Assembly (NCBI GenBank): GCA_902628195.1
Contig: CACOLY010000001.1
Span: forward strand, 62,001 to 126,000
Source: an uncultured Pelagibacteraceae bacterium
GTDB taxonomy: Bacteria; Pseudomonadota; Alphaproteobacteria; Pelagibacterales; Pelagibacteraceae
Direction of reading: 5' to 3'
DNA: 64,000 bases
This document shows, in pieces, positions 1 through 64,000 of this stretch; position 1 is the first letter of the stretch, and each line of letters starts with the position of its first letter. Under the pieces are notes generated by a model. That model did not search any database. It saw only the letters and a program-made list of their open reading frames with translations, and was not told the origin of the DNA. Made by a program: the position numbers and the translations under genes.

Positions 1-443
1 GAAGAGCTTTAAAAGGGGCAATTGATTTGGGTATAGCAATGCAATTAACTAATATTGCTAGAGACGTAGTTGAGGACAAAAAAATGAACAGAGAATATAT
101 AAAGCCAGACTTTGAAAATATTCAAGCAACCTTAAAACTTGCAGAAATGTTTTACCAAAGCTCATTTAGCTCTATTCAAAAAATTCCGTTAAGATATAAA
201 TTTTCGATAATTGTTGCTAGACGAATTTACAGGCAGATTGGAAGAAAAATTTTACAAAAAGGTAGTATGAAAAATTATGAAAACTCTGGAAAAATATATG
301 TCAATAATTTTGAAAAGATTTACCAAACAATTATCTCTATATTTGATTTGATTTTAGTTTATTTAAAAGAAATAGAAACTCATCAAAGAGCAGAGGAACA
401 TGCTATTATAAGTCAGGAAGTAGATTTAGATGAAAGAATTTGA
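1..443 (+). CDS. crtB: Phytoene synthase, C-terminal part (truncated by window edge)
   Basis: Frame is open from the left edge: RALKGAIDLGIAMQLTNIARDVVED matches the second Asp-rich motif region of squalene/phytoene synthases; followed by crtY and blh. Confidence 0.9.
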   Translation, partial: RALKGAIDLGIAMQLTNIARDVVEDKKMNREYIKPDFENIQATLKLAEMFYQSSFSSIQKIPLRYKFSIIVARRIYRQIGRKILQKGSMKNYENSGKIYVNNFEKIYQTIISIFDLILVYLKEIETHQRAEEHAIISQEVDLDERI

Positions 444-1503
444 TTATGTAATTATTGGAGGTGGATGTGCTGGTCTATCACTTGCTTACGAACTAGAAAT
501 TCATGAAAAATTAAAGGATAAAACTTTAGCAATTATTGAACCCAGACCAGAGTATAAAAAAGACAAAACTTGGTCATTTTGGAGAGTTTCACCACATAAC
601 TTTGATGATTGTGTAAAAAAAAGTTGGTACAATTTTTCAATTAATGTACCAGGCAAAACTAATCATCTAGAATGTAAAAGTTTTCCATACCAAAGTATTG
701 ATAGTGGTATGTTTTACAAAAAAATAAACAGTAAACTCAGAGAAAATAAAAATATTTCTTTCTTTAAAGATATTACTGAAATCAATAAGAAAAATTCATT
801 CATTTTTAACAGTGTACCAGAAATTAAAAATAACCATCAAAATCTTTGGCAACATTTTTGTGGAGTAGAAATTGAAACTAAAAATAATTTTTTTGATGAA
901 GAAATTTTCAATCTCATGGATTTTGACTGTGAGCAAAGAGATAGTGTTCATTTCTTCTACACACTTCCATACTCAAAAAATAAAGCTTTAGTTGAAACGA
1001 CTTGGTTATCAAAAATGAATGATAATTCACAAAAAGACTATGACCAACAAATTAAACTTTATATTGAAAATCATCTTAAAATTAAAGATAAAGATTATGA
1101 GATTATCTATAAAGAAGAAGGAGCAATACCTCTCTTTTATCCATTATATAAAAAAGAAAAAAATAAAATTAATATTGGTACTGCTGGTGGTATGACAAGA
1201 TTAAGTACTGGTTATACTTTTTTGAATATTCAAGATCATTGCAAGTTTATAAGAGAGAATTTTGAAAACATTTCTAATGTCAGTAGATTTGAAATTAGTA
1301 AAAAATACCAATTTTTAGATGATATTTTTCTAAGAGTTTTAAACAAACACCCAGAAAAAATGTCAGATATTTTTTTTAATATGTTTAAGAGCTCACCAAA
1401 GACTGTTATAAAATTTTTATCTAATAAAAGTAATTATTTAGAGGACGTAAGTATAATTTTAAGAATGCCTAAATGGACTTTTATTAAAGCATTATTTTAT
1501 TAG
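430..1503 (+). CDS. crtY: Lycopene beta-cyclase
   Basis: N-terminal FDYVIIGGGCAGLSLAYEL dinucleotide-binding motif, TWSFW motif; carotenoid gene context. Confidence 0.92.
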   Translation: MKEFDYVIIGGGCAGLSLAYELEIHEKLKDKTLAIIEPRPEYKKDKTWSFWRVSPHNFDDCVKKSWYNFSINVPGKTNHLECKSFPYQSIDSGMFYKKINSKLRENKNISFFKDITEINKKNSFIFNSVPEIKNNHQNLWQHFCGVEIETKNNFFDEEIFNLMDFDCEQRDSVHFFYTLPYSKNKALVETTWLSKMNDNSQKDYDQQIKLYIENHLKIKDKDYEIIYKEEGAIPLFYPLYKKEKNKINIGTAGGMTRLSTGYTFLNIQDHCKFIRENFENISNVSRFEISKKYQFLDDIFLRVLNKHPEKMSDIFFNMFKSSPKTVIKFLSNKSNYLEDVSIILRMPKWTFIKALFY

Positions 1504-1506
1504 CCA

Positions 1507-2451
1507 ATGAGAAATCAAATTAAAAGAATAAATTTTAATCACTCTTTTATTTTCTTTTTATTTTGTAATATTCTTTCATTATTAACACTTGTAAATAATA
1601 ATCTCATAATATCTCCATTAATATGCTTCTTATTAATTTTGAGTATTGGTGTATCTCATGGTTCCCTTGATAATATGAAAGGAAAAAAACTTTTTGAAAT
1701 ATTCAAAATTAATAATTTTTTTATCTTTTACTTATCGTACGTCTCATTAGCTATTTTAATAATTTTTTTTTGGGTAATATTGCCTACAATCTCACTAACC
1801 CTTTTTTTGATAGTGGCATCATATCATTTTGGGAAAGAAGATACTTCTTTTTTGATAAATAATGAATCGTTTTATGATCCATTATTGTTTTTCTTAAAAG
1901 GTTCCTTGATTGTTTTAGCACCCATGTATTTTCATTTTGATGAAACAATCAATATTTTTAAATTTTTATTAATTGAAAATGAATCTTTTTATAATTTTTT
2001 AAATTTTATAGAAACAAATAAAATTTTACTTTTTGGTATAATTTTAAGTACTCTATCAAATATTTTACTATTTGTTAAAAATTTTGAATTAAGAAAGTTT
2101 ACTATTTTTTTAGATTACTTTTCAATATTAATTATTAACTATTATTTTTCTCCACTAATTGCTTTTACATTTTACTTTTGTTTTTTGCATTCAATAAGGC
2201 ACAGTATTACTCTTATATTTGAACTGAACAGAGAAGACTTGAGAGTGGGTATCAAAATTTTTTTAAAAAAAGCTTTGCCTTTAACAATACTGACAGCACT
2301 TTTTTGTCTAATTAGTCTATATTTTTTAAATAATACTTACAGTTTTGATAGTTCAATTCTCAAAATTATATTTATAGGTTTGGCGTCTTTGACCTTTCCA
2401 CATATATTGTTGGAATATCTTTTGGAAAAAAATGAAAAACAAAGAAATTAA
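1507..2451 (+). CDS. blh: Brp/Blh-family beta-carotene 15,15'-dioxygenase (retinal-forming)
   Basis: Multi-TM protein with GVSHGSLDN and ASYHFGKED His motifs typical of Brp/Blh; next to crtY. Confidence 0.9.
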   Translation: MRNQIKRINFNHSFIFFLFCNILSLLTLVNNNLIISPLICFLLILSIGVSHGSLDNMKGKKLFEIFKINNFFIFYLSYVSLAILIIFFWVILPTISLTLFLIVASYHFGKEDTSFLINNESFYDPLLFFLKGSLIVLAPMYFHFDETINIFKFLLIENESFYNFLNFIETNKILLFGIILSTLSNILLFVKNFELRKFTIFLDYFSILIINYYFSPLIAFTFYFCFLHSIRHSITLIFELNREDLRVGIKIFLKKALPLTILTALFCLISLYFLNNTYSFDSSILKIIFIGLASLTFPHILLEYLLEKNEKQRN

Positions 2452-3376
2452 AATTTTATTATCTGCTCCTAGAGGTTTTTGTGCGGGTGTTGAGCGAGCA
2501 ATTGAAATTGTTGAAAAATCAATTCAAAAATATGGAAGTCCTGTTTATGTAAGACATGAAATAGTTCATAACAAGTATGTTGTTGATAACTTAAAAAACA
2601 AGGGAGCCATTTTTGTTGAGGAGCTTGAAGAAATAAAAGATAAATCAAGACCAGTGATTTTTTCTGCACATGGTGTTCCAAAAAAAATACCTGAAGATGC
2701 AAAAAATTATAATATGACCTATGTAGATGCTACTTGCCCTTTGGTCTCAAAAGTACACAGAGAAGCAGAAAATCTTCATAAAGCTGGATATCATCTAATA
2801 TTAATTGGTCACCAAAATCATCCAGAGGTTATTGGCACTATGGGCCAATTACCAGATGGATCCATAGATCTTATTCAAAATGAAAATGAAGCAAAAAAAT
2901 ATACACCAAAAAATGCAAATAAAATTTCTTATGTCACTCAAACAACTCTTTCTGTGGATGACACAAAAGATATTATAAAAATTTTAAAAGAAAAATTTCC
3001 AAATATTAAAGAGCCGATGAAAGAAGATATTTGTTATGCAACAACAAATAGGCAAATGGCTGTAAAGAATATTGCAAAAAAATGTGACTTATTTTTTGTT
3101 ATTGGGAGTAGAAATTCTTCTAATTCAGTTAGACTAGTTGAAGTTGCTAAAAAGTCTGGTTGTCCTAATTCACAATTGATCCATTCACAAAGTGAAATTC
3201 CATATGAACTGATTGAAAAATCAAATATCATTGGAATATCTTCCGGTGCTTCAGCCCCTGAAGTTTTAGTAAATAATTTTATTAATGATTTAAAAAAAAG
3301 ATTTACAGTCAATATAGATGAAGTAGAAGCAATTAAAGAAAACGTTGTTTTTAAAATTCCTAAAAAACTAAATTAA
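2432..3376 (+). CDS. ispH: 4-hydroxy-3-methylbut-2-enyl diphosphate reductase
   Basis: APRGFCAGVERAIEIVE, FSAHGVP, DATCPLVSKVH, GISSGASAPEVLV motifs. Confidence 0.97.
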   Translation: MKNKEIKILLSAPRGFCAGVERAIEIVEKSIQKYGSPVYVRHEIVHNKYVVDNLKNKGAIFVEELEEIKDKSRPVIFSAHGVPKKIPEDAKNYNMTYVDATCPLVSKVHREAENLHKAGYHLILIGHQNHPEVIGTMGQLPDGSIDLIQNENEAKKYTPKNANKISYVTQTTLSVDDTKDIIKILKEKFPNIKEPMKEDICYATTNRQMAVKNIAKKCDLFFVIGSRNSSNSVRLVEVAKKSGCPNSQLIHSQSEIPYELIEKSNIIGISSGASAPEVLVNNFINDLKKRFTVNIDEVEAIKENVVFKIPKKLN

Positions 3377-4342
3377 ATGGCTGTTTATACAAATATAAAT
3401 AAAAAAGATCTTTCTGTTATTAATAGTAAATTTAAAACCCAGCAATTTATAAGCTTCAAAGGTATCAAACAAGGTATAGAAAATACAAATTATTTACTAA
3501 AGTCAAAAAATGAAAAGTTTATTTTAACAATTTTTGAAAAACGAGTTTCAAAAAAGGAAATACCTTTTTTTATGAAATTGATGGATCAATTAAACAATTT
3601 AAGTTTTAATTGTCCAAAACCACTAAGAAACTCAAAGGGAAACTATATATTTAAATTAAAAAATAAAACCGCATGTATTGTCTCTTTTCTTAAAGGAAAA
3701 GATAAAAAAACTCTAAACTTAAAAAATTGCTATGATGTTGGAAAAACGATAGCTACTATGCACTCCGCTACTAAAAAAATAAAACTTCATAGAAAAAACT
3801 CAATGGGAGTTAAAAATTTAAATCCATTATTAAATAGTATAAAATTTAAATCAAAAAAATTTACAAATATTGAAAAGTTTTTAAGAATTAATTTTATAAA
3901 TATTAAAAAGAAATGGCCGAAAAAATTACCTAATGGAATAATTCATGGAGATCTTTTTATAGACAATATTTTTTTTAAAAATAACAAACTATCTGGTGTA
4001 ATTGACTTTTATTTTGCAGCCAATGATTTCTATATGTACGAGATTGCTATATGTGTAAATGCTTTGTGTTTTGATAAAAATAAAACCAAATTTAGTATTA
4101 ATAAAAATAAAGTTAAAAATTTGATAAGAGGATATGAAAGTATTAAAAAAATCTCACAAAGAGAAAAAAAATCATTAAATATTTTATGTCGTGGAGCAGC
4201 GATGAGGTACTTTCTAACTAGACTCTATGATTATTCAAATACTCCAAAAACAGCTTTGATAAAAGTCAAAGATCCAAGAGAATATTATCAAAAATTAGTA
4301 ATACATAATAATTTAAAAACTTATAAAGATTATTTAATTTAA
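3377..4342 (+). CDS. thrB: Homoserine kinase (APH-fold, ThrB type)
   Basis: GIKQGIENTNYLL and IIHGDLFIDNIFF, IDFYFA motifs of the aminoglycoside-phosphotransferase fold homoserine kinase. Confidence 0.88.
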   Translation: MAVYTNINKKDLSVINSKFKTQQFISFKGIKQGIENTNYLLKSKNEKFILTIFEKRVSKKEIPFFMKLMDQLNNLSFNCPKPLRNSKGNYIFKLKNKTACIVSFLKGKDKKTLNLKNCYDVGKTIATMHSATKKIKLHRKNSMGVKNLNPLLNSIKFKSKKFTNIEKFLRINFINIKKKWPKKLPNGIIHGDLFIDNIFFKNNKLSGVIDFYFAANDFYMYEIAICVNALCFDKNKTKFSINKNKVKNLIRGYESIKKISQREKKSLNILCRGAAMRYFLTRLYDYSNTPKTALIKVKDPREYYQKLVIHNNLKTYKDYLI

Positions 4343-4764
4343 TGATCAAAATATATACAGACGGTTCATGTATTGGAAATCCAGGTAAAGGTGGTTGGGC
4401 AGCAATTATATTAAATGGTGAAAAAAAAACTGAAATAAAAGGAAGTAAAAAAGATACCACAAATAATCAAATGGAATTATTAGCACCTATAAAAGCTCTT
4501 AAAGAAATTCCAAAGGGTAGCAAAGTTGAAATTTATACAGACTCTAAATATGTAAAATCTGGAATAACAGAATGGATACATAATTGGAAAAAAAATGGAT
4601 GGAAAACCACAAACAAAAAAGATGTTAGTAATAAAGAACTTTGGACAGAATTAGATCTACTAAATAGTGAATTTGAAATAAGTTGGAATTGGGTAAAAGC
4701 ACATTCAACTGATAAATTAAATAATGAAGTAGATTTACTTGCTAAAAAGGCTACAAATTTATAA
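4342..4764 (+). CDS. rnhA: Ribonuclease HI
   Basis: IYTDGSCIGNPGKGGWA, NNQMELLA, YTDSKYVKSGI, WVKAHS motifs. Confidence 0.97.
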   Translation: MIKIYTDGSCIGNPGKGGWAAIILNGEKKTEIKGSKKDTTNNQMELLAPIKALKEIPKGSKVEIYTDSKYVKSGITEWIHNWKKNGWKTTNKKDVSNKELWTELDLLNSEFEISWNWVKAHSTDKLNNEVDLLAKKATNL

Positions 4765-4765
4765 T

Positions 4766-4877
4766 TGGAGCACCTGGCAACAGAACGCCCCTTACCAAAG
4801 TTATCCGTTGTCCCCAGTCAACTTCCAAAAGGAAGTTGCATTGAAGTTACATTGAAGTCAGGAAACAACGGAAATAA
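4766..4877. ncRNA. Candidate structured non-coding element (function unknown)
   Basis: GC-richer than flanks; outer stem CCGTTGT (4805-4811)/ACAACGG (4865-4871), perfect 8-bp hairpin CAACTTCC-AAAA-GGAAGTTG (4819-4838), and direct repeat CATTGAAGT (4839-4847 and 4850-4858). Confidence 0.4.
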
Positions 4878-4880
4878 GTT

Positions 4881-5054
4881 TTACTTCTTATTTTTAATTT
4901 TAAATCCTTGAGACTCTAATATTTTAATCAAATTAATTTTCATTTGGTCCCTAGATGTTTTTTGGTCACCTATTTTTTCAAAAAATATTGGTTTCAAACC
5001 TCTATCTTTTTTTGATTTAAAATAGTTTTTTACAGATTGTATCTTAAGTTTCAT
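4881..5054 (-). CDS. Small hypothetical basic protein (57 aa, not in supplied ORF track)
   Basis: Minus-strand ORF MKLKIQSVKNYFKSKKDRGLKPIFFEKIGDQKTSRDQMKINLIKILESQGFKIKNKK* preceded by a strong Shine-Dalgarno (AAAGGAGGCATATG). Confidence 0.7.
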   Translation of the reverse strand: MKLKIQSVKNYFKSKKDRGLKPIFFEKIGDQKTSRDQMKINLIKILESQGFKIKNKK

Positions 5055-5173
5055 ATGCCTCCTTTAGCGTTTTGTTTAAAGTCCTAGCAAGTAGAGTTTT
5101 TTCTAAATCAAGACTAAGTTAATAATAACAAATATACAAAATTTTGCCATTATTATTTAGTATAATAAAATTG

Positions 5174-5198
5174 TTAAAGTTAATTTTCAAAACTTTAA
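5174..5198. promoter_or_regulatory. Inverted repeat upstream of ORF 5211
   Basis: TTAAAGTT (5174-5181), 9-nt loop, AACTTTAA (5191-5198): perfect 8-bp inverted repeat 12 nt before the start codon. Confidence 0.35.
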
Positions 5199-5210
5199 TA
5201 ACCCCAAACT

Positions 5211-5543
5211 ATGCAACAACTAGAACTATTTGATTTCAGGAGAGATATTCTCTATGAAAAAGATAATCAAATCGCTCATTTTTATGATGTACTAACCGAA
5301 AGTGAAAATGGGATAAGTTATGCTGAACATATAGATCCTAAAAAAGAATTTTCTATATGTGGTATGGATTATGAAGAGTATGTTGATGTCAAGAAGAAAT
5401 ACTTAAAAGATTTAACTTATGACCAAATACTTAACTACTTAGGAAAATTTAAAAAAGAGGAAAGATTAGAAAAATACAAAATCTTACTTAAATTTAGAAA
5501 CATACCTTTTGATGCAGATTTATTCACTTGGAATAGCAATTAA
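5211..5543 (+). CDS. Hypothetical protein (110 aa)
   Basis: Complete ORF MQQLELFDFRRDILYEKDNQ..., intergenic on both sides, no recognised domain. Confidence 0.7.
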   Translation: MQQLELFDFRRDILYEKDNQIAHFYDVLTESENGISYAEHIDPKKEFSICGMDYEEYVDVKKKYLKDLTYDQILNYLGKFKKEERLEKYKILLKFRNIPFDADLFTWNSN

Positions 5544-5552
5544 TTAAATTAT

Positions 5553-5573
5553 AGGGAGAAACAGAACCTCCCT
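5553..5573. terminator. Possible terminator hairpin between convergent genes
   Basis: AGGGAG-AAACAGAAC-CTCCCT hairpin between ORF 5211 (+) and the peroxiredoxin gene (-); no strong U-tract. Confidence 0.35.
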
Positions 5574-5576
5574 AAC

Positions 5577-6065
5577 TTATAATAAGTTATTTAATAAATT
5601 TTCTGCTGAAGTTAAACCACATTCTTTAGTCTCTTTTTCAACATGGATATTAACAACTGCGAAATTTTCAATCACCATTAAATAACGATTTGATCTAATT
5701 CCCATTCCTTTTGCATTACGATCAACTTCTGCTCCAATTGCTTTCGTAAATAATAAATATGGGTCAGATAACATTTTAATTTTATCTCTAGTATTATTAA
5801 TCTCTCCCCAGCCATTCATTACATAAGGATCATTCACTGATAAACAAAATATATTTTCTATTCCTTTTGCTTTTATTTTATCTGCATTTGCCACAAATCC
5901 AGGAAGATGAAGTTTGGAGCAAGTTGATGTAAATGCACCAGGCAAACCAAACAAAACAATTTTACCATTACCTATGATTTCACTTAATTTATTTTTTTGG
6001 GGCTCTCCACCAACAAGATGAAAAATTTCTGTATCTGGAATTTTATCTTTTATTTTTAGTTTCAT
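5577..6065 (-). CDS. Peroxiredoxin (Prx5/glutaredoxin-type, AhpC/TSA superfamily)
   Basis: GKIVLFGLPGAFTSTCSKLHLPGF catalytic-Cys motif. Confidence 0.93.
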   Translation of the reverse strand: MKLKIKDKIPDTEIFHLVGGEPQKNKLSEIIGNGKIVLFGLPGAFTSTCSKLHLPGFVANADKIKAKGIENIFCLSVNDPYVMNGWGEINNTRDKIKMLSDPYLLFTKAIGAEVDRNAKGMGIRSNRYLMVIENFAVVNIHVEKETKECGLTSAENLLNNLL

Positions 6066-7435
6066 ATTGAATTCATTACATAGTCTTTGACTTTCTCTAG
6101 ATCATTAGGAAGAATCTCAAATTTTTCTTTTCTATCATTAACATAATCAAGACTAACTGGTAAATCCTCGGTCTTTGAAATTGCATCCTCTATTGCCTTT
6201 GGAAATTTACACGGGTGAGCAGTTGATAATACAACACAATTTTTTTCTAATCCTAATTTTCTAACAGCACCAATGCCCACTGCAGTATGAGGATCAACTA
6301 CTATTTGATGTTTTTCATTAATTATCTTTATCATTTCGACAGTTTCTTTTTCATCAAGCATCTCAGATATAAAATTCAACTTAATTTTATCTAAATCGTT
6401 TTTATCAATTTTATAACTATTATTTTTTATTTTATTCATTACATCTTTTGTAGCTTCTGAGTTGCAATCTTTTATGTCATACAAAAGTCTTTCGAAGTTA
6501 CTTGCTATCTGTATGTCCATACTTGGAGTATTTGTTTCCTCAACTTTTTTTTGAATATAATCACCTCTAGATATTGCTCTGTGAAGTATGTCATTTTTAT
6601 TTGTAGCAACGATTAGTTTATCAATTGGAAGTCCCAGTTTTTTTGCTAAGTAGCCAGCGTAAATATCACCAAAGTTTCCTGTTGGAACAGAAAAGGATAA
6701 GGGTTGGTTGTTTCCAACTTTAAAAAAAGCATAGAAATAATAAACTGCTTGCGCAATAATTCTTGCCCAATTAATTGAGTTTACACCTGACATATTAATT
6801 GCTTTAGAAAATTCTTCATCATTAAACATTGCTTTTACTAAATTTTGACAATCATCAAAATTACCCTCTACAGCAATATTAAAAACATTGCTCTCTTCAT
6901 GTATTGTCATTAGTTTTCTTTGTACTGGTGAAATTTTATTATTAGGGTGCAATACAAAAACATTTAAATTATTTTTTCCTTTCAAAGCATCTATAGCCGC
7001 TGCACCAGTGTCACCTGAAGTTGCAACAATTATATTTATTTTTTTTTGATCACGTCCTAAATGAAATTGATAAAAATTACCTATTAATTGCATTGCGATA
7101 TCTTTAAAAGCAAGAGTTGGGCCATGAAATAATTCTAAAATTTTAAAATTTCCCAGATCAGAAATTTTTACAACATCATCACATCTGAAATTCGAGTATG
7201 ATTTTGATATTATAGAGATTAGTTCATCTTTTGACATGAAATTCCCAATAAAAGGATAAATTATTTCAGTCGCTAAATCATTGTAACTAAGTTTTTTAAG
7301 GTTATCTAATTCTTCTTTTTCAAATGACTTAATTAATTTAGGCACAAATAGCCCCCCATCATCTGCCAAACCTTTGAGGAAAACATCTTTAAAAGTAAAG
7401 TTTTTCTGATTATTTCTTGTACTAATATAGTTCAT
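6062..7435 (-). CDS. thrC: Threonine synthase
   Basis: YISTRN start, HGPTLAFKDIAMQL PLP-Lys motif, ATSGDTGAAA. Confidence 0.96.
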   Translation of the reverse strand: MNYISTRNNQKNFTFKDVFLKGLADDGGLFVPKLIKSFEKEELDNLKKLSYNDLATEIIYPFIGNFMSKDELISIISKSYSNFRCDDVVKISDLGNFKILELFHGPTLAFKDIAMQLIGNFYQFHLGRDQKKINIIVATSGDTGAAAIDALKGKNNLNVFVLHPNNKISPVQRKLMTIHEESNVFNIAVEGNFDDCQNLVKAMFNDEEFSKAINMSGVNSINWARIIAQAVYYFYAFFKVGNNQPLSFSVPTGNFGDIYAGYLAKKLGLPIDKLIVATNKNDILHRAISRGDYIQKKVEETNTPSMDIQIASNFERLLYDIKDCNSEATKDVMNKIKNNSYKIDKNDLDKIKLNFISEMLDEKETVEMIKIINEKHQIVVDPHTAVGIGAVRKLGLEKNCVVLSTAHPCKFPKAIEDAISKTEDLPVSLDYVNDRKEKFEILPNDLEKVKDYVMNSI

Positions 7436-8089
7436 TTAATAATTCTTTTTTCTAAAATATAAATATAGCAAAAGAATTGAAATCGCTAATGAAAACCATG
7501 TCATTGCGTATTTTTTATGATTATTTGAAATATTAGCAGTAATTTTTTTTGGTCTAGGAAATTGATAATTTCCATCCAAATAAATTATGTATTTTGAAAA
7601 TTTTTTACCAGTAAATTTTAATATATCTTCTCTGTTTAAGCTAAACCAGTAATTTTTTTTAATATCATTATCAGGTTTAAAAATATTTTTTCTTCCCTGA
7701 GTTTTGAGCATTCCAACTATATTATTTTGATCAAATATATTAATTTCTGGGGTATCTTTTTTTTCAAATGGTATCCAGCCTCGATTGATCAAATAATTTT
7801 CATTATCAATTAAAATTGGATTTATAACTTCAAAACCTGGAGTGCCAGAATCATTCAGATTATATAAATATATTTGTTTTTCAAAATCAATAGTTCCCGA
7901 TGTTTTGATTTTTAGAAAATTTTCTTTATTAGATTGTGAAAGTTCCACTGGAGGATTTTTTAATGAATTTTCAATTTCTAAAATAAGATTATTTTTCCAA
8001 TTTAATCGAATTATTTGCCAAGTGCCTAATGCAATAAAAACAAATATAAAAAAAATTATAAAAACAGAAAATAAAAACTTATGTTTCAA
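7436..8089 (-). CDS. SURF1 family cytochrome oxidase biogenesis protein
   Basis: N- and C-terminal TM segments, LGTWQIIRLNWK, GFEVINPILI, NRGWIP motifs; next to coxC. Confidence 0.9.
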   Translation of the reverse strand: MKHKFLFSVFIIFFIFVFIALGTWQIIRLNWKNNLILEIENSLKNPPVELSQSNKENFLKIKTSGTIDFEKQIYLYNLNDSGTPGFEVINPILIDNENYLINRGWIPFEKKDTPEINIFDQNNIVGMLKTQGRKNIFKPDNDIKKNYWFSLNREDILKFTGKKFSKYIIYLDGNYQFPRPKKITANISNNHKKYAMTWFSLAISILLLYLYFRKKNY

Positions 8090-8098
8090 AGACTGAAA

Positions 8099-8887
8099 TT
8101 AACTTCCCCAAATATATATAGCTGCAAATAAAAATAACCATACAACGTCAACAAAATGCCAATACCAAGCTGCAGCTTCAAAACCAAAGTGATGATCTTT
8201 GTTAAAATGTCCTAATTTTCCTCTCCACAAACACACGGCTAAAAAAATTGTTCCTACAATCACATGAAAGCCATGGAAACCTGTAGCCATATAAAAAACT
8301 GAACCATATATATGATCAGAAAATGCAAATGTTGCATGATGATATTCGTATGCTTGTAATGCTGTAAAACAAACTCCTAGTATGACAGTTAAAACTAAAC
8401 CTTGAATAAATCCTTTTCTATCATCTTCCAAAAGTGCGTGATGTGACCAAGTCACAGTAGTGCCTGATAACAGTAACACTAAAGTGTTTATAAGTGGAAT
8501 GTCCCAAGGATCAAAAGTTTCAATGTCTTTTGGTGGCCATACATTTCCAACAAATTCATTAGGAAAAAGACTTACATCAAAATAAGCCCAAAACCATGCA
8601 ACAAAAAACATTACCTCGGATGCTATAAACAATGTCATCCCATAACGATGGTGAATTTGTACTACAGGAGTATGATGACCTTGGTGCTCGGCTTCAATTA
8701 CGACATCTCTAAACCACATATATGCACCATAAATTAATAGAGCAAAACCTAAATACATTCCCCATGATACGTCCGAATGCATATAATAAACTGCTCCCAA
8801 TGCTAGTACTAAGCATGAGAAAGAAACATATATTGGCCAAGGACTTGGGTCCACTAAATGATAATCGTGTTTTTTTTCAGCTGACAT
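8099..8887 (-). CDS. ctaE: Cytochrome c oxidase subunit III
   Basis: GMTLFIASEVMFFVAWFWAYF, GFHGFHVIVGTIFL, AAAWYWHFVDVVWLFLF motifs. Confidence 0.97.
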   Translation of the reverse strand: MSAEKKHDYHLVDPSPWPIYVSFSCLVLALGAVYYMHSDVSWGMYLGFALLIYGAYMWFRDVVIEAEHQGHHTPVVQIHHRYGMTLFIASEVMFFVAWFWAYFDVSLFPNEFVGNVWPPKDIETFDPWDIPLINTLVLLLSGTTVTWSHHALLEDDRKGFIQGLVLTVILGVCFTALQAYEYHHATFAFSDHIYGSVFYMATGFHGFHVIVGTIFLAVCLWRGKLGHFNKDHHFGFEAAAWYWHFVDVVWLFLFAAIYIWGS

Positions 8888-8897
8888 TTTTTTTGGA

Positions 8898-9431
8898 TTA
8901 TGATTGTTTATAGTAATCTGTCGAGAAAAAAGTATACGACATAGTTACATCTTGTAGGTTTTTCACTGTCGGATCGTTTACCATTTCAGGATCTAAATAA
9001 AAAGTCATTACATATGTAGCTTTTTCGCCAGCTTTTAGCTCTTGTTTTTCAAAACAAAAACATCCCAATTTGCTATAATATTTTCCAAAACTTGCAGGTG
9101 AAACATTAAAGCTTGCCACTCCCGCTGTAGGCTCTTCACTATAATTTGTTACCTCAAATTCTATTTTACTAACTTGACCAACTTTTACATCAATTACATT
9201 TGATTTAACCTTAAAATCCCATGGTAAATTATTTACGTTAGTATCAAATCTTACACTTACCACTTTATCTAAAACTATTTTGGGAGCTTTGTTTGAAACT
9301 TGTGTAGTCCCACCAAAACCAGTTACTCTACAAAAAAGATCATATAATGGCACTGCTGCATAGGATAAACCTAACATTAAAACAAAAATTCCAGCTAATA
9401 ATAATGGTGTTAATTTTTTTTTTTCAATCAT
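8898..9431 (-). CDS. ctaG: Cytochrome c oxidase assembly protein CtaG/Cox11
   Basis: AVPLYDLFCRVTGFGGTTQ and KLGCFCFEKQEL copper-binding motif. Confidence 0.96.
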   Translation of the reverse strand: MIEKKKLTPLLLAGIFVLMLGLSYAAVPLYDLFCRVTGFGGTTQVSNKAPKIVLDKVVSVRFDTNVNNLPWDFKVKSNVIDVKVGQVSKIEFEVTNYSEEPTAGVASFNVSPASFGKYYSKLGCFCFEKQELKAGEKATYVMTFYLDPEMVNDPTVKNLQDVTMSYTFFSTDYYKQS

Positions 9432-9553
9432 ATTGCTCTATCAAATACCCCAGTGTTATATAAAGTAAAAAAGAAAAGAAAAACCATGAAAGCAATAATT
9501 GCTAAAGCAGTAAGAATGTTTTTTTTCTTTGTTTTTTTATCAGGAGTTATCAT
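9428..9553 (-). CDS. Small single-TM protein in the cox cluster (41 aa, not in supplied ORF track)
   Basis: MITPDKKTKKKNILTALAIIAFMVFLFFFTLYNTGVFDRAI*; stop overlaps the Cox11 ATG (ATGA) and its start overlaps the ctaB 3' end; Lys-rich N-terminus plus TM helix, in the position of CoxF-like small proteins. Confidence 0.75.
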   Translation of the reverse strand: MITPDKKTKKKNILTALAIIAFMVFLFFFTLYNTGVFDRAI

Positions 9554-10464
9554 AAAATCTTATCTATCAGAAAAAGAACAAAAACTAAAAATAAATAAAG
9601 TATCGAATATCCAAATATAGATTTTGCTTTTTTTGGGTTAAACTTATTTTTCTTAAAATTGTAAAGTTCGTAACATAAAAAATTGTAATAAAAAGTTAAT
9701 AATAATGATGGGATTAAGAATATTAATCCCACAAAATTAATCAAATACGGAAAAATAATAACTGGCAACATTAATAAAGAATAAACAAATATATTAATCT
9801 TTGTACTCTCTACTCCATTTGTCAATGGAAGCATAGGTATATTAGCTTTTTTGTAATCATCTGATTTATACAAACTCAAAGCCCAAAAATGTGAAGGTGT
9901 CCAAAAAAATATAATTAGAAAAAAAGTTAATGGTTCAATTGAAAGAGATCCTGTTGCAATAGTCCATCCAATAACCGGAGGAAAAGCTCCTGCTGCCCCA
10001 CCAATAACTATGTTTTGTGGCGTTCTTCTTTTTAACCAAATTGTATAAACAAAAACATAAAATAAAATTGTAAGAAGTAATATGGATGCAGAAATTCTAT
10101 TCGTAAAATAATCTAATGTAACTACAGAAATTATAGACAAAGTTACACCAAAAATCAGTGCTTGATTTTTATTGACTTTTCCGGTCGGAATTGGTCTTAA
10201 ACAAGTTCTTGTCATTAATGCATCAAGATCAGACTCGTACCACATATTTAAAGCACCAGCTGCTCCTGCTCCTAAAGAAACTAACAAAATTCCAATTATT
10301 GCATCTTTTGTAGAGACGGCATTAGGTGCTGTTAATAAGCCAACAGCACAAGTAAAAATTACCAAAGACATCACTCTAGGTTTCATCAATTTAAATAATT
10401 CAGATAAATTAAATAAATCTTCCTGAGATAAACTTCTTTTTTTTAATTTTGAACTATCCATCAA
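9550..10464 (-). CDS. ctaB: Protoheme IX farnesyltransferase
   Basis: LMKPRVMSLVIFT, NMWYESDLDALMTRTCLRPIP prenyltransferase motif; UbiA family. Confidence 0.96.
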   Translation of the reverse strand: MMDSSKLKKRSLSQEDLFNLSELFKLMKPRVMSLVIFTCAVGLLTAPNAVSTKDAIIGILLVSLGAGAAGALNMWYESDLDALMTRTCLRPIPTGKVNKNQALIFGVTLSIISVVTLDYFTNRISASILLLTILFYVFVYTIWLKRRTPQNIVIGGAAGAFPPVIGWTIATGSLSIEPLTFFLIIFFWTPSHFWALSLYKSDDYKKANIPMLPLTNGVESTKINIFVYSLLMLPVIIFPYLINFVGLIFLIPSLLLTFYYNFLCYELYNFKKNKFNPKKAKSIFGYSILYLFLVFVLFLIDKIL

Positions 10465-10481
10465 TTTTTTTAACTTTTGTT

Positions 10482-12931
<2,450 letters not shown>

Positions 12932-12991
12932 TTTTAATAGCTATATAAAGCTCTTTTATAAAAATTACACTTTAGTTTTCGCGACAATTTA

Positions 12992-13693
12992 TCAATTAAT
13001 CACATAATTTATGATCGAAATCGCTGATATCACTGCAGTTTCAGATCTTAAAATGTTCTCATTAATTTTTATAGACTGAACACTTTTAAAAGAGAGAATC
13101 TCTTCTCTTTCAGTCTCTGAAAAATCACCTTCTGGACCAATTATAATACAAATTGGTTTATTTGTTAACTTTGATTTATCAATTTTTTTATTATCTGAAT
13201 TTAAATCAGTAAATATTAAATCCATTGAATTTGATTTTAAAAAATTTTTTAAATTTTGAGCCTTCTCAACAACAGGAATATTAAGACGATTTGACTGTTC
13301 ACTAGCCTCAATAACTATTTTTTTAAAACGTTCATTGTTAATCTTTCTAACTACTGTTCTCTCAAAAATAATTGGTAAAAATCTTGTGACTCCTAATTCT
13401 GTTGCTTTTTGTATCATAAAATTTTGATAGTTTGATTTAATTGGAGAGAATGCTAAGTACAATTCTTTTGAACTTTCTTTTTTTCTTAATTGTTTTACTG
13501 TTTTAAATTCGACAATACCTTTTGGAATTCCTAAAACTTTTGCCTGCCATTCTCCATTTTTATTAAATATCGAAAAAACTTCATTTTCTTTAATTCTCAT
13601 CACTTTAGTTAGATAATGTGATTGAGACTTATCTAATCTATCAGTCATATTTGCTGATATTGTATTTGAAAAAAATAATCTAATATTACTCAT
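12992..13693 (-). CDS. rsmE: 16S rRNA (uracil(1498)-N(3))-methyltransferase
   Basis: Fold/motifs: MIQKATELGVTRFLPI, IIGPEGDFSETE, LRSETAVISAISIINY. Confidence 0.95.
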   Translation of the reverse strand: MSNIRLFFSNTISANMTDRLDKSQSHYLTKVMRIKENEVFSIFNKNGEWQAKVLGIPKGIVEFKTVKQLRKKESSKELYLAFSPIKSNYQNFMIQKATELGVTRFLPIIFERTVVRKINNERFKKIVIEASEQSNRLNIPVVEKAQNLKNFLKSNSMDLIFTDLNSDNKKIDKSKLTNKPICIIIGPEGDFSETEREEILSFKSVQSIKINENILRSETAVISAISIINYVIN

Positions 13694-13710
13694 TTATGTT
13701 AAGTTAATTT

Positions 13711-14373
13711 ATGAAAAATATTAAAGCAATAATTTTTGATGCTTATGGCACATTGTTTGATGTCAATTCTGCTGCAGAGAAATGTAAAGATAAAATTGGA
13801 GAAAAATGGGAGCCTTTTTCAAATTTTTGGAGAACTACTCAATTAGAATATACTTGGCTTCGAAGTTTAATGGGAAGACACAAAGATTTTTGGCAGATTA
13901 CTGAGGATAGTTTAGATAAATCTATGAAAGTTTTTAAAATAAAACCTTCAATGAAAGATGAGCTTTTAAACCTCTACAAAGTTCTATCTCCTTTTAAAGA
14001 AGTTCAAGAAACTTTAAAAAAATTAAAAGAAAAAAAATTTAAATTAGCTATTCTTTCAAATGGAACTCCATCATTGCTTAAGGAGTTAGTTAAAAGTAAT
14101 AATTTAGAAAATTTATTTGATGATATTTTTTCAATTGAAGAAGTAGGTGTATATAAACCAAACTCTGAAGTTTATGATATGCCCATAAAAAAATATAAAA
14201 TTAAAAAAAATGAAGTTGCTTTTTTGAGTTCAAACTCATGGGATGTTTCTGGAGGTGGAAATTATGGTTTCCAAGCTATTTGGGTGAATAGAAACAACAG
14301 TATTTTTGACAATTTAGATTATAAACCTAGATTTGAAATAAAAGATTTATCTGGATTATTGAATGAATTTTAA
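13711..14373 (+). CDS. HAD-superfamily haloacid dehalogenase type II-like hydrolase
   Basis: IKAIIFDAYGTLFDV, LAILSNGTP, VGVYKPNSEVY, FLSSNSWDVSGGGNYGFQAIWVNR motifs. Confidence 0.92.
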   Translation: MKNIKAIIFDAYGTLFDVNSAAEKCKDKIGEKWEPFSNFWRTTQLEYTWLRSLMGRHKDFWQITEDSLDKSMKVFKIKPSMKDELLNLYKVLSPFKEVQETLKKLKEKKFKLAILSNGTPSLLKELVKSNNLENLFDDIFSIEEVGVYKPNSEVYDMPIKKYKIKKNEVAFLSSNSWDVSGGGNYGFQAIWVNRNNSIFDNLDYKPRFEIKDLSGLLNEF

Positions 14374-14424
14374 TATATAAATAACTTCTTAGGAGACATA
14401 ACTAAATATTAATAAAGGAAAATT

Positions 14425-14613
14425 ATGAGTGAAAAAAAAGATGTGTCTTTCGAAATATACGATGATTCAGAAAAAATGTTAGATCAAATTGTAGATAAAT
14501 ATGATCTTCCTGATAAATCAAAGGCTCTAAGATGCTTGATGGATTATGTAGAGGAAAAGGAGTCTGATTGGGATGATATGTTTGCTACAGTCCGATGTAA
14601 TAGATGTGATTAA
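14425..14613 (+). CDS. Small hypothetical protein, ribbon-helix-helix-like with C-terminal CxxC
   Basis: MSEKKDVSFEIYDDSEKMLDQIVDKYDLPDKSKALRCLMDYVEE...RCNRCD; beta-alpha-alpha pattern resembles RHH; good RBS (AAAGGA). Confidence 0.7.
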   Translation: MSEKKDVSFEIYDDSEKMLDQIVDKYDLPDKSKALRCLMDYVEEKESDWDDMFATVRCNRCD

Positions 14614-14619
14614 AAAAAT

Positions 14620-14988
14620 ATGACTAAAATTTTAGATTTAATTGGAAGAATTTTTATTTCAGGTATTTTCTTATTAAGTGCTTACAATAAAATTGGGAAT
14701 TATGAGGGAACTCTCGGCTGGATGGGAAGTTTTGGTCTACCAGGATTTTTATTGGCTCCAGCGATTTTATTGGAAGTAATTGCTCCAATTTTAATTATTT
14801 TAGGTTATCAAACTAAAATAGCTGCAGCTGCTTTAAGTATATTTTGTATAGCGACAGCTTTTATCTTTCACAATAATTTTTCTGACCAAATGCAAGTGAT
14901 AGCATTTATGAAAAATATTGCTTTAGCTGGTGGTTTTTTATTCTTAGTTGCAAACGGTGCTAAGGGTTATTGTTTAGACAAAAAGTAA
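14620..14988 (+). CDS. DoxX family membrane protein
   Basis: Four-TM 122 aa protein: IGRIFISGIFLLSAYNKI, MKNIALAGGFLFLVANG pattern. Confidence 0.88.
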   Translation: MTKILDLIGRIFISGIFLLSAYNKIGNYEGTLGWMGSFGLPGFLLAPAILLEVIAPILIILGYQTKIAAAALSIFCIATAFIFHNNFSDQMQVIAFMKNIALAGGFLFLVANGAKGYCLDKK

Positions 14989-15024
14989 CCTTGAATCAAA
15001 TATTAAACATATTATTAAACACTA

Positions 15025-15861
15025 ATGAAAAATATTGAAGTTAAACAAATTATAGATCCAATTCCAGCATCTGACGGTGCTGGCGTAAAATTAAAAAGGA
15101 GCATTGGAGTTGAGCCAAATTACTTTGATCCTTTTTTAATGCTGGATGAATTTGGTTCTGAAAATAGTGAGGATTATATTGCAGGTTTTCCCCCTCACCC
15201 TCATAGAGGTATTGAAACAGTTACTTATATGTTGGCTGGAGATTTTGAGCATAAAGATAGTACTGGTGGTGAGGGAAGAATGACCGCTGGAGATGTTCAG
15301 TGGATGAAAACTGGAAGTGGGATTATCCATTCAGAAATGCCTGCTATGAAAGAAGGCAAACTTCACGGTTTTCAATTATGGATCAATATGCCTGCAAAAT
15401 TGAAGATGAGCAAACCTGAGTATATTTATATTGATGCTGATAAAATGAGTGTTCACGAAGATGATGATAAGCTTGTAAAAGTTATTGCTGGTAAATTTGA
15501 AAAAGCCGAAGGTCCTGTAAAAAAACATAATGTTGAGCCTGTTTATTTTGATGTTGAATTAAATATTAATAAAGAATTTAATTTCAATTTACCATCCACT
15601 CACAACACTTTCATTTATTTAATCAATGGTGAAATAGAAATCGGCAATAAAAAACACGATAATGTAAAAGATAGTACCTTAATACTACTTACAAAAGGTG
15701 AAGTATTAAAGATTAAAGCTAAATCAAAAGCAAAATTTTTAGTGATATCTGGTAAACCAATAAATGAAGAAATTGCAAGAGGTGGCCCATTTGTAATGAA
15801 TACTAAAGCAGAGATCTTACAAGCTGTTCAAGATTATCATAATGGCACATTTGTAAAATGA
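15025..15861 (+). CDS. Pirin family protein
   Basis: FDPFLMLDEFGS, FPPHPHRGIETVTYMLAGDFEHKDSTG, GDVQWMKTGSGIIHSE motifs. Confidence 0.95.
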   Translation: MKNIEVKQIIDPIPASDGAGVKLKRSIGVEPNYFDPFLMLDEFGSENSEDYIAGFPPHPHRGIETVTYMLAGDFEHKDSTGGEGRMTAGDVQWMKTGSGIIHSEMPAMKEGKLHGFQLWINMPAKLKMSKPEYIYIDADKMSVHEDDDKLVKVIAGKFEKAEGPVKKHNVEPVYFDVELNINKEFNFNLPSTHNTFIYLINGEIEIGNKKHDNVKDSTLILLTKGEVLKIKAKSKAKFLVISGKPINEEIARGGPFVMNTKAEILQAVQDYHNGTFVK

Positions 15862-16829
15862 AAGCTGTAACAATATCAAAAAATGGTGGCCCGGAAGTTT
15901 TGGAGCTGAAAGATATTAAATTAGGTGATCCAAACTCTGGTGAAGTTTTAATTAAGAACCAAGCTATCGGTTTAAATTATATTGATACTTATCATAGATC
16001 AGGCCTCTATCCCGTTGAGTTGCCGTCAAATATTGGAATTGAAGGAGCTGGAATAATTGAAAAGATCGGTTCTGATGTAAAAAATTTTAAGGTTGGTGAT
16101 AAAGTAGCATACGCATCAATGCCTATTGGTTCATATGCAACACATAGAATTTTTCCAACAAAAAAATTAGTTAAAGTGCCCAATGAAATAGAATTAGAAA
16201 ATGTTGTAACTTTAATGACCAAAGGCTTCACAGTTTTTTATCTTCTTCATAAAACCTATCCTGTAAAGTCTGGAGAAACTATATTGTTTCATGCGGCTGC
16301 TGGTGGTTTAGGACAAATATTTTGTCAGTGGGCTAAAAGTTTAGGTTGTACCGTAATTGGAACAGTAGGATCTGACGAAAAAATCCAAATAGCTAAAGCA
16401 AATGGTTGTGATCATGTAATTAATTATTCAAAAGAAAATTTTGCAGAAAAAGTTAAAGAAATTACCAATGGAGTTGGTGTTCCTGTGGTCTATGATGGTG
16501 TTGGCAAAAAAACATTTGATGGTTCAATTGAATGTTTAAAAACTAGAGGAATGATGGTTTCTTTTGGAAATGCGTCAGGCCCTCTAGATCCTTGCAATGT
16601 AACAAAATCTTTAGCCCCAAAAGGTTTATATTTAACAAGACCAAGTATTGCTCATTACACTTCAACTAAGGAAGAATTAGATGAAACTGCTAAAAAAGTT
16701 TTTGAAATGTATATTAAAAAAAAATTTACTCTTAATATTTTTAGAAAATATCCCTTAAGTGAAATTGTGAAAGCTCATCAAGATTTAGAGGGACGAAAAA
16801 TTTTAGGGCCTGCTGTAATTATCCCTTAA
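15858..16829 (+). CDS. Quinone oxidoreductase (zinc-independent MDR family)
   Basis: GLNYIDTYHRSGLYP, LFHAAAGGLGQIFCQWAKSLG, NCxTKSLAPKGLYLTRPSI. Confidence 0.94.
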   Translation: MKAVTISKNGGPEVLELKDIKLGDPNSGEVLIKNQAIGLNYIDTYHRSGLYPVELPSNIGIEGAGIIEKIGSDVKNFKVGDKVAYASMPIGSYATHRIFPTKKLVKVPNEIELENVVTLMTKGFTVFYLLHKTYPVKSGETILFHAAAGGLGQIFCQWAKSLGCTVIGTVGSDEKIQIAKANGCDHVINYSKENFAEKVKEITNGVGVPVVYDGVGKKTFDGSIECLKTRGMMVSFGNASGPLDPCNVTKSLAPKGLYLTRPSIAHYTSTKEELDETAKKVFEMYIKKKFTLNIFRKYPLSEIVKAHQDLEGRKILGPAVIIP

Positions 16830-17251
16830 TCAACCCTAACATCCATATCTGACATATGTAGTCTTAAAGCGTTTGTTGAAACATGAATTTCTCTTATAAA
16901 AAAAATTATTGAAATCATCATTGATAAACAACAGGATCCGAAAATTAATCTTGCTATAAAAACCTCATTCAAGTACAGACCTAACACTGTAAGCATATTA
17001 AATAAAAAACCAAATGCACCGAACATAATCGACCATCTTAGTAAAGTAATTCTTCCACTTAAATTTATGAACTGTTTTTTCCATTCAGGTGGAACATGTT
17101 TTTCATAAACATGCTCATCATGAAGTTCTCTAATTAAAGCACTTAAGGAATGAAATCTATTACTATACACTCCCATTATCAAAGGAATAGCAGGAAACAT
17201 TAATGCTGTTACTGTATAATCTATATTCATACGAATCAGTTTGATTATCAA
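16826..17251 (-). CDS. DUF2721 family membrane protein
   Basis: ALMFPAIPLIMGVYSNRFHSLSALIRELHD with three TM segments. Confidence 0.8.
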   Translation of the reverse strand: MIIKLIRMNIDYTVTALMFPAIPLIMGVYSNRFHSLSALIRELHDEHVYEKHVPPEWKKQFINLSGRITLLRWSIMFGAFGFLFNMLTVLGLYLNEVFIARLIFGSCCLSMMISIIFFIREIHVSTNALRLHMSDMDVRVD

Positions 17252-17281
17252 TCTTGCCTTTGTTATTTACAAGTAAATTTT

Positions 17282-18151
17282 ATGGACCAAATAAAATTAT
17301 TTTTAGAACTTACAAGATTTAAAAGACCTATTGGATACATGTTGCTATTTTGGCCTTGTGCTTGGGGTTTAACTTTGGCTTATGATTTTTCTAATGATCT
17401 TAAACTATATCTTTTCTATCTAATTCTTTTTTTCTCAGGCTCTGTATTAATGAGATCTGCTGGATGCATTATAAATGATATTGTAGATAGGGAATTTGAT
17501 AAAAAGGTTTCAAGAACTAAAGATAGACCTATAGCATCAGGTAAAATATCTGTGAGACTCGGATTGATTTATGCAACTATTTTATGTTTTCTTGCATTGT
17601 TAGTTTTGATTAATTTTAACTACCTGACTATTATTTTAGCTTTTTGCTCTATGCCACTAGCGTTTACTTATCCATTGATGAAAAGATACACTTATTGGCC
17701 ACAATTATTTTTGGGAATAACTTTCAATTACGGTCTATTGTTAGGTTGGACCTCAATTGAAAACTCGATAAATTTAATACCAATTATTCTTTATTTTGGA
17801 GCCATATTTTGGACACTTGGATACGACACTATCTATGGATACCAAGATATTACAGATGACGAAATAATAGGAGTTAAATCAACGTCTATAAAATTTAAAG
17901 ATAATCCAAAGAAGTTTTTGTTTATATGTTACTCAATCACAATTCTATCCTATATTTTTGTAGGTATTTATATGAATTTTAATTTTTTTCTATACTTGGG
18001 CATTATCATCATGATCGCCCATCTATTTTTTTTTCAAATAAGATCATTTGATCAAACAAATATACAAAAATGTTTAAAAATTTTTAAAAGTAATAATTTT
18101 TTTGGTTTCATTGTTTTAGCATTTATTTTTTTAGGAAAAATTAATATATGA
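17282..18151 (+). CDS. ubiA: 4-hydroxybenzoate octaprenyltransferase
   Basis: RPIGYMLLFWPCAWGL, CIINDIVDREFDKKVSRTKDRPIASG, YQDITDDEIIGVKST. Confidence 0.95.
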   Translation: MDQIKLFLELTRFKRPIGYMLLFWPCAWGLTLAYDFSNDLKLYLFYLILFFSGSVLMRSAGCIINDIVDREFDKKVSRTKDRPIASGKISVRLGLIYATILCFLALLVLINFNYLTIILAFCSMPLAFTYPLMKRYTYWPQLFLGITFNYGLLLGWTSIENSINLIPIILYFGAIFWTLGYDTIYGYQDITDDEIIGVKSTSIKFKDNPKKFLFICYSITILSYIFVGIYMNFNFFLYLGIIIMIAHLFFFQIRSFDQTNIQKCLKIFKSNNFFGFIVLAFIFLGKINI

Positions 18152-19887
18152 ATTCAAGTGATATTTTAAAAAGACTCTATAAAGATTACTCAAAAAAATT
18201 CCTAAAAAAAATATTTCTTGCTGGTTTATTTTCAATAATTGTCGCTACAAGTACATCTGCAATTGCTTGGTTATTAGACCCTGCTATAAAAAAAATCTTT
18301 ATAGATAAGGATGAAACTTTAATATTTTTAATTCCAGCATTAATAATTATTACATTTGCTGCAAAAGGTATTTCTCTTTATTTTGCAAAAGCAACGATGA
18401 TTCATGTTGGTGAAGAAATAAAAAAATTATTACAATTTGATATGATTTCATCATTAATAAATGCAGACACAAAGTTAATTGATGCAAAACACTCTGGAAA
18501 ATTTATATCTAATCTTACTTATGATGTGACACATATTACTAATATGCTTAGCGATGCTATCTTAGCATTATTCAAAGACAGTCTTACACTTATCGGTCTT
18601 TTAATTGTTATGTTTTATCAAAATTGGAAACTTTCATTAATATCAATCATAATGATACCTTTAGCAAGTATGGCTGCAAAAACACTTGGAAAAAGGGTTA
18701 GTAAAGTAGCAACTGAAGCACAAGAGAGATCAGGATTTTTAAATTCATACTTAATCGAGTTATTTAAAAATCATAAACTTATAAAAATATTTCAAAAAGA
18801 AAATTATGAGATCAAAAGGTCTCATGACCATTTAGAAAAATTAAAAAATAAAACTGCAAAAATAAGAACTGTTTACGTGCGTGTTTCTCCTATTATGGAA
18901 ACTTTTACAGGTATAATGATAGCAATATTAATTTTTTACTCTGGAAAATTAATAATTAGAAATGAGATAGATATTAATAATTTTTTTTCATTTCTAGCAG
19001 CTATGATGCTCGCTTATCAACCAGTGCGATCTTTAGCAACAATAAACATGGCAATCAATCAAGGTCTTACTGCAGCTAGGAGAATATTACCAATTGTTGA
19101 TAATATAAATGAAATAAAAGATGATAAAAATGCTTCTGATATTTCAATAAGAAGTGGAAGTATTAAATTCCAAAATGTTTATTTTAAATATCATGATGAA
19201 AATGAAAATGTTTTAAAAAATATAAACCTTGAGATTAATGGGAACAAAATGTCTGCTTTAGTTGGTCATAGTGGATCTGGAAAATCTACAATATTAAACT
19301 TGATACCTCGTTTTTATAATGTTGATTCTGGTGATATATTTATTGATAATCAATCAATCTATCAAACAAAAATAAAATCTCTTAGACAAAAAATATCCTT
19401 AGTAAGCCAAGATACAACTCTATTTGATGACACGATTAAAAATAATATAGCTTATGCAAACATTGATGCATCAGATATCGAGATTGAAGAAGCTGCTAAA
19501 CTTTCTTTTTGTGAAGAATTTATTAATGAACTTCCAAAAAAATATGAAACCGTAATTGGTGAGAATGGAGTTCGTCTATCAGGAGGTGAAAAACAAAGAA
19601 TATCAATTGCAAGAGCTATGCTAAAGAAAAGCCCAATAATTTTACTTGATGAGGCTACCTCATCATTAGACTCTGAAACTGAGGAAAAAATTCAGAATGC
19701 ATTAAATATTCTTACTAAAAATCGAACTACAATTGTGATTGCACATAGACTATCAACAATACTTAACTCTGATAAAATATTTGTTGTAGAAAATGGAGAA
19801 ATAATTACCTCTGGAAAACATGAGGATCTTTTAAAAGATTCAATGCAATATAAAAATTTTTATGAAAAGCAAATTAAAAAAAAATAA
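18148..19887 (+). CDS. Lipid A export-type ABC transporter (MsbA-like)
   Basis: TM domain plus NBD: LVGHSGSGKSTILNLIPRFY, RLSGGEKQRISIARAML, ILLDEATSSLDSETE; followed by waaA-lpxK-lpxL. Confidence 0.92.
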   Translation: MNSSDILKRLYKDYSKKFLKKIFLAGLFSIIVATSTSAIAWLLDPAIKKIFIDKDETLIFLIPALIIITFAAKGISLYFAKATMIHVGEEIKKLLQFDMISSLINADTKLIDAKHSGKFISNLTYDVTHITNMLSDAILALFKDSLTLIGLLIVMFYQNWKLSLISIIMIPLASMAAKTLGKRVSKVATEAQERSGFLNSYLIELFKNHKLIKIFQKENYEIKRSHDHLEKLKNKTAKIRTVYVRVSPIMETFTGIMIAILIFYSGKLIIRNEIDINNFFSFLAAMMLAYQPVRSLATINMAINQGLTAARRILPIVDNINEIKDDKNASDISIRSGSIKFQNVYFKYHDENENVLKNINLEINGNKMSALVGHSGSGKSTILNLIPRFYNVDSGDIFIDNQSIYQTKIKSLRQKISLVSQDTTLFDDTIKNNIAYANIDASDIEIEEAAKLSFCEEFINELPKKYETVIGENGVRLSGGEKQRISIARAMLKKSPIILLDEATSSLDSETEEKIQNALNILTKNRTTIVIAHRLSTILNSDKIFVVENGEIITSGKHEDLLKDSMQYKNFYEKQIKKK

Positions 19888-21143
19888 TGTTTTTAATTTA
19901 TCAATTTTTAATCATTTTAATTTTAATTCTGTCCCCAATAATTTTAACCATTAGATTTATTAAGGATAAAGAGGACACAAAACGGTTTATTGAAAAATTC
20001 TGTTTTATTTCAAAGAAAAGGATAAGTGGAAATCTTATTTGGTTCCATGTTGCAAGTGTTGGAGAATTGATGAGTATAATTCCGTTAATTAAAAAATTAG
20101 AAACTGAGAATAAAATTAAAACTATCTTAATTACAACTTCAACATTAAGTTCTTCTAGAATAATTAAAAACTATAAATTCAAAAAAACTATCCATCAATT
20201 TTTTCCAATCGATTTTTTTTATTTTAGTTCAAAATTTTTAGAATATTGGAAACCAACACTGGCTATATTTATAGATTCTGAAATATGGCCGAGTATGTAT
20301 AAAGAACTAGAAAAAAAATCTATACCCTTATTACTAATGAATGCGAGGATTACTAATAAATCTTTTAGAAGGTGGAAACTTTTTAATCAATTTACTGGAA
20401 ATATTTTTGATTGTATTAAAATAGCATTTCCATCTAATTCTGATACAAACAAATATTTAAAAAAACTAAATGTAAAAAAAATAAAGAATATTGGAAATTT
20501 AAAGTTTTCAGAAATTTCTAATAAAAAAAATATAAAACTTCCAAGTTCTTTTTTAAAATCAATAAAAAAAAGATTGATTTTTTGTGCATCAAGTACACAC
20601 CCGTCAGAAGAAAAAATTATAGCAAATATTCACTCGCAACTTAAAAAAAATATCAATAATTTACTTACAATTATAATTCCAAGACATGTTCAAAGAATAA
20701 GGAAAATTAACGAGGAGATTAAGTCTTTAGGATTAAGAACTATTATTAGATCGACAAATGAAAAAATAAAAAAGGAAACAGATATTTATTTAGTAGATAC
20801 CTATGGAGAAACAAAAAAATTTTTTAATATATCTAAAGTTGCATTCATTGGTGGCTCTATAGTAAATCATGGAGGACAAAATCCTATTGAACCGGCAAGA
20901 TTTAACCTTAACATAATTCATGGTCCGAATATTGATAACTTTAAAGATATCTATAGACTTTTTGATAAGAAAAAAGCCGCTTTTAAAATAAATAACATTA
21001 GTGAATTAAAAAAAATTTCTTTTAAATTATTAAAGATGAAAAGAAGGAAAAAAATAAATTTATCTGATATGGGTAATTTAATTTTAAAAAAAAGTGAAGC
21101 AGAGATCCTAAAAATATTCAAAGATGAAATTAAAAAAACCTAA
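19887..21143 (+). CDS. waaA: 3-deoxy-D-manno-octulosonic-acid transferase
   Basis: WFHVASVGELMSIIPLI, SEIWPSMYKEL, GGSIVNHGGQNPIEPA motifs. Confidence 0.95.
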   Translation: MFLIYQFLIILILILSPIILTIRFIKDKEDTKRFIEKFCFISKKRISGNLIWFHVASVGELMSIIPLIKKLETENKIKTILITTSTLSSSRIIKNYKFKKTIHQFFPIDFFYFSSKFLEYWKPTLAIFIDSEIWPSMYKELEKKSIPLLLMNARITNKSFRRWKLFNQFTGNIFDCIKIAFPSNSDTNKYLKKLNVKKIKNIGNLKFSEISNKKNIKLPSSFLKSIKKRLIFCASSTHPSEEKIIANIHSQLKKNINNLLTIIIPRHVQRIRKINEEIKSLGLRTIIRSTNEKIKKETDIYLVDTYGETKKFFNISKVAFIGGSIVNHGGQNPIEPARFNLNIIHGPNIDNFKDIYRLFDKKKAAFKINNISELKKISFKLLKMKRRKKINLSDMGNLILKKSEAEILKIFKDEIKKT

Positions 21144-22068
21144 ATTTTGGGATTACAAAAAGCCAAGTTTACTATCCTATATTCTTTTTCCCTTATCAAA
21201 ATTATTTGAATTTATCTCACTAATTAATATAAAAAAAAAGAAAAATTTTGAAAATATAAAATGTATATGTATTGGTAACATATATTTAGGAGGAACTGGA
21301 AAAACTTCTCTAGCAATTGAAATTAAGAAAATTTTAGATAAAAAAAATATTAAAAGTTGTTTTATTAAAAAAAATTATCCAGATCAGATAGATGAACAAA
21401 TACTTTTAAGCAAATTTGGAAAAACTTTTATTCATAGTAGTCGTATAGAAGCTCTCAAAAAAGCTATTTTACATAAATATGAAATTGCTATTTTTGATGA
21501 TGGTCTTCAGGATAAAAGTATTTCGTATGATCTTTCTTTTGTATGTTTTAATAAAAAAAATTTAATCGGAAATGGATGCTTGATTCCAGCAGGTCCATTA
21601 AGAGAAAATCTTAAAAGTCTGAACAGATATAAAAATATTTTTTTGAATGGAAATAATGAAAATAATGAAAATTTTAAGATAAAATTGTTAAAAAAATTTC
21701 CAGATCTTAATTTTTATGAAACTAACTATAAATTACTTAATTTAGATGAATTAAACATTAATGATAATTTCGTAGTTTTTTCAGGTATTGGAAATCATAG
21801 TACATTCTTGAATATGTTAATTGAAAATAAATTTAAGGTTATAAAAGATATAGAATTTCCAGATCATTACAATTATTCGAGTCGAGATATTGAAAAGATA
21901 TATGAAATTGCAAAAAAAAATAATTCAAAGATTTTAACTACAGAAAAAGATTTTGTAAGATTGAAAAATGAAGATAAAAAAAATATAAAATTTACCAAAA
22001 TTTGTTTAAAAATTATTGAAATTGAAAAACTAAAAGAAAAACTAAAAATTAAAAATGAAGTTAATTAA
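21124..22068 (+). CDS. lpxK: Tetraacyldisaccharide 4'-kinase
   Basis: KPKFWDYKKPSLLSYILFPLS, CIGNIYLGGTGKTSLAIEI, FDDGLQD motifs. Confidence 0.95.
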   Translation: MKLKKPKFWDYKKPSLLSYILFPLSKLFEFISLINIKKKKNFENIKCICIGNIYLGGTGKTSLAIEIKKILDKKNIKSCFIKKNYPDQIDEQILLSKFGKTFIHSSRIEALKKAILHKYEIAIFDDGLQDKSISYDLSFVCFNKKNLIGNGCLIPAGPLRENLKSLNRYKNIFLNGNNENNENFKIKLLKKFPDLNFYETNYKLLNLDELNINDNFVVFSGIGNHSTFLNMLIENKFKVIKDIEFPDHYNYSSRDIEKIYEIAKKNNSKILTTEKDFVRLKNEDKKNIKFTKICLKIIEIEKLKEKLKIKNEVN

Positions 22069-22924
22069 ATTTTTCAGATATTTAATTGAATTTTTAATTA
22101 TCATGATATTGTTTTTAATATTTAAGATAATAGGAGTAAAAATTTCATCTTACGTATCTGGAAAAGTTTTTCGTTTAATTGGGCCACTTTTAAGACCAAA
22201 AAAAACTATCTTAAACAATTTTAAAATTGCTTTACCACATGCTAGTGCAAATGAAATCGAAAATCATATTAGTGAAATGTGGAATTATTATGGAAGAATT
22301 TTAGCTGAATATCCGTTCTTGAATAGTTTTCGAAATAATTCTAAGACTGAAATGATTAAAATTAAAGGAAAAGAAATTCTTGATAACATTTTAAAAAATA
22401 ATGAAAACGTAATTTTTGTTTCTGGTCATTTTGACAATTTTGAATTAATGGCAATGACTTTAGAGAAATCAGGCATTAAACTTGCAGCAATTTATCGTCC
22501 GTTAAACAATCTTTTTATGAATAAAATAATAGAAATTTTAAGAACAAAATATATTTGTAAAAATCAAATTAAAAAAGGTAGATCAAATATTCGAAATTTA
22601 TTAAAATTATTTAATGACGGACACTCTATAGCTTTAATGATTGATCAAAGAGTAAGTGAGTCAATTCAATCTCCTTTTTTTGGAAAAGATGCATATACAA
22701 CTACTATTCCAGCACAATTTGTAAAAAAATTTAAATGTAAAGTTGTACCAATTTACATTGAGAGAAAAAATAATGTAAATTTTGAGGTCACGGTTTATAC
22801 ACCTTTAAATTTTGAGGAAAAAGAAACCATCAATGAGATCACTCGAAAACTAAATAAAAATCTTGAGCAAATGATATTAATTAATCCATCAAAATGGATT
22901 TGGTCTCATAATAGATGGAAATAA
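22055..22924 (+). CDS. Lipid A biosynthesis lauroyl-type acyltransferase
   Basis: VSGHFDNFELM, IALMIDQRV, IWSHNRWK motifs of the LpxL/LpxM family. Confidence 0.92.
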   Translation: MKLIKFFRYLIEFLIIMILFLIFKIIGVKISSYVSGKVFRLIGPLLRPKKTILNNFKIALPHASANEIENHISEMWNYYGRILAEYPFLNSFRNNSKTEMIKIKGKEILDNILKNNENVIFVSGHFDNFELMAMTLEKSGIKLAAIYRPLNNLFMNKIIEILRTKYICKNQIKKGRSNIRNLLKLFNDGHSIALMIDQRVSESIQSPFFGKDAYTTTIPAQFVKKFKCKVVPIYIERKNNVNFEVTVYTPLNFEEKETINEITRKLNKNLEQMILINPSKWIWSHNRWK

Positions 22925-22925
22925 A

Positions 22926-23129
22926 TTATTTTTCTTCTCTTTTCTTTGCAGCCTCTATGTAAGAGTAATATGGTTCCTGAAGTTCGACATTCCAATATTG
23001 TAATTTTTCTAATTTAATTTGTTTACCTGATATAGCGCAAATTACATGATCTCCATTTTCAATAATTTCAAAATTATTTGGTAAATATTTTATTTTTGCT
23101 AATTTTTTGTACATTTTTAGTTTATACAT
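22926..23129 (-). CDS. DUF2093 family protein
   Basis: 67 aa: AKIKYLPNNFEIIENGDHVICAISGKQIKLEKLQYWNVELQEPY. Confidence 0.85.
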   Translation of the reverse strand: MYKLKMYKKLAKIKYLPNNFEIIENGDHVICAISGKQIKLEKLQYWNVELQEPYYSYIEAAKKREEK

Positions 23130-23135
23130 TTATAC

Positions 23136-24401
23136 ATGAATGTTGGGATTTTAGGAAGTGGCGGTAGAGAACATGCAATTTGTTTTAGCATCAAAAAATC
23201 AAAAAATGTAAAAAATGTATATTGCCTTCCTGGAAATGCTGGAACTTCAACTATAGCTGAAAACATACAAATAAATATAAGAGATTTCCATGCAATTAAA
23301 AAATTTACTGAGGAAAAAAAAATTGATCTTTTAATTGTTGGCCCTGAAAAACCATTAGTAGACGGCATAGTCGATTTTTTTTTAGATACAAAAGTTAAAA
23401 TATTTGGTCCTAATCAAGCAGCTTCCCAACTCGAAGGTTCAAAAATTTTTACAAAAAAACTTTGTAAAAAATATAATATACCAACTGCAAACTTTGGCAT
23501 ATTTCCAAACCCTCAAGAGTCAAAAATTTTTTTAGAAAAAGCAAATTATCCTATGGTTATAAAAGCTGATGGACTTGCCTCAGGAAAAGGAGTTTACATA
23601 TGTGAAAATAAGAAAGATGCATTTATAGCCATAGATGAAATTTTTACAGGAAAATTTGGAGAAGCAAAAAATGTGTTGATAGAGGAATTTTTGACTGGTG
23701 AAGAAATGAGTTTTTTTATTGTTACTGATGGCAAAGATATTAAATTATTTAATACTGCTCAGGACCATAAAAGGGTTCTTGAAGGTGACAAGGGTAAGAA
23801 TACTGGAGGTATGGGTGCTTATTCACCATCAAGATTAATCAACTTAGATCTCGAAAAGAAAATAATTAATCAAATAATTTATCCAACTCTCAAAGGCCTT
23901 AAGGAAATGAAAATAGAATATTCAGGTTTTCTTTATGCTGGTCTTATGATTAAAAATGATAACCCTTATTTGATCGAATATAATGTTAGAATGGGAGATC
24001 CAGAATGCCAAACAATTTTACCTAGGTTAGAGTCAGATTTAGCAAATATTTTTTTAGCGTGTTGCGAAAAAAAATTAAATGAAATTGAGATAAAATGGAA
24101 AAAAGATAATTCCATTTGTGTTGTTTTGTGCTCTGATGGTTATCCAGAAAAATATAAAAAAAATGTATTAATCAAAAATTTAGAAAAGATTAATACAGAT
24201 GATAAAAATTATTGTTTTCATGCAGGTACTAATATTATAGATAAGAAAACATACGCTGTTGGTGGAAGAGTTTTGAATTTTGTATCGTTATCCTCAAATT
24301 TTTCTGAAGCAAGAAAAAAAACATTTGACAACTTAAATAATTTAAACTGGAATGAAGGTTTTTATCGTAAAGATATTGGATACAAAGTCATTAATAAATG
24401 A
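23136..24401 (+). CDS. purD: Phosphoribosylamine-glycine ligase
   Basis: NVGILGSGGREHAI, DGLASGKGVYI, GGMGAYSPS, YNVRMGDPECQ motifs. Confidence 0.98.
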   Translation: MNVGILGSGGREHAICFSIKKSKNVKNVYCLPGNAGTSTIAENIQINIRDFHAIKKFTEEKKIDLLIVGPEKPLVDGIVDFFLDTKVKIFGPNQAASQLEGSKIFTKKLCKKYNIPTANFGIFPNPQESKIFLEKANYPMVIKADGLASGKGVYICENKKDAFIAIDEIFTGKFGEAKNVLIEEFLTGEEMSFFIVTDGKDIKLFNTAQDHKRVLEGDKGKNTGGMGAYSPSRLINLDLEKKIINQIIYPTLKGLKEMKIEYSGFLYAGLMIKNDNPYLIEYNVRMGDPECQTILPRLESDLANIFLACCEKKLNEIEIKWKKDNSICVVLCSDGYPEKYKKNVLIKNLEKINTDDKNYCFHAGTNIIDKKTYAVGGRVLNFVSLSSNFSEARKKTFDNLNNLNWNEGFYRKDIGYKVINK

Positions 24402-24964
24402 GAATTATTGCAGGGAAATTTAAAGGAAAAAAAATTTTAGAACCAATGGATCAAAACACAAGACCTTTAAAAGATCTCGCTAAAGAATCTATTTTTAATG
24501 TTGTTAAACATTCAAATAAATTTAATGCTAATATAGAAAATGCAAATATATTGGATTTATTCTCTGGTGTGGGATCTTTTGGTCTTGAAGCAATATCGAG
24601 AGGAGCAAAATTTGTTACATTTGTTGAAAACTATCAAAGTGTTTTAAATGTTTTAAAAAAAAATATTCAAAATCTCAATCTAAATGAAAAAAGTAAAATT
24701 ATTGAAAAAGATATTTTTCAAAGTAATTTTTTTAAAGAATTAAGTAATAATTTTGATTTGATCTTTGTTGATCCTCCTTTTAAAGAAAAAAAAATATCGT
24801 TAATTTTATCAGAAATTAAAAATTCAAATATTTTAAAAAAAGATGGACTTATAATAATTCATAGAAATAGTGAACAAAAAGAAGTTTATTTTAAAGAATT
24901 TAAAATTTTGGAAGAAAAAAAATATGGAATCTCTAAAATGATTTTCGGTATTATCTTAAACTAA
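24398..24964 (+). CDS. rsmD: 16S rRNA (guanine(966)-N(2))-methyltransferase
   Basis: MRIIAGKFKGKKI, RPLKDLAKESIFNV, LDLFSGVGSFGLEAISRGA, FVDPPF. Confidence 0.95.
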   Translation: MRIIAGKFKGKKILEPMDQNTRPLKDLAKESIFNVVKHSNKFNANIENANILDLFSGVGSFGLEAISRGAKFVTFVENYQSVLNVLKKNIQNLNLNEKSKIIEKDIFQSNFFKELSNNFDLIFVDPPFKEKKISLILSEIKNSNILKKDGLIIIHRNSEQKEVYFKEFKILEEKKYGISKMIFGIILN

Positions 24965-26108
24965 ACTGTTTTTTCGTCTCTTGTTTTATTAATTCTACAG
25001 ATGGCTGATCAAATGGATTTACGTTCATTGCTCTTCCTAGAAGGATTGTTTCTAGTATAAAGTAGCAAAATAATTCTCCCAAAGTCGTTTCATCTCTTTT
25101 ATTAATTTCAAAACTTCTAAACGGAATATTTTTTTTAGAAAAGACAATCTCCGTAGCTTTTTTTTGTTTTAATATTATTTTGTTAGATGAGTAAAATCTT
25201 AGATATTTATGACTTGGTAAAAATATTTTACTATTTAATTGATCAGAGTTTTTTTCTTTACAGCTAAAAAAAGTAAAAAAATTATTTTTAAATCCGTCTA
25301 GATATAACTGCATCATGCTATGATTGTCTTTAGGCATTTCTGATATAATCGGGAGTATACCTTTGCCTTTCTTACCCAAACTTTCAGCAATTAATTGCTG
25401 ATACCACTCGAAAAGATAATGAGATTTTTCATCATAATTTAAAATAATTGAATTAAATTTTTTTTTTTTATGTAAATGTAATATTGCTCCTGTACTACAC
25501 ACCAATTGATTTATAAATTTTTTACTTTTTACTAAATTGTCAAATTGTCTAAATTTTTTCGGATTTAAACCCATCAATTCTGCAGGCAACATGCCTACTT
25601 CAGATAAAACTGAAAATCTTCCGCCAATAAAATTATTATGTTCAATCACCTCCGACTTCAATTTTTTTGCAAGATTATATAAATGACTAGGTTTTTTTTC
25701 TGTTATGAAAATATTTTTATCATTTTTTTTTATTAATAAATTTACATTTGTAATTGTTTCAAGAGTATTTCCTGACTTAGATATAATTAAATTTATTTGA
25801 TTATTTTTATATTTTTCTTTTTTTGAAATTAAATTATCTATGAATACAAAATTTTTTTTGCTTTTTTCTTTTAAAAAATTAAATATTGCTTTTGAACCTA
25901 AAATAGATCCGCCCATTCCAATTAATCTTATATCTTTATTTCTTGTGATTTGGCTTATCTTTTTATATTTATAATTATCTTTATAATTTTTTGATAAAGA
26001 TTTTATAGTTTCACTTTTATTTTTTAAAATAAGTTTTAATTTATTAAAGATATTTTTATTATTTTTCCTATACTTAAAATTTTTAAGTTCTATTGATTTT
26101 GTTAACAT
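24951..26108 (-). CDS. pgi: Glucose-6-phosphate isomerase (short, divergent)
   Basis: IGMGGSILGSKAIFNFL, ISKSGNTLETITN, GGRFSVLSEVGMLPAEL; 385 aa, shorter than E. coli type. Confidence 0.88.
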   Translation of the reverse strand: MLTKSIELKNFKYRKNNKNIFNKLKLILKNKSETIKSLSKNYKDNYKYKKISQITRNKDIRLIGMGGSILGSKAIFNFLKEKSKKNFVFIDNLISKKEKYKNNQINLIISKSGNTLETITNVNLLIKKNDKNIFITEKKPSHLYNLAKKLKSEVIEHNNFIGGRFSVLSEVGMLPAELMGLNPKKFRQFDNLVKSKKFINQLVCSTGAILHLHKKKKFNSIILNYDEKSHYLFEWYQQLIAESLGKKGKGILPIISEMPKDNHSMMQLYLDGFKNNFFTFFSCKEKNSDQLNSKIFLPSHKYLRFYSSNKIILKQKKATEIVFSKKNIPFRSFEINKRDETTLGELFCYFILETILLGRAMNVNPFDQPSVELIKQETKKQFSLR

Positions 26109-26437
26109 TAATCTTGTTTTATTTTTTCTAAGATTGATTCCTCCAATGAATTATTTGATTTGGAATTTCCCTCATAAGTTTGATTTTCCGAATTTACTTG
26201 TAAAATATTTTCAATATCAAAATCACTTTCATTTATTTCAACTTTTTTTTCTACCTCAGGTGTGGGAAGCTTAGAAAAATCTGGTGGTATAGTTAAAGCA
26301 TTTTTTTTATCTATCAAAAATTCTTCAGCATTTTTAGATTTTTTATTTCCCTCAAGGCCATCTTTTAAAGACTGGCAACCATTTAAAAAATTAAATGAGA
26401 ATATGATAACAAAAATAAATTTATATATATTTTTCAT
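26108..26437 (-). CDS. DUF3035-like lipoprotein
   Basis: Signal peptide with lipobox (FNGCQ-like, LNGC), IDKKNALTIPPDFSKLPTPE motif; upstream of lspA in reading order pgi-side. Confidence 0.7.
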   Translation of the reverse strand: MKNIYKFIFVIIFSFNFLNGCQSLKDGLEGNKKSKNAEEFLIDKKNALTIPPDFSKLPTPEVEKKVEINESDFDIENILQVNSENQTYEGNSKSNNSLEESILEKIKQD

Positions 26438-26925
26438 CTATTTCTTTTTTGTAAAAAAACTTCATCATAAATAAGGCAAATAATGCCGATTGTTATAAAT
26501 ATATCTGCAATATTGAATATAAACCAATGAAATCCATTGTAATGTATATCAATGAAGTCAGGAACGGCTTTATAGAATATCCTATCAAATAAATTTCCCA
26601 AACCACCTCCGACTATTATTAGATAAGAATATTTTTGAAATTTTTCCGTCTTTGATACCATGATTAATAAAATCAATATTATTATAATAATTAATAAAGT
26701 TATTAAATCATAATAAAAACTTTCATTTAGTGAAAAAAGTCCAAATGCAATTCCACTATTCCATATCAAGGTTATGTTTAAAAAGGTTGAATTAAATAAA
26801 TCGGATTCAATTAATTTTTCATTCAAATTAATAACATAAATTTTTGAAATTCTATCTAAAATGAATATAAAAATAACTACAAATAAACTTATATAAAAAT
26901 TTTTTGATAAATACTTTGTGATCAT
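26434..26925 (-). CDS. lspA: Lipoprotein signal peptidase
   Basis: FILDRISKIYVI, WNSGIAFGLF, GGGLGNLFDRIF, VPDFIDIHYNGFHWFIFNIADIFI. Confidence 0.97.
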   Translation of the reverse strand: MITKYLSKNFYISLFVVIFIFILDRISKIYVINLNEKLIESDLFNSTFLNITLIWNSGIAFGLFSLNESFYYDLITLLIIIIILILLIMVSKTEKFQKYSYLIIVGGGLGNLFDRIFYKAVPDFIDIHYNGFHWFIFNIADIFITIGIICLIYDEVFLQKRNR

Positions 26926-29639
26926 TAACTGTGCCTAGAACATGGTTCTAAGTTTATTTTCCAACATACGGGACATTTTTCTCCCTTTGCTTTTTTAGTT
27001 ATAACTGTTGTATTAGTCTTGTTATTGTAAGAAACTATTGCCTTTGAAGTTATGCATAATTCTGAAAAATCTATGTTTTCAGTTATATTTTTAAGTTTAC
27101 TATCAAGTTTAATATCAAGATCTGCTTCAAGACTTGAACCAATTTCTTTGCTGGCTCTTTTTTCTTCGATACTAATATTGCAGATATTCCTTATACTTAT
27201 TAATTCAATCCATTTTGTGTTTAATTCTTCATTTTTAAAATTTTCTGGAATTATCAAAAAATTTTTTAAATGAACACTTTTATTATCTTTAAAAATTAGT
27301 TGATAAATTTCTTCAGTGGTAAATGATAAAATAGGAGCAAACCATCTTATCAATAAATTAAGAATGATATTCAATATGGTAACACAGGCTTTTCTTTTTT
27401 CTGAACCAACCTCATCACAATACAAAGTATCTTTTCTTATATCAAAATAAAAAGACGATAAATCAACTGTGCAAAAATTTAATAATTCCTTATATAAATT
27501 ATGAAAATCATAATTTTTAAAATATTTATGAAAATTAAGATTTAAAGAATAAATCTTATGAAGCATAAATTGTTCTAATTCAGGTAAATTTTTTACATCA
27601 ATACTTTTTAAATCAATTTCCTTAAATTTATCATTTAAATTTCCAAGCAAATATCTGAAAGTATTTCTTATTTTTCTATAAGACTCAGAATGTTGATCCA
27701 AAATTGAGTAGTCTATTCTTAAATCTTCCGCATAATTTGAAGAAGCAACCCAGATTCTTAAAATATCAGCTCCATATTTTTTTAAGATATCCTCTGGGGC
27801 AATCACGTTACCTAAAGATTTTGACATTTTAAGCCCTTTTCCATCAACAACAAATCCATGGGAGAGAATTGACTCAAATGGAGCTTTCCCTCTTGTTCCA
27901 CATGACTCTAATAAAGATGAATGAAACCAACCTCTATGTTGATCGGATCCTTCAAGATACATTGATGCTGGCCATTTCAAATCTTCTCTTTTTTCTAGTA
28001 CAAACGAATGAGTCGAACCACTATCAAACCAAACCTCAACAATATCTTGTAATTTTTCAAAGTCATCTGCTTTATATTTGCTTCCAAGAAACTTCTGAGG
28101 ATTATCAGAAAACCAACAATCTGAACCTTCTTTCTCATAAATTTTAGCAATATTTTCAAACACTTCGTCATCTACTAAAATTTCATTATTTTTTTTATTT
28201 ACAAAAATTGGCAAAGGAACGCCCCAAACTCTTTGTCTAGATACGCACCAATCTGGTCTTGTTTCTATCATTGACTTTAATCTTTCTTTACCTTTGTTAG
28301 GATAGAAAGTTGTATCATCTATAGCCTTTAGAGCTTTCTCTCTTAATTTATGACTTTCCATTGAAATAAACCACTGTGGTGTAGCTCTATGAACTAATGG
28401 AGCTTTCGATCTCCAAGAATGAGGATAAGAATGGACAAGCTCGCCACTAGATAATAATTTTTTTTGCTCTTTTAATTTTTCAATCACTATGGGGTTGGCT
28501 TTGAAAATGTGAATTCCTTCAAATAACATTACGTTATTTGTATACTTTCCATCTCCATCAACTGTTTCTATTGCCTTAATTCCGTTATTTAAACAAAGGT
28601 TAAAATCATCAGGTCCATGACTTGGGGCACAATGAACTATACCTGTTCCTTGTTCGGTAGTAACGAAACGTGCCTCTAAAAGTGGGATATCATAATCGAA
28701 ACCTAAATCAAAAAAGGGATGTCTACAAATTGTTTCTTTCAGTTCTTTTCCTTTGAAATTTTTTAAAACTTCATACTTTTCAACATTGCACTCTTTAATT
28801 ACTGATTCTAATAATGCCTCTGCTATAACAATTTTCTTATTTTTATAATCTCCTTCATCATGTATTTTTACTAATAAGTAAGTTAAGCTTTCATTATACG
28901 CTAAAGCTTTGTTGGCAGGTATTGTCCATGGTGTAGTTGTCCAAATAACTATTTCACTATCATTGATTTCACTTACTTCAGATTTTTTTACTGGAAATGA
29001 TGCATAAATAGTATCTGATTTATGATCCTGATATTCTACTTCAGCATCTGCTAGTGCTGTTTTTTCTACAGTTGACCACAGTACTGGTTTAAAACCTCTA
29101 TACAAACTTCCTTCTTTTAAGAACTTTCCTAGCTCTCTTACAATTTGAGCTTCAGCATCATAACTCATTGTTGAATAGTAATTTTCCCAATCTCCTACTA
29201 CACCTAATCTTTTAAATTGATCTTTATGGATCTCGATCCATTTTTCAGCAAAAACTCTACACTCTTTTCTGAATTCAATCACAGGTACTTCATTTTTATT
29301 TTTTTTATTTTTTTTATATTGTTCTTCAATTTTCCACTCTATTGGTAAACCATGACAATCCCAACCAGGGACATATACTGAGTCTTTACCGTCCATTTGA
29401 TGAAATTTCACAATTATATCTTTTAAGATTTTATTAAGCGCTGTCCCCATATGTATATTTCCATTTGCATAAGGAGGGCCATCATGTAAAATAAATTTTT
29501 CTTTACCTTTTCTAGAGTTTCTTAACTCTTTATATAAATTTATTTTTTCCCAGAATTTTAAAAACTCTGGCTCTTTTGAAGGCAAGTTTGCCCTCATTGA
29601 AAAAGATGTTTTGGGTAAATTAATTTGAAATTTGCTCAT
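26925..29639 (-). CDS. ileS: Isoleucine-tRNA ligase
   Basis: DGPPYANGNIHMGTALNKILKD, WDCHGLPIEWK, KMSKSLGN (KMSKS), C-terminal CPVCW. Confidence 0.98.
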   Translation of the reverse strand: MSKFQINLPKTSFSMRANLPSKEPEFLKFWEKINLYKELRNSRKGKEKFILHDGPPYANGNIHMGTALNKILKDIIVKFHQMDGKDSVYVPGWDCHGLPIEWKIEEQYKKNKKNKNEVPVIEFRKECRVFAEKWIEIHKDQFKRLGVVGDWENYYSTMSYDAEAQIVRELGKFLKEGSLYRGFKPVLWSTVEKTALADAEVEYQDHKSDTIYASFPVKKSEVSEINDSEIVIWTTTPWTIPANKALAYNESLTYLLVKIHDEGDYKNKKIVIAEALLESVIKECNVEKYEVLKNFKGKELKETICRHPFFDLGFDYDIPLLEARFVTTEQGTGIVHCAPSHGPDDFNLCLNNGIKAIETVDGDGKYTNNVMLFEGIHIFKANPIVIEKLKEQKKLLSSGELVHSYPHSWRSKAPLVHRATPQWFISMESHKLREKALKAIDDTTFYPNKGKERLKSMIETRPDWCVSRQRVWGVPLPIFVNKKNNEILVDDEVFENIAKIYEKEGSDCWFSDNPQKFLGSKYKADDFEKLQDIVEVWFDSGSTHSFVLEKREDLKWPASMYLEGSDQHRGWFHSSLLESCGTRGKAPFESILSHGFVVDGKGLKMSKSLGNVIAPEDILKKYGADILRIWVASSNYAEDLRIDYSILDQHSESYRKIRNTFRYLLGNLNDKFKEIDLKSIDVKNLPELEQFMLHKIYSLNLNFHKYFKNYDFHNLYKELLNFCTVDLSSFYFDIRKDTLYCDEVGSEKRKACVTILNIILNLLIRWFAPILSFTTEEIYQLIFKDNKSVHLKNFLIIPENFKNEELNTKWIELISIRNICNISIEEKRASKEIGSSLEADLDIKLDSKLKNITENIDFSELCITSKAIVSYNNKTNTTVITKKAKGEKCPVCWKINLEPCSRHS

Positions 29640-29641
29640 TA

Positions 29642-30568
29642 TTATTTTTTTGCTTTAGATATATCTATTTTAATTTGTTTTTTTAATTCACTTACATTTT
29701 TGAATTTTTTTTCTTTTCTAATAAATTTTAAAAAATTAACCGTCAAATACTTATTATATAAATTTTTTGAAAAATTAAACAGATGAACTTCTAATAATAT
29801 TTTTTTTTGATTAAAAGTTGGCCTATATCCTAAATTTGCTATTCCTCTAATAAATTTATTTGTACCATTTTTTTTTACTTTAACTGCATAAACTCCTGTT
29901 TTTGCTATAATATAATCTTTGATATCAATATTAGCAGTTGGAAATCCAATTTTTTTTCCAAGTTGTCTTCCTTTTTTAACCATTCCTTCTATCGACCACT
30001 CCCTATTTAAAAATTCATTGGCTTTCTTAATTTTACCTTTTATTAATAATTTCCGAATTAATGAGGATGATATAATTTTTTTATTCTTAGATAATGGTCT
30101 GGGTTTAACTATTTTATAATTAAATATTTTTTCATACTTAATTAATTGTTTTACATCTCCCTCTCTCCTATTTCCAAATCTGAAATTATTACTTACAAAG
30201 ATAAATTTTGCTTGCAATTTTGAAACAAGAATATTCTTAATAAAGTTTGTAGATTTAACTTTTGAAAATTTTTTATTAAATTTTTTTATTATAACAAAAT
30301 CTACATTATGTTTTTTTAATGAATTAATTTTTTGTTTTTGATTTGAAATTCTAAAGTTGCTTAGGTTGTTATTAAAAAACATTTTTGGCATTGGCTCAAA
30401 AGTTAATACACCAATATTAAGAGAGTATTTTTTTTTAAAATTTTTTGCTAATTTAAATAATTTTTGGTGACCTAAATGCAGACCGTCAAAATTACCAATT
30501 AATATTATTGATCTTTTGTGTTGTTTTATAATATTAAAATTTTTATATATTTTTATTAATTTTACCAT
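29642..30568 (-). CDS. ribF: Bifunctional riboflavin kinase/FAD synthetase
   Basis: GNFDGLHLGHQKLF, SSSLIRKLL, GFPTANI, GVYAVKV motifs. Confidence 0.95.
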   Translation of the reverse strand: MVKLIKIYKNFNIIKQHKRSIILIGNFDGLHLGHQKLFKLAKNFKKKYSLNIGVLTFEPMPKMFFNNNLSNFRISNQKQKINSLKKHNVDFVIIKKFNKKFSKVKSTNFIKNILVSKLQAKFIFVSNNFRFGNRREGDVKQLIKYEKIFNYKIVKPRPLSKNKKIISSSLIRKLLIKGKIKKANEFLNREWSIEGMVKKGRQLGKKIGFPTANIDIKDYIIAKTGVYAVKVKKNGTNKFIRGIANLGYRPTFNQKKILLEVHLFNFSKNLYNKYLTVNFLKFIRKEKKFKNVSELKKQIKIDISKAKK

Positions 30569-31383
30569 TTTAGCTCTGTTTGAATAAAGTTACAAATAGT
30601 TTCATATGACTTTGCTGTTTTTTCAATTCCGTTTTTGCTTATTTCGTTTTTATGAATACCATTTGAAATTATTAAAGAGTGGTAATTTAATAAATTAGCA
30701 CCTTTAATATCAGTATTGAAGTTATCACCTATTGAAAGTATTTTTTTATTCTTATTATTTATAGATTGGTTATATACCTCTGGGTAAGGTTTTCCAAAAT
30801 ATATTACTTGTCCCCCCATCTTCTCAAAAACCATTGCAACAGATCCTGCACATAATTCTCTTACTTTTCCCTTATCAACAATTAAATCAGGATTAGTACA
30901 AATCATTTTTTTATTTAAATTTTTTTCAAACAAATTTTTATAGAATATTAAGTCATCATCATGATTATCAAATAACCCTGTACATAAAATATACTCACTT
31001 TTATGAATATCTGATGATTTATTTTTTTTAAAATCCCTAAATAAATCAAAATCTCTTTCCGGCCCAACATGAAAAAATTTTTGATTTAAATAGTTTTTTT
31101 TCAGATAGTTTAATGCTGCTTCACCAGATGTAAAAACATGATCTCTAATCTCTTTTTCCATACCCATTTTTTCTAAAAAATTTTTAACAGCCTCATTTGG
31201 TCTAGGTGCATTTGTAAGAAGGACATAATCTTTATTGATATTAGAAATCTGTTTTAAAGCGTTAATAGCCTCATTGTGTAATTTTATGCCATTATGAACA
31301 ACTCCCCACAAGTCGATATAAAATAACTGATAATTGTTAGCGATCGAACTTAGTCCATCTTTATCTAAATTTTTTGTCATCAA
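30562..31383 (-). CDS. HAD-IIA family hydrolase (TIGR01459-like)
   Basis: FYIDLWGVVHNGIKLHNEA, LLTNAPRPN, YFGKPYPEVY, SIGDNFNTDIKGAN. Confidence 0.9.
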   Translation of the reverse strand: MMTKNLDKDGLSSIANNYQLFYIDLWGVVHNGIKLHNEAINALKQISNINKDYVLLTNAPRPNEAVKNFLEKMGMEKEIRDHVFTSGEAALNYLKKNYLNQKFFHVGPERDFDLFRDFKKNKSSDIHKSEYILCTGLFDNHDDDLIFYKNLFEKNLNKKMICTNPDLIVDKGKVRELCAGSVAMVFEKMGGQVIYFGKPYPEVYNQSINNKNKKILSIGDNFNTDIKGANLLNYHSLIISNGIHKNEISKNGIEKTAKSYETICNFIQTELKW

Positions 31384-31450
31384 AACAATCTATAAACCAA
31401 AAAAACCCTAAATTCCTTTAGTTTTTTGTTTAACTTATTTTAATCTTTAT

Positions 31451-31478
31451 CTTGAAATAGTTAGACCAATCTCTATAT
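31451..31478 (+). promoter_or_regulatory. Candidate RpoH (sigma32)-type promoter for groESL
   Basis: CTTG (31451-31454), 17-nt spacer, TCTATAT (31472-31478): 6/7 to the alphaproteobacterial -10 form CYTATNT. Confidence 0.6.
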
Positions 31479-31505
31479 GAAGTTCATATTTATAAAGGAG
31501 AATTT

Positions 31506-33481
<1,976 letters not shown>

Positions 33482-33506
33482 CCCCATTGTTCTCAAACAA
33501 AAATTC

Positions 33507-33538
33507 AAAAAGGGCAGTTTTTACTGCCCTTTTTTTTA
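33507..33538 (+). terminator. Rho-independent terminator of groESL
   Basis: AAAAGGGCAG-TTTTTA-CTGCCCTTTTTTTT. Confidence 0.9.
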
Positions 33539-33552
33539 TTCAATAATCAGAT

Positions 33553-33666
33553 ATGTCAAAACGATATAGTGGGAAATCATTTAAAGACTCTAGTGTAAAA
33601 AAAAAACCTAAATTAAGTTTCAAAGAAAAAAGGAAACTTAAACGAGAAAAGCGAAAAAATACTTAA
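33553..33666 (+). CDS. Highly basic 37-aa microprotein (not in supplied ORF track)
   Basis: MSKRYSGKSFKDSSVKKKPKLSFKEKRKLKREKRKNT*; starts just after the groEL terminator. Confidence 0.5.
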   Translation: MSKRYSGKSFKDSSVKKKPKLSFKEKRKLKREKRKNT

Positions 33667-33736
33667 TTTATTCAAGCCTAGTGTAGTTTTTTTTAAGTTT
33701 TCAAAAGCGATTAAATATGTATAAGAACCCGGAATT

Positions 33737-35563
33737 ATGATTAATAATATAAGAAACATCACTATAATCGCCCATGTTGATCATGGCAAAACGACCCTGA
33801 TAGATAACCTAATGAAACAAAGTGGCTCATTTAGAGAAAATGAGATTGTAGATGAAAGGTTAATGGACTCTGGGGAATTAGAAAAAGAGAGAGGAATAAC
33901 TATATTAGCTAAACCTGCCTCGATAAATTGGAAAGATTCGAGAATAAATATAATAGATACACCTGGCCACAGAGATTTTGCTGCAGAAGTTGAAAGAGTA
34001 CTTAGTATGGCAGATGGAGCTTTATTGCTTATAGATTCTGCTGAAGGTGTAATGCCCCAAACAAAATTCGTTTTAGCAAAAGCATTAAAACAGGGCTTAA
34101 AACCAATTGTAGTTATAAATAAACTAGATAAATCAGATCAGAGAGCAAACGAAGTTCTAGATGAAACATTCGACTTATTTGTAAGTCTAGATGCTAATGA
34201 AGACCAACTAGATTTTCCAGTTTTATATGCCAGTGGAAGATCTGGATGGGCTGATCTTGAAGTAGATGGTCCAAGAGAAAATCTTAATCCTCTTTTAGAT
34301 AAGATTGTCGAGCATGTTAAACCAGCTGAATTAGATAAATCAAAACCTTTCGCTATGCTTTCTACACTTCTTTATGCTGATAGCTTTTTAGGAAGAAGTT
34401 TAGTTGGTAGAATTTCACAAGGAACAGCAAAAGCTAATCAAGCTATTAAAGCAATCAATTTAAAAGGAGAAAAAGTTGATGAAGGTAGATTAACTAAAAT
34501 TTTTAGATACGAAGGAACTAAAAAAGTTCCAATTGAGGTTGGTGAAGCGGGAGATATTGTTGTTGTTGCCGGGTTAGAAAAAGCTAACGTTGCAGATACT
34601 ATATGTAATCTTGAGGTAAACGAGCCAATTGAAGCTACTCCAATTGACCCTCCAACTATGTCAATTACAATTACTGTAAATACTTCTCCATTAGCTGGAA
34701 CTGAAGGAAAAAAACTTACAAGTACACAAATAAGAGACAGATTAATACAAGAAGCCCAAAATAATGTTGGAATTACATTTTCTGAAAATAGTGGCAATGA
34801 CTCTTTTGTAGTAAGCGGTCGAGGAGAGCTAATGTTAGAAATCTTACTTACTCAAATGAGAAGAGAAGGATTTGAAATGACAGTAAGCCCTCCAAAAGTT
34901 TTGTATAAGAAAGATGAAAATGGAAACAAACTTGAGCCTATAGAGGAAATTACTATGGATCTTGACGAAGAGCACTCTTCAAAAATAATTGACTCTATGA
35001 ATAGAAGAAAAGGTAAATTAATTGAATTAAAAGACACTGGAAAAAATAAAAAAAGGCTAATATTCCATGCGCCAACAAGGGGTTTAATGGGATACACAAG
35101 TAGATTTCTAACATTAACAAAAGGTAACGGGGTAATTAATAGAATTTTTCATACTTATGGCCCGTTTGAAGGAGATATGGAAGGTAGAAGAAACGGTGCG
35201 TTAATTTCAATGGAAAAAGGTAAAGCTGTTGCTTTCGCAATATTCAATTTACAGGCAAGAGGTGAAATGTTTGTGACTCACAATGATCCTGTTTATCCTG
35301 GTATGATTGTCGGTTTAGCCCCTAAACCAGGAGACATGATTATCAATGTTATGAAAGGTAAAAAATTAACCAATATGAGAACTCAAGGAACTGATGAAAA
35401 TGTTGTTCTTACTCCAGTAAGAAAAATGTCGATTGCTGAACAATTAAGTATGTTAAATACTGATGAAGCTTTAGAAATTACACCAGAGTCTTGTAGATTG
35501 AGAAAAGCTATTCTAGATCCTCACGAAAGAAAAAAAAGTGAAAAAGCTGGAGCAGCAGCTTAA
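33737..35563 (+). CDS. typA: GTP-binding protein TypA/BipA
   Basis: IIAHVDHGKTTLIDNLMKQSG, ERGITILAKPASI, DTPGHRDFAAEVERVL. Confidence 0.98.
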   Translation: MINNIRNITIIAHVDHGKTTLIDNLMKQSGSFRENEIVDERLMDSGELEKERGITILAKPASINWKDSRINIIDTPGHRDFAAEVERVLSMADGALLLIDSAEGVMPQTKFVLAKALKQGLKPIVVINKLDKSDQRANEVLDETFDLFVSLDANEDQLDFPVLYASGRSGWADLEVDGPRENLNPLLDKIVEHVKPAELDKSKPFAMLSTLLYADSFLGRSLVGRISQGTAKANQAIKAINLKGEKVDEGRLTKIFRYEGTKKVPIEVGEAGDIVVVAGLEKANVADTICNLEVNEPIEATPIDPPTMSITITVNTSPLAGTEGKKLTSTQIRDRLIQEAQNNVGITFSENSGNDSFVVSGRGELMLEILLTQMRREGFEMTVSPPKVLYKKDENGNKLEPIEEITMDLDEEHSSKIIDSMNRRKGKLIELKDTGKNKKRLIFHAPTRGLMGYTSRFLTLTKGNGVINRIFHTYGPFEGDMEGRRNGALISMEKGKAVAFAIFNLQARGEMFVTHNDPVYPGMIVGLAPKPGDMIINVMKGKKLTNMRTQGTDENVVLTPVRKMSIAEQLSMLNTDEALEITPESCRLRKAILDPHERKKSEKAGAAA

Positions 35564-36207
35564 TTAAAAATTTTATCAACTAGATAAAGTCCTAAGGCAA
35601 CACAAGGTCCTATACCAAAAGCAAATAATAAAGTACCAACTCCGACAGTTCCACCTAAATACCACCCAATACTTACAACTGATATTTCTAAAGTTGCTCT
35701 AACAGCAGCTATAGGTAAATTTGTTACTTTTTGCAAACCAATCATTAATCCATCTCTTGGACCTGCTCCTAAGTTGGAAACTAAATATATGCCTCCACCA
35801 ATACCAACTGTAATTACTGATATGACTGCTAAAATTAATTGATTTATATAATTAGATGGGGTTGGAACAAATTTAATACAAAGATCAATCATTAATGCAA
35901 TTATCAATGCATTAAAGATTGTTCCCATTCCAGGCTTTTGACCTAAAGGTATCCACAAGATTAAAACTGCAATACTGATAAACAAAGTAATTGTGCCAAT
36001 TGATAAATTAACTTTAAGAGAAATACCTTGAGCTAAAACACTCCATGGAGAAGCACCAGTAAAAGATACAATTAATAAACCTTCTCCAAGTCCAAATAAC
36101 ATCAGACCAAAACATAAAAAAAAGAAAGTAGAGAATTTTGGTTTAAAATTATAAGGCTTATCAGAGCTCCAATTAACTTTGGGTATTTTCTTAATTTTTA
36201 AAAACAT
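35560..36207 (-). CDS. YczE/YitT-like integral membrane protein
   Basis: Five-TM protein with GASPWSVLAQGIS, NLGAGPRDGLMIGLQ motifs. Confidence 0.8.
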   Translation of the reverse strand: MFLKIKKIPKVNWSSDKPYNFKPKFSTFFFLCFGLMLFGLGEGLLIVSFTGASPWSVLAQGISLKVNLSIGTITLFISIAVLILWIPLGQKPGMGTIFNALIIALMIDLCIKFVPTPSNYINQLILAVISVITVGIGGGIYLVSNLGAGPRDGLMIGLQKVTNLPIAAVRATLEISVVSIGWYLGGTVGVGTLLFAFGIGPCVALGLYLVDKIFN

Positions 36208-36257
36208 CTTAATAATTTATTTCTATTGTTAGTAAAGTCTATTAAACTAATTGTTAA

Positions 36258-36938
36258 ATGAAAAAAATTATAGTCATTTTATTTCTCCTAATTTATCCAA
36301 CAAATTCATTCGCTCATATTGGACATTACATTAAATACAAGAAAATTGAGATGGAGATTTTTCGAAATGGGGAGCTTATTGGTTATAATCATTATTTTTT
36401 TAATAGAAATGGAGCAGAAACTATTGTTTCTAATCAAATAAAGTTTGTAATAAAACTTTTAGGAGCAACAGTTTTCAAAGTTGAGGGTTATAGCGAGGAA
36501 AAATATCTCGAAGATCAATTAGTTTCTTACAATTCTAAAACTCTACAAAATGATAAAAAAAAGTTTGTAAATTTAACATTTAATCAAAAGAATAAAAAAT
36601 TTGATATTATAGGTTCTTCATATAATGGTGAAGCCTCTGTTGATAAAGTAATTGGAAATTGGTGGAATCACAAAATTTTACAAGCAAGTTCCCAAATAAG
36701 TCCTATCTCCGGGAGCATTAAGGACCAAGTAGTAACTTTTTTAGGAAAAGAAAAAATAGATCTTTATGGAAAAATTTATGATGTTGATCATTTTACACTG
36801 AAATCTAAAGACATGAGTATATCTAAAGATAAAAGATTAGATTTCGATATTTGGTATGATCGTAAAAATTTAATGATATTAAAAGTATCCTATTCAAGAA
36901 TGGGTAACTGGGAATATAAATTAAAAAATTTTAATTAA
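36258..36938 (+). CDS. DUF6134-like secreted protein
   Basis: Signal peptide; FRNGELIGYN, NWWNHKILQASSQISPISG motifs. Confidence 0.7.
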   Translation: MKKIIVILFLLIYPTNSFAHIGHYIKYKKIEMEIFRNGELIGYNHYFFNRNGAETIVSNQIKFVIKLLGATVFKVEGYSEEKYLEDQLVSYNSKTLQNDKKKFVNLTFNQKNKKFDIIGSSYNGEASVDKVIGNWWNHKILQASSQISPISGSIKDQVVTFLGKEKIDLYGKIYDVDHFTLKSKDMSISKDKRLDFDIWYDRKNLMILKVSYSRMGNWEYKLKNFN

Positions 36939-36939
36939 T

Positions 36940-37911
36940 TTATTTCGAAATTTTTTTGAATAAATCATGCGCACTAATCCATCCTGACTCTAATCTAGGT
37001 CCTACAAACCAATCAGCACAAACACCTAATTTTTTTTTTGGATCCCAATAACTTTTTATCTTAAATGATTTTGAATTTGAGGAGTATTTCCAGCCATGAT
37101 TCAGTGAATAATAAATTTTTTTTTTTTTGATGTTTGAAAGTTTAAAAAATTTATCAATCATAATTTTTGAGTTCTCTTTTTTATAATTCTTGTTTTTATT
37201 AATCTTTTTATTTGCCCACTTAAATGTACTTTGAAGGGTCCATAAATCATATTTTGATTTAAATCTTTTTTTTGAATTTTCGTTTCCTGCCCAACCAAGA
37301 ATTGGATCTTCAAAAAGATAACTACTATTTGAATTCTTACTTTTTTTTATAGCAATCATAGTAGTGATATTTGCATCCATCTTTATAGATTTACTTAAAA
37401 AAGGATTACTTATGAATTTTTTAGAAAGTTTTTTTAATTGTGGAAATGGGCAAGTTAAAATTAGGTTTTTAAAAGATCTTAATTTTTTACCATCAAATAA
37501 TAGATACCATAGTTTATTTTTATAATAGATTTTTTTTAATTCACTGTGATAGTTACAGTTAATTTTTTTTAGTAAATATTTGCTGATATCATTGTTTCCA
37601 TTTTTACCAATTATCTTCAGATGTTTTTTATCTTCTTTTTTTTTTGTATTAAGAAAAATGTGTTTACCGCCCCATACTTTTAAAATTCTTTTTTTAATTA
37701 AATCCTTAGTAAATTTTTTAAATTCTTTAGTTTTTGGTGAAATATATTGAGTGCCATGATCAAAACCTGTTTTACCTTTTATTCTTTTAAAAGATGCGCG
37801 ACCTCCTGGACCTCTTGCTTTATCGAACAGGATTACTGAATATTTTTTATTAAGAAGATTTGCAATTGTGGCTCCGGAAATTCCAGAACCAATTATACAA
37901 AATTCACTCAT
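36940..37911 (-). CDS. FAD/NAD(P)-binding amine oxidase-like protein
   Basis: FCIIGSGISGATIANLLNKKYSVILFDKARGPGGRASFKR Rossmann motif; GVCADWFVGPRLESGWISA C-terminal motif. Confidence 0.88.
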   Translation of the reverse strand: MSEFCIIGSGISGATIANLLNKKYSVILFDKARGPGGRASFKRIKGKTGFDHGTQYISPKTKEFKKFTKDLIKKRILKVWGGKHIFLNTKKKEDKKHLKIIGKNGNNDISKYLLKKINCNYHSELKKIYYKNKLWYLLFDGKKLRSFKNLILTCPFPQLKKLSKKFISNPFLSKSIKMDANITTMIAIKKSKNSNSSYLFEDPILGWAGNENSKKRFKSKYDLWTLQSTFKWANKKINKNKNYKKENSKIMIDKFFKLSNIKKKKIYYSLNHGWKYSSNSKSFKIKSYWDPKKKLGVCADWFVGPRLESGWISAHDLFKKISK

Positions 37912-39224
37912 TTACCTGCAACAACCATTCCCTCTATAAGCATGGTTGGTGAGTTAGTTGCATATTTGAATTCCAGGTCATTTGCTAAGATAATATTTTG
38001 AAACATATCTTTAAAATTACCTGCTATGGTAATTTCATTTATTGGATACTTAAACTCTCCGTTTTCTACTAAAAAACCAGTTGCTCCTACTGAATAATCT
38101 CCAGTTACAATATTACTTCCATGACCTATGGTTTCTGTAATATAAAGACTTTTTGAATTCGAATTCAATAAATCTTTAAAACTAATATTTCCATTTTCAA
38201 AATAAAGATTACTTGTTCCACCACATCTTCCGTTAGATTTAAGATTTAATTTTTTTCCATTATAAGTATCAATCAGATAATGTTTCAAAATTCCTTGATC
38301 CACTAGTTTAAGTGTATCGGTCCTTACTCCTTCACTATCAAAATTTCTTGAGCCTAAACCTTTAAGTATATCGGGTTTGTCAAATATGTTAATTTTATCT
38401 GAAAATATTTTTTGATTAACTTTATCCTTTAAAAAAGAAGTGCCTCTTGATATCGCTGATGAAGAAATAGCATTTGTAAAAGTACTTAAAATTCCCTTAG
38501 CTATTCTTTTATCAAAAATTATGGAAATTTTTTCACTTCCAATTTTTTTTGGACTTAGTTTTCTAATAGTTTGATTTGCAGCTAATTTACCTAATTCATC
38601 TGCGTCATCCAGGTCTTTAAGAAAACATTTACTAGAGTATTCATAATCTCTTTCCATACTTTTTTCATCTTTTGCGACAGTTACACTTGAAGCTGTGAAT
38701 GAAGATGTTTTGTAACCATTACAAAAACCATCAGTGTTAGCTAAAACAAAATTAGACTTATTTTGAGTGAAACTAGATTCGGTGTTGACAATTTTTTTAT
38801 CATTGGAAGCAGATTCTTCTAATTTTTTTAAGTAATTTATTTTTTGATCATTCTCTATATGAGTGTCATCATATAAATCTAAATCTTTTACTTCTTTTGC
38901 TAATAAATCTCTGTCTGGTAAAGAATTGTATTCATCCTCAGGAGTATTTTTCGTAGTCTCAACACATTTCTCGATTAAAATATTTAGGTTTTCATTGAGC
39001 AAATTAGAGGAAGATATTGATGATTTTTTTTTACCAATGTAAGTCGTAATACTTATACCTAGATCATCTGACCTATTAGACTCATCTAATTTTTTATTTC
39101 TAAAATTAACAGTTTCAGAAACTGAGTTCTTTACAACTACACTTGAGTCGGTTGCACCTAATGTGTTAGCTAAATCTAAACAGTATGTCGCTTTTTTCTT
39201 TAAAAATTCTTGATCTTTAACCAT
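37908..39224 (-). CDS. pmbA: Metalloprotease-like TldE/PmbA
   Basis: Paired with tldD; GRCGGTSNLYFENG, GDYSVGATGFLVENGE, EGMVVAG motifs. Confidence 0.94.
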   Translation of the reverse strand: MVKDQEFLKKKATYCLDLANTLGATDSSVVVKNSVSETVNFRNKKLDESNRSDDLGISITTYIGKKKSSISSSNLLNENLNILIEKCVETTKNTPEDEYNSLPDRDLLAKEVKDLDLYDDTHIENDQKINYLKKLEESASNDKKIVNTESSFTQNKSNFVLANTDGFCNGYKTSSFTASSVTVAKDEKSMERDYEYSSKCFLKDLDDADELGKLAANQTIRKLSPKKIGSEKISIIFDKRIAKGILSTFTNAISSSAISRGTSFLKDKVNQKIFSDKINIFDKPDILKGLGSRNFDSEGVRTDTLKLVDQGILKHYLIDTYNGKKLNLKSNGRCGGTSNLYFENGNISFKDLLNSNSKSLYITETIGHGSNIVTGDYSVGATGFLVENGEFKYPINEITIAGNFKDMFQNIILANDLEFKYATNSPTMLIEGMVVAGK

Positions 39225-40646
39225 TTAAAGTTTAGTGCCACCCACAGTCATCTTGTTGATTAATATAGATGGTTGCGCAACACCTACCGGAACGCCTTGT
39301 CCGGCTTTGCCACATGTTCCAATACCAGGATCCATCATCATATCATTCCCAACCATAGAAACCTCTTTTAAAATTGAAGGACCGTCTCCAATTAGCGTTG
39401 CACCTTTAATCGGTGATCCAATTTTACCGTTAACAATTTCATAAGCTTCAGTGCAATTGAATACAAATTTTCCAGATGTAATATCAACTTGTCCACCACC
39501 AAAACTTACTGCAAAAATACCTTTATCGACAGCTTTAATCATTTCTTCTTGAGTGTGATTACCGCTTAGCATCATCGTATTTCTCATTCTTGGTAGTACT
39601 ATATGTCTGTAGTTTTCTCTTCTTCCGCTACCAGTAGACCTCGTTTTCATTAAACGTGCATTTAATCTGTCTTGCATGAAATTTTTTAAAATTCCATTTT
39701 CAATTAAAACAGTTTTTTCTGTTGGTGTTCCCTCATCATCAATTGTAAGACTGCCTCTTCTATTATCAATAGTACCATCGTCAATAATTGTAACTCCTTC
39801 ACTTGCAACTTTTTGGCCCATCAAATTGTGAAAAGCTGAAGTTTTCTTTCTATTGAAATCTCCTTCAAGACCATGGCCAACAGCTTCATGGATTAAAATT
39901 GCTGGCCAACCAGGCCCTAGTACAACTTTCATTTCACCAGCTGGCGCTGGTTTGCTCTCTAAATTTACTGATGCTATCCTTAAAGCCTCATCACAAACAT
40001 TTTTCCAATTATCATCTTTTAAATACGTGTCGTAAGATTGTCTACCACCAACACCATATACACCTGTTTCCTTTCTGCCATTTTTTTCAAGCATAACTGA
40101 TACATTAAATCTTATCAAAGGACGGACATCTGATAAAGTTTCTCCACCAGATCTTATTATTTCTACAGACTTTTGTTCTCCCAAAAAATTAGCAGTAACT
40201 TGTTTAATCTTATCACTTTTAGATCTTAAATAATTGTTTACATCAGTGAGTATTTTAATTTTTTCATTCAGAGACTTTTGTTCAATAGGGTTTATATTTT
40301 CGTAGTATTTTTTATTTGATTTAGGAATTTCGTAATTATAAGTACCTTTAGCTGACTTTAGTGTTGACTTTAAATTTTCTGAAGATTGTTTCAAGGAATT
40401 CTTTGAAATTTCATTAGAGTGAGAATAAGCAACCACTTCATTAGAAATGGCTCGAAATCCAAATCCTAAGTCAGAATTATAACTGGAATTTTTAATTTTA
40501 TTATCATCTAATAAGATTGACTCAGATTTCGAATTTTCTAAGTATAATTCGCCATCATCACATTTTTGTAAGGTCTCAGAAATAATATTTTCAGCTTCAC
40601 TTCTGGACAAATCAGATTTTTCGAAGAAATTACTCATATAAGACAT
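39225..40646 (-). CDS. tldD: Metalloprotease TldD
   Basis: LIHEAVGHGLEGDFNRK (HExxxH), GVGGRQSYD, CGKAGQGVPVGVAQPSILI. Confidence 0.97.
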   Translation of the reverse strand: MSYMSNFFEKSDLSRSEAENIISETLQKCDDGELYLENSKSESILLDDNKIKNSSYNSDLGFGFRAISNEVVAYSHSNEISKNSLKQSSENLKSTLKSAKGTYNYEIPKSNKKYYENINPIEQKSLNEKIKILTDVNNYLRSKSDKIKQVTANFLGEQKSVEIIRSGGETLSDVRPLIRFNVSVMLEKNGRKETGVYGVGGRQSYDTYLKDDNWKNVCDEALRIASVNLESKPAPAGEMKVVLGPGWPAILIHEAVGHGLEGDFNRKKTSAFHNLMGQKVASEGVTIIDDGTIDNRRGSLTIDDEGTPTEKTVLIENGILKNFMQDRLNARLMKTRSTGSGRRENYRHIVLPRMRNTMMLSGNHTQEEMIKAVDKGIFAVSFGGGQVDITSGKFVFNCTEAYEIVNGKIGSPIKGATLIGDGPSILKEVSMVGNDMMMDPGIGTCGKAGQGVPVGVAQPSILINKMTVGGTKL

Positions 40647-40731
40647 TAAATAGTTTGTTTCATAGAATTTTCAACTAGAGTATTTTACGCATGTACATAT
40701 ATGACACAAATTTGTAATAAATTCTCTTAAT

Positions 40732-41079
40732 ATGAAAGTTTATTTTAATAATTCTTGTAAAATTTGTAAGGCCGAAATTGATCTTTATAAAAAAGAAAAA
40801 ATAGATGAAATTGATTGGGTCGATATTACAGATAATGAGTTGGCTGAAAAGGAAACTTCAAAGAACAGTAAAGAACTTTTAAGAAGACTTCATGTCAAAG
40901 ATGGTGAAAAAGTTTTGGGTGGTGCAGAGGCATTTTTATTATTATGGAAAAAAATGCCAAAATATAAATTTCTTTATAATTTTTTTAAATTGCCAATTAT
41001 TTTTAATTTATTTTCAATAATTTATGAAATAGTTGCTTTCTTTCTTTACATAAAAAATAAAAAACAATTAAAAAATTAA
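40732..41079 (+). CDS. DUF393 / DCC-family thiol-disulfide oxidoreductase-like protein
   Basis: YFNNSCKICKAEIDLYKK CxxC near N-terminus; LLRRLHVKDGEKVLGGAEAFLLLW. Confidence 0.88.
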   Translation: MKVYFNNSCKICKAEIDLYKKEKIDEIDWVDITDNELAEKETSKNSKELLRRLHVKDGEKVLGGAEAFLLLWKKMPKYKFLYNFFKLPIIFNLFSIIYEIVAFFLYIKNKKQLKN

Positions 41080-41369
41080 TCAAAAAAAAATAATAAAAAT
41101 TTACTTAAGACTGACATAGAAGCTATAAACATAATTAAAACTATTGAGTACATTATCAAAACAATCTTATTTTTTTTTCTTCTAAGTCTTACAAAATCTT
41201 TATCATCTAAATCGGAGATGTCTCTCTCCCCTACTACAGGATAGTCGTAAGTAAATCTCCAAGTGCTGTCTCCAAGTCTAGGGTCTAAATTATTATAATA
41301 TGAAATCCAAGCTAATGTATATTTTAATATTAAATAAAGAATTATTAAAAAAATTGTGCCTAAAATCAT
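41076..41369 (-). CDS. Hypothetical membrane protein
   Basis: 97 aa with two predicted TM segments flanking a WRFTYDYPVVGERDISDLDDKDFVRLRRKKN loop. Confidence 0.65.
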   Translation of the reverse strand: MILGTIFLIILYLILKYTLAWISYYNNLDPRLGDSTWRFTYDYPVVGERDISDLDDKDFVRLRRKKNKIVLIMYSIVLIMFIASMSVLSKFLLFFFD

Positions 41370-41398
41370 TCAAGATAATACATAATTAAAAAAAAAAA

Positions 41399-42589
41399 TT
41401 AATTAATATTTTTTTGTCTTTTTCTTGCAATCAATTGAGTTAAAGAGTCAACCATTGTGTCTGAGGCTTTAAATATATCAACACTTCTAAATTCATGAGA
41501 AATATTTTTTTCTGGATTTGTTTTATCCTCAATTATTATACCTTTATCTGGTGAGTTATCTTTTATATAAATAAGTAATAACCATTCTTCATCCTCAGAC
41601 TCATCCCATTTAATAAACACTTCACCAGTTTCAAATCTTCTGTCAATACATCGAAAGATAGACATATTTCTTGTAATGTGTCTTTTATTAAGTTGAAATA
41701 CTAAACTGCTTGCACTTCTATAAAAACTTTCTAATGCAAATTCTATTTTCTGTCTTGCTATAGTATATTCTTTCTCTTTTGTTAATAAGGTTTCTCTATC
41801 TTCATCTCCTTGAAGCTTAATTCCAAGAGCTTCGACTCTTTCTTTAATTTTTTGATCTCTTATAATTCTATATTTTTCTTTTAGCTTATCGATTCTATCT
41901 TGCAATCCAGCATAATCTTCTCTTTTTTCTTGAAGTGAAATTTTTTCTAACTTCTCTAATTCTTTAACCTCTCTTATTCTAAATTTTTCTATCTGCTTAT
42001 CTAATTTTAATTGCTTTAAAAATTGTTTTTGTTTTTCAGCTTGCTCTATTCTCAAAAGAGCTTGTTCTTTTCGTAAAAAAAGTTTTATGTCTTTTGTTCT
42101 TTGTTTTTCTATTCTAGCTTCTTCTTTAAGTTCTTGTTCTTTAAGTTTGAGTCTTAAAGTGTTTTCCTCTTGTTTTTTTCTCTCTAATTCTAATTTTATT
42201 TTTCTCTCATTTTCAATTTTTTCCAATTTCAATCTTCTTTTTTCATCTTTTTTTAAAATTTTATAATTGGAAATTGTCTCAGAAATTTTATCAAAAAAAC
42301 CTTGAATATATTTTTCTAGATTAAAGTTAATCTTAAAATTAAAATCTGGCTTGAGAGCTATCTGTAATTTGACTAATTTTAAAGCTAAACTATCTTTTTT
42401 TGCATTTGTTGCATTTTGATCATATTTTTTTTTATTTATTCTTTTTAACTTAATTTTTTTTGATTTTTTCTTTAATGACTTTATATGTTTTTTTTTTGGT
42501 TTTTTTCTTGGTTTTTTTAGTCTTTTGATCTTTTTAATTTTTGAGGTTTTTTTCCTAATCTTTTTAGATTTTTTTTGTTTTTTTTTCAT
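41399..42589 (-). CDS. Lys-rich coiled-coil protein of unknown function
   Basis: About 55-residue polybasic N-terminus (MKKKQKKSKKIRKKTSKIKKIKRLKKPRKKPKKK...), long E/K/L-rich coiled coil, then a C-terminal domain (FRCIDRRFETGEVFIKWDESEDEEWLLLIYI). Confidence 0.75.
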   Translation of the reverse strand: MKKKQKKSKKIRKKTSKIKKIKRLKKPRKKPKKKHIKSLKKKSKKIKLKRINKKKYDQNATNAKKDSLALKLVKLQIALKPDFNFKINFNLEKYIQGFFDKISETISNYKILKKDEKRRLKLEKIENERKIKLELERKKQEENTLRLKLKEQELKEEARIEKQRTKDIKLFLRKEQALLRIEQAEKQKQFLKQLKLDKQIEKFRIREVKELEKLEKISLQEKREDYAGLQDRIDKLKEKYRIIRDQKIKERVEALGIKLQGDEDRETLLTKEKEYTIARQKIEFALESFYRSASSLVFQLNKRHITRNMSIFRCIDRRFETGEVFIKWDESEDEEWLLLIYIKDNSPDKGIIIEDKTNPEKNISHEFRSVDIFKASDTMVDSLTQLIARKRQKNIN

Positions 42590-42618
42590 TATCGAGAAAG
42601 TTTAATTCTATCAATAAT

Positions 42619-43806
42619 TTATTGATAAATATAGTCCCTAGTGACAGGTGTTGATTTATAATTTTTTGTAAGTTGAAATTGATAAACAACTTGATCACCC
42701 CACTTAAATGCCATTTCACAACCAGCAAGATAAAATTCCCACATTCTAAAAAACTTATCATCAAACATTTTCACAATTTTTTCTTTATTTTTAATACAAT
42801 TTTCTTTCCAATGTCTTAATGTGTGTGAATAGTGAAGTCTTAAAACTTCAATATCAGTAACAATTAAACCTGCTTTTTCTATTGGCGTTGTTACTTCACT
42901 CAAACTTGGAGTGTACCCACCGGGAAAAATATATTTTGTTATCCATGGATGTGGGTCTCTTGGTGGATTAACAGATCCGATTGTATGAATTAGAGAAATG
43001 CCATCATCTTTTAATAAATTTTCTATCTGATTGAAAAATTTTTTATAAAATTTTCTTCCAACATGTTCAAACATTCCAACACTTACTATTCTATCAAATT
43101 TTTCCTTTAACTCCCTATAATCCATTAATTTAAATTTTACCTGATTTTCCAAATTCATTTCTTTTGCTTTTTGATTACAATAATCAAATTGATTATTAGA
43201 TAATGTAATACCTGTAACTTCACATTCAGCACTTTTAGCAATATCAATTGCTAATGAGCCCCAACCGCATCCTATATCTAAAACTTTTTGATTTGGTTTT
43301 ATATTTAATTTTTTAATTATGTGCTGAATTTTATTATTTTGAGCAGTTTCAAGACTATCAGTTTCTTTTTTGAAATAAGCACATGAATACTGTCGCTTTG
43401 GATCTAAAAATAAATCATATAAGTCATCTTTAATATCATAATGATGTGATACATTCATTTTAGATTTTTTTATAAAATTAAAGTTTGTTAAATATCTGTA
43501 AGACCCTCTTAATCTATTAATTAAATAGCTAAAGAAATTCAAATCACCTCTACCAAAATTCATTAAAGCTAAATCTAAAAAATCTGTTAAAGTACCATTT
43601 TCAATTATAATTTCTCTATTAGTGTATGCTTCACCAAAATATAAATCAGGATGAATTAATAATTTGTAATGAAGGCTTTTATTTAGAATTCTTAATTTAA
43701 TTGGATTGGTTACAGGTTTACCGATTATGTACTCTTTTGAATTGGCATCAATCAAAATAAAACCACCTTGTTTAAAAACATTGTTAAGAAATCTTGCTAG
43801 TTGCAT
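42619..43806 (-). CDS. Cyclopropane-fatty-acyl-phospholipid synthase family methyltransferase
   Basis: MNVSHHYDIKDDLYDLFLDPKRQYSCAYF, VLDIGCGWGSLAIDIA, GMFEHVG, FPGGYTPSL. Confidence 0.95.
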   Translation of the reverse strand: MQLARFLNNVFKQGGFILIDANSKEYIIGKPVTNPIKLRILNKSLHYKLLIHPDLYFGEAYTNREIIIENGTLTDFLDLALMNFGRGDLNFFSYLINRLRGSYRYLTNFNFIKKSKMNVSHHYDIKDDLYDLFLDPKRQYSCAYFKKETDSLETAQNNKIQHIIKKLNIKPNQKVLDIGCGWGSLAIDIAKSAECEVTGITLSNNQFDYCNQKAKEMNLENQVKFKLMDYRELKEKFDRIVSVGMFEHVGRKFYKKFFNQIENLLKDDGISLIHTIGSVNPPRDPHPWITKYIFPGGYTPSLSEVTTPIEKAGLIVTDIEVLRLHYSHTLRHWKENCIKNKEKIVKMFDDKFFRMWEFYLAGCEMAFKWGDQVVYQFQLTKNYKSTPVTRDYIYQ

Positions 43807-43807
43807 A

Positions 43808-44692
43808 TTAAGCTGCCTTTGAAGATTTAGTTGTAAAATTTAAATTTTTTAAAGCCTCCATTAAATTTGTTTCTTCTGATTTATTTAAAAGTCTTAATGG
43901 AGGTAAAATATTTTTATAAATTTGATTTTCATGAGAGCAAAAAGTATGTAATCCAGAAATCAAATTATATTTATCAAAAACTTTTCTAACATCACATAAT
44001 TTTTGATTTAATGATTGATCTGTACCTGAAAAAAAATCATCATAAACCTTTCTAGACATTTGAGCTGTCACGTTACAAGTTGCCGTAATTATGCCAGAAC
44101 ATCCTAATTCTAAACCTTTTAATAATTTTAATTCTGATCCTGGGAATACTGAAAAATTTTCTAAATTTAATTTTTCATATAAATTATAACTACTATCTTT
44201 TACACCCACAATTTGGTCAGGAAATTTTTTTACAAGAACGTTGATACATTCTATACTAAACTTGTATCCACTTAATTTTTCAAAATTATAAAGAATTATT
44301 TTACAATCTGGAACTGATTCTAATATTTTTGTATAAAATTCTATTACTTCAGCATCTTCATACTTATAATACGCTGGGGGCATGATGAGAAATTTATCAA
44401 AACTTAATGAAGAAGCTACTTTCATAAAATTGATTGTTTCACCTAATGAATTTAAACCTGTGCCTATTAAATGTTTACTTTTATATTTACTTTTTGACAA
44501 TTCATTTAATAATTTAATTTTTTCTGAGACTGATATTAATTGAGACTGGCCTGTACTGCCGAAAATTGCAGTTCCATGACAACCTTCATCTATTAACTTT
44601 TCAGCATGTTCTATTGTTTTTTTTACATTTAAACTTAAATCAGGATTTAAAACTGACATTGTAGCTGCATAAATTCCACTTATTTTTGTCAT
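43808..44692 (-). CDS. Dihydrodipicolinate synthase/N-acetylneuraminate lyase family aldolase (substrate unknown)
   Basis: GCHGTAIFGSTGQSQLIS, LIMPPAYYKY, IILYNFEKLSGY, IVGVKDSS Schiff-base Lys motif. Confidence 0.88.
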   Translation of the reverse strand: MTKISGIYAATMSVLNPDLSLNVKKTIEHAEKLIDEGCHGTAIFGSTGQSQLISVSEKIKLLNELSKSKYKSKHLIGTGLNSLGETINFMKVASSLSFDKFLIMPPAYYKYEDAEVIEFYTKILESVPDCKIILYNFEKLSGYKFSIECINVLVKKFPDQIVGVKDSSYNLYEKLNLENFSVFPGSELKLLKGLELGCSGIITATCNVTAQMSRKVYDDFFSGTDQSLNQKLCDVRKVFDKYNLISGLHTFCSHENQIYKNILPPLRLLNKSEETNLMEALKNLNFTTKSSKAA

Positions 44693-44741
44693 AATAAAAA
44701 TTTATATAAAAAATATACTTAGTAAAGTTTATAAATACCAT

Positions 44742-45704
44742 ATGAAAATTTTAGCGATTCAGAATAGAATGGGTATTGGAGATACTGTTATTTTTTTACC
44801 TTTTATCAAGGCTCTGTCCAAAAAATATAATTCACCTATTAGTTTACTTGTAAAAGATAGCTCAAAAGCAAACCAATATTTATTTGAAACTGATTATATA
44901 GATGAAATTCTTATTTTAAAAAGAGATAGTAAAAATGACAACACGCATGATGGTTTTTTTGGAAGTTTAAATTTAATTAAAGATTTAAAAAGATATAATT
45001 TTAAAAAAGTTTTTATCTTTAATTCCTCTCTCAGATTTAATCTAATTACACGATTTTCAAATATTCCTGAAATTTACCAATACCCATTATTTAACAAACA
45101 CAAGCAACACATTACAAATACTCCAAAAAAATTCTTAAAAGATAAATTAAATTTAGAAGTAAATGAAGACCCTAATATACAAATCAATAATTTATCTATT
45201 AACAAAACAAAGGAACAATTTAAAATGGAGAATAATGAATTAAATATACTTTTAGGTATAGGTGGATCTGGACCCACAAAAAGAATTCCCTCAAGAGTAT
45301 TTTTAGATGTTATTGAAAAAATTTCTAAAATTAAAAAATGTAAATTTTTCCTTGCCACAGGTAAAGCAAATGAAGAAAGGATTCTGTTAAATGAAATACT
45401 TAATTCAAAATTTAAGGAATTTTGTGTTCCTTTAGATGAATTTTCAATTAAAGAAACTTTACCGATCATTAAAAATTGTGATTTATCGATTTGCAATGAC
45501 TCAAGCTTTAGTCATTTGTCTGCTGCTTTAGATGTTAAAACCATTACTTTAATGGCAGATACTCCTTTGATTTATGGAAGTTACAGCTCAAAAATGTTTC
45601 CTATAATACCTGATGGAGAAAAAACAGTTGGTCATAATACTTTAGGTAAAGAAAAAATTAATCCACAAAAAATTTTTGACAAAATAATTGAAATAATAAA
45701 TTAA
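44742..45704 (+). CDS. Glycosyltransferase family 9 (heptosyltransferase-like)
   Basis: MKILAIQNRMGIGDTVIFLPFIKALSKKY, CDLSICNDSSFSHLSAALDVKTITLM motifs. Confidence 0.9.
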   Translation: MKILAIQNRMGIGDTVIFLPFIKALSKKYNSPISLLVKDSSKANQYLFETDYIDEILILKRDSKNDNTHDGFFGSLNLIKDLKRYNFKKVFIFNSSLRFNLITRFSNIPEIYQYPLFNKHKQHITNTPKKFLKDKLNLEVNEDPNIQINNLSINKTKEQFKMENNELNILLGIGGSGPTKRIPSRVFLDVIEKISKIKKCKFFLATGKANEERILLNEILNSKFKEFCVPLDEFSIKETLPIIKNCDLSICNDSSFSHLSAALDVKTITLMADTPLIYGSYSSKMFPIIPDGEKTVGHNTLGKEKINPQKIFDKIIEIIN

Positions 45705-46204
45705 GAAATATCATTTAAAACTATATCTTTGGCCTCATTAACTATTGAAGAAAGTCTAGATGTTTCGGGAGAAATATCGGGATGAATTTTTTTTTGTATC
45801 TTTACATAAGCCTTATGTACATCATCTTTGGTAACTTTTTTATTCATATCTAAATTTAAAATTTTATATGCTTCTGAAACAGAAATAGATGATTGATTAT
45901 TTGTATTTGTTTGGTTAAAAGAAAATCTTCCTGACCTTCTTAAAGTTTGGATTAATCTAAAGAGTGATATCAATTGAAAAATTGACAAACCTTTTAACTT
46001 TAATAAAGCAAGGCTTGCTAAAGTAAGAGGTAAAGTCAATAAGAATCTGCCACCAATAGCAAATAAAATTGCTAAAAATATTAAACCAACTATTATCAAA
46101 ATTCTTAAAGTTTTAGATATTTTTTTTGATGAAATATTACTTACAAACTTCAACAAGAAATAAAAAATGGTCAATATTAATACTGTATAAATTATTATAT
46201 TCAT
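45701..46204 (-). CDS. Membrane-anchored J-domain protein (TIM14-like)
   Basis: N-terminal TM segments, C-terminal SVSEAYKILNLDMNKKVTKDDVHKAYVKIQKKIHPDISPETSRLSSIVNEAKDIVL; canonical HPD is KIHPD. Confidence 0.88.
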   Translation of the reverse strand: MNIIIYTVLILTIFYFLLKFVSNISSKKISKTLRILIIVGLIFLAILFAIGGRFLLTLPLTLASLALLKLKGLSIFQLISLFRLIQTLRRSGRFSFNQTNTNNQSSISVSEAYKILNLDMNKKVTKDDVHKAYVKIQKKIHPDISPETSRLSSIVNEAKDIVLNDIS

Positions 46205-46217
46205 ATATTTGTACGTT

Positions 46218-48293
46218 ATGAAAATACCACAACTTAAAAAAATACCAGAGTTAAAATCTTGTCACAATATCACATGGGAGGATAATTATAGTTGGGTACA
46301 TCAAAAAAATATTCTAGAAGTTTTAAAAGATAGTTCAAAACTACTTCCTGAAGTTAGAAAATATCTAGAAGAGGAAAATAGTTATACAGAATATAATTTA
46401 AAAGATACTAAAGAGTATCAAAAAAAATTATTTGAAGAAATAAAAGGTAGAATAAAATTAAATGATGAGTCTTTAAAATTCAAAGACACCCAGTATGAAT
46501 ATTGGACAAAAACAACTGCTGAAGGAAATTATTCCATAAAACTCAGAAAAAAATTAAATTCTGATAATGTTGAAGAAATTTGGAATGGAGATAAAGAAAA
46601 AGAAAAATTAAAAACTGAATATTTTGGTGTAGGCGATTTGGAGGTTAGCTACAATGATAAATATTTAGGTTATTCTTTAGATTTAAAAGGTTCGGAATAT
46701 TATACGATATATTTAAGAGATATTTCCTCTAAAAAATTAATTACTGAACAAATAGATGACACAAGTGGAAGTATTACCTTTAGTTTAGATGATAAATATT
46801 TTTTTTACTCAAAACTAGATGAATTTCATAGACCTAGAAAGATTTTTAGACACAAAATAGGATCGTCTCCTAAAAATGATGAACTAATTTTCGAGGAAAA
46901 AAGTGATGCCTTTACTGTTGGGATAAGCTTAAGTTCAGACGAAAAATTTTTTTTTATTACCACTTCCGATCATAATACATCTGAGCAATACTATTTTGAT
47001 GTTAATGAAAATAAACCAAAACCAAAATTAATTAAAAAAAGAAAAAGGGGCATAATTTATTCTGTAAATTCTTGGAATGGTTTATATTATTGTCATACTA
47101 ATGAAAATGCGGAAGATTTTAAAATTGAAAAATGCAATGATTTATCAAAACAAAATTGGGAAATATACATTGCTCCTAAAAATGAAACCCTTATTGGTGG
47201 TCTAATTTTCTTAAATAATTGGATCATTAGAAGTGAAAAATCAAATGCTCTTGGAAAATTATTTGTAAAAAATAATCAAACAGAAATTGAGGAAGAATTA
47301 AATTTTACAGATGAAAAAGTGATTGTACCAAGTGTTTCATTAATACAAAGAGATAGAAATACTGATTTAGTTTATCTTTCTTACTCTTCCCCAAAAACAC
47401 CCAATAAAACTTATTTGTACAATTTAAAAACGAAAGATAAAAAATTAATTAAAGAACAAGAAATTCCATCAGGTCATAGTCCAGATGATTACATTGTGGA
47501 AAGATTAGAATGTCCATCTCATGATGGAAGACTCGTTCCAATTACTATAACAAGACATAAAAAAACAAAAATTGATGGATCGGCTAATTTACTTTTATAC
47601 GGTTACGGATCTTATGGAAGCTCTATGACTCCAGATTTTTCCACAACTAAGTTTAGTTTAGTTGATAGAGATATTATTTGGGTGACCGCTCATATAAGAG
47701 GCGGAATGGAAAGAGGAATGAAATGGTGGAAAGAAGGAAAACTTTTAAATAAAAAAAATACTTTTGAAGACTATATCTTTGTTGCAAAATATCTGATTGA
47801 AAAAAAATATTCATCTAAAGGAAAAATAATTGGTATGGGTGGATCAGCTGGAGGTTTATTAATGGGAGCAGTTGTTAATCAATCACCTGAATTTTTTTTA
47901 GGAGTTATCATGGCTGTACCATTTGTTGATTCTTTAACAACAAATCTTGATCATTCTTTACCATTGACAGTTGGTGAATTCGATGAGTTTGGTAATGCAA
48001 AAGATAATGAGGCACATTTTAAATATATTTTTTCTTACGCTCCATATAACAATATTAAAAAAATGGATTACCCACACATGCTAATTACTACAAGTCTAAG
48101 TGATAATAGGGTATTATTTGATGAACCAACAAAATTCACTGCCAAGCTTAGAGATTTTAAAACAGACAATAATTTACTTCTTCTTAAGACAGAAATGAAC
48201 GCAGGTCATGGTGGTAAATCAGGTCGTGATGGTGCTATCGAAGAAATAGCTTTTGATTATGCATTTGCTCTAAAAATTTCAGAAAAAATTTAA
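46218..48293 (+). CDS. ptrB: Oligopeptidase B (S9 prolyl oligopeptidase family); ATG at 46218 preferred over track start 46209
   Basis: GSYGSSMTPDFS, AHIRGGMERGMKWWKEGKL, GMGGSAGGLLMGAVVNQ catalytic Ser, NAGHGGKSGR. Confidence 0.93.
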   Translation: MKIPQLKKIPELKSCHNITWEDNYSWVHQKNILEVLKDSSKLLPEVRKYLEEENSYTEYNLKDTKEYQKKLFEEIKGRIKLNDESLKFKDTQYEYWTKTTAEGNYSIKLRKKLNSDNVEEIWNGDKEKEKLKTEYFGVGDLEVSYNDKYLGYSLDLKGSEYYTIYLRDISSKKLITEQIDDTSGSITFSLDDKYFFYSKLDEFHRPRKIFRHKIGSSPKNDELIFEEKSDAFTVGISLSSDEKFFFITTSDHNTSEQYYFDVNENKPKPKLIKKRKRGIIYSVNSWNGLYYCHTNENAEDFKIEKCNDLSKQNWEIYIAPKNETLIGGLIFLNNWIIRSEKSNALGKLFVKNNQTEIEEELNFTDEKVIVPSVSLIQRDRNTDLVYLSYSSPKTPNKTYLYNLKTKDKKLIKEQEIPSGHSPDDYIVERLECPSHDGRLVPITITRHKKTKIDGSANLLLYGYGSYGSSMTPDFSTTKFSLVDRDIIWVTAHIRGGMERGMKWWKEGKLLNKKNTFEDYIFVAKYLIEKKYSSKGKIIGMGGSAGGLLMGAVVNQSPEFFLGVIMAVPFVDSLTTNLDHSLPLTVGEFDEFGNAKDNEAHFKYIFSYAPYNNIKKMDYPHMLITTSLSDNRVLFDEPTKFTAKLRDFKTDNNLLLLKTEMNAGHGGKSGRDGAIEEIAFDYAFALKISEKI

Positions 48294-48302
48294 TTTTTCC
48301 AT

Positions 48303-48330
48303 CTTGAATAAATTTAATTAATTCTTATAT
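48303..48330 (+). promoter_or_regulatory. Candidate RpoH (sigma32)-type promoter for hsp20
   Basis: CTTG (48303-48306), 17-nt spacer, CTTATAT (48324-48330): exact match to alphaproteobacterial CTTG-N17-CYTATNT form. Confidence 0.7.
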
Positions 48331-48337
48331 AAAAACA

Positions 48338-48390
48338 GTAAGTCGCCTATTGGGGCTTATATAAACAAACTTGCTTAAAAAAGGAGGATA
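48338..48390 (+). promoter_or_regulatory. hsp20 5' leader with ROSE-like anti-SD pairing (candidate RNA thermometer)
   Basis: UUGCU (48371-48375) opposite AGGAG of the SD (48382-48386) across a 6-nt loop with central G-G, the core arrangement of ROSE elements; an additional upstream hairpin TAAGTC...GGCTTA. Confidence 0.45.
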
Positions 48391-48393
48391 TAC

Positions 48394-48840
48394 ATGACAA
48401 GTAAGGATCTATCTATATTCAACTCATTAAGACCTTTTTCAATTGGTTTTGACGATATGTTTGATCAATTTGAAAATATGTTGGGCAATGGAGGTTTGAC
48501 TATGCAGTCAAATTATCCACCATATAACATTAGAAAAACAGGAAAGGACAATTATGCAATAGAAGTTGCTCTTGCCGGTTTTAATAAAGATGATGTTGAA
48601 GTTGAGTTTGAGGATAATTTATTGACCGTTAGAACTAAACAGGTCAAAAATTCTGAAAACAAAAATGAAGATGGTGAAGTTATTCATAGAGGTATTTCAC
48701 AAAGACAATTTGCTAGGTCATTTACAATTGCAGATGATGTAAAAGTAAATAGTGCACAGTTAAAAGATGGACTTTTAACAGTAGCTTGTGAAAGAATTTT
48801 ACCAGATCATAAGAAAAAAAGACTTATTAAGATTAAATAA
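48394..48840 (+). CDS. Small heat shock protein, Hsp20/alpha-crystallin family
   Basis: YPPYNIRKTGKDNYAIEVALAGFNKDDVEVEFEDNLLTVR, DGLLTVACER alpha-crystallin motifs. Confidence 0.97.
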   Translation: MTSKDLSIFNSLRPFSIGFDDMFDQFENMLGNGGLTMQSNYPPYNIRKTGKDNYAIEVALAGFNKDDVEVEFEDNLLTVRTKQVKNSENKNEDGEVIHRGISQRQFARSFTIADDVKVNSAQLKDGLLTVACERILPDHKKKRLIKIK

Positions 48841-48852
48841 GTGCAAACCTTG

Positions 48853-48874
48853 CTTGTGGGGATTTCCCCACAAG
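48853..48874. terminator. Post-hsp20 hairpin, possible terminator
   Basis: CTTGTGGGG-ATTT-CCCCACAAG, 9-bp GC-rich stem; lacks a long U-tract. Confidence 0.6.
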
Positions 48875-48890
48875 TAAAATCTATAAAATT

Positions 48891-49196
48891 TTAAATACAC
48901 CCGCTCGATGAAAAGCTAATAATAGTATTATTGCTATTTAGTTCAAATTTTCTATCACAAGGGATTCCAAATTTTTTTGATTTGTAAATCAAAACTTTAT
49001 TCCCGATTTCATTCATAAAATCTTCTGTTGGATTTCCTAATTCTATTTTTAATTCATTTAGAGTTTTACCTACTAAACTTCCATACTCTTTATTTTCTTT
49101 TTCAGCTACTGCATCGGATTTTTCTTTAATTGTTTGACAACCAACAAATAGAAAAGAAATGAAGAAAACAATTATTAATTTTTTTAAATTCATCAA
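48891..49196 (-). CDS. Hypothetical lipoprotein
   Basis: Lipobox LFVGC; small secreted protein with LVGKTLNELKIELGNPTEDF. Confidence 0.7.
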   Translation of the reverse strand: MMNLKKLIIVFFISFLFVGCQTIKEKSDAVAEKENKEYGSLVGKTLNELKIELGNPTEDFMNEIGNKVLIYKSKKFGIPCDRKFELNSNNTIISFSSSGCI

Positions 49197-49221
49197 TTTA
49201 TAATATCATATAAAGTAAATA

Positions 49222-49253
49222 TAATAATTAACCTCAGGTTGTAAAAATTATTA
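49222..49253. promoter_or_regulatory. Extended inverted repeat upstream of the NCS2 permease (operator or leader hairpin)
   Basis: TAATAATT-AACCT-C-AGGTT-(gtaaa)-AATTATTA: 12-13 bp of complementarity with one 5-nt bulge; a second inverted repeat AATTGAA (49274-49280)/TTCAATT (49299-49305) follows. Confidence 0.45.
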
Positions 49254-49339
49254 ACTTAACAACAAATTTAATAAATTGAACTAACTGTAAAAGGATTTTT
49301 CAATTAGAATCAAATACTGTACAGAAAAATGGAGGTCTA

Positions 49340-50626
49340 ATGTTAGATAACTACTTTAACTATAAAAAACATAAGACTGATTTTAAAACAGAAGTCGTTG
49401 CCGGAGTTTCTACTTTCTTAACAATGGCATACATAATGTTTTTAAATCCAGTCATATTAGCTGATGGTGGCTTTGATTTTGGTGGTGTATTTACCGCTAC
49501 TGCATGTGCTACGGCACTTGCATGTTTCATTGCTGCTTTTTATGCGAAGACCTGGCCTGTTGGACTTGCACCTGGTATGGGAATAAATGCATTTATTGCA
49601 TACGGTGTTTGTCTTGGAATGGAATATACTCCTGCAGAAGCTTTAGGAGCTGTATTAGTAGCCGGTGTAGTGTTCTTAATAATTTCACTTACACCAATCA
49701 GAGCTTGGTTAATTAACTCAATTCCAAAAAGCTTAAAGCTTGGTATTGGAGCAGGAATAGGAATGTTTCTTGCAATTATTGGATTTGAAATTATGGGATT
49801 AACAGCGGATAATCCTGTAACTTTAGTTCAATTGGGGGATTTATCAAATCCACTTCTTTTACTTGGTGCTGGAGCTTTTGTCTCTATGATAGTTATGGAG
49901 AAAAAAGGGATTAAAGGAAACATAATCATAGGTATACTTGTATTTAGTGCAATAGCTTGGTTAACTGGAGTCGGTAAATTTAATGGTGTTGTGTCTTCAC
50001 CACCACCAATGACTTACTTATTTGAGTTTGATCTTGGTGCTGCTCTATCTGCATCAATGGTTACTGTTGTTTTTACTTTATTCTTTATAGACTTTTTTGA
50101 TACAGCGGGAACACTTACGAGTGTTGCCAATGTAGCCGGAAAAATTGGTAAAGATGGTAAAATTCAAGACATTGACAAAGCTATGCTTTCAGACAGTGTT
50201 TCAACAGTTGCAGGTGCAATGATGGGAACATCTACTGTAACAACATATGTTGAGTCAGCAGCTGGAGTTAAAGCTGGTGGTAAAACTGGAATGACATCTT
50301 TAGTAATAGGTGTGCTTTTCTTACTATGTTTGTTTTTCAGTCCATTAGCTACTAGTTTACCTAAAGAAATTGATGGAGCTGCATTGATTTATATTGCTAC
50401 ACTATTTGTTAGAAATATTACAGATATTGAATGGGACGATATTGCTGAGTCAGGACCTGCTGTCCTTGCTATGTTGGCTATGCCGTTTACTTATTCTATT
50501 TCTCATGGAATAGCTTTAGCTTTTATAGCTTATGCTGCAATCAAAATTCTTACTGGTAAATTTGATGTAAGCCCAGCTATTTGGGTAATTGCTGCACTTA
50601 GTGTTGTAAGTTTTGCAGTAGCTTAA
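49340..50626 (+). CDS. NCS2 family purine permease (AzgA/PbuG type)
   Basis: TEVVAGVSTFLTMAYIMFLNPVIL, APGMGINAFIAYGV, FFDTAGTLTSVA, ESAAGVKAGGKTG motifs. Confidence 0.95.
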   Translation: MLDNYFNYKKHKTDFKTEVVAGVSTFLTMAYIMFLNPVILADGGFDFGGVFTATACATALACFIAAFYAKTWPVGLAPGMGINAFIAYGVCLGMEYTPAEALGAVLVAGVVFLIISLTPIRAWLINSIPKSLKLGIGAGIGMFLAIIGFEIMGLTADNPVTLVQLGDLSNPLLLLGAGAFVSMIVMEKKGIKGNIIIGILVFSAIAWLTGVGKFNGVVSSPPPMTYLFEFDLGAALSASMVTVVFTLFFIDFFDTAGTLTSVANVAGKIGKDGKIQDIDKAMLSDSVSTVAGAMMGTSTVTTYVESAAGVKAGGKTGMTSLVIGVLFLLCLFFSPLATSLPKEIDGAALIYIATLFVRNITDIEWDDIAESGPAVLAMLAMPFTYSISHGIALAFIAYAAIKILTGKFDVSPAIWVIAALSVVSFAVA

Positions 50627-50641
50627 AGAGATAATTTTTAG

Positions 50642-50676
50642 AAAAGGCGGTCTAAATTTTAGATCGCCTTTTTTAT
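50642..50676. terminator. Bidirectional rho-independent terminator
   Basis: AAAAGGCGGTCTAAATTTTAGATCGCCTTTTTT between convergent permease and PRTase genes. Confidence 0.88.
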
Positions 50677-51197
50677 TTTTGGTGTTTTTTTTTAATTTCT
50701 TCAATCCTTATTTCCTCATAAATTTCAAAAGGTTGAACTATCCAAGGATTGCCTTTTAATCTAGTTGCGCAAAAATCAGGCTCAAATGTAGATTTTTGTT
50801 TTTTCCAAAGAGTTGCTGTCTTGATATCATCTATTTTACCTTTAATTGGCTCATATTGTTTTAACCAATCAATACTTTTGTTAAATGTTATCCCTGTATC
50901 CGATAAATCATCACAAAGAAGTATTCTGCCACCCATGTTTGGAGCAATTGAACTCATTTCTCTTGAAAAAACTATATCACCCTGTTCGTCCTCGACACCT
51001 TTTCCACTATATGACTCAACTGCTAAATACGCACATTTCAATTTAAATATTCTGCTCAATACATCGATCATAGGAGCAGCACCTCTCATAATACCAATCA
51101 ATATGTCAGGTTTGTAGCCACTTTCATCAATCATGATAGCTAATTTTTCTACCGTCTTATTATAATCATCCCAGCTAACAATTAATTTTTCTGACAT
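50673..51197 (-). CDS. Purine phosphoribosyltransferase-like protein (Gpt/Hpt type)
   Basis: PDILIGIMRGAAPMIDVLSRIF and PRPP loop ILLCDDLSDTGITFNK. Confidence 0.88.
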   Translation of the reverse strand: MSEKLIVSWDDYNKTVEKLAIMIDESGYKPDILIGIMRGAAPMIDVLSRIFKLKCAYLAVESYSGKGVEDEQGDIVFSREMSSIAPNMGGRILLCDDLSDTGITFNKSIDWLKQYEPIKGKIDDIKTATLWKKQKSTFEPDFCATRLKGNPWIVQPFEIYEEIRIEEIKKKHQK

Positions 51198-51211
51198 TTC
51201 TAGATTATGTT

Positions 51212-52117
51212 TTAAATATAAAAAATAATACCAGCAAGTAATATTAAAGCAATGATTGATCCAAACAAAATACTTGGTTTATTAATATTTCTTCCCCTTA
51301 GATTAAAATAGTGTCTTGCCATTACAGAAATAATTCCAATTAAACATAGAATTAACCAATTATATTTATGATATACTAAAAAACTATAATGTCCTGATAA
51401 CATTATGAATAAAACTAGAAATGTTGAATAATTATTGTGAATTGATCTTTGTTTAGCTGCTATGGACAGGCTTATATCAACTTCTTTATTTTCTTTACTG
51501 CTATTAATAATATTCATTTGGTTTGGAATAATAACTGTTAAAACGTTTGCAAACATATTTGTTCCTATTATCAAACCAACACTTAAGAAAGCAAATTTTG
51601 GCCCAAAAATTTTTGTTAAAACAAAAGATAAAACACATAATAGAATAAACATTGTTAATAAGAATAAAAAACTATTTCTAATCAGACGTGATTTGCATAA
51701 AAAATCATAAATTAACCAAGAAACAAATATAGATAAAACTGAATATATAATTGCTGTAGATGGAGTTAAAGTCATTACTCTTTTATCAACCATTAAAATA
51801 CCAGCATTATAATAATAAATTACTGCAAGTAACAGTATTCCAGTTATAAATGTTAGGTAGCTTTGCCATTTAAATATTACTAATTGATTCAGAAAAATTT
51901 TATTAGGTGATGTTTTAAGTCTTTGTAATTTATAATAAAAACCTGAATGCATTAAATAACCTTCACCATCTATTTCTTCAGATTTAAGATCTTTGTTAAG
52001 TTTGTTATCTAGATAATTAAATAAAAAACTATTCCCTACCCATAGAATTGCAAATAGTACATGTCCCCATCTTAAAATTGCCTCAGACCATTTAAGTGTA
52101 TAGCTAAGTATTTCCAT
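51212..52117 (-). CDS. Membrane urate oxidase-like (PuuD/DUF989 family) lacking the cytochrome c domain
   Basis: Multi-TM: WSEAILRWGHVLFAILWVGNSFLFNYLD, INSSKEN, AAKQRSIHNNYSTFLVLFIMLSGHYSF; ORF ends after the last TM with no CxxCH. Confidence 0.88.
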   Translation of the reverse strand: MEILSYTLKWSEAILRWGHVLFAILWVGNSFLFNYLDNKLNKDLKSEEIDGEGYLMHSGFYYKLQRLKTSPNKIFLNQLVIFKWQSYLTFITGILLLAVIYYYNAGILMVDKRVMTLTPSTAIIYSVLSIFVSWLIYDFLCKSRLIRNSFLFLLTMFILLCVLSFVLTKIFGPKFAFLSVGLIIGTNMFANVLTVIIPNQMNIINSSKENKEVDISLSIAAKQRSIHNNYSTFLVLFIMLSGHYSFLVYHKYNWLILCLIGIISVMARHYFNLRGRNINKPSILFGSIIALILLAGIIFYI

Positions 52118-52588
52118 TTAGTATTTTATTTTGTCCTCTTTATTTTTCCAAATCTCAAATGCCTCTAAAGCTTCATCTCTATGCATTTGTGTCATTTTAA
52201 TTTTTCTGTCATTAATTTCTTTATTCATTTCAGAGTAAATAAATGAATCATCAAAGTCTATATTCTTAGCATCCATTCTGGTGTTAGCATAAAAGATGTT
52301 ATCAATATGAGCCCAATATATCGCTGACAAACACATAGGACACGGCTCACAAGTTGAATATAGATCACATCCTTTTAAAAAAAAATCATTTAAATTTTTA
52401 CATGCATTTCTAATTGCTACAATTTCTGCATGAGCAGTTGGGTCATTATTTGAGGTAACTTGATTAAAACCTTCCGCTATAATTTTGTTTTCTTTAACTA
52501 TTACACAGCCAAATGGCCCACCTTTAGTTTTTGCACTTTGAAGTGATAAATCAATTGCTCTTAACATAAATTTTGATTTATCTTTCAT
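52118..52588 (-). CDS. Guanine deaminase (CMP/dCMP deaminase fold, GuaD type)
   Basis: PTAHAEIVAIRNACK, STCEPCPMCLSAIYWAHIDNIFYAN zinc motifs; purine context. Confidence 0.92.
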   Translation of the reverse strand: MKDKSKFMLRAIDLSLQSAKTKGGPFGCVIVKENKIIAEGFNQVTSNNDPTAHAEIVAIRNACKNLNDFFLKGCDLYSTCEPCPMCLSAIYWAHIDNIFYANTRMDAKNIDFDDSFIYSEMNKEINDRKIKMTQMHRDEALEAFEIWKNKEDKIKY

Positions 52589-52592
52589 ATAA

Positions 52593-54896
52593 CTAAATTT
52601 TGCTTTTCAGTTCACTTATACTCATTAATATTTTTTCGGGAGTTGCTGGGGCATCTAAATTTGGTGTTTTTTTGTAGTCTACCACAGATGCTATTGCATC
52701 TTTAATTGCAAAAAAAACACTCATCGCAAGCATTAAAGGAGGTTCTCCAGTAGTTTTTTGTTTATTTACAACATTTTCAACATTAGATCCTTTCTCAAAA
52801 ATCTCTACATTAAACTTATCAGGTGTATCAGTGACTGCGGGTATTTTATATGTGGATGGTGAAAAGGTTTTTAATTTACCAGATTTATCCCAAACTACTT
52901 CTTCCATTGTTAACCAGCCTTGGCCTTGAATAAAACCACCTTCAATTTGACCAAGTTCTAATGCTGGATTAATTGCATTTCCCGCATCATGAACTATATC
53001 GACCCTATCAACTTTATTCTCTCCTGTAAGTGTATCAACTGTAACTTCCGATACTGCAGCACCATAACAAAAATAATAAAATGGTCTTCCATGAAATTTT
53101 TTTTTATCAAAATTAATTTTTGGTGTTGAATAAAATCCTGATGAAGAAAGAGAAATTCTATTTAAGTAAGCTTCTTCTATTATCTTTTTAAAATTAAATA
53201 TTCTATTTCCAAAATAAATATTTTGATTTTTATAAATAGGTTCAATTTTTGAATAAATCTTGTACTTATCTCTTATAAAATTATTTATATTTTTTTTAAT
53301 TTTTCCAGCTGCGTTTAAAGTAGCGGCACCATTTAAATCTGTTGTGGAAGATGCAGCGCTAGCAGATGTATTTGGAACTTTAGAGGTATTTGTTGATGAA
53401 ATTTTCACTTTTTCAAAAGGTAAACCAAACGTATTAGCCACAAGCTGTGCAATTTTAGTATGAGTTCCTTGACCCATTTCTATACCCCCATGATTCAAGT
53501 AAACACTACCATCTGTATAAATATGTACTAACGCCCCAGCTTGATTTAAGTGGATGGTTGTAAAAGAAATACCAAATTTTACAGGTGTTAAAGCTATACC
53601 TTTTTTTTTATAATTATTTTTTAAATTAAAATTTTTAATATCCTCATATCTTTTTTTATAATTTGATTTATCTAATAAATTTTTAAAAATATCATGAATT
53701 ACATTATCATTAATTTTCATCCCATAATGAGTAATGTTTCTCTCTTTTAAACCATAAAAATTATTTTTTCTTACTTCACTAGGATCTTTTTTTAAAAATC
53801 TGGCTATGTTATCGATTATATTTTCTATAGCCATCATACCTTGATTTCCACCAAATCCTCTAAATGCTGTTGAAGATGAAGTATTAGTTTTACAAAGATA
53901 ATTTTTAACTTCTAAATCTGATAAATAATAAGCATTATCTAAATGTAACAAAGCTCTCTCATTAATAGCATAAGATAAATCTGGTGACATTCCGCATCTA
54001 GATGCAAGTTTAAGCTTCAGCCCTTCTATTTTACCATTATCATTAAATCCAACTTCGTATTCAGAATAAAAGTCGTGTCTCTTACCAGTAATTATAATAT
54101 CGTCATCTCTATCCAATCTTAATTTAATTGGTTTACTAGTTTTATGTGATAATAATGCACAAATTGCAGCTGTCATAAAGTTTGTTTCTTTACCACCAAA
54201 TCCACCACCAATTCTTCTTACCATTACTGTAATAGAATTACTTTTTTGTTTTAACATCTTAGCGACAATCTGTTGCGTTTCAGAGGGATGTTGTGTTGAG
54301 CTGTAAATTGTTAAATTATTATCTTCTTGGGGAATGACTAGGCAAACTTGTCCTTCTAAATAAAAATGTTCTTGACTACCGGTATTAAACTTACCTTTTA
54401 ATTTATTTTTTGATTTAATTATTTTGTTTTGAGGATCACCCTTTTTAATAATTCTAGGTTCAAATAGAAGATTATTTTTTTTCAATGCATCCTCTATGGT
54501 AACAATTGGTTTTAATTCCTCATAGGTGATTTTAGCTTTTAAAACAGCTTTTCTTGCTAATTCAGTCGAAATTGCTGCAACAGCAAATAAAGGTTGACCA
54601 AAGTATTCAATTTTTGTTTTTGGAAATATTGGATCTCCATCAAAGACTGGACCAACATCATTTCTTCCTGGAATATCTTTATAAGTGATAATGGATATCA
54701 CTCCTTCACTTTCTTTAACATCTTTTAAATCAATCTTTTTTATTTTTGCATGAGCTTTTTTGCTCCATCCAATAGCTCCATAAAGAGTATTTAATGGCTC
54801 ACTAACATCATCTGTATATTGAGCTAAACCAGTCACATGCTTATTAGCACTATCGTGTGGTATACTTTGCCCTTTTAATAGTTGCTCATTTTTCAT
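52593..54896 (-). CDS. xdhB: Xanthine dehydrogenase, molybdopterin-binding subunit
   Basis: TGLAQYTDDV, RRIGGGFGGKE, GFGGNQGM, HGGIEMGQGTHTK motifs. Confidence 0.96.
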   Translation of the reverse strand: MKNEQLLKGQSIPHDSANKHVTGLAQYTDDVSEPLNTLYGAIGWSKKAHAKIKKIDLKDVKESEGVISIITYKDIPGRNDVGPVFDGDPIFPKTKIEYFGQPLFAVAAISTELARKAVLKAKITYEELKPIVTIEDALKKNNLLFEPRIIKKGDPQNKIIKSKNKLKGKFNTGSQEHFYLEGQVCLVIPQEDNNLTIYSSTQHPSETQQIVAKMLKQKSNSITVMVRRIGGGFGGKETNFMTAAICALLSHKTSKPIKLRLDRDDDIIITGKRHDFYSEYEVGFNDNGKIEGLKLKLASRCGMSPDLSYAINERALLHLDNAYYLSDLEVKNYLCKTNTSSSTAFRGFGGNQGMMAIENIIDNIARFLKKDPSEVRKNNFYGLKERNITHYGMKINDNVIHDIFKNLLDKSNYKKRYEDIKNFNLKNNYKKKGIALTPVKFGISFTTIHLNQAGALVHIYTDGSVYLNHGGIEMGQGTHTKIAQLVANTFGLPFEKVKISSTNTSKVPNTSASAASSTTDLNGAATLNAAGKIKKNINNFIRDKYKIYSKIEPIYKNQNIYFGNRIFNFKKIIEEAYLNRISLSSSGFYSTPKINFDKKKFHGRPFYYFCYGAAVSEVTVDTLTGENKVDRVDIVHDAGNAINPALELGQIEGGFIQGQGWLTMEEVVWDKSGKLKTFSPSTYKIPAVTDTPDKFNVEIFEKGSNVENVVNKQKTTGEPPLMLAMSVFFAIKDAIASVVDYKKTPNLDAPATPEKILMSISELKSKI

Positions 54897-56329
54897 GATT
54901 GTATCCTAATATTTTTTTTCTCTTTAATTTCGTAAAAAGCTTTTAATAATAAATTTTTTGCAACTGTTAATCTGTAATTTCTACTAGCTCGCATGTCGTC
55001 TAATGGAGAAAAATCTTTATCAATAAGGTTAGACGCTCTACTAAATGTATTTTCAGAAAATTCAGAATTTATTAAATCTTTCTCTATTGTTAATGCTCTT
55101 TTTGGTATTTCAGACATACCACCATATGCTATTGAAGCTTTTGTAATTATATTTTTTTTTATAAAAAAACTGAATGACCCACACACGGATGAAATATCGT
55201 CATCAAATCTTTTTGAAATTTTATAAGCTTTAAATATATTTTTTTTATTTAAAGGTATCTTTATTGAATAGATAAATTCACCTTTTTTTAATTTTGTTTT
55301 TCTGTAAGATGTAAAAAATTGATTTAAAGGTAAAGTTTTTTTTGTGTTAATTCCATGAATAACAATTTTAGCATCTAATGATAATAATAGAGGAAGCGTA
55401 TCTCCAATAGGAGAAGCAGTGGCTATATTTCCTGCTATTGTTCCTACATTTCTAATTTGGACTGACCCATATCTTTTAAGAATATTATAAAAATCTAGAA
55501 AATATTTTTTGATAAGATTTTGAAATTCAAAAAGAGATGTTGTTGCTCCAATTTCCACTAAGTTTTTGTTTTTCTTAATAAAATTAAGTTTATTTACAGA
55601 ATTTAACGAAATAATTGTTTTGATATCTTTTCTAAATTTAGTTACTTCAAGAGAAAGATCAGTTCCTCCACTTAAGATTTTTGAATTAGGATATTTTTTT
55701 AATATTTTCCTTAAATTTAAAATCGTTTTTGGAGCAAAGTATTTTTTACCTTGATGATTGATTTCAATATCAATATTTTTAATTTTTTTTAATAATTGAA
55801 TAGTTTTATTTTGATTTTTTTTAAAGTGATCTTGATCTTTTTTATTCTTTAAACTTTTTGCAGCATCAATTATTGGTCTATAACCTGTGCATCTACATAA
55901 ATTTCCAGATAAAGCTTCTTCAATAATTTCATTATTTATTGATTTATAATTTTTTCGCATTGCAAATAACGACATCGTAAAACCTGGGGTACAAAATCCA
56001 CATTGTGATCCATGAAATTTAATTAAAGCTTCCTGAACTATATGAGGCTTATTCTTATAAACTAAATCCTCTATTAAAATTAATTGTTTGCCATTTAAAA
56101 TTGGTAAAAAACTTATGCAAGCATTAATAGATTTATAAATTACTTTATCTTCATTTAATTCACCGAGCACGACTGTACAAGCTCCACAGCCACCTTCAGC
56201 ACAGCCCTCCTTTGTGCCAGTTTTTTTTAGATCATTACGAACATAATTTAAAATTGTTTTATTAGGATCAGGATTTCTTATTTTATAAATTTTATTATTT
56301 AATAAAAATTGGATTGTATCGGAAACCAT
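54893..56329 (-). CDS. xdhA: Xanthine dehydrogenase, small subunit (2Fe-2S and FAD domains)
   Basis: GTKEGCAEGGCGACTVVLG, HGSQCGFCTPGFTMSL, GNLCRCTGYRPI and FAD-domain SGGTDLSLEV, RNVGTIAGNI. Confidence 0.96.
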   Translation of the reverse strand: MVSDTIQFLLNNKIYKIRNPDPNKTILNYVRNDLKKTGTKEGCAEGGCGACTVVLGELNEDKVIYKSINACISFLPILNGKQLILIEDLVYKNKPHIVQEALIKFHGSQCGFCTPGFTMSLFAMRKNYKSINNEIIEEALSGNLCRCTGYRPIIDAAKSLKNKKDQDHFKKNQNKTIQLLKKIKNIDIEINHQGKKYFAPKTILNLRKILKKYPNSKILSGGTDLSLEVTKFRKDIKTIISLNSVNKLNFIKKNKNLVEIGATTSLFEFQNLIKKYFLDFYNILKRYGSVQIRNVGTIAGNIATASPIGDTLPLLLSLDAKIVIHGINTKKTLPLNQFFTSYRKTKLKKGEFIYSIKIPLNKKNIFKAYKISKRFDDDISSVCGSFSFFIKKNIITKASIAYGGMSEIPKRALTIEKDLINSEFSENTFSRASNLIDKDFSPLDDMRASRNYRLTVAKNLLLKAFYEIKEKKNIRIQS

Positions 56330-56679
56330 TAGCTTCCTCTATATGTTGAATAACTCCAAGGGGAAACTAATAATGGAATATGGTAATGCACTTTATTGTC
56401 TGAAATTCCAAATCTTATAACTACATCATCAAGAAATTTTAAATCATTTCTATTTGTTATATTTTTAAAATATTCCCCAACAAAAAATATAAGTTCATAT
56501 TTACCAACCTTTAATTCATCTTTTTCTGCTAAAGGTTCGTCAGAGCGACCATCATTATTCAAAATAACACTTTTAAGCTTCTTTTTATTTTCTCCAGAGA
56601 TAAAATACAAATCTACCTTTATCCCTTTTCCTGGTTTTCCAGAATAAATATCAAGAACATGTGTTGTAAGTTTAGTCAT
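56329..56679 (-). CDS. uraH: 5-hydroxyisourate hydrolase
   Basis: TTHVLDIYSGKPGKGI, DGRSDEPL, YHIPLLVSPWSYSTYRGS C-terminal signature. Confidence 0.96.
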   Translation of the reverse strand: MTKLTTHVLDIYSGKPGKGIKVDLYFISGENKKKLKSVILNNDGRSDEPLAEKDELKVGKYELIFFVGEYFKNITNRNDLKFLDDVVIRFGISDNKVHYHIPLLVSPWSYSTYRGS

Positions 56680-56744
56680 ACAATTAGGTATATACTATAC
56701 AAAAATTTCATAATAAATATATTAAATCTTATAATTGAACACTA

Positions 56745-57239
56745 ATGAAATTAGCTGAAGATATAAATCTATTGCCAAAAAAAGAATTCTTATCAATTTT
56801 TGGAAATATATTTGAAAAGTCAGAATGGATCGCAGATAAAGCTTTTAACCTAAAACCCTTTAAAGACTCAAATGATTTAATTGTAAAAATGATGAATATA
56901 TATGACAAAAGCTCCGATAAAAAAATAATCAATATCTTTAATTTACATCCTAAATTAGCTATTGAAAAAAAACTAACATCCTTTTCATCCAAAGAACAAG
57001 CTGATGCAAAATTAAATTCATGCACAAAAGAGGAATTAATGGAATTTGAGAAGCTTAATTTAGATTATCAAGAAAAATTTGGATTTCCTTTTATTATTGC
57101 TGTAAAGGGTAAAACAAAAATTGAAGTTCTTAAAAATTTTAAAGAAAGAATTAAGAATAATTATATTATTGAATTTGAAGAAGCAAAACTTCAAGTTAAA
57201 AAAATTGCTTCAATTAGATTAGAGGAAATATTAAAATAG
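56745..57239 (+). CDS. uraD: 2-oxo-4-hydroxy-4-carboxy-5-ureidoimidazoline (OHCU) decarboxylase
   Basis: FGNIFEKSEWIADKAF, HPKLA, FSSKEQADAKLNSCT, NLDYQEKFGFPFIIAVKG motifs. Confidence 0.95.
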   Translation: MKLAEDINLLPKKEFLSIFGNIFEKSEWIADKAFNLKPFKDSNDLIVKMMNIYDKSSDKKIINIFNLHPKLAIEKKLTSFSSKEQADAKLNSCTKEELMEFEKLNLDYQEKFGFPFIIAVKGKTKIEVLKNFKERIKNNYIIEFEEAKLQVKKIASIRLEEILK

Positions 57240-57243
57240 AATT

Positions 57244-57543
57244 ATGAAAAAAGGATATTGGATCAGTTTATATTTTAAAATAGATAATCAAGAAAATTTA
57301 AAAAGATATGCAGAAACTGTCACGCCAATAATTAAAAGTTTTGGTGGAAAACCCTTAATAAGAGGTGGTAATTATCAAAACTTTGAGGGTGATAATTTTA
57401 TTAGAACTGTTGTATGGGAATTTCCAACTTATGAAAAAGCTATTGAGTGTCAAAAATCAGAGGCATATCAGGCAGGTTGGGATCTTGCCAAAGACACAAC
57501 AAAGAGACATATGCAGGTAGTTGAAGGATTTAGTACTGAATAG
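57244..57543 (+). CDS. DUF1330 family protein
   Basis: ARGYWI-like start KKGYWISLYFKI, GGKPLIRGGNYQNFEGD, VVWEFPTYEKAIECQKSEAYQ. Confidence 0.92.
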   Translation: MKKGYWISLYFKIDNQENLKRYAETVTPIIKSFGGKPLIRGGNYQNFEGDNFIRTVVWEFPTYEKAIECQKSEAYQAGWDLAKDTTKRHMQVVEGFSTE

Positions 57544-58165
57544 GCTCTGGATCTATACTTCTCCACAAATACCATGTAGCTACTGAGCAATAAGGTGAAA
57601 ACCTTTTTTTTAGTATTTCAACAAATTTTTCAGGGGGTAAATACTTTTTTTTATAATTTTTAGATATTGCCCTTAAAAGACCTATATCCTGAATAGGCCA
57701 AATATTTGGTCTATTGTAAGTAAAAAGTAAAATCATTTCAGCTGACCATCTGCCTATTTGTTTTAAATTTGATAGATATAAAATAGCCTCTTCATCATCC
57801 ATTTTACTAATCAATTTAGGATTGAAAGTATTATTTGAAATTTGTAGTGCTAAATTCTTTATTCCGTTTACTTTTTGTTTACTTAAGCCACACTTTTTTA
57901 AATTAGAATTCTTAATTTTTATGACTACTTTTGAATTAATCTTATTTTTGCACAATAGTCTAAATCTTTTAAAAACTGAATCCGCAGCCACTACACTAAT
58001 TTGTTGGCCAATAATACTTTTACACAATGAATAAAAAATATCTTTTCGAGTTGTTAAAATTTTTTCAGATGGAGATTTATATTTTAAAATCAAATTCTTC
58101 ATTATTTTATCTTTTTTTGAAAGATACAATTTAGCTTTATTCCAATATTTGGGAACTTTAGTCAT
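57530..58165 (-). CDS. DNA-3-methyladenine glycosylase II (AlkA-like, HhH-GPD)
   Basis: SIIGQQISVVAADSVFKRF, LKQIGRWSAEMILLFTYNRPNIWPIQDIGLLRAI HhH-GPD motif. Confidence 0.94.
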   Translation of the reverse strand: MTKVPKYWNKAKLYLSKKDKIMKNLILKYKSPSEKILTTRKDIFYSLCKSIIGQQISVVAADSVFKRFRLLCKNKINSKVVIKIKNSNLKKCGLSKQKVNGIKNLALQISNNTFNPKLISKMDDEEAILYLSNLKQIGRWSAEMILLFTYNRPNIWPIQDIGLLRAISKNYKKKYLPPEKFVEILKKRFSPYCSVATWYLWRSIDPEPIQY

Positions 58166-59042
58166 TGACAGTTTTTGAAGTAATAATATTCTTGTTATAA
58201 ATCTCTCTTCTGAAGATAATCATTGTAGAAACAATTACTAATAATGCCCCTATTAATGTTTTAATTGTTGGGATTTCGTTCCAAATAAAATACCCAAATA
58301 TAATCGCAAATACTAAAGCTAAATATTTTAAAGGAGTAACTAAAGAAACCTCTGAATATTTATATGATTGAGATAACCATAAGTTAGCAACACCACCAAA
58401 AATTCCTATCATTGATAAAATTAGAAAGTCTTTTAAATCTGGCATTATCCATCCCTGTGGAATAGTAAAAAAACTCAGAAGAGTTATTGATAAGGAAAAA
58501 TAAAATGAAATTAACCAAACTGGTTCGGATGTAGACAATTGTCTTATTGTTATAGCAACATAAGAAAGACCTAAACAAAAAATAATTGGAAAAATATAAT
58601 AAATATTTAGATTGGTAATGCCTGGCTCTGTAATTATCAAAATACCAATAAATCCTATAATCACTGCTAACCATCTATATATTCCGACTTTCTCGCTCAA
58701 TAAAAAAATTGAAAAAATCGTAGTGAAAATTGGTGCTGCAAAAGAAATACTTACCACCGTTGCTAGTGGTAAACTTCTTAAAGCAATAAATATAGCAACT
58801 AAGGCTATTAAACCTGAAAAACATCTTAGAAAATGTAAGCCTGCTCTTTTCGTAATATAAAAATCATGTAATCTATTTTTTGGAATAATAAAAAAATAAA
58901 ACACAATTCCAAAAAAGCCCCTAAAAAAAAGCACTTGTCCAATTGGATAATCTACAGACCATTTTACAATCACATCCATTATTGAAAATGCACAAATAGA
59001 CAAAAACATGTACAAAAATCCTAATTGATTTTTACTTAGCAT
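58158..59042 (-). CDS. EamA/DMT superfamily transporter
   Basis: Ten-TM pattern with two EamA repeats; GQVLFFRGFFGIVFYF, LVTPLKYLALVFAIIFGYFIWNE. Confidence 0.9.
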   Translation of the reverse strand: MLSKNQLGFLYMFLSICAFSIMDVIVKWSVDYPIGQVLFFRGFFGIVFYFFIIPKNRLHDFYITKRAGLHFLRCFSGLIALVAIFIALRSLPLATVVSISFAAPIFTTIFSIFLLSEKVGIYRWLAVIIGFIGILIITEPGITNLNIYYIFPIIFCLGLSYVAITIRQLSTSEPVWLISFYFSLSITLLSFFTIPQGWIMPDLKDFLILSMIGIFGGVANLWLSQSYKYSEVSLVTPLKYLALVFAIIFGYFIWNEIPTIKTLIGALLVIVSTMIIFRREIYNKNIITSKTVND

Positions 59043-59077
59043 ATGAATAATTTGTAAATTAATTTAAGTTATAATCA

Positions 59078-59521
59078 ATGGAAATAGCAGTTTTAGCTCT
59101 TGGATGTTTTTGGGGACCTGAAATAAAATTTAGTAAAATTGAAGGTATCATAAAAACAGAAGTTGGATACTGCGGAGGTGAAAATCCAAAAGTAACATAT
59201 AAAGAGGTATGCACTGGTGATACTAATCATGCTGAAGTAGTAAAACTTGATTTTGATGAAAAAATTATAACTTATGAAAAAATTTTAAAAATTTTTTTTC
59301 AAATTCATGATCCTACTACTTTAAATTCTCAAGGGCCAGATTTTGGAACTCAATATAGAAGTGAAATATTTTATTTAAATGATAATCAAAAAAAAATAGC
59401 TGAAAAAATTTTGAAGGATACTAATGAGAGATTATCTGGGAAAGTTGTCACTAAAATTTCATTAATTAAAAATTATTGTCCTGCTGAAGAATATCATCAA
59501 AAATATTTAGAAAAAAGATAA
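59078..59521 (+). CDS. msrA: Peptide-methionine (S)-S-oxide reductase
   Basis: ALGCFWGPEIKF, TEVGYCGG, FGTQYRSEIFY motifs. Confidence 0.97.
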   Translation: MEIAVLALGCFWGPEIKFSKIEGIIKTEVGYCGGENPKVTYKEVCTGDTNHAEVVKLDFDEKIITYEKILKIFFQIHDPTTLNSQGPDFGTQYRSEIFYLNDNQKKIAEKILKDTNERLSGKVVTKISLIKNYCPAEEYHQKYLEKR

Positions 59522-60337
59522 ATGTCATTAGTTGAAACAGAATGGTTAGAAAAAAATTTCAACGATGTAAAAATAATTGATTGTTCCTGGCACATGCCTC
59601 AAACGAAAAGAAATGGATATGAAGAATACATTAAGGAACATATTTCTGGTTCTTTATTTTTTGATCTAGATAAAAATTCCCAAAAAAATACAACCCTTCC
59701 TCATATGCTTACAGATAAGAATAATTGGGAAAAAATAGTTTCTCAAATGGGAATTAACCAATCAGATAAAATTGTAATTTATGATAACTCGGATGTAGTG
59801 AGTTCCTGTCGTTGTTGGTTTAATTTTATTTATTTTGGACATAATCCTAATTTAGTTCATATACTAAATGGAGGTTTGAAGAAGTGGATCAATGAAAATA
59901 GAAATGTTACTATTGATATTCCCAAAGTTAAAATTTCAGATTACAAAAGTAATGAAAAAAAAGAACTAGTTAAAAACAAAATTTCAATTGAAGAAAATAT
60001 TAAATCTCAAAAATTCAAAGTTATTGATGGTAGGAGTAAAGAAAGATTTGAAGGTAAAGTACCTGAGCCCAGAAAAGGTTTGAGAAGTGGATCTATTAAA
60101 AATTCTTTTTGTATTCCTTTTAATCATTGTCTTAACAAAGATAAAACTTTTAAAAATAAAGATGAACTTAAAAATGTATTTAAACCATTCATAAAAGATT
60201 TAAATGAAAAAGATATTGTTTTTTCTTGCGGATCTGGAGTTACTGCGTGTGTTTTGGCACTAGCTTATTCTTTAATAAATGATAAATATCAACCCTGTAT
60301 TTATGATGGCTCCTGGGCTGAATACGGCATAATTTGA
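59522..60337 (+). CDS. sseA: 3-mercaptopyruvate/thiosulfate sulfurtransferase (rhodanese repeats)
   Basis: DCSWHMP, GLRSGSIKNSFCIPF, FSCGSGVTACVLALA (CGSGVT loop), YDGSWAEYG. Confidence 0.95.
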   Translation: MSLVETEWLEKNFNDVKIIDCSWHMPQTKRNGYEEYIKEHISGSLFFDLDKNSQKNTTLPHMLTDKNNWEKIVSQMGINQSDKIVIYDNSDVVSSCRCWFNFIYFGHNPNLVHILNGGLKKWINENRNVTIDIPKVKISDYKSNEKKELVKNKISIEENIKSQKFKVIDGRSKERFEGKVPEPRKGLRSGSIKNSFCIPFNHCLNKDKTFKNKDELKNVFKPFIKDLNEKDIVFSCGSGVTACVLALAYSLINDKYQPCIYDGSWAEYGII

Positions 60338-60344
60338 ATTTAAA

Positions 60345-61214
60345 ATGAAAAGATCAACAAAAACAATTTACATAATTACCACTTTTTTTTTAATAATTGC
60401 GATAGTGATTACTAGTCGAACAATGATTGGGAATCATTTCAAAAAAAAATTTAGTAAACAGCCACCTCCAGGAATAATAGTAACCGAAGTTGTTAATAAA
60501 GAATTTTCAAATAAAATTGAAACTTTTGGTACTGCCATTTCAAATAAATCTAAAAGTTTTAAAATAAAAAAAAGTGATCTTATGGAGGAATTAAAACTTA
60601 AAAGCAATATTAAAAAAGGTGAAGTTCTAATTAAGTTAAAAAGTGGAGATATAATTGCCCCATTCTCAGGTGTTCTAGGTTATACAGGCATTACAGAAGA
60701 TATTTTAGTATCTGATAATATTTTCATTATTACACTCGACGATAACTCTGTTATTTATTCTGACATAAAAATACCTGAAAATTACTCTGCGTTTATAAAA
60801 AAAGGGCTCCCAGTTGAAATTAAAATATCAAGCCACAAAAATAAATTTTTTCAAGGTGAGGTGGATTTTGTTTCAAGTAGAATTAATGCTGATACTAGAA
60901 GTTTATTATCTAGAATAAAAGTAGAAAATAAACAACAAGATTTGATTTCAGGGTCTTTATTAGAGGTAAGCGTTAAATTCAATTTAAGAAACTCTTTAAG
61001 TGTTCCTGACACAAGCGTAATGATAGAAGGTGAAAAATCCTTTGTGTATAAAATAAATGATGAAAATCTTGCCTTAAAAACTGAGGTTAAAACTGGTCTT
61101 AGAGACGATAAAAATATTGAAATAATCTCTGGATTAAACCTACAAGATATTGTTGTTGCTGAAGGTTTAAAAAAAGTGAGACCTAATGGCAAAATAAAAC
61201 CAATTAAAAAATAA
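60345..61214 (+). CDS. RND efflux periplasmic adaptor (MFP/HlyD family)
   Basis: N-terminal anchor, IIAPFSGVLGYTGI lipoyl-like segment; immediately precedes the RND permease. Confidence 0.92.
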   Translation: MKRSTKTIYIITTFFLIIAIVITSRTMIGNHFKKKFSKQPPPGIIVTEVVNKEFSNKIETFGTAISNKSKSFKIKKSDLMEELKLKSNIKKGEVLIKLKSGDIIAPFSGVLGYTGITEDILVSDNIFIITLDDNSVIYSDIKIPENYSAFIKKGLPVEIKISSHKNKFFQGEVDFVSSRINADTRSLLSRIKVENKQQDLISGSLLEVSVKFNLRNSLSVPDTSVMIEGEKSFVYKINDENLALKTEVKTGLRDDKNIEIISGLNLQDIVVAEGLKKVRPNGKIKPIKK

Positions 61215-64000
61215 ATGTTTATTACTGAATTAAGCATAAAAAGACCAACAGTCTCTTGGGTAATGTCTCTAATTTTAATAATTTTCGGTTTATTTGTTTT
61301 TTGGAAATTACCTGTTAGAGAACTACCAGATGGAATACAGCCACCTGTTGTTCAGGTTCAAGTAAACTATAAATCTGCCGCAGCATCAATAGTAGACCAA
61401 GAGGTAACTCAAGCTGTTGAAGATGTTATTGGGGGTGCTGAAGGCATAAAAAATATCGACTCCAAATCTGAAAATGGAAGAAGCACAATTAATGTTGAAT
61501 TTGATACTAGTATTGACTTAGATAATGCTGCTAACGATATAAGAGAAAGAGTCGCCAGGGTAGTAGATAATTTGCCATCTGAATCTGATCCTCCTCAAAT
61601 ATTAAAAAGAGCAGCTGGTTTTACAACCACTATGTGGTTATCTCTATCTTCTTCCACTTGGAGTGACCTTGAGTTAGGTGATTATGCTGAAAGATATTTA
61701 ATTGATCAATTTTCAAGTATTAAAAATGTTGGTCGTATATTAGTTGGAGGACTAAGAGAATTGAGTATAAGAGTTTGGATTGATCCAATTAAACTTGCCG
61801 CTAATGATTTAACTATCAAAGAAGTAGAACTTGCTATGCTTGGAGAAAATATAAGTCATCCAGCAGGGACTCTAGAAGCAGATAATATCGATCTAACGCT
61901 TAATCTAGATAAATCGTATAATGATATAGAAACAATTAAACAGTTACCAATTAAAAAAACTAAAAATAAAGTTATATTACTATCCGATGTTGCAAATGTT
62001 GAATTCGGTCCAGTCTCTGAAAAAACTCTTTTTAAAGCACAAACAAAAGATCAAATAAATTTAAAAACTGTTGGAATTGGAATTTATGCAAGAAGTGGCG
62101 CCTCAACTGTCGAGCTTTCAAATGATATCAAGAAAAGATTAATCGAAGTTAGAAAAACTCTGCCTGAAGAGTTAGATTTAAGAGTTTCTTTCGATAGGGC
62201 AAACTATGTTGAAGCTGCAATAGAAGAAGTCTATAAAACTTTAATAATTGCTTTTATATTGGTTGTTTTAATAATTTATTTATTTTTAGGAAATCTTAAA
62301 GCAGTTATTGTACCAGCAATTGCTCTTCCTGTAAGTTTAATAGCATCATTCTTGGGTCTTTATATATTTGGACTATCAATAAATATTTTTGTTCTTTTAA
62401 GTTTTATTTTAGCTATTGGAATAATTACAGACGACTCAGTTATAATGACCGATGCAATATACAGAAGGATAGAAAATGGTGAAAAACCTCTAGTTGCTGC
62501 ATACAAGGGATCAAAACAAATTTCATTTGCAATTATTGCAACTACCTTAATTTTGATTGCAGTTTTTCTACCATTAATTTTTATTGAAGGAATTTCAGGA
62601 ACTTTATTCAGAGAAACAGCAATTGCATTATCATTTTCTATAGTAGTATCTTCATTTGTTGCCCTTACTCTGTCGCCAATGCTAGCAAGTAAATTTTTGA
62701 ACAAAACATCATCTAAGAAAAGCCTAATAGAAAAATTTGAAAAAATTTTTTTAATTTTTGCTAATTTTTATAAAGAGACGTTAAGCATAGTAATAAATAA
62801 AACTAGGGCAGTAATTTTTTTCATTTTTTTTATTATTGCCATATCTGTATTTTTATTTAGTTTTTCGAAAAAAGAATTATTACCTTTAGAAGATCGTGGT
62901 GCATATTTAATTATTGGAGCGACAGATGAAGGAAGTTCTTTTGAATATACGCAAGAACAAGCTCAAAAAGTTGAAGCAAGGTTGATACCTCTTTTACAAG
63001 CAGAGGATAGTCCTTATTCGAGATTTATAATGAGAGTACCTGGCTTTGGAAGTTCTGCTAATTCCTACAATAGTTTTATAATAATTGCCCTATTAGATGA
63101 CTGGAAAAATAGAAGTAAAGGGCAACAAGTTGTTTTAAGAGAGGCTATAGGTAAAATTGTTACCTTGCCTCAAGCCTTAGCATTTCCAATATCTCCTCAA
63201 TCAATAAGAGTGTCAAATTACAATAAACCAGTTCAAATGGTGATCTATGGAAATACATATGACGAACTTGAAGAAATTCAAAAAAAAGTAATTCAAAGAA
63301 TAAGATCAAACAAAAATCTTTCTAGAGTAGAATCAGATTATAATCGAAACAAACCTGAGGTTAAATTAATAATAAATAAAAATAAGGCTAAAGATCTTGG
63401 AATATCGACTAAATCTATAGGTGAAACTATCGAAACTCTCTATGGTGGTAAGAAAATTACAACCTTCAATAGGTTGGGTAAAGAATATCCGATAGTTGTT
63501 CAACAATATCTGTCAGATAGAAGAAATAAAGAAGGAATTTCAAAAATTTTTGTAAGATCAGAAACTAGTGGTAAACTCATTTCATTAGCTAATTTGATAA
63601 GTTTTAAAGAAGAAGGTTCAGCTAAGGAGTTGGCTAGATATAATAGACAAAGAGCAATAACAATTTCTGCGAATTTAAGTGAAAACTATACTTTAACTGA
63701 AGCAATAAAATTTTTTGAAAAAGAGATGGCAATTCTCGCTCCAAAAAATCAAATTACTTGGAAAGGGAAATCTGAGGAAATTAAAGAAACAAGTAATGAA
63801 ATGTTGATCATTTTTGCCTTAGCTTTACTGACAGCTTATTTAGTAATGGCAGCAACATTCAATTCTTTTATACATCCATTCATAATAATTTTAACAGTAC
63901 CACTTGCTATTTTTGGAGGATTAGTTTTTATTTTATTTTTAAATACTTCGATAAATATTTTTTCTCAAATTGCATTAATTATTCTAATAGGCATATCGAC
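61215..64000 (+). CDS. RND (AcrB-type) efflux permease, truncated at window end (absent from ORF track)
   Basis: Open frame to window edge: MFITELSIKRPTVSWVMSLILIIFGLFVFWKLPVRELPDGIQPPVVQVQVNY..., GIITDDSVIMTDAIYRRIENG. Confidence 0.96.
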   Translation, partial: MFITELSIKRPTVSWVMSLILIIFGLFVFWKLPVRELPDGIQPPVVQVQVNYKSAAASIVDQEVTQAVEDVIGGAEGIKNIDSKSENGRSTINVEFDTSIDLDNAANDIRERVARVVDNLPSESDPPQILKRAAGFTTTMWLSLSSSTWSDLELGDYAERYLIDQFSSIKNVGRILVGGLRELSIRVWIDPIKLAANDLTIKEVELAMLGENISHPAGTLEADNIDLTLNLDKSYNDIETIKQLPIKKTKNKVILLSDVANVEFGPVSEKTLFKAQTKDQINLKTVGIGIYARSGASTVELSNDIKKRLIEVRKTLPEELDLRVSFDRANYVEAAIEEVYKTLIIAFILVVLIIYLFLGNLKAVIVPAIALPVSLIASFLGLYIFGLSINIFVLLSFILAIGIITDDSVIMTDAIYRRIENGEKPLVAAYKGSKQISFAIIATTLILIAVFLPLIFIEGISGTLFRETAIALSFSIVVSSFVALTLSPMLASKFLNKTSSKKSLIEKFEKIFLIFANFYKETLSIVINKTRAVIFFIFFIIAISVFLFSFSKKELLPLEDRGAYLIIGATDEGSSFEYTQEQAQKVEARLIPLLQAEDSPYSRFIMRVPGFGSSANSYNSFIIIALLDDWKNRSKGQQVVLREAIGKIVTLPQALAFPISPQSIRVSNYNKPVQMVIYGNTYDELEEIQKKVIQRIRSNKNLSRVESDYNRNKPEVKLIINKNKAKDLGISTKSIGETIETLYGGKKITTFNRLGKEYPIVVQQYLSDRRNKEGISKIFVRSETSGKLISLANLISFKEEGSAKELARYNRQRAITISANLSENYTLTEAIKFFEKEMAILAPKNQITWKGKSEEIKETSNEMLIIFALALLTAYLVMAATFNSFIHPFIIILTVPLAIFGGLVFILFLNTSINIFSQIALIILIGIS

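Follow-up and report, generated by a model that had tools for sequence, protein, structure and literature searches.

Genes for tmRNA are known integration sites (PMC4383910, PMC11915505), and small cassettes that are bounded by fragments of tRNA genes and accumulate beside the tRNA gene have been described in Ca. Actinomarinales (PMC7771536) and Ca. Methylopumilus (PMC10872708), those of the latter ranging from 330 bp to 42 kb. Among integrons, cassette arrays that have no integrase are called CALINs (PMC11389934), and a study of the hypervariable regions of SAR11 found no attC sites in them (PMC2217521). Here, we describe a 112-nt block (4766–4877) in the window, a 64,000-nt stretch of the genome of an uncultured Pelagibacteraceae bacterium. 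The block is very probably the left junction (attL) of a 0.8-kb mobile gene cassette beside rnhA and not a new RNA. The initial annotation had offered three guesses, an attachment scar, a member of a repeat family, and a small RNA; the first holds, the second holds in the sense that attachment sites recur, and the third does not.

The kind of element to which this cassette belongs is already known, both from elements that target tmRNA and tRNA genes and from the tRNA-fragment cassettes of other streamlined marine bacteria. Like the additive flexible genomic islands of Actinomarinales and Methylopumilus (PMC7771536, PMC10872708), the SAR11 elements combine a streamlined aquatic host, small cassettes, direct repeats taken from a gene end, and variable content, but their repeat is the 3' end of a permuted tmRNA gene, and they have a second fixed site at rnhA/prx, candidate arm-type repeats, and rare integrase-bearing parents. 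As in the islands catalogued by Islander (PMC4383910), which are of the tyrosine-integrase type, a tmRNA gene serves as attB and a displaced fragment lies at the far end; however, most SAR11 elements span about 0.2–7.5 kb, carry one to a few cargo genes, and have no integrase, and an integrase-based search would therefore miss them. Tycheposons (described in PMC10872708 and PMC11389934) are comparable in having a tyrosine recombinase, integration at tRNA sites, cargo, and marine picoplankton as hosts, but they are 4–200 kb long, anchored at tRNA genes, and equipped with their own recombinase, whereas the cassette in the window is 0.78 kb long with a tmRNA-derived core and no recombinase; judged by tRNA anchor, own tyrosine recombinase, and a length of at least 4 kb, it is not a tycheposon. 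Integrons and CALINs (PMC11389934) are similar in their small cassettes, short recombination sites, and frequent absence of the integrase, presumably acting in trans, but the SAR11 sites are derived from tmRNA, with a double-stranded core and, in many elements, putative arms. No account of tmRNA-derived cassettes in SAR11 was found in the literature, subscription papers and preprints lying outside the search, and the tmRNA-derived, integrase-poor arrays of SAR11 with their second site at rnhA/prx appear, provisionally, to be undescribed.

A copied tmRNA 3' end between rnhA and prx

A direct check of the sequence located all of the features reported for the block: a closing stem (CCGTTGT, 4805–4811, with ACAACGG, 4865–4871), a perfect 8-bp inner hairpin (CAACTTCC-AAAA-GGAAGTTG, 4819–4838), a direct repeat with an 11-nt period (CATTGAAGT at 4839 and 4850), and a possible alternative pairing of CTGGCAAC (4774–4781) with GTTG (4807–4810) and CCAG (4814–4817). 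The block had also been said to encode no evident ORF, and none longer than 48 aa in the ORF list spans it. The most significant feature had been overlooked: the 25 nt at 4767–4791 on the plus strand, GGAGCACCTGGCAACAGAACGCCCC, duplicate the 3' terminus of the tmRNA gene, matching that of relatives at 24 of 25 positions, and the true unit, at about 4779–5567, exceeds the 112-nt block. In alphaproteobacteria, the tmRNA gene is permuted and in two pieces. The same letters form the 3' end of the tmRNA genes detected by ARAGORN and Rfam RF01849 in L002, L004, L005, L013, L020, and L028, and the host's real tmRNA gene is on a different contig (G000:C7), the site in the window being adjacent to rnhA rather than at the tmRNA gene itself. 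No Rfam family was found at the gathering threshold in the whole window, and a low-threshold scan for a known RNA over the block, a check proposed in the initial annotation, returned as its sole match a fragmentary, sub-threshold alpha_tmRNA 3' end (12.1 bits) ending at 4794. The search against SAR11 genomes that had been proposed with it, run on 200 relatives, gave matches in 102 of 201 genomes, every one within the genus of the window and mostly over the first 30 nt only. At least one core is present in 345 of 399 genomes of the genus, among them each of the 57 with a completeness of at least 90%, and an exact core 16-mer is present in 320 of 356; a reversed control pattern gave 0 among the matches listed for the genus genomes. 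Cores in L041, L042, and L046 are preceded by a longer tmRNA remnant (CGGGGTAT) and lie near SOD or acetolactate-synthase-like genes, which suggests a third insertion locus.

The core begins 2 nt past the stop codon of rnhA (RNase H; 4342–4764, plus strand), and the host flank on the right is prx (peroxiredoxin-like; 5577–6065, minus strand). A core preceded by rnhA is also found in L014, L016–L018, L022, L039, and L040, and in 10 of 60 fetched rnhA loci, which were ranked by rnhA similarity and are not a random sample, it lies directly behind rnhA with prx about 34 bp from the rnhA stop. These are empty attB sites of close relatives (L096, L098, L118, and L124, among others), reading GGCAACAGAAC|TGCCC between rnhA and prx or, spelled out for L096, GGGGCACCTGGC-AACAGAAC-TGCCCTACC. 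In 10 other loci of the 60, the core reads AACAGAAC-GCCCC and is followed by extra DNA, which makes it an attL; that of the window reads GGAGCACCTGGC-AACAGAAC-GCCCC (4767–4791), with the AACAGAAC|GCCCC part at 4779–4791. Where a site is filled, the right half of the host site, TGCCC or CTCCC, is restored at the distal attR, as AACAGAAC-TGCCCTACTTAGATTAG in L104, AACAGAAC-TGCCATACTAATTATAATAAATC in L121, and GGGGGA-AACAGAAT-TGCCCTACTAATTATAATAAATC in L039. The window has a degenerate attR, GGGAGAAACAGAACCTCCC (GGGAG-A-AACAGAAC-CTCCC; 5554–5572, plus strand), which matches the attR found at the corresponding place before prx in L039, L104, L121, and L122; it is laid out as the left half of the element, AACAGAAC, and the right half of the host, and it differs from the canonical core. 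The 8-bp block AACAGAAC (4779–4786, plus strand) is common to attB, attL, and attR, and the switching of flanks around it between empty and filled sites is a signature of site-specific recombination, from which we infer that strands are exchanged inside AACAGAAC. From crossover block to crossover block, the spacing of attL and attR delimits an integrated cassette of 781 bp (4787–5567, plus strand).

This cassette carries a 57-aa ORF (4881–5054, minus strand) and a divergently oriented 110-aa ORF (5211–5543, plus strand). Some 45 fetched loci have a homologue of the former, 57–100% identical, next to the 110-aa ORF, and the 110-aa ORF itself is assigned to the cargo by the association of its homologues with cores: among those of at least 84% identity, 21 of 35 have a core in the same orientation no more than 500 bp upstream, eight of them with exactly 105 bp from the core to the matched part, and among those of 62–74% identity, 0 of 44 have a core in the fetched DNA. 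The 110-aa protein has no known family or fold in the libraries used: it had no match in Pfam, PHROG, or PADLOC and no convincing sequence match in the PDB, and no structure matched its confident AlphaFold model (pLDDT 88) with an E of 0.001 or lower. A related cassette lies at the tmRNA gene in G022 (110-aa ORF, 95%; 57-aa ORF, 91%), and the cassette type therefore occurs at two different sites. In L187 (G383:C9), an integrase element at a tRNA-Met site carries a type I restriction-modification-like gene set and, after it, a 68% identical homologue of the 110-aa ORF. The leader of the 57-aa ORF (5042–5124, minus strand), which overlaps its ribosome-binding site, resembles a SAM-II riboswitch; a search of 216 bases matched it to RF00521 with 25.1 bits (E 5.7e-4), short of the cut-off of 36 bits. 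Across an alignment of 23 loci, the leader hardly varies, and it is better conserved than the 57-aa ORF that follows. If the leader is a SAM-II switch, SAM would be sensed inside a mobile cassette type that is often near methyltransferase genes.

Putative arm-type repeats, integrases, and arrays

The direct repeat of the block has counterparts behind many other cores. When 164 distinct core sites were scanned for an exact 8-mer recurring at 11 or 12 nt, in 20-nt bins to +400, the repeat started at +40 to +79 in 46 of them (34 at +40 to +59 and 12 at +60 to +79), compared with 0–3 sites in all other bins and 0–1 sites at control spacings of 9–10 and 13–17 nt. The word differs by family, and the roughly 20 different words include CATTGAAGT/TCAATGAAGT, ACACGAAGT, GACTATGTA, TAGGTCGT, GACGACTA, ACCGCAGT, and TGGCGTCA. 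In the window, the two putative arm-type repeats CATTGAAGT are at 4839–4847 and 4850–4858 on the plus strand, +47 and +58 after the core. Judging from their sequence, the repeats look like putative arm-binding sites for an integrase clade of differing specificity.

Only L298 and L300 have a tyrosine integrase adjoining the att site; the element of the window and most of its relatives have none. The enzyme belongs to a second integrase family (about 320 aa; 21 of 399 genomes), and in G241 (L298) and G322 (L300) its gene begins some 100 bp past the tmRNA core; by this search, an integrase lies at a tmRNA core in only about 2 of 399 genomes. RKHRHY-type residues are conserved in the integrases. 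In L298, another full core lies 6.2 kb from the tmRNA gene, and a full-length or restored tmRNA gene with a displaced 3' fragment is seen here and in the arrays L033, L035, and L050. As for the packaging or replication genes that mark phage satellites, L298 encodes a phage-type primase (phrog_1156), and the element of the window encodes nothing of the kind. Between the core and the integrase of L300, TGGCGTCA occurs twice at 11-nt spacing; the L298 integrase has no exact 11-nt repeat before its start, and its arms are imperfect. Relatives of these integrases at tRNA-Met, tRNA-Gly, and tRNA-Asn genes have the same att-repeat-int order, and eight tRNA-site or related elements with the same integrase family have an exact 11–12-nt repeat 30–48 nt before int, the words at tRNA-site elements being TGTCACA, GGTCGCA, GGGCACA, TGATCACA, and TGGGATGCA.

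No integrase with the family-A arms of the window (CATTGAAGT) was found in the 399 genomes. The only PF00589 protein of the host, a candidate for the recombinase, is unlinked to the core; in 24 genomes there is usually one such protein, of ~325 aa, likewise unlinked to cores. The non-Xer integrases of G056, G237, G364, G425, and G383 are at other sites and have no core. The whole element had no match in phage records, an attP-like pattern search of IMG/VR gave only chance matches in GC-rich contigs, and neither source yielded a phage or viral contig that carries an attP. The IMG/VR core matches considered as phage attP were only phage-encoded tmRNA genes. IMG/VR contigs L053–L060, marine phage contigs with ribonucleotide reductase genes nearby, carry complete permuted alpha-type tmRNA genes that end in the same 3' sequence and encode the tag ADENLALAA. 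No close homologue of the tmRNA-site integrase was found among the viruses of IMG/VR, and its identity to phage integrases did not exceed about 32% among the matches listed.

We are highly confident that the 112-nt block represents the attL junction of an integrative cassette that is small and has no integrase. For its insertion, we propose the following mechanism. A tyrosine integrase would bind the repeats as arm-type sites, together with the core, and strand exchange would take place within AACAGAAC. A circular form of the cassette, with the attP junction GGGNN..AACAGAACGCCCC, would insert at either of two places, the 3' end of the tmRNA gene or the tmRNA-like core beside rnhA. An integrase-bearing element or a phage would provide the enzyme in trans to cassettes without an integrase gene, or these cassettes would be stranded. 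Successive insertions would build arrays. As its attR and one arm repeat are decayed or missing, the copy in the window may now be fixed.

Same-orientation arrays reach nine sites (L234; six in L195), and the spacing of 0.2–2 kb in arrays of 5–9 sites, with one or a few ORFs each, is also what would be expected if the tmRNA-derived sites acted like attC/attI and a dedicated integrase shuffled single-gene cassettes as in integrons. Repeated insertion at one att site can, however, also make arrays, the core by eye has no attC-type RYYYAAC/GTTRRRY pairs, and double-stranded arm-type repeats suit phage-type integrases better, and we consider an integron-like system rather unlikely.

Folding and covariation of the block

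A further reading is that the block is a structured small RNA or a cis-regulatory RNA with two mutually exclusive folds. It folds moderately better than dinucleotide shuffles on either strand (plus strand, z −2.5, 3/200; minus strand, z −3.6, 0/200; as DNA, z −2.9), but an alignment of 14 related family-A elements, on which covariation was tested, speaks against this reading. Only 3 of 14 rows, which share the cassette sequence that follows, retain the outermost C-G pair of the closing stem, and its other three G-C pairs are retained in 6, 4, and 7 rows; overall, cells are paired in 64.6% of cases, as in shuffles (62.4%). In the alternative fold, roughly a third of cells fail to pair and no two-sided, compensatory change is seen, and the RNAalifold consensus keeps only the tmRNA 3' hairpin. 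The pairing letters for two exclusive folds exist, as had been claimed, but an RNA with competing folds does not follow from them, the stem being lost in most rows. Two-sided changes were found in 11 cells, mostly of the inner hairpin, a number that exceeds 499 of 500 shuffles and is reached by one; relatedness can yield such changes without structure, and a weak DNA dyad there is possible. This dyad (4819–4838, no strand assigned), perfect over 8 bp with its AAAA loop and placed between the core and the arm repeats, is imperfect in relatives. The covariance check proposed for the small RNA gave it no support beyond this weak signal, and covarying pairs across relatives, as expected of a structured RNA family, are otherwise absent from the 14 elements. 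No promoter-like site was found in the block, and no Rfam family save the tmRNA 3' end, and we regard an RNA of this kind as very improbable.

It is hardly credible that the block is a transposon-type or REP/MITE-like repeat or a terminator hairpin common to rnhA and tmRNA, as the many short copies per genome and the GC-rich hairpin of the core might suggest, given the precise attB/attL/attR exchange at AACAGAAC at fixed sites with no random-target duplication, the integrase-bearing versions at the same core, and the absence of any T-run terminator call at the block.

A cassette system in SAR11

With the block read as the attL of a mobile cassette, the main interest lies in the genus-wide cassette system behind it. 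Inspected elements, from which the defence examples were chosen and for which no enrichment is claimed, carry type I restriction-modification genes (L034, L216, and L220), type II methyltransferases (L040, L038, L211, and L229), a PDC-S11 protein (L035), a NERD-UvrD protein (L203), and an MzaA-like protein with an HSP90-type ATPase (L193), as well as many small ORFs, several with a signal-peptide-like start. It is possible, though we put it forward only tentatively, that SAR11 maintains an integron-like gene-cassette economy on the tmRNA 3' end, in which several tyrosine integrases of different arm specificity would share the core and mobilize in trans those cassettes that lack an integrase, thereby spreading anti-phage genes and genes for small secreted proteins among the arrays at tmRNA and rnhA/prx. 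The arm repeats make the pairing of integrases with elements testable. SAR11 are among the most abundant bacteria of the sea, and a mark of 16–25 nt that delimits mobile cassettes would allow these cassettes, including defence genes, to be listed in any SAR11 genome and shows the points at which new genes enter.
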